Assembly (NCBI GenBank): GCA_000200715.1
Contig: DP000238.1
Span: forward strand, 1,328,593-1,392,592
DNA length: 64,000 nt
Reading direction: 5' to 3'
From: Cenarchaeum symbiosum A
GTDB taxonomy: Archaea > Thermoproteota > Nitrososphaeria > Nitrososphaerales > Nitrosopumilaceae
Shown here: piece after piece, positions 1-64,000 of the stretch
Layout of the letters: the number at the start of each line of letters is the position of its first letter
How positions within the stretch are numbered: position 1 is the first letter of the stretch
Notes under the pieces: model-generated
The model's database searches: none
The model's input: the letters and a program-made list of their open reading frames with translations, nothing else
Told to the model about the DNA's origin: nothing
Program-made: the position numbers and the translations under genes

Positions 1-172
1 ATTTGTAGATATATTCGACCAGAGGGGAGACAAGGCAAGGGAGGTCGCCCTCAAGGATTCCGCCGGTGGACAGTTCGGCGAGACGGTACAGGTGGCGCTA
101 GAGCCCGGCATATACGTGGCGCAGCTCAACTACCACAGCTCTGTCGTGACAGACTTCTTTACGGTAAACTAG
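1..172 (+). CDS. C-terminal fragment of an unknown protein
   Basis: An open frame runs in from the window edge (codons in phase with base 2) and stops at TAG 170-172, giving 56 residues. The visible part is hydrophilic, ends in DFFTVN, and has the alternating pattern of a beta-rich domain (for example VQVALEPGIYVAQLNY). No family can be named from this tail. It converges on the GGR-family gene, and the two stop codons share the four bases CTAG at 169-172. A secreted or surface protein is possible but is inference only. Confidence 0.55.
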   Translation, partial: FVDIFDQRGDKAREVALKDSAGGQFGETVQVALEPGIYVAQLNYHSSVVTDFFTVN

Positions 173-1357
173 CCGCGCACCATCTCAAAGAGCCGCCTGG
201 CGGCAAGCAGCGGGTGCCTAGCTGCCAGGCGCGCCATCCGGGACGGCGCAAAGTCGGCCCGCACAAAGTCCACAAACTCGTCCGCCCCGAGGGCGCGGAT
301 TATGTCCACTTCACGGTCCCAGCCTGCATCATCTAGCCCGAGCCATCTTTTTTGCACCCTGCCTGCCGCGCGCAGCCTCGACCGTACTGCAGCAGTCCAC
401 CGTCCTCGTACGCCTTGAGGGCGCCAAAAGACGTATCTCCGGCGGCAGCTGCTGATGCAGCAGTCTCGCCGGCAAGCCCGCCGAATCTTATTGCGTACCG
501 AATGCCTTCCAGAACCAGCGGGTTTGCCTGCCCCGCCGAGTCCCCGACTAGGAGCAGCCCGTCGTATGCTGTCTTGCGGGAGGGCCCGTCGTTTGGTATC
601 AGCCCGTAATGTGACTCTATCATTTCTGTGCGGCCTAGCGCCGCAACCGGCCCCGCATCCTCCTTCATGATGCGGTCTAGCAGCACCCGGGGGTCGGCGC
701 CGGACTCGGGCTTGCCGACGCCAACACCGACGCGCACAATGTCGCCCCCTACTGGAAATATCCAGGCATACCCCGCGGGCGAGTACTTGCTGCCAACCAT
801 GAGCCACCAGGTGTCGGGGTCTGCATTCTCGGCGCGGATCTCATACTCGGCGCCCGCCCCGAACCGGGACCAGGAATGGGGCAGCCCCGCATGCTTGGAG
901 ACTGCCGACTGGAAGCCGCTGGCGTCTATCACCACGCCGGCGCGAAGCCGCGCGCCGCCAGCTGTAACTCCGGCCACCCTTCCCTTATCCATGATCACGC
1001 CCGTGGCCGGCGTGCCAGTGAATATGCGGGCGCCCGCGCCCTCCGCGCGGGCCGCAAGCCACCTGTAGGTCCCCCGGACGTCGAGCACGGCCGCCCTGGC
1101 GGCGCCATCCTGTACGGTCACCTCCCTGTTGGCAGATACAAAGGAATAGTTCCTGACGGGGTTGTAGTATTTCGGGGGGATGCCAAAGGATTCGGCGTCC
1201 GAGGTCCACGTGACGCCGCTGGTCCTGACGGTCAGGGCGATCTCGTCCTCTTTTCAAGCAGGATGACGCTGGCGCCCGCGCGGGCGGCCGCATAGGCGGC
1301 AGACGACCCCGCCGGCCCGCCGCCGACCACCACTATATCGTACTCACCGTCTTGCAA
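169..1357 (-). pseudogene. Geranylgeranyl reductase family FAD-dependent oxidoreductase, two frameshifts
   Basis: Members of this family reduce the double bonds of prenyl chains, in archaea those of membrane lipids or quinones, using FAD. Three successive minus-strand frames together give one ordinary-looking protein of about 395 residues. The N-terminus has the dinucleotide-binding motif VVVGGGPAGSSAA. The middle frame continues from about DEIALTV to the second FAD motif LVGDSAGQANP. The last frame carries the C-terminus ending FEMVRG. The frame changes near 1247-1256 (after LLEK) and near 396-402 (after AYEDG), and each change is what loss of one base would produce. The likely start is TTG at 1357, because a TATA-like AAAATTT centred near 1385 lies 28 nt upstream. 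Real decay and sequencing or assembly error cannot be told apart here, since the protein is otherwise well preserved. Confidence 0.75.
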
Positions 1358-1379
1358 GCGAGCCGCGTGGGCGGGGCCC

Positions 1380-1390
1380 CAAATTTTAGC
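1380..1390 (-). promoter_or_regulatory. TATA-like box for the GGR-family gene
   Basis: On the minus strand the sequence reads GCTAAAATTTG, centred about 28 nt before the TTG at 1357. This is the spacing expected for an archaeal leaderless transcript and is the main reason for choosing the TTG start. Confidence 0.4.
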
Positions 1391-1512
1391 GCTGCAACCC
1401 CGGGGCTCGCGCGGACGCCGGGGGATCTGCGGCCGGGGACGGGCGCGGTGCCGCAATCGGGGCAGGCGCCTGGCCCCGCCGGGCGATCGCACTATCAATA
1501 GGGCCTGCCCTG

Positions 1513-2652
1513 ATGATGGTGCCCTCCGGCGCTTCGATCTCCGAGGACGGTCTCATGATGTACGGGATGGCCGAGGTTACGATCAAGAACGCCAACGGGG
1601 ACGTGCTCTCATCAAATACCGTCCACAACGCAATAACCGACGAGGGGGAAGCGGCCATACTGAGCCTGTTGTTCGACAGGACCGCCAACCATGCCGCATT
1701 AGGCTCTCCTACCGTGATATGCATTAGTGATGTACCATTTGGACCGGATGATAGCATACAGGAAGAGGCATCCTATGTGTCGTTCAACCATTCAGAGAGC
1801 TTTGCCCCCTTCATACCATTGCTGGAGGTACCGGATCCACTCTTTACCCAGACTTCAGCTTCCAGTAAAGTTCGGGTAGACATACTAGTTCCTTTGGGCA
1901 GTTCGTTTACCGTGACCACCCACCCGGTACAAGATGCACAGAACGTCACTTTTGGCGGTGCGACCTTTACCAGCGGCAGTGATACCTATTCAGCGGGCGA
2001 CAGCTTCCTCTACCTTGTCAACACCACGGATAATAGACCAGCATTAACTCTGGGTCTTCATGAAGGGCCGGAAACTATTGTCACGTTTGAAGTTATCACC
2101 GGCGAGGTTGAAACCATACTTGCACCCGGCGTGCAAAACGTCACTATCGACCTCAACAATAACGGTGTTATCGAGGCAGGTGAGTTCCAGTTCATCTTTG
2201 TCCAGCCGGGAGGTCCGAGGTACCCATGCTCGAGTTCATTCAATGTAACAGCGCCCGTTATTCCGGTATTCGACCCCGCGAACCCCAATCCTGTGATTGT
2301 CGCACCACCCATAGTGAATATTACCAGCGGCAGGGGCAACATGAGCATCGCGGAGATATTTACCACGTTTAGTGCGGACAGAAACGTTGCCGTAGGTTCG
2401 CAACTCAACAGCATGCTGATATGCAGCCAGCACCCGGCCAATAACCCGGGTCTGTTCAAGGATTGCAGTTCGGCAGGAAGGGCCTCCGACTTTGCCATTA
2501 TGACCGCCGCTAGCAGAGGAGAGGATACCAACGTTCTAGGCAACCAGACAGGCTATCTATTCTCCGTAATAATGCTCGGAGGCTCCACAGTGGGAGAAGG
2601 CGACATCATAGAGGCAACGTACACGTTCGACATCACATCACCAGGTACCTGA
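1513..2652 (+). CDS. Secreted-protein family paralogue 1, start and signal peptide lost
   Basis: First of three tandem paralogues with a fourth at 13.4 kb. Shared blocks are MYGMAEVTIKNANGDVLSS, HNAITDEGE, a VICISD block, an LICS...DC pair of cysteines, and the C-terminal pattern GDIIEATYTFDITS. A 12-residue loop, DLNNNGVIEAGE (2149-2184), matches the canonical EF-hand calcium loop (D1, N3, N5, G6, I8, E12). Copies 2 and 3 begin with a signal peptide. Here the in-frame sequence upstream (1450-1512) still resembles it (AAIGAGA against AAYGAGT) but has an extra ~18 bp and no usable start codon, so the first ATG (1513) falls inside the old signal peptide. The protein is then probably not exported, or the copy is decaying. 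Function unknown. Confidence 0.7.
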   Translation: MMVPSGASISEDGLMMYGMAEVTIKNANGDVLSSNTVHNAITDEGEAAILSLLFDRTANHAALGSPTVICISDVPFGPDDSIQEEASYVSFNHSESFAPFIPLLEVPDPLFTQTSASSKVRVDILVPLGSSFTVTTHPVQDAQNVTFGGATFTSGSDTYSAGDSFLYLVNTTDNRPALTLGLHEGPETIVTFEVITGEVETILAPGVQNVTIDLNNNGVIEAGEFQFIFVQPGGPRYPCSSSFNVTAPVIPVFDPANPNPVIVAPPIVNITSGRGNMSIAEIFTTFSADRNVAVGSQLNSMLICSQHPANNPGLFKDCSSAGRASDFAIMTAASRGEDTNVLGNQTGYLFSVIMLGGSTVGEGDIIEATYTFDITSPGT

Positions 2653-2660
2653 TATACTCA

Positions 2661-2681
2661 GTATTTTTTTGATTTTTTTTC
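2661..2681 (+). terminator. Poly-T terminator of paralogue 1
   Basis: Two runs of 7 and 8 T separated by GA directly follow the stop codon. Archaeal intrinsic termination uses such T-runs. The same arrangement follows paralogue 2. Confidence 0.5.
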
Positions 2682-2682
2682 C

Positions 2683-2735
2683 TGCGTGTTTGCGCCACGC
2701 ATGGATTCGACGGTGCCCGGCCTGAGGATTCATTC
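2683..2735 (+). repeat. Hairpin-GGATTCGACGG element, copy 1
   Basis: A perfect 6-bp stem (TGCGTG / CACGCA) with a 7-nt loop (TTTGCGC) is followed by TGGATTCGACGG and a conserved tail. Copies 2 (4704-4764) and 3 (58665-58722) keep the stem geometry, the 7-nt loop and the GGATTYGACGG box. Confidence 0.5.
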
Positions 2736-3190
2736 AATGCGCGGGCGCCAGCTCCACAACCCCCGGCAACAAGGTTGCGGGGGAGATTTCAAGGCAGGCC
2801 AGAACTAGGAGAACAGCGTAGAGAAAGAGGAGGCGGCTGTATTCGGGGCCGCCGGCCAGGGCCGCCATGGTATCGGCCCATGGGCGGCAGGGCCCGGGGT
2901 TTGCCACCAGGTTGAATGCGGAGCCGCGCCTGTTCACGTTCCCCGGGGGCGGCGATGCCGGGCAGGCCAACAACACTGTCCAGAGGGGCCCCGGGGGGCC
3001 ATGCGGCAGAGGATGTGGGGATAGTCCAACGGAGGAGCACAAAGTCATCCAGCCTGCCCCCGGAGTATCTGGAGGCGTGGAAGGCTGGATACATCATTCA
3101 AGTGCCATAGCATCAGCGATCACAGGTCAGACACCCACGGGGGCGGCGAATCTGATCGCGGGGCCCCGCATTCCACGGGGCGGTTAGAAA

Positions 3191-3200
3191 CTATTATTAG
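3191..3200 (+). promoter_or_regulatory. TATA-like box of paralogue 2
   Basis: CTATTATTAG is centred 27-28 nt before the ATG at 3223. It sits in a block (TTAGAAACTATTATTAGCCC) that is nearly repeated upstream of paralogue 3, so the promoter was duplicated with the gene. Confidence 0.55.
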
Positions 3201-3222
3201 CCCACATATACGCGCGGGATCA

Positions 3223-4677
3223 ATGTCAACACACAGAAAGATAACATACGGTATAGGCACCGCATTCGCGGCAGTCCTTGCCCTGATGATGGTGCCTTCG
3301 AGCTCTTCGATCACCGAGGACGTCCCTAGAATGTACGGGATGGCCGAGGTTACGATCAGGAACATCAACGGAGACATCCTCTCATCAGATACCCTACACA
3401 ACGCCATAACCGACGACGGCGAACGGGCAGTCCTGAACGCGATATTCCTCAACCAGACGATGGATCCCCCCGTAGTGATATGCATGAGTGATGTGGATTC
3501 TGGAACCATCGATGATAGGGAACTAGCAAATAAAACGTTCAGCCATACGGACGAGTTTGCCCCATTTGATCCGGTTCTACCAGAACCAGCGGAACTCTTC
3601 AGGACAATACTCGTTAATGAAGTGGTAACCATAGATGTTCCTGCCAGTGCGGGTGCAATGACAGTGGTTGATGGTTCAGTGACCACGATTAATAATACAG
3701 AGTACGTGACTAGCGAAGAGACGGTCTTGCCCGCTGGTTCGGTGCTCATAATTAATGGCAGAACGGTCACGCTTGAATTTGCATCCTTTGTGAGTGCCGG
3801 TCGCACGGTCCTTAGTGTTCCTACTACTACGGGCTTCCCCGGTGTGCAGAACGTCACTTTTGCCAGTAGCTTTACAACTCCCGACTTTGAGTATAACGCC
3901 AGTGAGATCTTCTTCTACGATATCGAACTGCCGGATGCTCCGCCACTGCCCCTGGGCGTTACTCAGCCTCCGATCAGTTTCAACATAACTAATGCCACTG
4001 ACACTGTTCTCAGGGTTGATTTCAACCGTTACGCGGAAAACAGGACTCTAGATAGGAACAATAACGGCGTCATTGATGAAGGTGAATGGGAGGTAGTCTA
4101 CATCCCACAAGGCGGTGCCAAGTCCCCGTGCAAGAGCTCGCCTGCGCAAGATGATATCACATTAACCACCGTTTACTATGTACGGAACAATACCCTTGTA
4201 TTCGAGGGTGACGAACCAAACCTAGACAACATCATAGATGTGATTCCAGGTCCAAGCAATAATACTTATATCAATGCTACTGGAAGTGAGATTGTAAACC
4301 AATCAATACCTGCAAACACCACCATATCGGTGATACCGGGCCGCCCAGCGGTAAATGTTACTGTAAATGGGGACCAGAGTACGGCGGTGATATCGGTCAA
4401 CTTTACCACAACCAACGACGTCTCCTACTCGGCAGAGAGAAATGACTTTGTCAATAACTTCGCCAACTTTGAGCCGGACCAGCCTCTCAGAACCATGCTG
4501 ATATGCACACTCGACCCGTTCTATCCCACCGATATACCAGCGTTTCCGGACTGTGATTTAGCTGCGGGTGATGACGGCTTGCTGTTCTCGATAATCAAAC
4601 TTACTGGCCAGAGTGTTTCAGAAGGCGACATCGTAGAGGCATCATACACGTTCGACATCACATCAAGAGGAAGCTAA
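3223..4677 (+). CDS. Secreted-protein family paralogue 2 with EF-hand-like loop
   Basis: 484 residues. A signal peptide is clear: a short charged start (MSTHRK) then the hydrophobic stretch GIGTAFAAVLALMMVPS. The mature N-terminus has the family block MYGMAEVTIRNINGDILSS and HNAITDDGE. The loop DRNNNGVIDEGE (4051-4086) is a canonical EF-hand-type calcium loop. Cysteines occur in the VICMSD block, before the loop's end (SPCKSS) and in the LICT...DC block, and the C-terminus is GDIVEASYTFDITSRGS. It is the longest copy because of extra beta-rich, Asn/Thr-rich sequence with many N-x-S/T sites in the middle and after the loop. There is no membrane anchor at the C-terminus. Probably an extracellular protein; partner and function unknown. 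Confidence 0.8.
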   Translation: MSTHRKITYGIGTAFAAVLALMMVPSSSSITEDVPRMYGMAEVTIRNINGDILSSDTLHNAITDDGERAVLNAIFLNQTMDPPVVICMSDVDSGTIDDRELANKTFSHTDEFAPFDPVLPEPAELFRTILVNEVVTIDVPASAGAMTVVDGSVTTINNTEYVTSEETVLPAGSVLIINGRTVTLEFASFVSAGRTVLSVPTTTGFPGVQNVTFASSFTTPDFEYNASEIFFYDIELPDAPPLPLGVTQPPISFNITNATDTVLRVDFNRYAENRTLDRNNNGVIDEGEWEVVYIPQGGAKSPCKSSPAQDDITLTTVYYVRNNTLVFEGDEPNLDNIIDVIPGPSNNTYINATGSEIVNQSIPANTTISVIPGRPAVNVTVNGDQSTAVISVNFTTTNDVSYSAERNDFVNNFANFEPDQPLRTMLICTLDPFYPTDIPAFPDCDLAAGDDGLLFSIIKLTGQSVSEGDIVEASYTFDITSRGS

Positions 4678-4685
4678 CATACATA

Positions 4686-4702
4686 GTATTTTTTGATTTT
4701 TT
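4686..4702 (+). terminator. Poly-T terminator of paralogue 2
   Basis: T-runs of 6 and 6 separated by GA follow the stop codon of paralogue 2, matching the arrangement after paralogue 1. Confidence 0.5.
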
Positions 4703-4703
4703 C

Positions 4704-4764
4704 CATGCGTGCTTGTGCCGCGCATGGATTCGACGGGTGCCCTGCCAAGATCCATCCAATATGA
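4704..4764 (+). repeat. Hairpin-GGATTCGACGG element, copy 2
   Basis: A 7-bp stem (ATGCGTG / CGCGCAT with one G-U pair) and a 7-nt loop (CTTGTGC) are followed by GGATTCGACGG and AAGATCC...AATATGATC. Compared with copy 1 the stem keeps pairing despite a base change. Confidence 0.5.
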
Positions 4765-4993
4765 TCAAGATCCACAATCCGGCAAGGTTACGGGACAGGA
4801 TTGCAAGGCAGGCCGGGCCCGGAAGGCGCCGCGCGGGGGGTTTACTGCAATGGCGGGCAGGAAACTGCGATCTGAAGATGGCAGTCCGGGGCAGCCGCCA
4901 CGGAAGACTCCCGCGAGGGCATCGATGGCCCGGCCGGGGGTGGGCCGAGGCGGCATGGCAGCAAACACGGGGCGGGCAGCCACACTTAGAAAT

Positions 4994-5002
4994 CATTATT
5001 AA
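4994..5002 (+). promoter_or_regulatory. TATA-like box of paralogue 3
   Basis: CATTATTAA is centred 27 nt before the ATG at 5025, as expected for a leaderless transcript. It supports that start over the longer open frame. Confidence 0.55.
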
Positions 5003-5024
5003 CCCATATACACGCGGGGGATCG

Positions 5025-5933
5025 ATGTCAAAGCACAGAATGGCGGCATACGGGGCGGGCACCGCGCTAGCGGCAGTCCTGGCCCTGATGATGGTGCCTT
5101 CCGGCTCTTCGATCGCCGAGAACGGCCCGGCAATGTACGGAATGGCCGAATTTACGATAAAAAACGCCAACGGGGACGTGCTCTCATCAGATACCGTTCA
5201 TAATGCTATAACCAACGAGGGGGAGGCGTACCTGCTGGACACGTTATTCAACGGGACCAGGGTAGGCGCCCCGAATGTAATATGCATGACCGACCTGCCT
5301 CTAGGGACCGCAGCGGAACAAGAGCTTCTAGACAAGTCGTTTACCTACAGTGCTGACTTTACGACACCGATACTCGGGGAAAATGTAACGGGTCCGGATG
5401 TGGAGCTCCCAGCCTTGGTGAATTTTACCCATACCAACGGCACTGTTACCAATGAGCTTATACTAGCACCAGGGGCGGAGAACGTCACTTTTGATTTCAA
5501 CAATAATGGTATTATCGAGCAAGGTGATTTTGTCCTCTTTCCACCCGTCATCAACCAGTCAGCCATGGAAACGGACAAGAACCCATGCGTGAGCGCAGAT
5601 CCGATATCAGCCGATCCCCAGCCGGGTCAGACACTCACCATTGATACGGATCCCATAGTGGCGTTTACCACCACTCCGGATGCCAGCACTGCGGAGATAG
5701 TCTCCACGTTTTTCACAGATAGCAACATTGATGCCGGCACGCCGCTTATGGGCATGCTGATATGCACAGATGATCCCGCACACCACCCCCTCCAGGTGTT
5801 CAGGACTTGCGAGGAGGCGGCAGGTCCTAACGGCGCACTGTTCTCCACGATCCCGCTTTCAGGCACCATGGTTGGAGAGGGTGACACCATAGAGGCAACA
5901 TACACGTTCAACGTCACATCGCCCGAGAGCTGA
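5025..5933 (+). CDS. Secreted-protein family paralogue 3 with EF-hand-like loop
   Basis: 302 residues from the ATG placed by the promoter. The signal peptide (MSKHRMAAYGAGTALAAVLA) closely matches that of paralogue 2. The family block MYGMAEFTIKNANGDVLSS, the HNAIT-NEGE block, VICMTD, the LICTDD...C block and the C-terminus GDTIEATYTFNVTSPES are all present. The loop DFNNNGIIEQGD (5493-5528) again fits an EF-hand loop, with Asp at position 12. It is the shortest of the tandem trio, so copies differ mainly by insertions in the central beta-rich part. Likely secreted, function unknown. The three genes have separate promoters and terminators rather than forming one operon. Confidence 0.8.
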   Translation: MSKHRMAAYGAGTALAAVLALMMVPSGSSIAENGPAMYGMAEFTIKNANGDVLSSDTVHNAITNEGEAYLLDTLFNGTRVGAPNVICMTDLPLGTAAEQELLDKSFTYSADFTTPILGENVTGPDVELPALVNFTHTNGTVTNELILAPGAENVTFDFNNNGIIEQGDFVLFPPVINQSAMETDKNPCVSADPISADPQPGQTLTIDTDPIVAFTTTPDASTAEIVSTFFTDSNIDAGTPLMGMLICTDDPAHHPLQVFRTCEEAAGPNGALFSTIPLSGTMVGEGDTIEATYTFNVTSPES

Positions 5934-6008
5934 CATACCGGGTTTTCCTCACCTGTATAGTGCGGCCCCACCGTGTAGCACCCAAGTAATAGTCCCAGTA
6001 CAGCAGCA

Positions 6009-6218
6009 CTATTTTTTCAAGACGGGCTTGCCTTCGGTATCAACGTGCCTCTCGGCGTCGAACGTATCTGCGTGCCCCGGCTCCCTGTGCATGTAGCTGT
6101 GTGCAGAGCCGTCCTTTTTGCGGCAGAACTTTTTGTGTATCTTGCCTTCTACCTCCAGCGTGACGGGGTTCTCGTGGAACATCCGCTTGCCGCACTCCTC
6201 GCAGATAAGCTCAGGCAT
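6009..6218 (-). CDS. Small putative zinc-binding protein
   Basis: 69 residues, charged, starting MPELICEECGKRMFHENP. The CEEC pair plus a later Cys in KFCRKK and nearby His residues suggest a small metal-binding module, although only three cysteines are present. A TATA-like AAATAGAT on the minus strand centred near 6242 lies about 24 nt upstream of the ATG. I believe similar short proteins are common in thaumarchaea. Role unknown; a nucleic-acid or protein-binding zinc module is the best guess. Confidence 0.65.
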   Translation of the reverse strand: MPELICEECGKRMFHENPVTLEVEGKIHKKFCRKKDGSAHSYMHREPGHADTFDAERHVDTEGKPVLKK

Positions 6219-6294
6219 GGGCCAAGTGCATGCCCAAATCTATTTAGGTGTTTAAGCAAGGGTGCCGCGAATGCACAGCACGGGGCCCTGCGCG

Positions 6295-7053
6295 TCAGGC
6301 CTCGGAGGCGGACTTGCCGCCGTCCACGTTTAGGACCGCCCCCGTGATCCACGACGCCTCGTCGGACGCCAGGAACAGGACCGCGTTTGCAATGTCGGCA
6401 GGCGTGCCTATCCTCTTGAGGGGCTGGCGCTCCTCGAGGATCCTCCGCGCATCGGGATCCTCCAGATACGGCTTTATCATACCTGAATCGACTATCCCCG
6501 GGTTTATGCAGTTGCAGCGTATGTTGCGTCTAGCATACTCGACGGCTATCGACTTTGTGAACATGACTACTGCCGCCTTGGTGGACGAGTAGGCGGCCAG
6601 GTGCACCCGGGGGATCGCCCTCTCTGCCGATATCGACCCTATGTTGATTATGACGCCTCCAGTATCCATCATCTTTCCAAGCACCGCCCTGGTTGGCAGC
6701 AGGACCCCGAGCACATTCCCATGTATCATCTTTTTTACGTCCATTATGGGCATGACATGAAAGTGCTTTGGGTCGTGTATAGAACCAGCGCCATTTACCA
6801 GTATGTCTATTCTCCCGTACGCCTCGACCACCCGGTCGGCCATCTGGGCCAGCTGGCCCTCGTCGGTCACATCACAGGGGATCGATGCAGTGGACTCTTC
6901 ATGTCCCGAGACCCGGCGTGCAGCCTCCAGTGCGTCTGGCCTCCTGCCCAGCAGGACCACCTTTGCGCCCTCCTCTGCAAGGCGCCGCACTATGCTGGCC
7001 CCTATGTCGCTCGACGCCCCGGTGACTACCGCCACCTTGCCCTCCAGCCTCAT
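6295..7053 (-). CDS. Short-chain dehydrogenase/reductase (FabG/PhaB-like)
   Basis: 252 residues with the classical SDR layout: the nucleotide-binding motif TGASSDIG near the N-terminus, NGAG in place of the usual NNAG, catalytic Ser in NIGSIS, and the YSSTK catalytic Tyr/Lys pair. The C-terminus GAVLNVDGG is typical of FabG-like enzymes. These use NAD(P)H to reduce keto groups. Two residues differ from the usual consensus (Asp in the first glycine-rich motif, Gly in NNAG). Lying close to the PHA synthase genes, it could be an acetoacetyl-CoA reductase that feeds PHA synthesis, but this is inference. The start MRLEGK (7053) was chosen because a TATA-like box (7077-7084) is 27 nt upstream; an ATG at 7065 would add four residues. 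Confidence 0.85.
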   Translation of the reverse strand: MRLEGKVAVVTGASSDIGASIVRRLAEEGAKVVLLGRRPDALEAARRVSGHEESTASIPCDVTDEGQLAQMADRVVEAYGRIDILVNGAGSIHDPKHFHVMPIMDVKKMIHGNVLGVLLPTRAVLGKMMDTGGVIINIGSISAERAIPRVHLAAYSSTKAAVVMFTKSIAVEYARRNIRCNCINPGIVDSGMIKPYLEDPDARRILEERQPLKRIGTPADIANAVLFLASDEASWITGAVLNVDGGKSASEA

Positions 7054-7076
7054 GCAATATTGCACTCATCCATGCC

Positions 7077-7084
7077 TTAAATTG
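7077..7084 (-). promoter_or_regulatory. TATA-like box of the SDR gene
   Basis: AATTTAAG on the minus strand, centred 27 nt upstream of the ATG at 7053. Confidence 0.4.
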
Positions 7085-7218
7085 ATTTTGTGCCACGCAG
7101 TGCCTGCGTATAATACAAAGATCATGCCCTGGCCGCAGGCGGCTCTTGCCGGCCGTGGGACAGGCACGGAGAGCAAGCATGAGCAAAATTTTTGTAGCCC
7201 CAGAGCACAGATAGATAC

Positions 7219-7671
7219 ATGAAGGCTACATTTGCGGCAGGCTGCTTCTGGCATGTAGAGGAGATATTCCGCAAGATAGAGGGCGTGCAGGATACGGCCG
7301 TCGGGTATACGGGGGGCGTGCCGGAGAACCCTACATACGAGCAGGTATGCACCGACGGGACCGGCCACGCCGAGGCAGTCCAGGTGGAATATGACCCGGA
7401 CAGGGTCACCTATGAAAAGCTGCTGGATGTATTCTGGGGCAACCACGACCCGACCACCCGCAACCGCCAGGGCCCCGACGTGGGCACCCAGTACCGCTCG
7501 GCCATATTCTTCCACAGTACAGAGCAAGAAGAGGCGGCAAAAATCTCAAAGGAGAAGTTAGGCGGCTCCGGCAGGTTCAAGAACCCGATCGTAACCGAGA
7601 TAGCAGGCGCGCCCGCATTTTACCGGGCCGAGGACTATCACCAGAGATACCTTGAAAAGCGCGGGCTCTAG
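7219..7671 (+). CDS. msrA: Peptide-methionine (S)-S-oxide reductase MsrA
   Basis: 150 residues, full length for the MsrA domain. The catalytic motif GCFW is at residues 8-11, followed by the family signatures [21 protein letters not shown] and FWGNHDPT, and [10 protein letters not shown] at the C-terminus. It repairs oxidised methionine in proteins, using Cys9 as nucleophile. No other Cys suitable for resolving sits near the C-terminus, so the recycling route (other Cys or an external thiol) is unclear. An AT-rich box (AAAATTTTTG near 7190) about 28 nt upstream suggests its own promoter. It converges on the universal stress gene, 3 bp away, fitting a stress-related pair only loosely. Confidence 0.93.
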
Positions 7672-7674
7672 ACT

Positions 7675-8103
7675 TTATTTTACTACCAATACGGGCACTT
7701 TGGATTCATGCACGACATAGTTTGAGACGCTGCCAAAGAACGCCTCCCTTGTGCGGCTGCGCCCCCTGGACCCCACCACCACAAGGTCAAACGGGCCGTC
7801 TTTCGAGTGGGCCTCCCTGATTATATTATATCCGATGTTCCCGTGGACCAGCTTGGACCTGAACACTATTCCCTTCCGGGCCGACGCAGTCTTTGCCTCC
7901 TCTAGAAACCCCTTTGCCTCCTGCTGGACACTCTTGCTCACCGAGCCCACCCCCTTGAGCTCCGAGACGGGGGGCGTCTCTATCGATATGAGGCCGGTCA
8001 GCGTGGCGCCGCACTGGCGTGCAAGGGTTATTGCCATCTCCAGGCCCCTCTTGGAATTGGGGGAGCCGTCTATCGGCACCAAGATCTTTTTTATCTCCCG
8101 CAC
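7675..8103 (-). CDS. Universal stress protein (UspA family)
   Basis: 142 residues from GTG 8103. The fold markers are ILVPIDGS near the N-terminus and the ATP-binding C-terminal motif GSRGRSRTREAFFGSVSNYV (G-2x-G-9x-G-S/T), so it probably binds ATP. A single USP domain. The GTG start gives MREIKKILVPIDG and lies 28 nt from a TATA-like box (8127-8136); an upstream ATG at 8121 would leave only 10 nt between box and start. Such proteins respond to stress or energy state. A link to the neighbouring PHA genes is possible but unproven. Confidence 0.88.
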   Translation of the reverse strand: MREIKKILVPIDGSPNSKRGLEMAITLARQCGATLTGLISIETPPVSELKGVGSVSKSVQQEAKGFLEEAKTASARKGIVFRSKLVHGNIGYNIIREAHSKDGPFDLVVVGSRGRSRTREAFFGSVSNYVVHESKVPVLVVK

Positions 8104-8126
8104 TGTGCCCGTGTAGATCATGCCTC

Positions 8127-8136
8127 ATTAAAAAGC
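8127..8136 (-). promoter_or_regulatory. TATA-like box of the universal stress gene
   Basis: GCTTTTTAAT on the minus strand, centred 28 nt from GTG 8103 and 10 nt from ATG 8121. The distance favours the GTG. Confidence 0.45.
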
Positions 8137-8197
8137 ATACGGGCAGACGCACAACCGCCGGGAAAACTTAATCTAACAAGATCCCCACGCTATTCTG

Positions 8198-8983
8198 ATG
8201 GCAGAGCGCTTTGCCACAGTTGGAGGCAGCCGCATAAGATACCTCGATTCCGGCGGGGCCGGGGAGATACTGCTGCTCCTGCACGGCCTTGGCGCCTCTG
8301 CAGAAAGGTGGGAGTTTGCATCCCCCGCCCTCGAGGAGAAATACCGGGTGGTGGCCCCGGACCTGCCCGGCTTTGGCCAGAGCGACAAGCCCTTTGCCGA
8401 CTATACGCCGGGTTTCTTTGCCGGCGCCGTAGAAGGGCTCCTCGGCGAAATAGGCATAGGCAGGGCCCACGTAATGGGATCCTCGCTCGGCGGCCAGGTG
8501 GCCATAGAGCTTGCGGCAAAAAACCCCCGCACCGTGGACAAGCTGGTCCTGGTCTCATCGTCAGGGATAATGAAGAGCTCCACGCCCGCCCTCGACGAAT
8601 ACGTAATGACGGCCCTATACCCCAACAAGTGGATGGCCATGGAGATCTTTGCCAGGATGTCAGCATCAGGAACGGCAGACGAGGCAATCGTGGACGGCTT
8701 TATCGAGAGGATGCGCCTGCCCAATGCAAGGATGGCATTTCTCTCCTCGATACTCGGGCTCAAGAACGCCCCGGTCGTCACCCCCTTGCTAAACGCGATA
8801 GACTCCCCATCGCTGGTCATATGGGGCAGCCTCGACCCCGTCATACCCATAGAGCATGCAGAGGGCTTTGTCTCTGGGATAAGGAACTGTGCATTCCACC
8901 GCATGGAGGGCTCAGGACACACCCCCTTTGTGGACCATCCATCAGAGTTTGCAAAGATAGTCCTCGGCTTTCTGGCAGAGTGA
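8198..8983 (+). CDS. Alpha/beta-fold hydrolase
   Basis: 261 residues. The oxyanion region LLLHGLGAS, the nucleophile elbow GSSLGG, the acid Asp in WGSLDPVIP and the catalytic His in GSGHTPFVDHP form a complete triad in the right order. This is the subfamily of small esterases, C-C hydrolases and haloperoxidase-like enzymes; the substrate cannot be read from the sequence. It precedes the phasin-like genes on the same strand, so an esterase acting on PHA oligomers or monomers is an attractive but unproven idea. A TATA-like ACTTAATC at 8166-8173 lies 28 nt before the ATG. No signal peptide, so cytoplasmic. Confidence 0.88.
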   Translation: MAERFATVGGSRIRYLDSGGAGEILLLLHGLGASAERWEFASPALEEKYRVVAPDLPGFGQSDKPFADYTPGFFAGAVEGLLGEIGIGRAHVMGSSLGGQVAIELAAKNPRTVDKLVLVSSSGIMKSSTPALDEYVMTALYPNKWMAMEIFARMSASGTADEAIVDGFIERMRLPNARMAFLSSILGLKNAPVVTPLLNAIDSPSLVIWGSLDPVIPIEHAEGFVSGIRNCAFHRMEGSGHTPFVDHPSEFAKIVLGFLAE

Positions 8984-9005
8984 CCTAGTACCCTTGATCA
9001 GTGCG

Positions 9006-9013
9006 TTTATATG
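9006..9013 (+). promoter_or_regulatory. TATA-like box of the phasin-like/AbrB gene
   Basis: TTTATATG, centred 27 nt upstream of ATG 9037. It favours that ATG over the in-frame TTG at 9031. Confidence 0.5.
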
Positions 9014-9036
9014 CCGTTTAATTCCCGCCATTGGTA

Positions 9037-9462
9037 ATGATTGGTAATCAAAACCCATTCGATCCAACAGAGACGTTCAGGGCGTGGATCCAGAAGAGCG
9101 GCGCAGCCCAGACCGAGTTTATGAGGAATTTCGCGTCCATGATGGGCGGGCAGACAAGGGAGAGCTTTGATCCCCTCAGGACACTGACGGATATGTCAGG
9201 TAGGATGGCTGCCGCCCAGTCGGAGATCATCCAGAATGCCGGCAGGATGCAGTCGCAGGGAATAGACAAGATGATGGCGCTATACCAGATGCTACCCAGC
9301 TTTGCCGGATGGGGGGCCTACAAGACATCAGTGGGCAGCAACGGCAGAATATCAATCCCCGAGGCCGAGAGGGAGGCGCTGGGCCTCTCAGAGGGCGACC
9401 TTGTGCAGGTGATAGTCCTGCCGCTCGGCAAGAAGTCCAAGGACAGGGAGGTGATAGAATGA
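9037..9462 (+). CDS. Phasin-like protein fused to an AbrB-type domain
   Basis: 141 residues in two parts. Residues ~1-88 are amphipathic and helical, rich in Gln, Met and Ala (FRAWIQKSG, MAAAQSEIIQNAGRMQ), as in phasins that coat PHA granules. Residues ~90-130 (TSVGSNGRISIPEAEREALG, then LSEGDLVQVIVLPL) are a swapped-hairpin SpoVT/AbrB domain, normally DNA-binding. I recall AbrB-like regulators and phasins side by side in haloarchaeal PHA loci. A single chain carrying both could bind granules and regulate their genes, but this is inference. It overlaps the next phasin-like gene by 4 bp (ATGA), so the two are co-transcribed and converge on phaC. Confidence 0.7.
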   Translation: MIGNQNPFDPTETFRAWIQKSGAAQTEFMRNFASMMGGQTRESFDPLRTLTDMSGRMAAAQSEIIQNAGRMQSQGIDKMMALYQMLPSFAGWGAYKTSVGSNGRISIPEAEREALGLSEGDLVQVIVLPLGKKSKDREVIE

Positions 9463-9884
9463 GCACAGGAACAGAGCATGGACCAAAGGACGTCCATGAT
9501 GTATACCAGCAGAATGTGGACCGGTTTATGGAGGCCGTCAAGCAGTCTGTGTTAAAGTACCACCAGTCGGTGACCAACGCACAGAAAGAGTACGTCGACG
9601 CATGCGAGAACGTAATCAACCCCGCAATAACCCTGCACAGGGAATTTGCAAAAAAGACAGGAATGGTGATGAACGTGCCGGATGCATCCCTCAGGCTGAT
9701 ACACGACACGACAGAAGAGGCAGTCAAGGCGGCATCGATAGGCAACCAGATCGCGCTGACGGCAATAGACGCCGCGCAGCAGAACGTCAGGACCTTTAAC
9801 GACAATGCAAAGGCGTTTACCGACCTGAACAAGAACATACTGCATTCGTGGATATCCGCGTTTGCGCCGGGCAGGCAGGGCTGA
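9459..9884 (+). CDS. Phasin-like PHA granule protein
   Basis: 141 residues, almost entirely predicted helix with heptad-like spacing (DRFMEAVKQSVLKYHQSV, AQQNVRTFNDNAKAFTDLNK), no Cys, no signal peptide or membrane segment. Length and composition fit the phasin families that cover PHA granules. The ATG overlaps the previous stop, and a longer frame upstream only shadows the preceding gene. The context (AbrB fusion before, class III synthase after) supports the call. Sequence similarity alone would be weak, so a general coiled-coil protein remains possible. Confidence 0.65.
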   Translation: MSTGTEHGPKDVHDVYQQNVDRFMEAVKQSVLKYHQSVTNAQKEYVDACENVINPAITLHREFAKKTGMVMNVPDASLRLIHDTTEEAVKAASIGNQIALTAIDAAQQNVRTFNDNAKAFTDLNKNILHSWISAFAPGRQG

Positions 9885-9950
9885 GAGCCCTCCCCCGGTT
9901 TTTTTTATTCTACGGCAGGGCAAGGGCCCTCCCCCGGTTTTTATTCTACG
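9885..9950 (+). repeat. Tandem 3'-end duplication with T-runs between phasin and phaC genes
   Basis: GCCCTCCCCCGG followed by a T-run and ATTCTACG occurs twice, 9888-9914 and 9927-9950, with a ~38-bp period. The second copy contains the phaC stop codon (minus-strand TAG at 9946-9948), so the first copy looks like a duplicated end of phaC. The T-runs can serve as terminator for the plus-strand phasin genes. Confidence 0.6.
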
Positions 9951-11004
9951 ACCTGGCGGCAAGCCACCTGCCGAGGTCAGGCAATACCTTGTTCTGGGAG
10001 ACCTTGCTGGCTATCATGCCGACATGGCCCGTCGGGTATATCCGGAGCGTCTTGTCCTCGCTGCCCACGGCATAGTGGAGGGGCATGCTGCATTCGGGCG
10101 AGACCAGGTGGTCCCCCACTGCCACCTGCGTGAGGACTGGCATTTTTATCTCCTTCATGGAGACCTCCTTTCCACCTACTAGCATGCTGTTCCGGACCAG
10201 GAGGTTTTTCTGGTAGATGTCCCGGATCCACTGCCGGAAGAGCTCGCCGGGTATGGGGGGCGTGTCGGCGAGCCATTTTTCAACCCTCATAAAGCTGTCG
10301 ACAAACTCTTCGTTTTCGATATTGCGGAAAAAGTTTACGTACTTTTCTATCCCCTGCTCGAACGGCTTTAGCACAGAAAAGCAATAGTACATGAACTCCG
10401 GGGGCATGTTCCCCACGGTATCGACCATCCTGTCGACGTCCACGTGCTTTGCAATGTTGCTGACCACGGTGGTGTCCTTCCAGCCGTCTATGACGGGTGC
10501 CGTAGCCACAAGGTTTCTCACGCTGCCCGGGTGCAGCGCAGCGTATACTGCTGCAAGCGTCCCGCCGGTGCAGTATCCCTGGAGAGAGACAGAAGGGGCG
10601 CCGGACTCGCGCTTTGCAAACTGTATGCAGTTGTCAAGATAGCCGTTTACATAATCGTCAAAGTCAAGATACCTGTCCATTCTGGTCGGCGTGCCCCAGT
10701 CCACCATGTAGACATCAAAGCCCTGCGAGAGCAGGTTCCTAACCCAGCTTCTCCGCGGGTGTATGTCGAGTATGTGGAAGCGGTTGATCAGCGCGTATGC
10801 TATTACCAGCGGGGTGCGGCGGCGCGCGCCCGTAAGCGGCCGGTAGTGGAGCAGCCTCACCTTGTCTTCTTCGTATGCAACATCATACGGGGTCGTCTCC
10901 ATGGTCATCTCGTCGGGCGCGGCGACGAGCCTCGGGGCGTCGGCCACATGCCTGCCAAAGCGCAGCAGCTCCTCTACTGCCCTCGGGTCTATGATGCTAT
11001 CCAT
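9946..11004 (-). CDS. phaC: Class III PHA synthase catalytic subunit PhaC
   Basis: 352 residues, the usual size for class III PhaC (about 350-360). It joins hydroxyacyl-CoA units into polyhydroxyalkanoate on granule surfaces. The lipase-like box GYCTGG carries the nucleophilic Cys in place of Ser, the catalytic Asp is in VAVGDHLVSP and the His in PTGHVGM. VYMVDWGTP and the FDDYVNGYLD region are also typical. Its start overlaps the end of phaE by 8 bp, so the two subunits are translated from one message in the order phaE-phaC. The presence of a full synthase with phasins indicates a carbon store. Confidence 0.95.
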   Translation of the reverse strand: MDSIIDPRAVEELLRFGRHVADAPRLVAAPDEMTMETTPYDVAYEEDKVRLLHYRPLTGARRRTPLVIAYALINRFHILDIHPRRSWVRNLLSQGFDVYMVDWGTPTRMDRYLDFDDYVNGYLDNCIQFAKRESGAPSVSLQGYCTGGTLAAVYAALHPGSVRNLVATAPVIDGWKDTTVVSNIAKHVDVDRMVDTVGNMPPEFMYYCFSVLKPFEQGIEKYVNFFRNIENEEFVDSFMRVEKWLADTPPIPGELFRQWIRDIYQKNLLVRNSMLVGGKEVSMKEIKMPVLTQVAVGDHLVSPECSMPLHYAVGSEDKTLRIYPTGHVGMIASKVSQNKVLPDLGRWLAARS

Positions 11005-11551
11005 CCCGTTTTTCCGCCTCCAGGCGCGCCACCCGGCGGCGCAGCGCGTGGAGCTCCCTGTACACCTCGTCTATCTCCTTTCTGCTCGGCAGGTTGGCGG
11101 ACTTTAGAACGACATTGGTCATGTTCTCCCAGCGGCGGGCAAGCTCGAGCTCCTTTGCCACCAGGCGCCCGTAGTTCTCGCCGAACTCTTTGGAATCAAA
11201 GAGCTCGGTAAAGTCGTTGTCGAATATGTCTATCCAGACCCTCTTGTACGCCTCGAACTGCTCAGGGTCCCGGGGTATGCGCGGCGCTTTCGCGTTGACC
11301 TTTTTCTGGGCCTCGGCCCACGCCTCGGAGAGCTGGGAATAGTACCGGGCGAGGGCCTCGTTGAAGCCCGCCAGGTCCTCGTTGGCGTCGAGCAGCTCCC
11401 GGGTTATGGCCTTGGCGTTCTCGGCAAAGCTCCTCATGGGGCCCACCGAGCCCAGCGCCTGCGGCTTGCTCGACATCAGGTGTATGAGGTCCGTCCAGAA
11501 CAGCGACAGGTGCTTGTAGTATTCGCGGGGGTCCGAAGACTCGTCCTTCAC
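10997..11551 (-). CDS. phaE: Class III PHA synthase subunit PhaE
   Basis: 184 residues from GTG 11551. Helical protein with the PhaE C-terminal signature (NLPSRKEIDEVYRELHALRR, then RVARLEAEK), ending in a short coiled coil; YSQLSEAWAEAQKKV lies in the middle. PhaE binds and activates PhaC. GTG 11551 is 29 nt from the TATA-like box shared with the divergent gene; TTG 11566 in the same frame would add five residues and is the alternative. The 8-bp overlap with phaC shows translational coupling. The family is short and divergent, but the position directly before phaC makes the call firm. Confidence 0.9.
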   Translation of the reverse strand: MKDESSDPREYYKHLSLFWTDLIHLMSSKPQALGSVGPMRSFAENAKAITRELLDANEDLAGFNEALARYYSQLSEAWAEAQKKVNAKAPRIPRDPEQFEAYKRVWIDIFDNDFTELFDSKEFGENYGRLVAKELELARRWENMTNVVLKSANLPSRKEIDEVYRELHALRRRVARLEAEKRDG

Positions 11552-11573
11552 AGGTAATACGGGCAAAGGGATC

Positions 11574-11586
11574 GCAATAAATAGAT
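11574..11586. promoter_or_regulatory. Bidirectional TATA element between phaE and the DUF gene
   Basis: GCAATAAATAGAT is AT-rich on both strands. Its centre (~11580) is 26 nt from the plus-strand ATG 11606 and 29 nt from the minus-strand GTG 11551, so one box appears to serve two divergent leaderless genes. Confidence 0.5.
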
Positions 11587-11605
11587 CGACGCCTACACAC
11601 CGTCA

Positions 11606-12001
11606 ATGGCCGGCGCGGAGGAGCTAGAGGGGATCTGCAAGAAGATAACCGCCTTGGACCCCGGCATAAGGTCGGCAGTCGTGCTAAACAGCAGGGGCCA
11701 CCTGGAGGCAGGCGGCATGAGGAAAGGCCTCGAGCCCCTCGAGGACCAGAGGCACGTGGAGATGATGTATGTGGAGCTGGCCCTCCGGGTCAGGATGAGG
11801 CACGAGTTTGACTCAGAGCTTGGCGGCGTCCGTTTTTCAATGTCATATAGGGACAGGGTGATACTGCTGAGCTTCCCCCTGGCAGAGGACGGCGTGCTGC
11901 TGGCGTCGACCGAAAAGGACGTGGACTTTGGGAGAATAGCCTTTGAGATACTGGAGATAATAGGCCCGCTGCACGGCTCAGACGGGGCCCCGCGGCCCTA
12001 G
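11606..12001 (+). CDS. Roadblock/LC7-like domain protein (DUF6659-type)
   Basis: 131 residues. The pattern LEGICKKITALDPGIRSAVV, LNSRGHLEAGGMR and the C-terminal LLASTEKDVDFGRIAFEILE resembles a small thaumarchaeal family of Roadblock-like alpha/beta proteins (I recall DUF6659). Such folds often form dimers that bind or regulate small GTPases, but no partner is visible here. It is transcribed divergently from phaE from a shared AT-rich element and converges on the TFB gene with the two TAG stops sharing CTAG at 11998-12001. No signal peptide. Confidence 0.7.
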   Translation: MAGAEELEGICKKITALDPGIRSAVVLNSRGHLEAGGMRKGLEPLEDQRHVEMMYVELALRVRMRHEFDSELGGVRFSMSYRDRVILLSFPLAEDGVLLASTEKDVDFGRIAFEILEIIGPLHGSDGAPRP

Positions 12002-12903
12002 CCGACTATCTTGCGCAGCCCGGCGCACCTGTTCCGTATCGTGACCTCTGTCACGCCGGATGCAAGAGAGATGTCCTTTTGCGACTTGGCCTCGCCGCTG
12101 CCTATGCATGCAAGGTATAGGGCCGCCGCCGCTATGCCCATCGGGTCCTTGCCTGCGACCATGCCGAGCTTTTTGGCCTGGTCGAGTATCGTTATCGCCC
12201 TGCGCTTTGTCCTCTCGTTGAGCTCCGCGATGCTCGCTATGCGCGATACGCCCTTGACTGGGTCGACGACCGGCATCTTGAGCTCGAGCTCGCGGAATAT
12301 CAGCCGGTAGCAGCGCGCCACGTCCTTTCTGCGTATGTTTATCCCCTTTGCGATATCGTCGAGCGTCCTTGGCGTCTCTGTATTCCTGCATGCGGCATAA
12401 AGGCATGCTGCGACGAGGCCGTGGATCGACCTGCCCCGGACCAGCTTCTTTTCCATGGCCTTGCGGTAGATGTAGGCCGCCTTCTCGATCACGGCATCAG
12501 CTAGCGCCAGCTTGTCCTTCATCTTGTCCATCTCGTTGAGCGCCTGCCGCAGGTTCCTGTCGGCTGACGAATGGGCCTGCGTCCTGCTGTCCCACGTTCT
12601 TAGGCGCTCGATGGATGTGCGCATGCTAGCCGAGAGCGGCTTGCCAGTTGTGTCCTTGTTGGCGCTGCCTATTACAGTGGATAATCCCATGTCGTGCATT
12701 GCAAGCGATGTGCCCGCGCCCGACCTGGACCTGCTGGTCTCGTCGCCCGAAAATGATCGCCACTCGGCCCCCATGTCCTCGAGCTTGTCTGTTATCACAA
12801 ACCCGCATGTGGCGCAGAACAGCTCGCCCTGGTTCTCATCGGTGACGATCTTTTGCTTGCCGCACGATGGACACTTGTGCGCGGGCGGGGCGTGTCTTTC
12901 CAT
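11998..12903 (-). CDS. tfb: Transcription initiation factor TFB
   Basis: 301 residues. N-terminal zinc ribbon (CPSCGKQKIV ... LFCATCGFV), then a B-reader/linker region with SFSGDETSRSRSGAG, then two cyclin-like repeats ending in a recognition helix (SQKDISLASGVTEVTIRNR). TFB recruits RNA polymerase to TBP-bound promoters. The first supported start is MERHAPPAHKC at 12903, with a TATA-like GGATAAATG (12927-12935) 28 nt upstream; the frame is open further upstream but that part is not TFB-like. Thaumarchaea usually carry several TFBs, so this may be one of a set. Confidence 0.95.
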   Translation of the reverse strand: MERHAPPAHKCPSCGKQKIVTDENQGELFCATCGFVITDKLEDMGAEWRSFSGDETSRSRSGAGTSLAMHDMGLSTVIGSANKDTTGKPLSASMRTSIERLRTWDSRTQAHSSADRNLRQALNEMDKMKDKLALADAVIEKAAYIYRKAMEKKLVRGRSIHGLVAACLYAACRNTETPRTLDDIAKGINIRRKDVARCYRLIFRELELKMPVVDPVKGVSRIASIAELNERTKRRAITILDQAKKLGMVAGKDPMGIAAAALYLACIGSGEAKSQKDISLASGVTEVTIRNRCAGLRKIVG

Positions 12904-13355
12904 GTGTTTAGTATGGGCACCTTGCGCATTTATCCGTTTTACCAAACATCTGAGGGTTATTTGGGGGTAGGTTGAGCTAACCATTCTAATTACATGGAAC
13001 AAGAACATAGAATGAATAGTGCAGATCCGCGGGCCCCGGCGCCGACGGGCGCCGCTCCGTGCCAATGCAGGGCACAAAAGGGCGCCGGGCGCCCGTCCGC
13101 GGAGGCGGATGCAGTGCCGCGCCTGGATGCAGGCCAGGTGAATCTTTCATCCGGCAAGAAAACCGCACCGCAAAGGCAGCAGGTGTTCCGCCCGTGATTG
13201 CTGTGCAGGAAAAAAATGATGCCACTTGATGCTCAGGCACGGCGTACGGAAGATCCGAGGATTGCAGGCATCCCGCAAGGGCGCCCGCCGTTTCTAGGTA
13301 GGATTATGCAGTGCCGGCCCTGTTGTTCAGGCGGGATCCGCCCTGCAGAGGAGGG
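12904..13355. other. 450-bp region between tfb and secreted paralogue 4
   Basis: Holds the tfb promoter (TATA-like box at 12927-12935) and, at the other end, the 3' flank of paralogue 4 with a T-run on the minus strand near 13210-13216. A 67-codon plus frame (12994-13197) has biased composition and no promoter at the right distance. I see no convincing gene. Confidence 0.4.
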
Positions 13356-14066
13356 CTAGCTGTCGGGGGACGTGACATCAAAGATGTACGTTACTTCGAG
13401 CGTCTGGTCTGCGATCAGTGTTGTGCTGGCAATCGTGATTACGGAGAATAGATCGCCCCTGCTTGCACAGTCTGCGTTGTCGGCCGGAACAACGGCGGAA
13501 TTGCAGACTGAGACCGCCGTGACGGTCGCGCCGGCAACGAGGTTGGTGCCGCCTGTGAACGTGGCATTGAGTACCGCCTCGCCCGGTATATCGTTGAGGG
13601 CCACGGTTGCAGGAATGCAGGTAGGCAGGCCCCCGGCAAAAGTGGTGGAATTGGGCGTCAGGCTGGTAACATTGACGTCCTCACGCACTGATATGGTATT
13701 GTTGGAGATGGTAAATACATCGGGGTCTACGGCTGTGGTCACGCCGGTTGTCGAATCAGTGGTCGTCCCGGTGTCTATATCGGTGATGCACAACGCGTCC
13801 GGTTTGTCCACGTCTGGAAGGGCGGTGCTCACAAAGGTGCCCCGCACTAGGATGTCCTCCCCGGAGTCTACCAGTGTGTTGTGGACCGTCTGCGATGCAA
13901 TGAGCTTGCCGTCCGCATCCCGGTGTACCAGTTCCGCCATGCCGTACAACTCCGGGCCGTTGCCCATGTCCGACGGCTGGAACTGCGCACCGGCAGGAGT
14001 GAGCGCCAGCAGTGCAAGTATGGCGGCAGACCCGGTCAGCGCCATTCCGTATGTCAGCTTGGGCAT
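13356..14066 (-). CDS. Secreted-protein family paralogue 4, divergent
   Basis: 236 residues. Signal peptide: MPKLTYGMALTGSAAILALL followed by ALTPAGAQ. The mature part has LYGMAELVHRDADGKLIASQ, then TVHNTLVDSGE, a LCITDIDTG block and the family C-terminus LEVTYIFDVTSPDS, so it belongs with the three tandem copies, though it is more diverged. It lacks the DxNxNGxIxxxE loop of copies 1-3. Cysteines at PTCIP, SVCNS and DCASRGD may form disulfides. Start at 14066 because a TTTATAAA box (14088-14095) is 26 nt upstream. Likely extracellular; function unknown. Confidence 0.78.
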   Translation of the reverse strand: MPKLTYGMALTGSAAILALLALTPAGAQFQPSDMGNGPELYGMAELVHRDADGKLIASQTVHNTLVDSGEDILVRGTFVSTALPDVDKPDALCITDIDTGTTTDSTTGVTTAVDPDVFTISNNTISVREDVNVTSLTPNSTTFAGGLPTCIPATVALNDIPGEAVLNATFTGGTNLVAGATVTAVSVCNSAVVPADNADCASRGDLFSVITIASTTLIADQTLEVTYIFDVTSPDS

Positions 14067-14087
14067 GACTGCACCAACTTTCGGGCG

Positions 14088-14095
14088 TTTATAAA
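14088..14095 (-). promoter_or_regulatory. TATA box of secreted paralogue 4
   Basis: TTTATAAA, a strong archaeal TATA match, is centred 26 nt before ATG 14066. Confidence 0.6.
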
Positions 14096-14228
14096 GATTA
14101 TTCGCGTGGGGCGGCCTCCGTTCCGGGCGCTGGGTTACATCCCGGCATGCAGGCAGATCGCAAGATGCCGGGGATCCCGGGGGCATCAGCGCGCAACCGG
14201 TGATCCCGCATGATCCCGGCAGCGTGCC

Positions 14229-15635
14229 CTACCCCAGCAGGCAGTATGCATAGGATGCGCTCATCGAGGGATACATGATGCCCCTGTCTTCCGTGTGCAG
14301 CAGGCCTATCGAGTGCCCCAGCTCGTGCGTCATTATCCTCTCGACTGTCCCTATGTCGTACAGCTGGAAGGAGCCGTCGCACGAATAGTCGCCGAGTGCC
14401 ACCTCTACTATCCCCTTGCCGAGATGCGCATGCCCCAGCACGGACTCGCCAAGATCCCGCACCACCCACGTGACCCAGACGTTTGCCCCGGCCTTGGAGC
14501 CCGTCAGCTCAAACCCCACGTGCGCCTCCTGCCCCCCTGCCGAGAGTGTCTGCGCCTCCCAGAATGCAAACGAATCCCGGAGCGTGCCCACGTGGTCGAG
14601 CGGCAGGCCCTGCGGCTGCTCGTTTGCAAAGACTGCATAGCGGATCAGCGGGACGCCGTCGAGCTCAACCTCCGGGTCGGGGAACCTGCCAGGCGCCTCA
14701 TTTAGCCGCTGGTCCAGGTTCCACTTCTCCCTGTCCCTGAGGAATTTTTTGATTGCCTCGCCGCTGGGGTTTGGGTGCTCGATGTACCGGCGCTCCTTTT
14801 CTATGTTGGATGATATGTCGCGCAGGTATCCATCAAAGGCGGCAAGCTCCTCCCTGCCGCCGGGTGCCGCGTCTATGGCGCCGGCCGCAATCATGCCGCG
14901 GATGACTGCCGCAAACTCTTCATCTTCTGACTCCCCCGCTGCCCACCTACCGGCTGCCTCCCGCCATCCCCCGGTAGAGGAGGGCCCGCCGGGCGGCACA
15001 ACAAGTGCCCCGTCGAGCAGCAAAAACTCCATGGATCGCGCAAACTCCCGCTCGGTCATGCCGCCTGTTGCCCACCACCCTGCTATGTGGCGCACCCAGT
15101 CGGGCACGTGCGCTTTACCCCCGAGCTCCGGCGGCTTCGGGGTGGCCGTATAGGGGTATTTCGCAAGTATCGAGCCTACCGATTCGAGATAGTTCCGGGC
15201 CACCGCGCTCTCCGGGTCCAGCAATAAAGCGGCCTCAAGGTACGCCTCTGATTCGCGGTACTCGCCGAGCGCCCCGAGCCCCGCGCCCAGCCCGACGAGT
15301 GCCCTGGCATCCGACCGGTTTGCCTGGTGCGCCATGTAGAACTGCCTCAGGGATCCCTCATGATCCCCGAGGTTGCCCAGTGCGACTCCTTTTGCCCTGA
15401 GGACAGACGGGTTGCCGGGGAACTCTTCGAGGATTATATCGTATGCGGCGGCAGCCTCGCGGTACTCGCCCTCGCGGAGCAGGGCCTGCGCGTCATCGAA
15501 TAGGCCCTGGACGTCTTGCGCCTCGGCAGCCGGCGCCGCCAGCACTGCAAGCAGCACGGCGGCTGCCGCCAGGAGCCCCCAGGTATACGGGCGGCGCCCC
15601 CTCGGGCGCAAAGAGTCAGCCTGCCGTAGCATCAT
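14229..15635 (-). CDS. Secreted TPR protein with a matrixin-like metalloprotease domain
   Basis: 468 residues. A signal peptide (WGLLAAAAVLLAVLAAPAAE) is followed by three or so TPR repeats (residues ~40-160; EYREAAAAYDIILEEFPGNP, LGEYRESEAYLEAALLLDPE). Next comes a W-rich helical segment (VPDWVRHIAGWWATGGMTE) and a C-terminal metzincin domain with HELGHSIGLLH and a Met-turn GIMYPSM. The HExxHxxGxxH zinc site and Met-turn show a matrixin/metallopeptidase-M10-type protease. Start ATG 15635 is 25-26 nt from a TATA-like TTAAAAGA (15655-15664). TPR plus metzincin in one exported protein is unusual. It could trim surface or extracellular proteins; target unknown. Confidence 0.85.
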   Translation of the reverse strand: MMLRQADSLRPRGRRPYTWGLLAAAAVLLAVLAAPAAEAQDVQGLFDDAQALLREGEYREAAAAYDIILEEFPGNPSVLRAKGVALGNLGDHEGSLRQFYMAHQANRSDARALVGLGAGLGALGEYRESEAYLEAALLLDPESAVARNYLESVGSILAKYPYTATPKPPELGGKAHVPDWVRHIAGWWATGGMTEREFARSMEFLLLDGALVVPPGGPSSTGGWREAAGRWAAGESEDEEFAAVIRGMIAAGAIDAAPGGREELAAFDGYLRDISSNIEKERRYIEHPNPSGEAIKKFLRDREKWNLDQRLNEAPGRFPDPEVELDGVPLIRYAVFANEQPQGLPLDHVGTLRDSFAFWEAQTLSAGGQEAHVGFELTGSKAGANVWVTWVVRDLGESVLGHAHLGKGIVEVALGDYSCDGSFQLYDIGTVERIMTHELGHSIGLLHTEDRGIMYPSMSASYAYCLLG

Positions 15636-15638
15636 CAA

Positions 15639-15831
15639 TGCGGGAATATGCGGATCTTTTAACCTTCGCGGGAGAAAGCGCCAAGGCTTGCCGTGCGCCC
15701 GGGCCCCGCGGTCCAGTGGCCCTGCCTGTGAACTGCCGCATACTTGGCGGCACGCCCCCCTGCACTGCCCCCGGGCCTCCGGCTGCCCCGCCGGGGAAAA
15801 GCTTTAACCTTACGTGCCCCCGCCATACCCC
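15639..15831. promoter_or_regulatory. Divergent promoter region
   Basis: Contains the minus-strand box (15655-15664) for the TPR-protease and the plus-strand box GCTTTAACCT (15801-15810), 26 nt before ATG 15832. Confidence 0.45.
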
Positions 15832-16149
15832 ATGGTAGAGCCGGAGCTGGGCGCGGCCATGGCGCACCTCAAGCAGCGGATCAGGCAGATCCGCGAGGAG
15901 ATCGACAGCCTCGAGGAGCCCCGGGATGTGCCCGGGATGATACAGTCGGCCAACCTCATAAGGTCAAACGAGCACCTGTCGGTAAAGGATAGAAAAAAGT
16001 CCGAGCTCCTGGCCGCATACGACGAGTACGCGGGCCAGCTGGAGAGCCTGGTCTCGACAGTCTTTGGTATACGGGACGAGCTCAAGGAGATTCTAAAGGA
16101 ACAGTCCGCCCTCATAGCCAGATCAGGCGCTTCAAAATCAGGGGACTAG
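15832..16149 (+). CDS. Coiled-coil protein, unknown function
   Basis: 105 residues, nearly all predicted helix with long heptad stretches (MAHLKQRIRQIREEIDSLEE, YDEYAGQLESLVSTVFGIR, DELKEILKEQSAL). No Cys, no membrane segment. The ATG at 15832 gives MVEPELG and is 26 nt from a TATA-like box; upstream in-frame codons are not supported. Its last 12 bp overlap the end of birA on the other strand. A prefoldin-like or structural coiled coil is possible but not specific. Confidence 0.7.
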   Translation: MVEPELGAAMAHLKQRIRQIREEIDSLEEPRDVPGMIQSANLIRSNEHLSVKDRKKSELLAAYDEYAGQLESLVSTVFGIRDELKEILKEQSALIARSGASKSGD

Positions 16150-17109
16150 GTCGCCCGAGACGACCCGCCGCCTATCCCCGTTGCAATCGAGCACGAGCGC
16201 CCCGTCGGGGTCCACACAAAGCGCCCTCCCCCGGACAGTCCCCCCGCCGGTCTCGACGGAGATATTTCTGCCAACTGTACATGACAGGCCGGTCCACCGG
16301 GACAGTATTCCCGCCGAGCCCCCCGCATCAAGCGAGTCAGTTGCGCGCTCGAGCGCCGAGAGAAACTCCCGGACTATGGCCGGCGCCGCATCCGCATGAT
16401 CAGAAAGGCTGGCCGCCGCGCGCCCTGTTCTACGGGATATCTCCCCCGCTTTTACGTCGAGGTTTATCCCGACCCCTATGACCGCATGGTCTACGCCGCC
16501 GGGGCTGACCGACGCGTCGACGAGGATGCCTGCCACCTTGCCGCCATTTACAAGCACATCGTTTGGCCACTTGAGCTCCGGCCGCACGCCGGCTGCCGCC
16601 TCGATTGCCTCGGCGAGCGCCACCGATGCGGCAAGCGGCAGGACCGTGTTCGGCCCTCCCCGCGCCGGGCGCGTTATCACCGAGAGCCAGACTCCCCCGT
16701 GTGGCGAGATCCACCTGCGGCCCATCCTCCCCCTTCCGGCAGTCTGCCTCCTGGCTATCACCACGGCCCCATCCTCCCTCTTCTCGCCGGCAATGCGCAG
16801 CGCGTATGCCTGCGTTGAATCAAGGGATTCAAAATAGTGAATCCTCTTGCCCATCTTTCTTGTCGACAGGCCGTCGAGGATCTCCCACGGAAGGGGCCCC
16901 GCGGCGCCCCCCGCGAGTCGGTATCCCAGTCGGCGCCCCGATTCTACTTCATACCCAAATGAGCGGATCTTTCGCACGTGCTTCCAGACCGCCACCCTGC
17001 TGATGCCAAGCTCTGCAGCCATTGACGGGCCCGAGACATACCTGCCGCCCGCCCGCTTGAGAATATCCAGGACGCGCACAAAGCCGCGGCTGCGCGCCGT
17101 GCAAATCAT
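16138..17109 (-). CDS. birA: Biotin-protein ligase BirA with N-terminal helix-turn-helix
   Basis: 323 residues. N-terminal winged helix (residues ~8-60: MAAELGISRVAVWKHVRKIR), then the ligase domain with SLDSTQAYA, the biotin/ATP loop GRGRMGRRWISP, the lysine motif KWPNDVLV and GVGINLD, and the C-terminal SH3-like domain ending VVSGDLVP. It makes biotinyl-AMP and loads biotin onto acyl-CoA carboxylase. This fits the acetyl/propionyl-CoA carboxylase that thaumarchaea use in CO2 fixation. The HTH suggests it also represses transcription, as in E. coli. It follows the winged-helix/Met-rich gene by 9 bp, likely in one operon. Confidence 0.93.
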   Translation of the reverse strand: MICTARSRGFVRVLDILKRAGGRYVSGPSMAAELGISRVAVWKHVRKIRSFGYEVESGRRLGYRLAGGAAGPLPWEILDGLSTRKMGKRIHYFESLDSTQAYALRIAGEKREDGAVVIARRQTAGRGRMGRRWISPHGGVWLSVITRPARGGPNTVLPLAASVALAEAIEAAAGVRPELKWPNDVLVNGGKVAGILVDASVSPGGVDHAVIGVGINLDVKAGEISRRTGRAAASLSDHADAAPAIVREFLSALERATDSLDAGGSAGILSRWTGLSCTVGRNISVETGGGTVRGRALCVDPDGALVLDCNGDRRRVVSGDLVP

Positions 17110-17118
17110 TGTACAGGG

Positions 17119-17637
17119 TCAGAACCCGATGTCAAAGTCAAAGCCGCCGTCCGCGCCGGCGCCCCCATCGGCCCCGTCGGCGCCGCCGCCGTCCATGTCG
17201 CCGGGCATCTGGTCGGCGGGCACATAATCGGTCATCGACGCCCCTATCATGGAGAACATCATCGAGAACATCATGATGTCCATTATCCCAAAGAACATCA
17301 TCATGGGAAAGAAGCTGCGAAAGCCGTCCATCTGCTTGTTGAGCTTGCCCTTGTCTCCCGACTTGTACAGCTGGACCATCTGCTGCCAGTTCTCCTCCAT
17401 TTCATGGATCCTATGCTCCACCTCGTTGTCGCCCTTGGGGGTCGTGCTTAGCTCCATCTTTTTGCCCAGCCAGCCCTTTTTCTCCTCGTGGACTATCATG
17501 CCTCTTTTCTCCAGCCTTTCGAGTATCCCGTTGAGCTCGTCTGTCTCTATCTTTGTGGCCTTTTGGATCTTGCCGAAATTTTTTGCCCCGTTCCTTATGG
17601 CGCCAAGCACCATGACATCCTTGGGCTCGTACTCCAT
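17119..17637 (-). CDS. Winged-helix protein with Met-rich hydrophobic segment
   Basis: 172 residues. Residues 1-70 form a winged helix (NFGKIQKATKIETDELNGIL, EKRGMIVHEEKKGWLGKK) like archaeal PadR/MarR-type regulators. Residues ~105-135 are very hydrophobic and strikingly Met-rich (FFPMMMFFGIMDIMMFSMMF), perhaps a membrane segment, amphipathic hairpin or copper-binding patch. The C-terminus is Asp/Gly-rich (GGGADGADGGAGADGGFDF). A membrane-tethered or metal-sensing regulator is possible; target unknown. It has its own AT-rich promoter, divergent from the CoA-binding gene, and birA follows 9 bp downstream. Confidence 0.7.
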   Translation of the reverse strand: MEYEPKDVMVLGAIRNGAKNFGKIQKATKIETDELNGILERLEKRGMIVHEEKKGWLGKKMELSTTPKGDNEVEHRIHEMEENWQQMVQLYKSGDKGKLNKQMDGFRSFFPMMMFFGIMDIMMFSMMFSMIGASMTDYVPADQMPGDMDGGGADGADGGAGADGGFDFDIGF

Positions 17638-17649
17638 GAAGAGGCTGCC

Positions 17650-17703
17650 CGGCCAATTCCTTTAAAACTTTTTGTAAAACCCCCGGCAAGTTATTTAAAA
17701 CGG
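17650..17703. promoter_or_regulatory. Divergent promoters for the winged-helix and CoA-binding genes
   Basis: AAAGTTTTAAAGG on the minus strand near 17660 precedes ATG 17637, and GTTATTTAAAAC near 17690-17701 precedes ATG 17722. Both lie about 23-28 nt upstream. Confidence 0.5.
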
Positions 17704-17721
17704 GGGGGCCGCATCTTATTC

Positions 17722-18131
17722 ATGGAGACCGACGGGCACACCGACGACGAGATCCGGCGGATCCTCGGCTACAGGAAGATAGCGGTCGTTGGCATGTCCC
17801 GGGACCCATCCAAGGGGCCCACTATGTCCCAAAGTACCTTGCGGATAACGGCTATGATATCACCCCCGTCAACCCCCAGGCGGACAGCATACTGGATAGA
17901 AGGTGCCATCCCGACCTGAACAGCATTGCAGGCAGGATAGACGTAGTGGACGTCTTTAGGCCGTCGGAGGATGTGCCCCCGGTAATGGAAGATACGATAA
18001 AGATGGGGCCAAAAGTGGTGTGGCTCCAGGAGGGCATACATAATACTGCGGCCGAGGAGGCGGCCAGAAAGTCGGGCATCGAGGTGGTCTTCAACCGGTG
18101 CATGATGGCCGAGCACCGGCGCCTCTTCTGA
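17722..18131 (+). pseudogene. CoA-binding domain protein (YccU type), one frameshift
   Basis: The first frame gives a CoA/NAD-binding Rossmann start (KIAVVGMSRDPSKG). Shortly after that the protein continues in another frame with HYVPKYLADNGYDITPVNP, WLQEGIHN and NRCMMAEHRRLF, the conserved core of CoA-binding proteins. The break lies in the G/C run at 17812-17820, and one extra G there restores SKGAHYVPKYL. Restored length is about 136 residues, normal for the family. The exact role of these proteins is unknown. Sequencing error or slippage in the G-run is as likely as a real pseudogene, since the rest is intact. The next gene starts 1 bp after the stop. Confidence 0.75.
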
Positions 18132-18132
18132 G

Positions 18133-18489
18133 ATGCCCGGACTGGACCATATCCACGAAAAAATAATGGAGCTTGCCGCAGAGCAGGGCAGGCTGGGCTC
18201 GGGCGTGCGCGTCAGCTACGACAAGGATGCAGGCGTGATCAAGATAGCCGGCGAGGGAGCCTCGGCGCTCTCCCTTGCAAGAACGGGCATGACTGATGTC
18301 ATGGAGCTGGCATACTCGGCGGCAGAGCACCACCCGCTGTGGGCCCTGCTGTACCGTTCGGCAGAGATAGCCGGAACGGCGCTCGACGGGTGGGATGCGG
18401 GCCTCGATGCAGACGTGCTCGATGATGTGAAATGGTCGGTAGAAGAGCTGGGCCGAGCCAGGGAAAAGCTGGCAGGGGATAGAAAATGA
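18133..18489 (+). CDS. Hypothetical protein
   Basis: 118 residues, acidic, mixed alpha/beta at the start (VRVSYDKDAGVIKIAGEGAS) then helical (MTDVMELAYSAAEHHP, VKWSVEELGRAREKLAGDRK). No Cys, no signal peptide. I do not recognise a family. It starts 1 bp after the CoA-binding gene and 21 bp before the GTPase, so the three look co-transcribed. Confidence 0.65.
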   Translation: MPGLDHIHEKIMELAAEQGRLGSGVRVSYDKDAGVIKIAGEGASALSLARTGMTDVMELAYSAAEHHPLWALLYRSAEIAGTALDGWDAGLDADVLDDVKWSVEELGRAREKLAGDRK

Positions 18490-18510
18490 GCATCTGCCGC
18501 GGGCAAGGCC

Positions 18511-19731
18511 ATGGCCGTTAGAATAGGCATCATAGGCAAGACCAACACGGGCAAGACTACCTTCTTCAACTCGGCGACGCTCTCATCATCAGAGGTATCG
18601 ACGTATCCATTTACCACAAAACAGCCAGCATCCTCGGAAGCTAGCGCCATCACTCTCTGCGTGCACCGCGAGTTTGGGGTGGAGGATAACCCGCGCAATT
18701 CGAGGTGTGTCGACGGGTGGCGCCACACGCCTATAGAGCTCATGGACCTTCCCGGCCTGGTAAAGGGCGCGTGGAGGGGCAAGGGCCTCGGCAACCGCTT
18801 CCTCTCGATAGCTGCACAGTCCGACGCCCTTCTTCACGTGGTGGATGCGTCGGGGGGCATAGACCCCGAGGGCAGGATCACAGAAGCTGGCGCGGGCGAC
18901 CCGGTATCTGACTTTGCCGACATAGAAGAAGAGCTGGTCATGTGGTACCACAGGATTCTAGAGGGAAACAGGGAAAAGCTCGAAAAACTCACACAGTCGG
19001 GCGCCTCCCTCGACGAGGCCATATCCGGCGTGTACACGGGGGTGGGCGTCTCGCGCGAACATGCAGCAGAGGCCCTCAGGTCTGTGGGGCTTGAGGGGCC
19101 CGAAGAGCTGGATGTAGGGAACAGCAAGGCGCTAGCATCCCGCCTGTACAAAATCTCAAAGCCGTCCCTGATAGTGGCCAACAAGATGGACAGGCCGGGG
19201 GCTGCCGCCAACTTTGAGAGGCTCCGAGAAAGGTACTCGGACATGATGGTGGTGCCCGCGAGCGCCGACAGCGAGCTGAGCCTGCGGCGCGCAGAGCAAA
19301 AGGGCCTCATCAGGTACGAGCCTGGCGCCGAGCAGTTTGAGATTATAGACTCTGCCGGGCTCAGCGGGAAGCAGAGCGAGGCGCTCAAATTCATAACGAG
19401 CAAGATAATGGGGGAGTACATGAGGACAGGTGTCCAGTTTGCGATAAATACGACAGTCTTCAAGCTGCTCAAGATGAACGCGATATATCCCGTCGCCGAC
19501 GGGGGCAGGTTGTCCGACAAAAAGGGCAACGTGCTGCCGGACCTTGTCCTCATGAAGGACGGGGCCACCGTGCTCGACCTGGCAAAAGAGGTGCATACGG
19601 ACCTTGCAAGGGGCCTGCTGTATGCAAAGGACCTGCGGAACAACCTGCGCCTTCCCCCCGGATACCAGCTCAGGGACCGGGATGTGGTCTCGCTGGTCAG
19701 CGCAGAGGGCCGTCACTCTATCCGGCGGTAG
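18511..19731 (+). CDS. OBG/YchF-type GTPase with TGS domain
   Basis: 406 residues. The P-loop GKTNTGKTTF, switch region TTKQPASSEAS, G3 DLPGLVKG and G4 NKMD mark an OBG-family GTPase. The C-terminal ~80 residues form a TGS domain (LVLMKDGATVLDLAKEVHTD ... GYQLRDRDVVSLVS). This is the archaeal YchF/DRG-like group, which acts on ribosomes or translation. In place of the usual G2 and effector loops, an insert VCVHREFG-like segment precedes G3, as in archaeal members. Its stop overlaps the end of the convergent gene by 19 bp. Confidence 0.9.
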   Translation: MAVRIGIIGKTNTGKTTFFNSATLSSSEVSTYPFTTKQPASSEASAITLCVHREFGVEDNPRNSRCVDGWRHTPIELMDLPGLVKGAWRGKGLGNRFLSIAAQSDALLHVVDASGGIDPEGRITEAGAGDPVSDFADIEEELVMWYHRILEGNREKLEKLTQSGASLDEAISGVYTGVGVSREHAAEALRSVGLEGPEELDVGNSKALASRLYKISKPSLIVANKMDRPGAAANFERLRERYSDMMVVPASADSELSLRRAEQKGLIRYEPGAEQFEIIDSAGLSGKQSEALKFITSKIMGEYMRTGVQFAINTTVFKLLKMNAIYPVADGGRLSDKKGNVLPDLVLMKDGATVLDLAKEVHTDLARGLLYAKDLRNNLRLPPGYQLRDRDVVSLVSAEGRHSIRR

Positions 19732-20075
19732 ACGACCTTGAACTCTTCTGCCAGCGTATAGGAGAGGTTCAAAAGGTGGCACAGCTCGGTCATGGTCTTT
19801 TTCTCGTGGGCCAGCTGCCTCAGGAATGTGAGCGCCTTTATGTCCGAGTTGTTCTCGAGGGGGAGCTCCCCGCTCCACGTCTTGAACGCGTGCGTTACAT
19901 CCAGGCAAAAGTTGAGTATGAACTCTTCCCAGTCCTTTATGGGCCCGTGCGTGACCGGGACGTTCCAGAATATGGTCTCTGCCAGGGTGCGGAACTCGTT
20001 CCTTCTATCGATAAGCAGCATCTCGAGCGCCTTTCTCATCCTGTCGGGCTCATAGTCCTGTCTTAGCATCGTCAT
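19713..20075 (-). CDS. Conserved hypothetical helical protein
   Basis: 120 residues, helical, no Cys pairs or signal peptide except one CLDV and one LCHLL Cys (MRKALEMLLIDRRNEFRTLA, MTELCHLLNLSYTLAEEFKV). No family recognised; it resembles thaumarchaeal proteins of unknown function. Start ATG 20075 is 26 nt from a TATA-like GCTTAAATC (20097-20105). The 3' end overlaps the GTPase gene by 19 bp. Confidence 0.65.
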   Translation of the reverse strand: MTMLRQDYEPDRMRKALEMLLIDRRNEFRTLAETIFWNVPVTHGPIKDWEEFILNFCLDVTHAFKTWSGELPLENNSDIKALTFLRQLAHEKKTMTELCHLLNLSYTLAEEFKVVYRRIE

Positions 20076-20096
20076 GGCATATATACGATTTGAGGG

Positions 20097-20105
20097 GATT
20101 TAAGC
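20097..20105 (-). promoter_or_regulatory. TATA-like box of the hypothetical gene
   Basis: GCTTAAATC on the minus strand, centred 26 nt from ATG 20075. Confidence 0.45.
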
Positions 20106-20150
20106 ATTCTATGGCATTAGTTTACGTTTGTTTGAAAATTGCATCAAAAG

Positions 20151-21518
20151 TCAAACATTCTTGCGGTTTATATCCGCAGGCGCAGGCTCTGAGAGTATCC
20201 AGATCGTCCCCTCCGGGCCGTCCTGGAGGGTTATCCCTTTTGATGCCAGATTATCCCTGATATGGTCCGCCTCATCATACAGGCCATTGCCCCTGAGCCT
20301 GGCCCTCTCAGATATGAGCCCCTCCACCCGGGTGCGCTCGCCGCCCGTCAGGACGGGGATCTCCAGGCCCAGAACTCCCAGCATGGCATCAAAGATGCGG
20401 AGCAGCTCTGAATCCTTTGGGCCCCCCAGGCAGTATGATACGAGGCTGCGAAATGCATCCAGTGCGAGGTGCGTATTTAGGTCGTCATCTAGCGCGTTCC
20501 CGAACTCTGCCCACAGTCGGCCTGCCGTGTCATCCCCGCCGGGGGCCGGCTTGCCCTGGACTAGAACATGGTATGCCAGCCGGGCCCGCTCCCAGAATGT
20601 TTCGTGCTCCTCGAGCAGCTCCTCCGAGTAGTCGACGGGCTTGGAGTAGTGCCCCGCAATGCAAAAGATCCGCATTGCGCCGGGGCTCCAGCGTTCGAGC
20701 AAAAAGCGCACCGATTTCATATTGCCTAGAGACTTTGACATCTTCTCGCCGTCTATCGTCACCATGCCCACGTGCATCCATATTTTCGCGAGGCGCCGGC
20801 CTGTATGCGCTTCTGACTGCGCCATCTCGTTTTCATGATGCGGGAATATGAGGTCGCGGCCCCCGCCGTGTATCTCAAAGGTTTCCCCGAGATATTTGAG
20901 GCACATGGCCGAGCACTCTATGTGCCAGCCGGGCCGGCCCCGCCCCCAGGGGCTCTCCCATGAAGGGTCCCCGCGGGATAGCTTCCAGAGGGCAAAGTCC
21001 GTCGGGTCGCGCTTGCCTGCGTCTATTCCCACCCGGGCGCCGGAGATGAGCCCGCCCGTGTTCCTGGACAAAGAGCCGTACCGCGGAAAGCCGGAGACTG
21101 AAAAATATACGCCGTTTGGCGCTGCATATGCGGAGCCGCTCCCGACAAGCGATTTTATCAGCTCCAGTATCTCCGGCATGTGCTCTGTAGCAAGCGGGTA
21201 CTCCGATGCGCGCCTTACACCCAGGCGGCCAAACTCTGCATGGTACGCCCGTATATAGCGGGCGCTCAGCTCCTGCGCGCTAGTCCCCTCGGAGCGCGCC
21301 CTCTCTATTATCTTGTCGTCTACATCGGTAAAGTTCTGCACAAGCCTTACCTCTGTTCCCCGGGATTCGAGGTGCCGGCGCAATACATCAAAGACTATAA
21401 TCGTTCTTGCATGGCCGATGTGGGCCTCGTCGTAGACGGTCACCCCGCACAGGTATATGCCCGCCTTGTCAGCGCGGACCTCTTTTTTCTTGCCGTCCAG
21501 CGTGTCGTGGATTCTCAC
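20151..21518 (-). CDS. cysS: Cysteinyl-tRNA synthetase
   Basis: 455 residues, usual length. It attaches cysteine to tRNA-Cys. The HIGH motif is AHIGHARTIIVFDV, the zinc-binding Cys/His are in YLCGVTVYD, ECSAMCLKYLG and IFPHHENEMAQSEA, and the KMSKS loop is GEKMSKSLGN. The C-terminal part (LISERARLRGNGLYDEADHI, then RDNLASKGI) is the usual anticodon-binding end. Its ATG overlaps the nadE stop by 4 bp, so it is translated from the nadE message. Confidence 0.96.
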   Translation of the reverse strand: MRIHDTLDGKKKEVRADKAGIYLCGVTVYDEAHIGHARTIIVFDVLRRHLESRGTEVRLVQNFTDVDDKIIERARSEGTSAQELSARYIRAYHAEFGRLGVRRASEYPLATEHMPEILELIKSLVGSGSAYAAPNGVYFSVSGFPRYGSLSRNTGGLISGARVGIDAGKRDPTDFALWKLSRGDPSWESPWGRGRPGWHIECSAMCLKYLGETFEIHGGGRDLIFPHHENEMAQSEAHTGRRLAKIWMHVGMVTIDGEKMSKSLGNMKSVRFLLERWSPGAMRIFCIAGHYSKPVDYSEELLEEHETFWERARLAYHVLVQGKPAPGGDDTAGRLWAEFGNALDDDLNTHLALDAFRSLVSYCLGGPKDSELLRIFDAMLGVLGLEIPVLTGGERTRVEGLISERARLRGNGLYDEADHIRDNLASKGITLQDGPEGTIWILSEPAPADINRKNV

Positions 21519-22330
21519 TGTACAGGCGCCCCCGCCGGCGGGGAGCGCTTGTGGGCGCTCTTTCGGTGCATCTCCATTATTCTGAGGGCCCTGTCCTTGT
21601 CTATATCGCAGTGTGCCGCCGCCTCAAGGGTATCCATGCCCCTGTCCAGCGTGCAGTACAGAATAGAGTCGATCTCCTCATAGCTTGCGCCGAGCTCCTT
21701 CTCGGCCAGGTGGCCGCTCCAGAGGTGGGGGCTGCTCTTTTTTGATATTATATTCCCGGGGACCCCGAGGTGCCCCGCCACTTTGCGCACCTGCGACTTG
21801 AACAGGCCCGCCAGCAGCTCCACGTCCGACGCCCCGTCGCCGAACTTTGTAAAGTATCCCAGCAGCCTCTCGCTTTTATCCCCGGCGCCCACCACCAGCC
21901 GGCCCTCCAGATTTGCGTAATAGTACAGTATGCACATGCGCACCCGTGCCCGCAGGTTGCCCCGGGCCCGCTCGTCGGGCTCAAGGTACAGCGAGTATGC
22001 CCGTACTATCGGGGATATGTCGAGCAGCTTGTACCCTATGCGGAGCCGGTCGACGAGCCCCAGCGCGTCTACAGTCTCTGATTCAGGGGAGACGTCGCTA
22101 TCGGGCATGACCAGCGCCAGAGTCCTGTCCCGGAGCACGCGCGCTGCAGCTGCAGCAGCCACGGCCGAGTCCACGCCGCCGCTGAGCCCCAGGACGATTC
22201 CGTTTGCGCCGCTCTGCCCTACCTGTTCCAGCAGGAGGCGCCCCATCTGTTCTGCATGGCCCGAGCAGTCCCCCGTGAGCTCGTCGAGGACGTCCTGGTT
22301 CAACGGGGAGACCCAGGGGGGTGCTGCCAT
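21515..22330 (-). CDS. nadE: NH3-dependent NAD synthetase
   Basis: 271 residues, the size of the archaeal/short NadE without a glutaminase domain. It amidates deamido-NAD with ammonia. The ATP-pyrophosphatase loop SGGVDSAVAAA, the GAGDKSERLLGYFTKFGDG block and the SPHLWSGHLAEKELG segment are characteristic. The ATG at 22330 is only 42 bp after the end of the giant gene (22373) on the same strand, so it could be read through from it or have a promoter inside its 3' end; none is obvious. Using free ammonia suits an ammonia-oxidising archaeon. It is coupled to cysS by a 4-bp ATGA overlap. Confidence 0.95.
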   Translation of the reverse strand: MAAPPWVSPLNQDVLDELTGDCSGHAEQMGRLLLEQVGQSGANGIVLGLSGGVDSAVAAAAAARVLRDRTLALVMPDSDVSPESETVDALGLVDRLRIGYKLLDISPIVRAYSLYLEPDERARGNLRARVRMCILYYYANLEGRLVVGAGDKSERLLGYFTKFGDGASDVELLAGLFKSQVRKVAGHLGVPGNIISKKSSPHLWSGHLAEKELGASYEEIDSILYCTLDRGMDTLEAAAHCDIDKDRALRIMEMHRKSAHKRSPPAGAPVQ

Positions 22331-22372
22331 AAAGGTTGCGCGGGACAGCCGCGAATCCGGCGCTGCTGCAAA

Positions 22373-45241
<22,869 letters not shown>

Positions 45242-45544
45242 CTACGGCCCGGCTCCCGGATTCCCAGACTCCCCCAAGAGAGGGAGCTGGCATACCCTGT
45301 GTCTAGCCGGAAGCGGCACCCGCCATGCAGCAGCCCGGCCCTTTGATGACCTCATGTATGTTTCACGGATAATAGGAATATGATAACTGTTGTGATATAT
45401 CAGGCAGAATAGATCGCCCCCGCGTGCGGTAAATGGGGCCCCGGCGGGGCGCCGGCCCGGCATGCACACTAGATCAGCGCTCGGGGGCTCCCCGGCCCGC
45501 ATGCTGTCTCAAGGGTTTTAACCCCGGTGCCGGCAGGGCAGGCT
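45242..45544. other. ~300-bp region between giant gene 1 and pgk
   Basis: Contains an AT-rich stretch (45355-45415, with ATATATCA and ATTATCC) that may hold a distal promoter for the giant gene, and TTTTAAC (45514-45521) as the pgk box. A minus-strand frame of 86 codons directly upstream of the giant is separated from it by a TAG and shows no protein features. No RNA gene seen. Confidence 0.4.
45514..45521 (+). promoter_or_regulatory. TATA-like box of pgk
   Basis: GGTTTTAA centred 27 nt upstream of GTG 45545, favouring that start over GTG 45527. Confidence 0.45.
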
Positions 45545-46747
45545 GTGTCGATCCTCACGCTCGACGACTTTGATCTCGACGGCAGGACGGTCTTTTTGCG
45601 GGTCGACATGAACTGCCCCGTGGATCCCTCCACGGGAGCCATACTGAGCCCGAGAAGGATAAAGGAGGCCACCGAGACGATAAGGGCGCTCAAAGGCTCA
45701 AAGCTTGTCGTCGGGTCCCACCAGGGCAGGGTGGGCAACAAGGACTATACCGGCATGGAACAGCATGCAAAGGTTCTCGAGCAGCTGCTGGGCACAAGGA
45801 TAATGCACGTGCAAGATGTGATAGGCCAGGCGGCCCGGGCCGCCATCAACGGGCTTGGCGACGGCGAGATATTATTGCTCGACAACCTCAGGCTGTGCGC
45901 CGAGGAGAATTACGAGTTCTCCCCCCGTGCAGCAGCAGATACGATAATGGTGCGCAGGCTCAGGGATTTGTTTGATCTCTGCGTTCTTGATTCGTTCTCG
46001 AGCGCGCACAGGTCACACCCATCGATAGTGGGCTTTCCGCACGTGCTGCCCGCGTGCGCCGGCCGCATAGTAGAGCGCGAAACAAGGGAGCTTGACAAGA
46101 TAATCACGGTGGCAAAGGCGCCGCACGTGGTCGTTCTCGGCGGCTCCAAGGTGGCCGACAGGATTGAGGCAATAAGGATGCTCATCCGGACAGGCAGGGC
46201 GGACCACATACTGCTGACCGGGGTGATAGGGAACGTCTTCATGCGCGCCCAGGCAAGAATAAAGTCCGCGCTGGGGATAAACAGGGAGGACGAGGCGGTC
46301 GCAAAGGCGCATGAATTGATAGGCGAGTACCCGGATGTATTCTCCACGCCCGTGGATGTGGCAATAGACAAGGACGGCGACAGGGTCGACATCGACGTAA
46401 GGGACCTTGCACCGGGGGATATCATACTGGATCTTGGCCCCAAGACTGTCGACCACTACAGCAGGCTCATCTCGGGCGCGGGGACAGTATTCATGAGCGG
46501 GCCGCCGGGACTATTCGAGAAGAAGGGCTTTGACAATGGCACCCGCGGCATGCTGGGAGCTGTCGCGGATTCAATGGCAACCACAATAGTCAGCGGGGGG
46601 CACCTGTCCTCCGCATTAGAAGAGTACGGGTTTGCCGGCAGGATAAACCACGTGAGCACAGCAGGCGGCGCGCTCATACTGTACCTGACAGGACAAAAGC
46701 TCCCCATGATACAGGCGCTCGAAGAGGCCGCAGCCCGGCGCACATAG
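45545..46747 (+). CDS. pgk: Phosphoglycerate kinase
   Basis: 400 residues from GTG 45545. It interconverts 1,3-bisphosphoglycerate and 3-phosphoglycerate with ADP/ATP, in glycolysis or gluconeogenesis. Matches: TVFLRVDMNCPVD with the substrate-binding Arg/Asp, GSHQGR, the LLLDNLRLCAEEN block, AHRSHPSIVGFP, KVADRI and the C-terminal GPPGLFE and the STAGGALILYLTG nucleotide-binding end. The GTG start is favoured by the box at 45514-45521; a GTG at 45527 would add six residues. The sequence is of the archaeal type. It converges on the zinc-ribbon gene with 1 bp between. Confidence 0.94.
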   Translation: MSILTLDDFDLDGRTVFLRVDMNCPVDPSTGAILSPRRIKEATETIRALKGSKLVVGSHQGRVGNKDYTGMEQHAKVLEQLLGTRIMHVQDVIGQAARAAINGLGDGEILLLDNLRLCAEENYEFSPRAAADTIMVRRLRDLFDLCVLDSFSSAHRSHPSIVGFPHVLPACAGRIVERETRELDKIITVAKAPHVVVLGGSKVADRIEAIRMLIRTGRADHILLTGVIGNVFMRAQARIKSALGINREDEAVAKAHELIGEYPDVFSTPVDVAIDKDGDRVDIDVRDLAPGDIILDLGPKTVDHYSRLISGAGTVFMSGPPGLFEKKGFDNGTRGMLGAVADSMATTIVSGGHLSSALEEYGFAGRINHVSTAGGALILYLTGQKLPMIQALEEAAARRT

Positions 46748-46748
46748 C

Positions 46749-47093
46749 TCAGACGGGCGCGCCGCAGCCCGGGTTTGGGCAGGTCCGCTCCTCGGCGCCG
46801 CCCAAGTGCACCTCGTTGCCGCATTTGCCGCACTTGGCTGCTGCTACCGGCTCGAAGAGCTTGAACCAGATGGTCGTAAAGTTCTGCGCGATATTGCGCA
46901 CAAGCCCCCTGTCGCATATCTCTGTAAAAAACGGCTCCATGTCGTCGATTGTCATCCCCCCGGCGCCCTCTGCCTTTTGAAGGACGTCAAAGACCTCGTC
47001 GTTGGTAAAGCGGGCCTCTGTATCGTTAAAGTGCTCGAATATTATCCTGCGTATCTGCAGCTGGACCGGTATGCCCGGCGCTGATCCTGCCAT
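46749..47093 (-). CDS. Winged-helix plus zinc-ribbon protein
   Basis: 114 residues. The N-terminus (LQIRRIIFEHFNDTEARFTN, VFDVLQKAEG) fits a winged helix, and the C-terminus has CGKCGNEV...CPNPGC, a four-Cys zinc ribbon. Likely binds DNA or RNA polymerase partners; target unknown. It begins 1 bp after the sufU stop and so is probably the last gene of the suf operon, though its role in iron-sulfur supply, if any, is unknown. Confidence 0.75.
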   Translation of the reverse strand: MAGSAPGIPVQLQIRRIIFEHFNDTEARFTNDEVFDVLQKAEGAGGMTIDDMEPFFTEICDRGLVRNIAQNFTTIWFKLFEPVAAAKCGKCGNEVHLGGAEERTCPNPGCGAPV

Positions 47094-47094
47094 G

Positions 47095-47529
47095 TCAGTA
47101 GAGGCTGGCCGCGTCCTCCTTGAGGACGTCGGCGTTCCCCTCCGGGGCCGCCGCCAGGTGCTTGTACAGGGCCAGCTTGAGCACCTTGAGGGAGAGCAGG
47201 GCGCACTTTATCCGCACTGCCTGCAGGTGCTCAAGCCCCAGCTCGCCTAGCACGTCGTTCTTTTCGAGCCCCCGGGCCTCGGAGACGCTCTTGCCCTTGA
47301 CCAGCTCGGTGAGCACCGACGTGCAGGCCATGCAGATCGCGCACCCGCTGCCGTGGAAGCTCACATCAGATATTGTCTCGCCGTCAAACTTTAGATCCAT
47401 GTCTATGCTGTCGCCGCAGAGCGGGTTGGAATCGTGGTGGGTCACGTCAGGGTTCTCCATCTTGTGGAAGTTTAGGGGGTTCCTTGAATATTCTATGATC
47501 ATCTCGTGGTATATGTCGGTGTCATTCAA
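47095..47529 (-). CDS. sufU: SufU/IscU-type iron-sulfur scaffold
   Basis: 144 residues. Three metal/sulfur-binding Cys are in PLCGDSID, GSGCAICMAC and IKCALLSLK, with Asp in the first. Proteins of this type take sulfur from the partner desulfurase and either build clusters or, as SufU, act as zinc-dependent sulfurtransferase. Its ATG lies 8 bp inside the sufS frame, so translation is coupled. An extra Cys in GCAICMAC compared with the usual motif is visible. Confidence 0.93.
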   Translation of the reverse strand: MNDTDIYHEMIIEYSRNPLNFHKMENPDVTHHDSNPLCGDSIDMDLKFDGETISDVSFHGSGCAICMACTSVLTELVKGKSVSEARGLEKNDVLGELGLEHLQAVRIKCALLSLKVLKLALYKHLAAAPEGNADVLKEDAASLY

Positions 47530-48766
47530 GCTTGAACAGCCTCGCCACCTTGTCCAGGGATGTGACTAGCGCGTCTACATCCTCCCGGGTATTATACACG
47601 TAAAAGCTCGCCCTGTTGGTCGCCGGCACGCAGAGCTTCTCCATGAGCACCTGCGCGCAGTGGTGCCCAGAGCGTATGGCTACGCCCTCGCCGTCGACTA
47701 TCTGCGCCACGTCATGCGGGTGCACGTCCGCAAAGTTGAACGATATGACTCCCCCGCGCCTTGATATCTCGTCTGTCCCGTAGATTGTCATCCCCTTGAC
47801 GCCGGCCATCCTCTTCAGGGCGTACTCGGTGATTGATTTTTCGTGCCGCCTTACATCCTCCATGCCCAGCCCTTCGAGATAGTCTATTGCCGCGCCAAAC
47901 CCGACGGTATCCGCTATATTGGGCGTGCCCGCCTCGAACTTGTACGGAAGATCGTTCCAGGTAGTCTCAAACTTGTGCACCTCGCGTATCATGTCGCCTC
48001 CCCCGTGGAAGGGCCCCATCTTTTCGAGTATTTCCCTGCGGACCCAGAGGGCTCCTATGCCGGTAGGTGCCAGCATCTTGTGCCCCGAAAACGCAAAAAA
48101 GTCACAGCCCAAAGCCTGCACGTCGACCCTCATGTGGGGCGCGGCCTGGGCCCCGTCTATCAGGACGGGCACGCCCGCAGCCTTGCACCGGGACGCTATC
48201 CCCTGGACATCGCTTATCGTGCCTAGCACATTCGACATGAGGCTGAACGTGACAAGCTTGACCCTGCCCGTCTCCAGGTGCTCGTCGAGCTGCTCCAGCA
48301 GGAGCTCGCCCTTTTCATCTATGTCGATATATGCTAGCTCTGCGCCCTTTTCCTTTGCGAGGAGCTGCCACGGGACGATATTGCTGTGATGCTCGTACTC
48401 TGTAGTCACTATGATATCGCCCGGGCCCACGTTGGCCCTGCCCCACGAATATGCGACAAGGTTGATGGCCTCGGTGGTCCCCCGCACGAATATCACCTCC
48501 TCGCGCGACGGCGAGTTTATGAAGCGGGCCACCTTGTCGCGGGCCGCCTCGTAGGCGCCAGTCGCCTCCTCGGCGAGCTCATAGACCGCCCTGTGTATGT
48601 TGGCGTTGTGGTTCCTGTAATAGTCGTCTATCGCGGATATCACCTGGACGGGCTTTTGCGTGGTGGATGCGTTGTCGAGGTATACCAGCGGCTTGCCGCC
48701 GCGCACGGTCCTGGACAGTATGGGAAAGTCGGCCCTGATCTCCTCTATCGGATATGCGCTCTGCAT
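47522..48766 (-). CDS. sufS: Cysteine desulfurase SufS
   Basis: 414 residues, normal for type II desulfurases. PLP-dependent; it takes sulfur from cysteine as a persulfide. The PLP lysine is in AFSGHKMLAPTG, the phosphate-binding region includes TTEYEHHSNIVPW, and the active-site Cys is in RSGHHCAQVLM. It supplies SufU/SufBD. The start ATG shares one base with the preceding Rieske stop (TAATG), and the 3' end overlaps sufU by 8 bp, so all are in one operon. Confidence 0.95.
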   Translation of the reverse strand: MQSAYPIEEIRADFPILSRTVRGGKPLVYLDNASTTQKPVQVISAIDDYYRNHNANIHRAVYELAEEATGAYEAARDKVARFINSPSREEVIFVRGTTEAINLVAYSWGRANVGPGDIIVTTEYEHHSNIVPWQLLAKEKGAELAYIDIDEKGELLLEQLDEHLETGRVKLVTFSLMSNVLGTISDVQGIASRCKAAGVPVLIDGAQAAPHMRVDVQALGCDFFAFSGHKMLAPTGIGALWVRREILEKMGPFHGGGDMIREVHKFETTWNDLPYKFEAGTPNIADTVGFGAAIDYLEGLGMEDVRRHEKSITEYALKRMAGVKGMTIYGTDEISRRGGVISFNFADVHPHDVAQIVDGEGVAIRSGHHCAQVLMEKLCVPATNRASFYVYNTREDVDALVTSLDKVARLFKLE

Positions 48767-49083
48767 TATATCTCCACGTATATTGCCCCTGCATCTATTT
48801 TAACATTGTAGGTGGCCACGGATTCTTCCGCGGGGGGATTTTGCGGCACGCCGCTGTCGAGATTGAACACTGACAGGTGCAGGGGACACGTCACGCCCTG
48901 CTCTGAGAGAAAGCCCGTCGACAAGTCCGCCTCTTCGTGCGTGCACATCACATCGGTGGCAAAGATCTTTTCGCCGCGCCGGGCCAGCAGGATCTTTTTG
49001 TCCCCGTGGTCAAAGCGCAGCATGGTCCCGTCGGCAAGATCGCCCTCGGTGCATGCACGGGTCCATTCGCCCACTGAGATCAC
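48766..49083 (-). CDS. Rieske-type [2Fe-2S] ferredoxin in the suf operon
   Basis: 105 residues from GTG 49083. The motif CTHEEADLSTG ... CPLHLS supplies the two Cys and two His that bind a Rieske cluster. No membrane segment, so a soluble Rieske ferredoxin of the nitrite reductase/dioxygenase-ferredoxin kind. Its GTG overlaps the sufD stop (GTGA, 4 bp) and its stop overlaps the sufS ATG by one base, so it is embedded in the operon. It may pass electrons during cluster assembly, but that is inference. A longer upstream frame would run into sufD and is rejected. Confidence 0.9.
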   Translation of the reverse strand: MISVGEWTRACTEGDLADGTMLRFDHGDKKILLARRGEKIFATDVMCTHEEADLSTGFLSEQGVTCPLHLSVFNLDSGVPQNPPAEESVATYNVKIDAGAIYVEI

Positions 49084-50465
49084 CTGTACTTGTAGTGCTG
49101 CTCTATCTCTTCGTCCTCGTTGTAGCGTGTCTCCTCTACCTCGATGAACTTGCGCAGCTCCTCGTCGGTGTTTATTGCAAGGTTCTTTCCCTCCCACTTG
49201 GACTCTACCAGCTGGGCTATCCACGCCCGCACTTGGTACGACATCTTCCTGGACAGCGGCTCCAAAAATCCCTCGACTATGGTCCGCTCGGCCTCGGCCT
49301 CGGTCAAACACCTGGTCTGCAGGTAGAATATCTGCTCTTCGTCTATCTGGGCGACGGATGCGGCATGGGTCGCCTTTACATCGTTGGTCAGTATCTCGAG
49401 GCCCGGTATCGCGTCCGACTTTGCGTCGGGATCAAGCAGTATCGACCTGCCGGAAAGGTACGAGTTTGACTTTGCCGCCCCCTCCATTATGCGGATCATC
49501 CCCTTGAAGAGCGATTTTGACCTCTCCCGGAGTATCGATTTTTCTATCACACGCCCCTCGGTGGAGCCCGCCTCGTGGTTGAGATTGGACTGGATGTCAA
49601 ACGACTGGTCCCCCGTGCCAAATACCACCTCTGAATCGTTTGCAGACGCCCCCGTCCCCATGAGCTTGTAGTCTATCCGGTACCGGGAGAGAACGGTCCC
49701 GAACAGCCCGAGATACCAGTTGATGGTGGCATCCTGCGCCACATCCGAGCGCCTTGTGGAAAAGTTGACCGAGGCCTGGTCCATCATCTGCAAGGTTGTA
49801 GCGCTCAGGCGCGCCCCCGGGCCGATATCGGTGGTGAGGACCTCGAGGTAGGCCTGCTGGCCCTGGCCGGGTGGCGAGTAGAGCTCCTGGACTATGGTAG
49901 ACCTGCTGTCCCTGCCGACTTTTATCACGTTGCGCGAGATGGTGGACAGGCGGTCCTCGGGGAGGCATGTAAGAATGTGGATGGGCTCCTCCTTGTCGTA
50001 TCCGTCGGGTATCTCTATGTATATGCCAGAATCAAAGGCCGCATTATTCAGGGCTGTAAACTTGTCCTCGTGCGGGTCGGCAGACTCGACAAGAGCCCTT
50101 GCGGGGCCCCCATTCAGCAGGGCGTCCCCTATCGATGATATGACCAGCTTGTCATCGGGCAGGTTGATGCGGTGTATGCCGGATCCCACCTGGACTATGC
50201 CGGGCGAGTTGCCGAGCTCGGCCACCCTGGCCTCTATGAACGACGGCAGGCTCCCCCCTCCGGCAGTGGAGAGCGAGACCTGTTCCTGGTTCATCCTCTT
50301 GGCGTCGGTATACTTGTTGTATAGGGGCGAGGTCTCGACGGGCATCTCGTCGTATATTGAAAGCGAGTTTCTGCGGAACTCCCGGAGCCAGTCGGGCTCC
50401 TTTCTAGATGAGGAGAGATCGTCTACATGGCCTGAGTTTATCGAAGATAGAGCCAGTTGGGACAT
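49080..50465 (-). CDS. sufD: Fe-S assembly protein SufD
   Basis: 461 residues. SufBD-core fold: the beta-helix part with YIEIPDGYDKEEPIHILTCL, then LSATTLQMMDQASVNFSTRR and SLFKGMIRIMEGAAKSNSY, and the C-terminal helical end (IEEQHYKYR-like). It forms SufB2C2D or SufBC2D scaffold complexes. It follows sufB by 23 bp, so is coupled in the operon. Compared with sufB it is less conserved and has a divergent N-terminus, supporting the SufD rather than SufB label. Confidence 0.9.
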   Translation of the reverse strand: MSQLALSSINSGHVDDLSSSRKEPDWLREFRRNSLSIYDEMPVETSPLYNKYTDAKRMNQEQVSLSTAGGGSLPSFIEARVAELGNSPGIVQVGSGIHRINLPDDKLVISSIGDALLNGGPARALVESADPHEDKFTALNNAAFDSGIYIEIPDGYDKEEPIHILTCLPEDRLSTISRNVIKVGRDSRSTIVQELYSPPGQGQQAYLEVLTTDIGPGARLSATTLQMMDQASVNFSTRRSDVAQDATINWYLGLFGTVLSRYRIDYKLMGTGASANDSEVVFGTGDQSFDIQSNLNHEAGSTEGRVIEKSILRERSKSLFKGMIRIMEGAAKSNSYLSGRSILLDPDAKSDAIPGLEILTNDVKATHAASVAQIDEEQIFYLQTRCLTEAEAERTIVEGFLEPLSRKMSYQVRAWIAQLVESKWEGKNLAINTDEELRKFIEVEETRYNEDEEIEQHYKYR

Positions 50466-50488
50466 TGTCAGTACACCACCGGATGCGG

Positions 50489-51901
50489 CTAGCCCACCGA
50501 GTCGTCCATCTCGAGCTTTATGAGCTTGTTCATCTCAACCGCGTATTCCATGGGGAGCTCCTTTGTGAAAGGCTCCATGAAGCCGTTGATTATCAGGCTG
50601 AGCGCGTCCTCTTCGTTAAAGCCCCTTGTCATCAGGTAGAATATCTGCTCGTCGCCGATCTTGCCGACAGTCGCCTCGTGGGTGATGGTCGCATCCTCCT
50701 GGTTTATCTCCATGTAAGGATAGGTATCTGTCTTTGATGTATCATCTAGTAATAGTGCATCACAGCGGACAGTCGACTTTACGCCGGTGGCGCCCTTGGC
50801 CACATTGAGCAGTCCCCTGTATGTGGAGCGCCCGTCGAGCCGGCTCACGGACTTTGAGGTGATCTTGGAGGTCGTGTTTGGCGCCAGATGGACCATCTTT
50901 GCGCCGGTATCCTGGTGCTGGCCACCGCCGGCAAACGCGACTGACAGCGTCTCGCCGTGTGCTCTCTGCCCCATCAGGTAGACGCCGGGATATTTCATTG
51001 TAATCTTGCTGCCGATGTTGCCATCGACCCATTCGACTGTCGCCCCTTCATACGCATAGGCCCTCTTTGTGACCAGGTTGTATACATCGTTGCTCCAGTT
51101 CTGTATGGTTGTATACCGGAGCTTGGCGTCCTTGTGTGCGATGAGCTCGACTACTGCCGAGTGGAGTGATTCTGAAGAGTATACCGGCGCGGTGCATCCC
51201 TCGATGTAGTGGACCTGTGCGCCCTCGTCTAGTATGATGAGCGTCCTCTCGAACTGGCCCATGTTCTGTGCGTTTATCCTAAAGTACGCCTGCAGTGGCA
51301 TGTCAATGGAGACGCCGGGTGGCACGTAGATGAACGAGCCGCCGCTCCAGACTGCGCTGTTCAGGGCTGCAAACTTGTTGTCCTCGGGGGGGATTACCTT
51401 GCCAAAGTATTTGCGGAGTATCTCTGGGCATTCCTTGACCGCCTCGCCTGTATCCAGGAACAATACGCCCTGCTTTTTTAGATCCTCGCGGAGGCTGTGG
51501 TATACGGTCTCTGATTCATACTGGGCGCCCACTCCTGCAAGGAATTTCTTCTCGGCCTCGGGGATGCCGAGCTTGTCGAACGTGCTCTTTACGTCCTTGG
51601 GCACATCGTCCCAGTCGCCTTCTGCCTTCTCAGAGGCCTTTGCGTAATAGTATATGTTCTGAAAATCTATCGTGCTCAGATCGGCCCCCCATGTCGGCAT
51701 GGGCTTTTTCATGAATATCTCGTATGAACGGAGGCGGAAGTCGAGCATCCACTGTGGCTCGTCCTTCATCTTGCTGATGCTCTCGACTATCTCCTTTGAC
51801 AGGCCCTTTTTGCTGAGATGCACGTACATGTCAGTAGAGTCCTTAAAGTCGTACTTTGAGTAGTCCATCTCGAAGTTGTCGGTAGTGCTCTCTGTTGCCA
51901 T
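50489..51901 (-). CDS. sufB: Fe-S cluster assembly scaffold SufB
   Basis: 470 residues, typical Suf[41 protein letters not shown] and [15 protein letters not shown] are near-diagnostic, as is [11 protein letters not shown]-like [18 protein letters not shown] at the C-terminus. SufB with the SufC ATPase and SufD assembles iron-sulfur clusters. No sufC lies next to it in this window. The first gene of the operon, with a TATA-like CTATAAATAC (51923-51932) 27 nt upstream of the ATG. Confidence 0.96.
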
Positions 51902-51922
51902 GCGTTGTTCAGCACTTTGTTG

Positions 51923-51932
51923 CTATAAATAC
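51923..51932 (-). promoter_or_regulatory. TATA box of the suf operon
   Basis: GTATTTATAG on the minus strand, centred 27 nt before the sufB ATG at 51901, the only good promoter in the operon's upstream region. Confidence 0.6.
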
Positions 51933-51966
51933 GTGGGGTAAATTAGGACGGGCTAAATAGGCGTGG

Positions 51967-52752
51967 CTAAGTCGCCCCGCCTGCGGCAAGCGCTGACTTG
52001 ATCGCATCAAAGGCGCCAGGCACCGTATGGACGCCTGCGATCGTATGTTCCACCCCGAACTTTGCAAGCTCGTCTGCGGTAAACGGGCCTATCGCCACGG
52101 CCCTGATCCCCTCCGGCAGCTCCGCTCCATGCATCAGCTCAAAGAACGCGCGCACCGACGACGCGCTAGTAAAGACTATCCCGTCTATGCCGCCCCGCGG
52201 AAGCAGCTCCCGGAACTCGTCCCATTGAGGGCCGCCCGACGCCCGCACGTCGTACAAATGCAGCTCATGCACATCTAGCCCCATCTTTGTCAAAAGGTCG
52301 CGCAAAAACGGAGTCGATGCGCCGCTCCGCGGGACAAACACCTTTTTGCCCTCGGCGCCAAGCGCGGAAAAAACCTCGCCGACGCCGACCGACGAGTATC
52401 TTTCCGGCGTGTGCGCAACCCTTATGCCGCGGCCCTCGAGTGCGCCGCGCGTCACGGGGCCCACCGCCACAACCGACGTGTTGGCGACGGCGAGCTGCAG
52501 CTTTTCAAGTTTTGATTCCGACTCGGCTGCATCGAATAGCAGCCGCACGGCCTTTGAGCTCATAAAGACGGTGTAATCAGGATCGTTTTCCGATATTTCG
52601 CGCAGCGTGCTGTCCACCATGTCATCCCGCGGGACAAGCTCTATGGTGGGAAGCGGCATTGCGCGCGCGCCGTCCCTGGCCGCAAGCTCGGCAAACTGCG
52701 CCGAATCCTCGGGGGACCTTGTTATTGCTATTGTCCTTCCATTCATCGCCAT
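51967..52752 (-). CDS. hemD: Uroporphyrinogen-III synthase
   Basis: 261 residues from ATG 52752. It closes and flips ring D of hydroxymethylbilane to give uroporphyrinogen III. The family is poorly conserved but PVTRGALEGRGIRVAHTPER, LHLYDVRAS, IVFTSASSVRAFFELMHG and AVAIGPFTADELAKFG are its usual blocks. The ATG overlaps the SUMT stop by 10 bp. The frame is open further upstream but is inside SUMT there. Last gene of the hemL-hemC-SUMT-hemD operon. Confidence 0.92.
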   Translation of the reverse strand: MAMNGRTIAITRSPEDSAQFAELAARDGARAMPLPTIELVPRDDMVDSTLREISENDPDYTVFMSSKAVRLLFDAAESESKLEKLQLAVANTSVVAVGPVTRGALEGRGIRVAHTPERYSSVGVGEVFSALGAEGKKVFVPRSGASTPFLRDLLTKMGLDVHELHLYDVRASGGPQWDEFRELLPRGGIDGIVFTSASSVRAFFELMHGAELPEGIRAVAIGPFTADELAKFGVEHTIAGVHTVPGAFDAIKSALAAGGAT

Positions 52753-53483
52753 TTTATCTTCTCCGAGAGCCCCACCACGCCGCCTATTATTATCACGGCG
52801 GGCGGCCTTATGTCGCTGCTCTTTATCAGCTGTTCTATATTGTGCAGCTTGCCGGTTATCATGCGCTCCTGCGGCGTGGTGCCGTTCTCTATTACTGCGA
52901 CCGGCGTGCCGCGGTCTGCTCCGCCCTCGATGAGCTCGCTGCATATGGTGCCTATCCGCGTCACCCCCATCATTATCACTATTGTGTCGACAGAGCCCGC
53001 CATCGCCTTCCAGTCGACTCCGTCGGATTCCTTTCCGGGATCCTCGTGGCCCGCCGCAAATACCACCGACGAGGCAAACTTGCGGTGTGTCAGCGGTATG
53101 CCCGCGTATGTGGCAGAGCCTATACCCGATGTCACGCCGGGCACTATCTCGTATTTGATTCCATTCTCTTTTAGATACTCTGCCTCCTCGCCGCCCCTGC
53201 CGAATATTATCGGGTCTCCTCCCTTGAGGCGCACAACCGTCTTGTGTTTTTTCGCCTGCTCCAACATGTGGTGGTTCGTTGAATCCTGGTGAGAGGTGTG
53301 GTCGCCTATCGAGCGCCCCACGTACACCTTTGGCGTGCCCCGCGGCACCCGGGACATTATCCTCTTGGTGACCAGCCGGTCATACAAAACTACATCGGCC
53401 TTTTGAATAAGCTCGTCTGCCCTTAATGTAAGCAGCCGGGGATCACCGGGCCCCGCGCCTACGAGGTATACCTTGCCCTTCAT
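52743..53483 (-). CDS. cobA: Uroporphyrinogen-III C-methyltransferase (SUMT)
   Basis: 246 residues from ATG 53483. It methylates uroporphyrinogen III at C2 and C7 to precorrin-2, the branch to sirohaem, cobalamin and archaeal haem. GAGPGDPRLLTLRA, VRLKGGDPIIFGRGGEE, PGVTSGIGSATYAGIPLTHR and MGVTRIGTI are the standard SAM-methyltransferase blocks. The real start is MKGKVYLVG; the longer frame adds residues without similarity. It overlaps hemC by 4 bp and hemD by 10 bp. Confidence 0.94.
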   Translation of the reverse strand: MKGKVYLVGAGPGDPRLLTLRADELIQKADVVLYDRLVTKRIMSRVPRGTPKVYVGRSIGDHTSHQDSTNHHMLEQAKKHKTVVRLKGGDPIIFGRGGEEAEYLKENGIKYEIVPGVTSGIGSATYAGIPLTHRKFASSVVFAAGHEDPGKESDGVDWKAMAGSVDTIVIMMGVTRIGTICSELIEGGADRGTPVAVIENGTTPQERMITGKLHNIEQLIKSSDIRPPAVIIIGGVVGLSEKIKWR

Positions 53484-54415
53484 GACCTGTTCCACTCGTC
53501 CACCTTTTCGCGCCAATTTAAGGCAAGATCTCCCGCGCCGCGCTCGAGCATTTCATTCCCGGCGGACTCGCCCACCTTTCGCGGGCTCCCCCGCGGCCCG
53601 CTGGCCTGCACGGAGACCGACCTGCTCCCGTCCACCGAGAACGCCTCGGCCCGGATCGTCAAAAGCTCCCCGGCGCTCCTTGCAAGGGCGCCCACGGGGA
53701 ACCTGCAGCCCGAGCCTATTCTCTCGGACAGGGCGCGCTCCGCCTCGGCTTCTGCCCTAGATGCCGCATCCTCTATTCTATTCAGCATGGATATGGTGCC
53801 TGCATCTCCGGATCTCGCCACAAGCGCAAGCGAGCCCTGGCCCGGGGAAGGCGCAAAGGACTCCTCGGGAAGGGCCGCATATTTCACATCAAGGCCGAGC
53901 CGCGATATGCCTGCCTCGGCTAGCACCACCGCGTCGTACCCGGCGCCCACCTTTGCTATGCGGGTCTCTATGTTCCCCCGGACGGGCTTGACATGGAGGT
54001 CGGATCTGCTGCGCCCCACCTGGACTGCGCGCCGGAGGCTGCTTGTTCCGACAGTGGCGCCGCGGGGCAGCGACCCGAGGCCCGAGCCGCCGGGGGAGAC
54101 TAGCACGTCGTTTGCCGCCGCGCGCCGCGGCACGCATGCGAGAACCAGCCCCGGCGCCAGCTCGGTGGGCACATCCTTGAGGCTGTGGACGGCAAAGTCG
54201 GCCCCGCCCTCGGAGACCGCGCGGTCTATCTCTTTTTCGAATATCCCCTTTTGATCAATGGCGAACAGCGGCCTATCATCTGTGTCCCCCTGCGTCTTTA
54301 TTCTGCGCACCTTGTATTCGTCTTCCGGGTTGGCCTCCTTTAGCGCGTCTAATACATGCCCCGTCTGCGCAAGGGAGAGCCTGCTGCCGCGCGTGCCCAC
54401 CGTATAGACGGTCAT
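53480..54415 (-). CDS. hemC: Hydroxymethylbilane synthase (porphobilinogen deaminase)
   Basis: 311 residues. It polymerises four porphobilinogen units. GTRGSRLSLAQT, HSLKDVPTELAPGL, the LRRAVQVGR block, RGNIETRI and the dipyrromethane-cofactor Cys in GSGCRFPVGA are all present. The ATG is at 54415, overlapping the hemL stop by 4 bp, so translation is coupled from hemL. The middle enzyme (HemB, porphobilinogen synthase) and HemA are not in this window. Confidence 0.95.
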   Translation of the reverse strand: MTVYTVGTRGSRLSLAQTGHVLDALKEANPEDEYKVRRIKTQGDTDDRPLFAIDQKGIFEKEIDRAVSEGGADFAVHSLKDVPTELAPGLVLACVPRRAAANDVLVSPGGSGLGSLPRGATVGTSSLRRAVQVGRSRSDLHVKPVRGNIETRIAKVGAGYDAVVLAEAGISRLGLDVKYAALPEESFAPSPGQGSLALVARSGDAGTISMLNRIEDAASRAEAEAERALSERIGSGCRFPVGALARSAGELLTIRAEAFSVDGSRSVSVQASGPRGSPRKVGESAGNEMLERGAGDLALNWREKVDEWNRS

Positions 54416-55677
54416 CGGGCAGCCCCGAGCGCTGTACGGTATGCTGCCGATACATTCCGCAGATCCTCCACGGTATGCGCCGCAGACAGTGACGCCATCT
54501 CAAACTGGGAGGGGGCCACAAAGACCCCGTTCTTTAGAAGGGCCCTGAACATTTTGTCGAACCTTGCAGCATCCGCCCTCTTGGCAGAGGCCGCATCCGT
54601 TACAGGCTCGGCTGTAAAGAATACCTGGAATATTGATGCCACCCGGTTTATCTGCCTGTCCAGCCCGAGGTCTGCGGCATCATCAGCTATGCTTGATGCT
54701 AGCGCGGCTGCCGCCCGCTCGAGGCGCGGGTACAATCTGCCCTTTATCCTGTTTATCGTCCGAATTGATGCGAGCGCCGCCGATACAGAGACAGGGTTGC
54801 CGGCAAACGTGCTGGCCTCGTAGACCGACCCGCCGGGCGCCAGCCTCTCCATTATGTTTTTTTTGCCGCCGACAGCTGCTATCGGCAGCCCGCCACCGAG
54901 AGCCTTTGCAAGAGTCGTGATGTCGGGCCGCACTCCAAAGGCCTCCTGGGCCCCGCCCGCCGAGAGGCGAAATCCCGTTATCGTCTCGTCGAATATCAGC
55001 TGCATGCCAAGCCGGCTCGACAGCTTCCGGAGCAGGCGCAAAAATCCTTTCTTTGGCGGTATGACTCCCATGTTGCCCATTACCGGCTCCACTATAACGG
55101 CCGCCACATCGTCGGCGGCAGCCCCCTCGAATGCTGCCTCGTCGTTGTATGGGATGACAGTCGTCTGCCGGGCGAGTCCGCGGGGGACGCCCTCCGAGGT
55201 GGATATGCCCAAATGCGCCGAGCCTGAGCCCGCCTTTACCAGCACCGACCCGTGCGCCCCGTGGTAGCACCCGTCAAACTTGATTATCCTGTCCCTTTTC
55301 GTAAAGCCGCGTGCAAGCCTTATCGCCGTCATGGTGGCCTCCCCGCCGGTGTTGACGAGCCTTGTGCTCTCCATCGAGGGATAGTTCCCGGATATCAGCC
55401 GGGCAAGCTCCACCTCCTGTTCAGTGGGGACGCAAAAGAGCGTGCCGCGCCGCAGCTGGGCCGAGACCGCGCGCACCACCTCGCCCCGGCCATGGCCGAG
55501 AAGCAGGGCCCCGTAGCCGTTGCACAGGTCCGTGTATTTTCTGCCGTCTGCATCCCGGATGCTGCCGCCGCTGGCAGATGCGGCAAAGAACGGATACGGG
55601 GCATAGTAGCGGACTGGGCTGTTGACCCCCGACGGGATCACCTTGCGCGCCCTCTCAAAGAGGCCCCTTGAACCCAT
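54412..55677 (-). CDS. hemL: Glutamate-1-semialdehyde 2,1-aminomutase
   Basis: 421 residues from ATG 55677 (MGSRGLFERA). It converts glutamate-1-semialdehyde to 5-aminolevulinate using PLP. Blocks: PSGVNSPVRYYAPYPFF, NGYGALLLGHG, FDGCYHGAHGSVLVKAGSG, FDETITGFR, the PLP lysine in LAKALGGGLPIAAVGG and STFAGNPVSVSAAL. The longer open frame upstream is non-coding. A TATA-like GATTATAATG (55699-55709) is 27 nt upstream of the start. First gene of the tetrapyrrole operon. Confidence 0.95.
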   Translation of the reverse strand: MGSRGLFERARKVIPSGVNSPVRYYAPYPFFAASASGGSIRDADGRKYTDLCNGYGALLLGHGRGEVVRAVSAQLRRGTLFCVPTEQEVELARLISGNYPSMESTRLVNTGGEATMTAIRLARGFTKRDRIIKFDGCYHGAHGSVLVKAGSGSAHLGISTSEGVPRGLARQTTVIPYNDEAAFEGAAADDVAAVIVEPVMGNMGVIPPKKGFLRLLRKLSSRLGMQLIFDETITGFRLSAGGAQEAFGVRPDITTLAKALGGGLPIAAVGGKKNIMERLAPGGSVYEASTFAGNPVSVSAALASIRTINRIKGRLYPRLERAAAALASSIADDAADLGLDRQINRVASIFQVFFTAEPVTDAASAKRADAARFDKMFRALLKNGVFVAPSQFEMASLSAAHTVEDLRNVSAAYRTALGAAR

Positions 55678-55698
55678 GCAGCTGCATTTGCTGCCGGC

Positions 55699-55709
55699 AT
55701 TATAATCCC
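55699..55709 (-). promoter_or_regulatory. TATA box of the hem operon
   Basis: GGATTATAATG on the minus strand, centred 27 nt upstream of the hemL ATG at 55677. Confidence 0.55.
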
Positions 55710-55814
55710 TAGTTTCGGCGCCAAGGCTGCGCGGCACAGGTTCCAGAATAGAGTGCCGGCACAGGCAGGTGTGCCGCCGCATCCTGCCGTATTCAGTTCC
55801 ATCCCACGGGAATA

Positions 55815-55824
55815 GTTTTATACC
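55815..55824 (+). promoter_or_regulatory. TATA box of the substrate-binding protein gene
   Basis: GTTTTATACC centred 26 nt before ATG 55845. Confidence 0.55.
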
Positions 55825-55844
55825 GAAATATTCGCTGTTGGGGC

Positions 55845-57098
55845 ATGCAAATATCCCCGCGAATGATGACCGCGGCGGGGGTGGCCGTGGGCCTGTCCAT
55901 CGGCCTCGCGATAGGATTTTCATATTCGGGAACAGAGGATGCATCCCCCGGGCAGGCCATGATGGCCGCGGGCCCGTCGGGAACAATAGACATAGGCATG
56001 GCGCTGCCCGCCTCGGGCGACCTCTCGTCGCGCGGGTACGAAAACGGCCTGGGCTCAAAGCTCGCGGTGGTGGACTTTAACGAATACCTTGAGGAGATAG
56101 GGGCCGACTGGAGGTTCAACCTGGTGATCGAGGATACGCAGACCGACCCGATAATAGCGCTTGAAAAGATCCAGTCGCTCAACTCCAAAGGGATAAAGCT
56201 CGTGCTCGGAACAGAGACCAGCGCCGAGATCCGCAACGTAAAGAGCTATGTGGATTCAAACGGCATGCTGCTCATATCCCCGTCTAGTGCATCGCCGGCG
56301 CTTGCCATAAAGGACAACATATTCCGGCTTGTCCCCGATGATACCCAGCAGGGCAGGGTGATAGCCACGCTGGCGGAATCGCGGGGGATCAGCGTGATCA
56401 TCCCGGTGTACAGGGGCGACGTCTGGGGCGACGGGCTGTACAAGTCGACTAGGAGCTCGTTTGAGGCGCTGGGCGGCACGTACGACGACGGGATACGCTA
56501 CTCCCCGGAGAGCACCGTCTTCTCGACAGAGGCGCACCTGCTCAACGAGATGCTCGGGGGATACCTGGAGGACAGGCCCGCCTCCGAGATAGGGATTCTC
56601 CTGGTGGGCTTTGAGGAGGCAATACACTTTTTCAACTCGGCAAGCTCGTACGAGGATCTTGCGTCCGTGCAGTGGTTCGGCCCCGCCCCGCTTGCCAACA
56701 ACGACATACTCTTGGAGGATCCAATCGCGGCCGGGTTCATAGAGGACATCGGGCTCATATCAACCCAGTTTGCGGCCACGGAAAACCCCACGTACGACCA
56801 CGTCAGGGAGGAGATCACCAAGCAGATTGGCAGGGCCCCCAACACCTATGCGTTCTCTGCGTATGATTCCCTGTGGCTGATCGGCCTGAGCATCCTGCAG
56901 GTGCAGTCGGACGACCCCGAGAGGATAAAGGGCGTGCTACACGCGGTGGCCAAGAACTACGGGGGCAGCCTGGGGCCCATATCCCTCAATGAGGCAGGCG
57001 ACCTGACAGATTCCAACTATGCGCTGTATACCGTCCGCGACGGGGAGTGGATCGTCTACGGGATATACAAGGCCAAGACCGGCGAGATAACCACCTGA
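55845..57098 (+). CDS. Branched-chain amino acid-type ABC substrate-binding protein
   Basis: 417 residues. N-terminal hydrophobic segment (GVAVGLSIGLAIGFSYSG) as signal peptide or anchor, then a periplasmic-binding-protein type I fold: TIDIGMALPASGDLSSRG, KLVLGTETSAEIRN, LLISPSSASPALA, FRLVPDDTQQGRV and VIIPVYRGDVWGDGLY are the usual LivK/AmiC-like blocks. Such proteins bind amino acids, amides or urea-type ligands outside the cell. No permease or ATPase genes flank it, so it is an orphan, perhaps acting as a sensor or with a transporter encoded elsewhere. It converges on the aquaporin gene. Confidence 0.9.
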   Translation: MQISPRMMTAAGVAVGLSIGLAIGFSYSGTEDASPGQAMMAAGPSGTIDIGMALPASGDLSSRGYENGLGSKLAVVDFNEYLEEIGADWRFNLVIEDTQTDPIIALEKIQSLNSKGIKLVLGTETSAEIRNVKSYVDSNGMLLISPSSASPALAIKDNIFRLVPDDTQQGRVIATLAESRGISVIIPVYRGDVWGDGLYKSTRSSFEALGGTYDDGIRYSPESTVFSTEAHLLNEMLGGYLEDRPASEIGILLVGFEEAIHFFNSASSYEDLASVQWFGPAPLANNDILLEDPIAAGFIEDIGLISTQFAATENPTYDHVREEITKQIGRAPNTYAFSAYDSLWLIGLSILQVQSDDPERIKGVLHAVAKNYGGSLGPISLNEAGDLTDSNYALYTVRDGEWIVYGIYKAKTGEITT

Positions 57099-57112
57099 TA
57101 TTTCATAATGCA

Positions 57113-57775
57113 TCATGCAGATGCCCTGCGGCGCATGCGCCTGGCTGCCCGGGATGCGGCCCCTGCAGATATGGCGCCTATCGATGGAGCGGCAATGTAC
57201 AGCCACAGGTCATGCAATACCCCGGAGACTACGGCGGGCCCGAGAGACCGCGCGGGGTTCATCGACGCGCCCGAGATATGCCCAAGTAATAGAACCTCGA
57301 GCGCGACAGTCCCGCCTATAGCAACCCCCGCTACAGCGGGCCGCACGCCCGCCGCCAATACCACTGCCACAAGGATGGCGGTGGCCAGCGCCTCTGCGCC
57401 AAAGACCGTCATCATAGAGTATTCCCCGGGAACGGTCATGCCGATATCCACGTGGGGCCCCGCCGCGTATCTTACAGCGAGGCTGGCCAGCACGGCGCCG
57501 GATACCTGGGCTGCAAGGTATGCGGGCGCCATCCGCGGCGCCATCCGGCCTGCTGCCACAAGGCCCGCCGTAACTGCGGGGTTGAGGTGCGCCCCCGAGC
57601 GCCGGGCCAGAAGATAGACCAGCACGGCGAGCGCCGCAAAGTGGGCCGCCGCCACAAATCCTATGCCCAGCTGGTGCCCCGTCCAGGCGTCAAGCACGAT
57701 AGATCCCGTGGCCGCGGCCACAAGGCCGAACGTGCCGGCAAGCTCGGCCGCAAACGCTGCCGCCGGGCGCGGCAC
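57113..57775 (-). CDS. Aquaporin / major intrinsic protein
   Basis: 220 residues, six hydrophobic segments and two NPA loops, HLNPAVTAG and SMNPARSLGPA, the hallmark of MIP channels. It passes water or small neutral solutes such as glycerol or perhaps ammonia; the selectivity filter cannot be settled by eye. Length is slightly short for the family (most ~230-250) at the N-terminus, but all six helices are there. It follows the SDR gene by 11 bp on the same strand, so is likely in one operon. Confidence 0.93.
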   Translation of the reverse strand: MPRPAAAFAAELAGTFGLVAAATGSIVLDAWTGHQLGIGFVAAAHFAALAVLVYLLARRSGAHLNPAVTAGLVAAGRMAPRMAPAYLAAQVSGAVLASLAVRYAAGPHVDIGMTVPGEYSMMTVFGAEALATAILVAVVLAAGVRPAVAGVAIGGTVALEVLLLGHISGASMNPARSLGPAVVSGVLHDLWLYIAAPSIGAISAGAASRAARRMRRRASA

Positions 57776-57786
57776 GCGGGCCGCGT

Positions 57787-58617
57787 TCAGGACGGGAAGA
57801 TCTCCTTTTTTAGATACTCCTCGAACTCGAGGTCTGTCCGGGACCTGCGCGCATCGAGGAACATCGCCGCATCATTTCCCACTATATACCGGGGGAGCGG
57901 CACGTTCTCATCCACGCACTTGGCCACGGTCGCGGCCACATCCCGCGGGTGTGTTCCAAGCTGCGCCATCATCTTTACGCCCTCTATCACCTTTGCAGTA
58001 GACTCCGCGTATGGGGAGCCCTCCCGGGGGGCTGCTACCTTCATGGCGTCAAAAAAGTTGGTCTTGATCACGCCGGGCTCTATTATGACCACGCTCACGC
58101 CGTGGGGCCCGAGCTCGTACCGCAGGCTCTCGCTGAGGCCCTCGAGCGCAAACTTTGAGCTGATGTACGCAGGGGTCCCGGGAAATCCTATCTTGCCTGC
58201 CACCGAGCTTATGTTGACTATGCAGCCGCCCTTCTGGCCCCGCATTACGGGGGCTGCCGCCTGGATCATCCTTATGACGCCAAAAAAGTTGGTCTCAAAC
58301 TGGGCCCGGAACTCGTCTATGGTGACATCCTCGACGGAGCCGAATATTCCATAGCCTGCGTTATTCACCAGCACGTCGAGCCTGCCGGATTCTTTTACTA
58401 TCCGGGAGACCGTCTCGGCTGCCCCACCGGGCTCGTCTACATCCAGGCGGGAGACCGAGATTTTTAGGCCCTCCTTGTTTGCCGCCTCGAGGAGCCCCGC
58501 GCCCTTGGAGGTGTCCCGCATTGTGGCATGGACAAGATAGCCGGCGCGGGCCAGCGCCAGCGACGTCTCGTATCCTATACCCGATGAGCTGCCCGTGACC
58601 AGGGCCACTTTTTCCAT
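57787..58617 (-). CDS. Short-chain dehydrogenase/reductase
   Basis: 276 residues. The cofactor motif is TGSSSGIG, then NNAGYG, catalytic Ser in NISSVAG and the YISSK pair of Tyr/Lys. The C-terminal part (IIEPGVIKTNFFDAM) resembles the 17-beta-hydroxysteroid dehydrogenase/retinol dehydrogenase-like group of classical SDRs. Substrate unknown. It has a TATA-like AATTATTAAGG (58637-58647) 26 nt upstream and is followed by the aquaporin gene. Confidence 0.9.
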   Translation of the reverse strand: MEKVALVTGSSSGIGYETSLALARAGYLVHATMRDTSKGAGLLEAANKEGLKISVSRLDVDEPGGAAETVSRIVKESGRLDVLVNNAGYGIFGSVEDVTIDEFRAQFETNFFGVIRMIQAAAPVMRGQKGGCIVNISSVAGKIGFPGTPAYISSKFALEGLSESLRYELGPHGVSVVIIEPGVIKTNFFDAMKVAAPREGSPYAESTAKVIEGVKMMAQLGTHPRDVAATVAKCVDENVPLPRYIVGNDAAMFLDARRSRTDLEFEEYLKKEIFPS

Positions 58618-58636
58618 GATGTATACCGTGGCGCTT

Positions 58637-58647
58637 CCTTAATAATT
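58637..58647 (-). promoter_or_regulatory. TATA-like box of the SDR-aquaporin operon
   Basis: AATTATTAAGG on the minus strand, centred about 26 nt before ATG 58617. Confidence 0.5.
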
Positions 58648-58664
58648 CTAAGTGGCCGCGGGCC

Positions 58665-58722
58665 GTGAGTGTTTACATCACGCACGGATTTGACGGCCCC
58701 GGACCGAAAGATCCGCACAGCA
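58665..58722 (+). repeat. Hairpin-GGATTTGACGG element, copy 3
   Basis: Arms GTGAGTG and CACGCAC (one mismatch) around a 7-nt loop, then GGATTTGACGGCCCCGG and AAGATCC...GCATGATC. It matches copies 1 and 2 in the box and spacing but sits upstream of a giant gene, not after a small secreted gene. Confidence 0.45.
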
Positions 58723-58983
58723 TGATCGCATGCAGCCCCCATGGCCTCCGACGATGTATTGTGGGATGAGCTGGACTTGCTGCGTATTGAAGGCTAGATC
58801 AACTGCACGCTAGCTGATCATACCAGCAGGCTTTGATGTTTTGGGTCCGGCATCACTTTGATGTGCCGTGATTCATGGCAGATATGCACATGTGCCAGTG
58901 CCGTTATTCATAAGGGTTATCAAAGGCCTTTTTGGACAATGGTGGCTATGATGGGAAATGGACAGTGTACTGCAGCTATTAGG

Positions 58984-58990
58984 TATAATA
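58984..58990 (+). promoter_or_regulatory. TATA-like box of giant gene 2
   Basis: TATAATA lies about 52 nt before ATG 59039, so transcription would begin about 25 nt upstream of the start, leaving a short leader that contains the G-run. Other genes in the window have almost no leader. Confidence 0.5.
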
Positions 58991-59023
58991 CAAGATCGGA
59001 TCGTAGGGCGATCCGCGCCCGGT

Positions 59024-59035
59024 GGGGGGGGGGGG
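59024..59035 (+). repeat. Run of 12 G upstream of giant gene 2
   Basis: Twelve consecutive G end 3 nt before the ATG at 59039. Such tracts slip during replication. The position, in the short leader of a surface-protein gene, is one where a length change could alter translation. Confidence 0.8.
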
Positions 59036-59038
59036 CGC

Positions 59039-62000
59039 ATGATGCGGACAGCCCTGCTGGCGCTTCTGCCGATTATACTGGCCGCGTCGGCGTCGGCCCA
59101 TGCGCAGACTTCGGGCGTGCTCGAGGATGGCATCCTGAACATCTACTTTGAGGGAATAGTGGATGTAAGCGAGTTTAACGCATCGAGGGTGCACCTGAGG
59201 GATGGCAGCACGCTGGGAGGCGGCGTGACACTCTCTGACGGCACCATTATCACCACCGCCGACGGGGCGGTCCTGCGGTTTGACCTGAATGGCACGGGGC
59301 TCGCGCCGGTGCTCGAGTACGCGAATCCGAGGCTGCACTTTGATGCAGGGGCACTGGAGTACACAAACGGCACGTCGTTTCCCCCCGCGTTTGAGCGGAA
59401 CGAGGGCTTTTACGTCGTGGACAGGTATACCACAGGTCCCACTTTGGGCAGTCCAGAAGCCATAGCCTTCTCGCCAGACGGGCTGCGTATGTTTATCGGC
59501 GGCAACGACAACGAGATAGAACAGCACTTGCTCAACGCGCCATACAACGTATCGTCCGCCGATGAAAATGTGATAAGATACGGTCTAGACTCAAGGAGCA
59601 ACCAGAGGATCGGGGGGATTGCATTCTCCCCTGACGGGCTCGAGATGTTTTTGTTAGATGATGCCGAGGTGTGGGGATATGATCTGCAGAGTGCATATGA
59701 TCTGACAGACGCCGTCTCGAGGGCCGGCCGCGACTTTAATCCCACCGCGTCCCAGCTAACTGGAATTGACTTCTCCGACGATGGTACGCGCATGTTCATT
59801 TCAAACAATCAAGGCGACGCCGTGGTCCAGTACGATCTTACCCAGCCGTACAACTACACATCCGCTCCGCTCGGAGGGTCGGGATCCAACGGGGTCGGAG
59901 GCCAGAACAGAAACCCGCATGACGTGGCCTTTACCAACAGCGGCTCCACCATGCTTGTTCTGGCCCAGGACCAGAAGGTGTACAGGTACGACATGAACGT
60001 GTCCTTTGATGTCACGACGGCCATGTACATAGGCGAGGTGGAGATGTCGCAAGAAGATGCCACCCGTAACAGTCGGGGCCTTACACTCTCCCCCGACGGG
60101 CGGCTCATGATAACTGCGAGCACCCAGAGCAGTGGCCAGGTCACCGTGCATGCCCTCAATACCCCGTACGGCAGAACCACCGGGGTCTTTGCAGCGTATG
60201 GAGCAGTCCCGATCAAAACCGCCCAAGGGATAGCCTTTGCCGCGGACGGCATGAGTGTGTTCGCCGTTAACGGGGGAGCACAGGAAGTGACCAGGTACGA
60301 TCTGTCCGCCCCGTTCAACACAGGCAACGCCACCTCCATCAGCACCGTGTCCATATCCGAGGTGGATGCCCCCGGTGGAATAGACTTCTCGGCTACGGGG
60401 GAGACAATGTACGTGGTGGGGCGCAGTGGGGTACACCAGTATACGCTGGACTCGCCCTATGGGGCCATATCCGGCACACCCGTACTCAACCCCATCGCAG
60501 AGGCCGATATTCCGCGCGGCGTGGACTTTTCTCCGGACGGCACGATCATGCTAGTCGCGCAGTTCAGCGGGGGTGCATCCTCATCCCTCCACAGGTACGA
60601 CCTTTCCACCCCCTTTGACGTATCTACTGCCGCTCAGACGGATTCCCTGGACATACTGTCCGTCGCGCCAAGGACCCAGGGGCTGGCAGTCTCGCCCGAC
60701 GGCACAAAGATGCTCTTGGTGGGGAACCCGGGCTATGTCCAAAGGTACGAGATGTCCGAGCCTTACAACCTGTCTAGCGCCGTGATCGTCGACGCGCTCG
60801 ACGTTGGAGGGCAGCAGAGCGGTACGCCGCGCGACATAGAGTTGTCGGCGGACGGCACGCGGATGTTCATCACTACCGCCGGCACATCCAACAGCGTACA
60901 CGGGTACGAGCTTACGGGCCCCTACGACATCACACCGCCCACGGAGATCACGGTACCCGTCGGCAGTGGTGCGTTCGACATAGGCATAGACGACGCGATA
61001 TTCTCCCCCGACGGGACAAGAATGTACGTGATTAACAATGGCAACGTGGAACAGTACTCGTTTGAGCTCCCGTTCTCGCTGATGCCATCCTTTAGCGTCA
61101 ACAACCCGGCCATATCTGAGACATTTGTTCCCGACTTCGGGACTTACTCCGGCATCGCCATGTCCGACAATGGCACCGAGCTGTATCTGCTGGATGGATT
61201 CACGCCCAGTATCCTCAGATACAAGCTGGCCACCCCGTTCGACATATCCGATACCACCCTGCGCGAGGCCTGGGACATTCCTGCAAGCGTAATAACCGCT
61301 GTTGGGTTTGGTCTGACCGGCATGGACCTCTCGGAGGACGGAGTCCACATGTACCTGGCCGGGGAGACAGATGTGTACAAGGTGGAGCTGGGCACGCCGT
61401 TCTCGCTGAGCCCCGCCCCGACCAGTGCCGAGACACTCAGCCTCAGGTCCGGGGACGATTTCATCCGCGGCGTGGCCGTAACGGGCGACGGCAGAAGGCT
61501 GATCACCATAGACGCCGGTGATGATTTTCCCACACCTGACAGCAGAGTCCGCACCAACACGTACGACATGAGCACGCCGCACGACCTGACCACCGCGGCG
61601 TTTCAATCAGGTGAAGAGACGGTTCTTGATACAAACGAGGGGACGGGGATCACGTTTGCCGCCGACAGCCGGCGGCTCTTTTTCACCGGCGGGGATAACG
61701 GGATGGTGCGCCAGCTCTTTGAGCCGCAGACCTATTACGTCGAGATAGTCCCGGGCGCGAGCGAGCCCCTCGCGCTGAGCGCCGAAGGTACGGACAGTGC
61801 GGACTTTACCGACAGAACGGTCGTCGTTGCAATGCGGACAGGATCCGCAGCAGATGCGCCGGTGGTTGATGAAAGGGCATCGGCTGAGAGGACGGTCGTA
61901 GGTGAGACGTTGATGAGCGCCGCAGCTGACGCGCCGCCCGTCGCCGAGGCTGCGGCCATCTCTGCAACGCTGAAAAGGTCGGCAACAGATGAGCCCATGG

Positions 62001-64000
62001 TTGACGAAAGGGTGTCGGCTGACAGTACAACCGGCCCGGAAGAGGTGATGCGCACCGCAGCTGATGCCCTATCGATAGCTGACAGGGTGGCAGTATCTGC
62101 AATGGCGGCAAGGCCGGCATCGGATGCACCTACGGTTGCCGAGCGGGCATCAGCCGTCAGGACATCCGTAGGCGTGGTGTTGATGCGGGCAGCAGCCGAT
62201 GCCCCGCCTATAGCCGAGGGATCTGCCATCTCTGCAACGTTTGCAAGGCCGGCGTCAGATGCCCCGCTGGTTACAGAGCTGGTATCAGCCGACAGGACAA
62301 TCGATTCAGGGGAGGTGGCGAGCTCCGCAGCCGATGCCCTATCGATAGCTGACGGGGTTGCAGTATCTGCAATGGCGGCAAGGCCGGCATCGGATGCACC
62401 AACGGTTGCCGAGATGGTATCAGCCGACAGGACAATCGATTCGGGGGAGGTGGCGAGCTCCGCAGCTGATGCCCTATCGATAGCTGACGGGGTTGCAGTA
62501 TCTGCAATGGCGGCAAGACCAGCATCAGATGCACCTACGATTGCCGAGATGGTATCAGCCGACAGGACAGTTGATTCGGGGACTGTGATGAGAGCAGCAG
62601 CCGATGCCCTATCGATAGCTGACGGGGTTGCAGTATCTGCAATGGCGGCAAGACCAGCATCAGATGCACCTACGATTGCCGAGATGGTATCAGCCGACAG
62701 GACAATCGATTCGGGGGAGGTGGCGAGCTCCGCAGCTGATGCCCTATCGATAGCTGACAGTGTGGCAGTATCTGCAATGTCGGCAAGGCCGGCATCAGAT
62801 GCTCTACCCATCACCGAGGGTACGGCCATCTATACAACATTTCCAAGGCCGGCATCAGATGCCCCGCTTGTCGCCGAGCGGGCATCAGCCGACAGGACAA
62901 TCGATTCGGGGACCGTGATGAGAGCAGCAGCCGATGCCCTATCGATAGCTGACAGTGTGGCAGTATCCGCAATGGCGGCAAGGCCAGCAACTGATGCACC
63001 TACGGTTGCAGAACGGGCATCAGCCGACAGGACAATCGATTCGGGGACCGTGATGAGAGCAGCAGCCGATGCCCTATCGATAGCTGACAGTGTGGCAGTA
63101 TCCGCAATGGCGGCAAGGCCAGCAACTGATGCACCTGCGGTTGCCGAGCGGGCATCAGCCGACAGGACAATCGATTCAGGAACGGTAATGCGGGCAGCAG
63201 CTGATGCCCCATCCCCCTCTGATAGTACGGACATCATCCTGTCTGCCGTACGGGCGGCCGCGGACGCACCTGCCGTATCCGAGAGTAATAATGTGGACCT
63301 GTCGGGTGAGATAAGGGACTCCGATGCCCCCGAGCATGAAGAGAGGGTATCCCTCGGAACCGGCCTGGACGCGGCAGATGCGCCCCTCGTATCTGAAAGA
63401 ATCGACGGCATGAGAATGGGCATGATACAGGCGGCAGACGCGCCCATGGCCTCCGACGGCGTGGAAGTCATGCAAGACGGCATTATACAAAAGACCGTTG
63501 CGCCCTCGTTCACCGAGACGGTGGTCCGCTCCGTCTCACTCGGGACGGGGGACGCCCCTGCCGTCTCTGAGAGGGAGACTAGCATGGGCATGATCCTTCT
63601 TGGTGCATCGGATGCCCCGGGCATAACGGACTCGGCGCACACTACTCCTACGGTAAGGTCGGTCTCGGCCAACTCCACTGCTGAAAAAGAGAACGGGACG
63701 GTCGCGATAACCATCACGTTTAGCGAGCCCGTAAACGTGACGTCCGCCCCGCAGCTCCTCCTAGAGGTGGGGGCGGACAACGTGACTGCGGAATATGCGT
63801 CGGGCTCGGGCACCACCGAACTTGTCTTCAACTATACGGTGCTAGATGGCCACAACTCGCCCGACCTGTCCTATGTGGGCACAGACGCACTGGTACTTGG
63901 CAGCGGCAGCATAACGGCGGTCGATGACGGAACGCCCGCCGACCTCACACTGCCGCAGCCCGGCTCGAACTTGTCATTGTCTGGCAGCTCGGACGTTGTA
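59039..64000 (+). CDS. Second giant secreted propeller/DAP-repeat protein (5' part)
   Basis: 1,654 codons to the window edge with no stop. MMRTALLALLPIILAASASA is a signal peptide. Then a SwmB-like domain (~22-120; ILNIYFEGIVDVSEFNASRV), 15 propeller-type repeats of ~45-55 residues (59440-61720; IAFSPDGLRMFIGGNDNEIE), about 1.9 kb of 'DAP' repeats (61750-63640) and an Ig-like domain (ITFSEPVNVTSAPQLLLEV) that also occurs near the N-terminus of giant 1. It continues out of the window. It shares domains with giant 1 but in a different order. Likely surface or secreted; function unknown. The TATA-like box and G-run upstream suggest regulated or variable expression. Confidence 0.85.
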   Translation, partial: MMRTALLALLPIILAASASAHAQTSGVLEDGILNIYFEGIVDVSEFNASRVHLRDGSTLGGGVTLSDGTIITTADGAVLRFDLNGTGLAPVLEYANPRLHFDAGALEYTNGTSFPPAFERNEGFYVVDRYTTGPTLGSPEAIAFSPDGLRMFIGGNDNEIEQHLLNAPYNVSSADENVIRYGLDSRSNQRIGGIAFSPDGLEMFLLDDAEVWGYDLQSAYDLTDAVSRAGRDFNPTASQLTGIDFSDDGTRMFISNNQGDAVVQYDLTQPYNYTSAPLGGSGSNGVGGQNRNPHDVAFTNSGSTMLVLAQDQKVYRYDMNVSFDVTTAMYIGEVEMSQEDATRNSRGLTLSPDGRLMITASTQSSGQVTVHALNTPYGRTTGVFAAYGAVPIKTAQGIAFAADGMSVFAVNGGAQEVTRYDLSAPFNTGNATSISTVSISEVDAPGGIDFSATGETMYVVGRSGVHQYTLDSPYGAISGTPVLNPIAEADIPRGVDFSPDGTIMLVAQFSGGASSSLHRYDLSTPFDVSTAAQTDSLDILSVAPRTQGLAVSPDGTKMLLVGNPGYVQRYEMSEPYNLSSAVIVDALDVGGQQSGTPRDIELSADGTRMFITTAGTSNSVHGYELTGPYDITPPTEITVPVGSGAFDIGIDDAIFSPDGTRMYVINNGNVEQYSFELPFSLMPSFSVNNPAISETFVPDFGTYSGIAMSDNGTELYLLDGFTPSILRYKLATPFDISDTTLREAWDIPASVITAVGFGLTGMDLSEDGVHMYLAGETDVYKVELGTPFSLSPAPTSAETLSLRSGDDFIRGVAVTGDGRRLITIDAGDDFPTPDSRVRTNTYDMSTPHDLTTAAFQSGEETVLDTNEGTGITFAADSRRLFFTGGDNGMVRQLFEPQTYYVEIVPGASEPLALSAEGTDSADFTDRTVVVAMRTGSAADAPVVDERASAERTVVGETLMSAAADAPPVAEAAAISATLKRSATDEPMVDERVSADSTTGPEEVMRTAADALSIADRVAVSAMAARPASDAPTVAERASAVRTSVGVVLMRAAADAPPIAEGSAISATFARPASDAPLVTELVSADRTIDSGEVASSAADALSIADGVAVSAMAARPASDAPTVAEMVSADRTIDSGEVASSAADALSIADGVAVSAMAARPASDAPTIAEMVSADRTVDSGTVMRAAADALSIADGVAVSAMAARPASDAPTIAEMVSADRTIDSGEVASSAADALSIADSVAVSAMSARPASDALPITEGTAIYTTFPRPASDAPLVAERASADRTIDSGTVMRAAADALSIADSVAVSAMAARPATDAPTVAERASADRTIDSGTVMRAAADALSIADSVAVSAMAARPATDAPAVAERASADRTIDSGTVMRAAADAPSPSDSTDIILSAVRAAADAPAVSESNNVDLSGEIRDSDAPEHEERVSLGTGLDAADAPLVSERIDGMRMGMIQAADAPMASDGVEVMQDGIIQKTVAPSFTETVVRSVSLGTGDAPAVSERETSMGMILLGASDAPGITDSAHTTPTVRSVSANSTAEKENGTVAITITFSEPVNVTSAPQLLLEVGADNVTAEYASGSGTTELVFNYTVLDGHNSPDLSYVGTDALVLGSGSITAVDDGTPADLTLPQPGSNLSLSGSSDVV
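61750..63640 (+). repeat. DAP repeats including 135-bp tandem units
   Basis: A chain of 22-25-residue repeats with the pattern S(A/S)DAPxVxE runs through this stretch. Within it, units starting at 62267, 62402, 62537, 62672, 62867 and 63002 are each exactly 135 bp (45 codons) and nearly identical in DNA. A 60-bp part unit starts at 62807. The same S(S)APxVSD motif is used as linker between modules of giant 1. The regular period in DNA suggests recent amplification. Confidence 0.8.

Follow-up and report, generated by a model that had tools for sequence, protein, structure and literature searches.

A run of exactly twelve guanines (G12) lies just upstream of the start codon of a giant secreted-protein gene, giant gene 2, in Cenarchaeum symbiosum A, which lives in the sponge Axinella mexicana as an ammonia-oxidising symbiont. 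The tract itself, its rarity, the placement of the long G/C runs of this genome near signal-peptide genes, the expansion of the run relative to a paralogue, and the failure to detect MutS or NucS are shown by the analysis. With confidence a little above even, the tract is taken to be a slippage-variable leader tract and one of a set of archaeal contingency loci; that reading includes three predicted elements, namely slippage in this species, the leader itself, and any effect on expression.

An earlier note had proposed that the run may cause phase variation of a giant surface protein. The observation behind this proposal was confirmed and is stronger than first stated, and the phase-variation interpretation is plausible and partly supported. 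The rarity of the tract, its place in a predicted leader, and a genome-wide set resembling contingency loci support it, while a role of GTG 59022 as an alternative start is weakened. The stronger evidence comes from the other 14 tracts of the genome and from a related genome (G001), beyond the single tract first noticed.

The window is the 64,000-nucleotide stretch of DNA that was analyzed and spans positions 1328593-1392592 of a single 2,045,086-bp contig. Positions are those of the window unless a genome or locus is named, and features are listed in Table 1.

The G12 tract and the predicted leader of giant gene 2

The G12 tract was read directly and is present where the earlier note had placed it. 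It is preceded by T at 59023 and followed by CGC at 59036-59038, and these three nucleotides separate it from ATG 59039. A second in-frame ATG is found at 59042, and the coding start is ATGATGCGG. The window contains no other G/C run longer than 8 bases, the next-longest being 7-8 bases. All eight of the window's C runs of 7-8 bases are held by giant ORF 1 (22373-45241, minus strand, 7622 aa), at 33172, 34802, 36120, 39813, 39970, 42775, 43489, and 44515, and they include three of the genome's ten runs of exactly 8.

The signal peptide of the giant gene 2 protein was recognized by inspection. The product matches PF10282 (Lactonase, 31.9 bits) and PF07676 (PD40, 21.3 bits), both above cut-off. 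In its own genome the protein has 12 matches, including itself, some of which are in open frames of 10,000-12,000 aa. Giant proteins in L018, L014 (the upstream gene), and L022 have a C-terminal tail in common (LLDTIVGWFRSLFGG, FFDAIGDFFRSLFGL, and FFDVIGDFLRSLFRF), which is perhaps a surface-anchoring signal.

The closest paralogue, at genome position 892212, is 67% identical over 400 aa and has the same promoter, leader, and MMR start. Where giant gene 2 has TG12CGC, this paralogue has G5, GGGGGAATACCC. Because the promoter and start are the same and the run is only G5, the G12 tract looks like a local expansion in the giant gene 2 copy. Among the eight paralogues with visible N-termini, a long G run directly before the start is found in giant gene 2 only.

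Most genes of this genome appear to be leaderless. Across 145 genes, AT-richness is highest from -33 to -24 and TATA-like hexamers are most frequent from -31 to -28, a spacing that fits mostly leaderless transcripts. In giant gene 2, TATAAT is at -55 from ATG 59039, so RNA synthesis is expected to begin at approximately 59010-59015, which would place the tract within a leader of about 24-29 nt. This agrees with the earlier description of giant gene 2 as an exception among leaderless genes. Counted from the first base of the TATA box, the tract begins 40 nt downstream, which is past the predicted transcription start. It was also said to fill the leader; the TATA position puts it within the predicted leader, of which it makes up 12 of the ~24-29 nt. 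Being in the predicted leader and downstream of a conserved TATA box, the tract is placed where its length could alter expression. An upstream in-frame ATG at 58958 was rejected as the start; it sits before the TATA box and would therefore be absent from the predicted RNA.

The tract is outside the reading frame if ATG 59039 is the start and is inside it only if GTG 59022 is used. An extra G would, as had been pointed out, join GTG 59022 to the ATG frame; this holds at G13 and also at G10. At G12, the GTG frame encodes VGGGGA before ending at the TGA within ATGATG, and at G11 or G14 it overlaps the ATG out of frame. The mini-ORF is thus a possible three-state switch (stop, fused, or out-of-frame overlap). 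The paralogue at 892212 lacks an upstream start codon in that frame, which weakens the case for GTG 59022 as the main alternative start; it is retained as a possibility. No less likely is an effect on how the leader is translated or folded.

RNA folding was considered as a length sensor and rejected. The accessibility of the AUG predicted by ViennaRNA is nearly flat from G11 to G14 under four assumed transcription starts. With an assumed start at 59006, and only there, the predicted accessibility is 0.84-0.97 at G6-G9, 0.67 at G10, and ~0.5 above.

Table 1. Features of the giant gene 2 start region (window positions) and long G/C tracts elsewhere in the genome (by locus).
Feature	Position or locus	Strand	Description
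Promoter and leader common to the paralogue at genome 892212	58903-59019	+	103 of 118 aligned positions identical
TATA box TATAATA	58984-58990	+	55 nt before ATG 59039; aligned with TATAGTA of the paralogue at genome 892212
Predicted transcription start zone	59010-59015	+	Expected from TATA spacing
Possible GTG mini-ORF through the tract	59022-59042	+	Frame reading at different G lengths
G12 homopolymer tract, predicted 5' leader	59024-59035	+	Read directly; one of 15 runs of at least 11 in the genome
Giant gene 2, 2222 aa	59039-64000	+	Runs beyond window end; signal peptide MMRTALLALLPIILAASASAHAQ, beta-propeller-type repeats
Tract before secreted-protein gene	L011		~135-140 nt before 720-aa gene (signal peptide by eye)
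C12 in beta-propeller protein gene	L012		After the signal peptide; main frame 1350 aa
C17	L013		64 nt upstream of subtilase (signal-peptide gene)
C13	L014		Between TATA (-35) and start of giant beta-propeller gene
Tract between glycan genes	L015		Between GT4 glycosyltransferase and UDP-GlcNAc 2-epimerase; 12 nt before epimerase ATG
G12 in methyltransferase gene	L016		Mid-gene, in frame
Tract before DUF373 gene	L019		44 nt before the gene
G11	L020		One base before ATG of 225-aa secreted protein; TATA at -28
Two G11 tracts	L022		Two neighbouring giant signal-peptide genes (paralogues), each with G11 near its start
C10	L023		In first codons of DUF4147/MOFRL (glycerate kinase-type) gene
C9	L024		18 nt before DNA methylase
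G10	L025		Directly after signal peptide, in frame; protein apparently related by eye to that of L020

A genome-wide class of long G/C runs

Exact G/C runs were counted on both strands of the whole genome. There are 222 runs of length 7, 10 of length 8, 3 of length 9-10, and 15 of length 11-17. This steep fall followed by a rise makes the long runs a separate class. Extrapolation of the 7-to-8 ratio predicts ~0.5 runs of at least 9 bases and 0.001 runs of at least 11, where 18 and 15 are observed; with the ratio set generously at 0.3 per base, the expected number of at least 11 bases is still 0.4. The G12 tract is not an accident of composition. A/T runs of at least 9 bases number 8 in the genome.

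The long tracts are associated with genes for secreted proteins. Six of the 15 tracts of at least 11 bases have a signal-peptide gene starting no more than 150 nt away, and five of these six genes are giant. The expectation is 5.6% for random positions and 6.5% for random non-ORF positions (binomial P = 2e-4 against the latter, or 1.4e-3 with the L022 pair counted once). Among seven-base G/C runs from 20 control loci, 1 of 28 is so placed (Fisher P = 0.0045). Nearness to any gene start is not enriched, at 9 of 15 tracts versus 49% of random non-ORF positions (P = 0.28), and the enrichment is specific to signal-peptide genes. Genes were called with a crude ORF-based caller and signal peptides with a hydrophobicity rule rather than from annotation. 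The rule missed L011, where the signal peptide was seen by eye, and L012, where it is out of frame; neither was added to the six.

All 18 runs of at least 9 bases were inspected for position. Leader or promoter tracts at signal-peptide genes are found at giant gene 2, both genes of L022, L014, L013, and L020, with a promoter-spacer placement at L020 and probably at L014. A reading-frame placement is seen at L012 and L025, and the L016 tract is also within a reading frame. At L012, a run of 11 C would connect the signal-peptide frame with the main frame, whereas 12 or 13 C would not; the assembled copy, with 12 C, is therefore out of frame. No clear switch logic is apparent at L009, L010, L017, or L021, and the tracts of L011 and L019 are further upstream of a gene.

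Both giant genes of L022 are preceded by a predicted leaderless mini-ORF of 9 aa (MKVTFWSVS and MKVAFWSVL; locus positions ~3870-4011 and 9890-10026). The mini-ORFs begin 30-31 nt after a TATA box, and the mini-ORF stop overlaps a second start. The frame of this second start joins the signal peptide at G10 or G13, and the assembled tract is G11 in both genes.

Slippage, related genomes, and rival explanations

NucS and MutS gave no match in the C. symbiosum genome; controls matched in 7 and 11 of 14 named genomes. MutS was searched for in the C. symbiosum genome only. NucS is absent from 55 of 61 family genomes as well, and missing mismatch repair was thus rejected as a special feature of this species and is permissive at most. 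Runs of at least 11 bases occur in 34 of 151 family genomes and are absent from the other 117, so missing repair alone does not explain the tracts.

G001, the only genome of the same genus among those searched, has 3,166,131 bases, a GC content of 69.5% in its sampled part, and 178 runs of at least 11 bases. The sampled regions cover 44 of these 178 tracts and 57 runs of at least 9. G001 has a 2.1-kb transposon family, with an IS66-like transposase recognized by eye, that carries a variable G run just inside both ends, next to GTAC. At 48 ends with the same short flank, the run is G5 (1 end), G8 (5), G9 (9), G10 (20), G11 (8), G12 (2), or G13 (3), with lengths derived by hand from the listed coordinates.

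Seven full transposon copies were compared (L056, L057, L059, L062, L068, L069, and L075). L059, L068, and L075 are opposite in orientation to the other four, and the twelve mixed-orientation pairs were dropped. Across the nine pairs with matching orientation, the 2084-nt cores are free of indels and show 2-18 substitutions, and 16 of 18 tract comparisons differ in length, a part of which homopolymer sequencing error could account for. The G001 tracts were rejected as surface switches, as many sampled ones are transposon ends or short tandem arrays, and they are used here solely as evidence of slippage. No homologue of the first 400 aa of the giant gene 2 protein was found in G001 at E<=0.001, and thus no orthologous tract. 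In another relative, G010, the gene for a giant-protein homologue begins with a G11 run that sits between TATA (-33) and ATG.

Two side observations concern tracts in other relatives. A run of 11-13 C on the coding strand lies between genes for a TFIIB-type factor and a SufC-type ATPase, named by eye, in five genomes of three genera (L099, L101, L104, L123, and L124 of G011, G045, G123, G047, and G070) and appears to be kept at one place across genera. The longest runs encountered, of 39 C and 27 C close together, are at ~2059-2130 of L117 (G048:C9).

The main rival of the slippage-switch reading is neutral slippery DNA. Without mismatch repair, G runs past a threshold would expand and drift where they are harmless, mostly outside genes, and their presence before surface genes would come from non-coding stretches that are long and fast-evolving there, with no selection for switching. 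This explanation is considered rather unlikely. It is consistent with the many long tracts outside predicted coding frames, with the undetected MutS and NucS, with a nearness to gene starts in general that equals that of random non-ORF positions, and with the many sampled G001 tracts that have no obvious switching use. Against it stands the excess of tracts at signal-peptide starts over random non-ORF positions, and the tracts of L012, L016, and L025 lie within coding frames, from which neutral drift should be eliminated. Nor is the long class a tail of the short runs, given how much scarcer runs of exactly 8 are than runs of 7.

Far less probable is a fixed functional tract, a strong ribosome-binding or G-quadruplex leader element that would hold translation at a constant level with no variation in length. 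In its favour are the 3-nt distance from the run to the AUG and ViennaRNA folding with quadruplexes enabled, in which a two-layer quadruplex can form at G8 and above and a three-layer one at G15 and above. Against it, the run is only G5 in the paralogue that shares the promoter and start, giant gene 2 is alone among the eight paralogues in having the long run, and the other long tracts are at varied places, some of them C-rich on the coding strand. An artefact of assembly, cloning, or sequencing is judged slightly more remote still. Homopolymers are error-prone on all sequencing platforms, and the run could be shorter or mixed in the cell and lengthened or fixed by cloning or base calling. In five fragmented relatives, picked after the list was inspected (G010, G013, G015, G032, and G044), a contig end is found within 150 nt of at least 11 of 31 tracts, a pattern that assembly failure at such runs would produce; this fits either mixed lengths or sequencing trouble. 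Random error would hardly produce the two-class length distribution and the gene association, and long G runs are also present in the single-contig relatives G033, G045, G057, and G058.

Under the favoured reading of a slippage-variable leader tract, replication slippage, without known mismatch repair, would add or remove Gs. As the tract is between the predicted transcription start and the start codon, changes in its length would alter the leader and not the promoter. Such a change may alter a structured G-rich stretch beside the AUG, the frame of the overlapping GTG mini-ORF, or both. The altered leader would change translation initiation of the giant secreted beta-propeller protein, and the outcome would be a population mixed for expression of a giant surface protein.

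A wider proposal is tentative and falls somewhat short of an even chance. It holds that ~15-18 poly-G/C loci form a phasome that would switch giant beta-propeller surface proteins, a secreted protease, glycan enzymes, and methyltransferases in the sponge. Three layouts would be used, namely a leader tract, a reading-frame tract, and a TATA-to-AUG spacer that places the start of a leaderless RNA, and the tract habit would be amplified in G001.

Comparison with known phase-variable systems

Slippage phase variation is a classic bacterial means of varying surfaces that face a host, predator, or virus. Campylobacter has poly-G/poly-C contingency loci. If the slippage reading is true, such loci in an archaeon that lives with an animal would suggest that bacteria and archaea both use the strategy, and would hint at a way for a clonal symbiont within a sponge to vary its surface. 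If the phasome is also true, it would be slippage-based phase variation in an archaeon, and its spacer mechanism would be peculiar to leaderless genes. The slippage idea is directly testable from sponge metagenome reads.

No account of phase variation by slippage in Cenarchaeum or other archaea turned up in the accessible parts of the open-access literature, which do not include the C. symbiosum genome paper; that paper could mention the runs. In the available text of a 2025 review of phase variation (PMC11868660), archaea are mentioned once, as a future extension. The words "phase variation" and "homopolymer" are absent from the accessible portions of two papers on sponge Thaumarchaeota (PMC7848895 and PMC6697440). 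The parts available of PMC3711429 and PMC5290159 deal with frame transitions in one thaumarchaeal genome and with mismatch repair, respectively. Homopolymers near gene starts have been proposed as general switches, with 18 archaea included (PMC2831843). In contrast to the long poly-G leaders considered here, which the available part of that paper does not treat, the main finding of the paper is short poly-A/poly-T within coding genes, and Cenarchaeum is unnamed there.

The C. symbiosum tracts are like the poly-G/poly-C phase-variation systems of Neisseria and Campylobacter in several respects. Long G/C homopolymers form a small separate set, they occupy promoter, leader, and reading-frame positions, and the adjoining genes include those for surface proteins, glycan enzymes, and a DNA methylase. 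The types of phase variation described for Neisseria, in the part of PMC5320596 available, are promoter, frame, and C-terminal. C. symbiosum differs in being an archaeal host with TATA promoters and mostly leaderless genes, in which any length variation or effect on expression is putative.

The closest likeness to the promoter-spacer tracts of Neisseria fetA and porA is found at L020 (G11), L014 (C13), and the G010 homologue (G11), where the run lies between TATA and the start codon. The G12 tract of the window differs in lying past the predicted transcription start and is not predicted to be a promoter spacer. The spacer of a leaderless gene would itself differ from those of fetA and porA, as it would set the start of the RNA relative to the AUG and has no -35/-10 counterpart.
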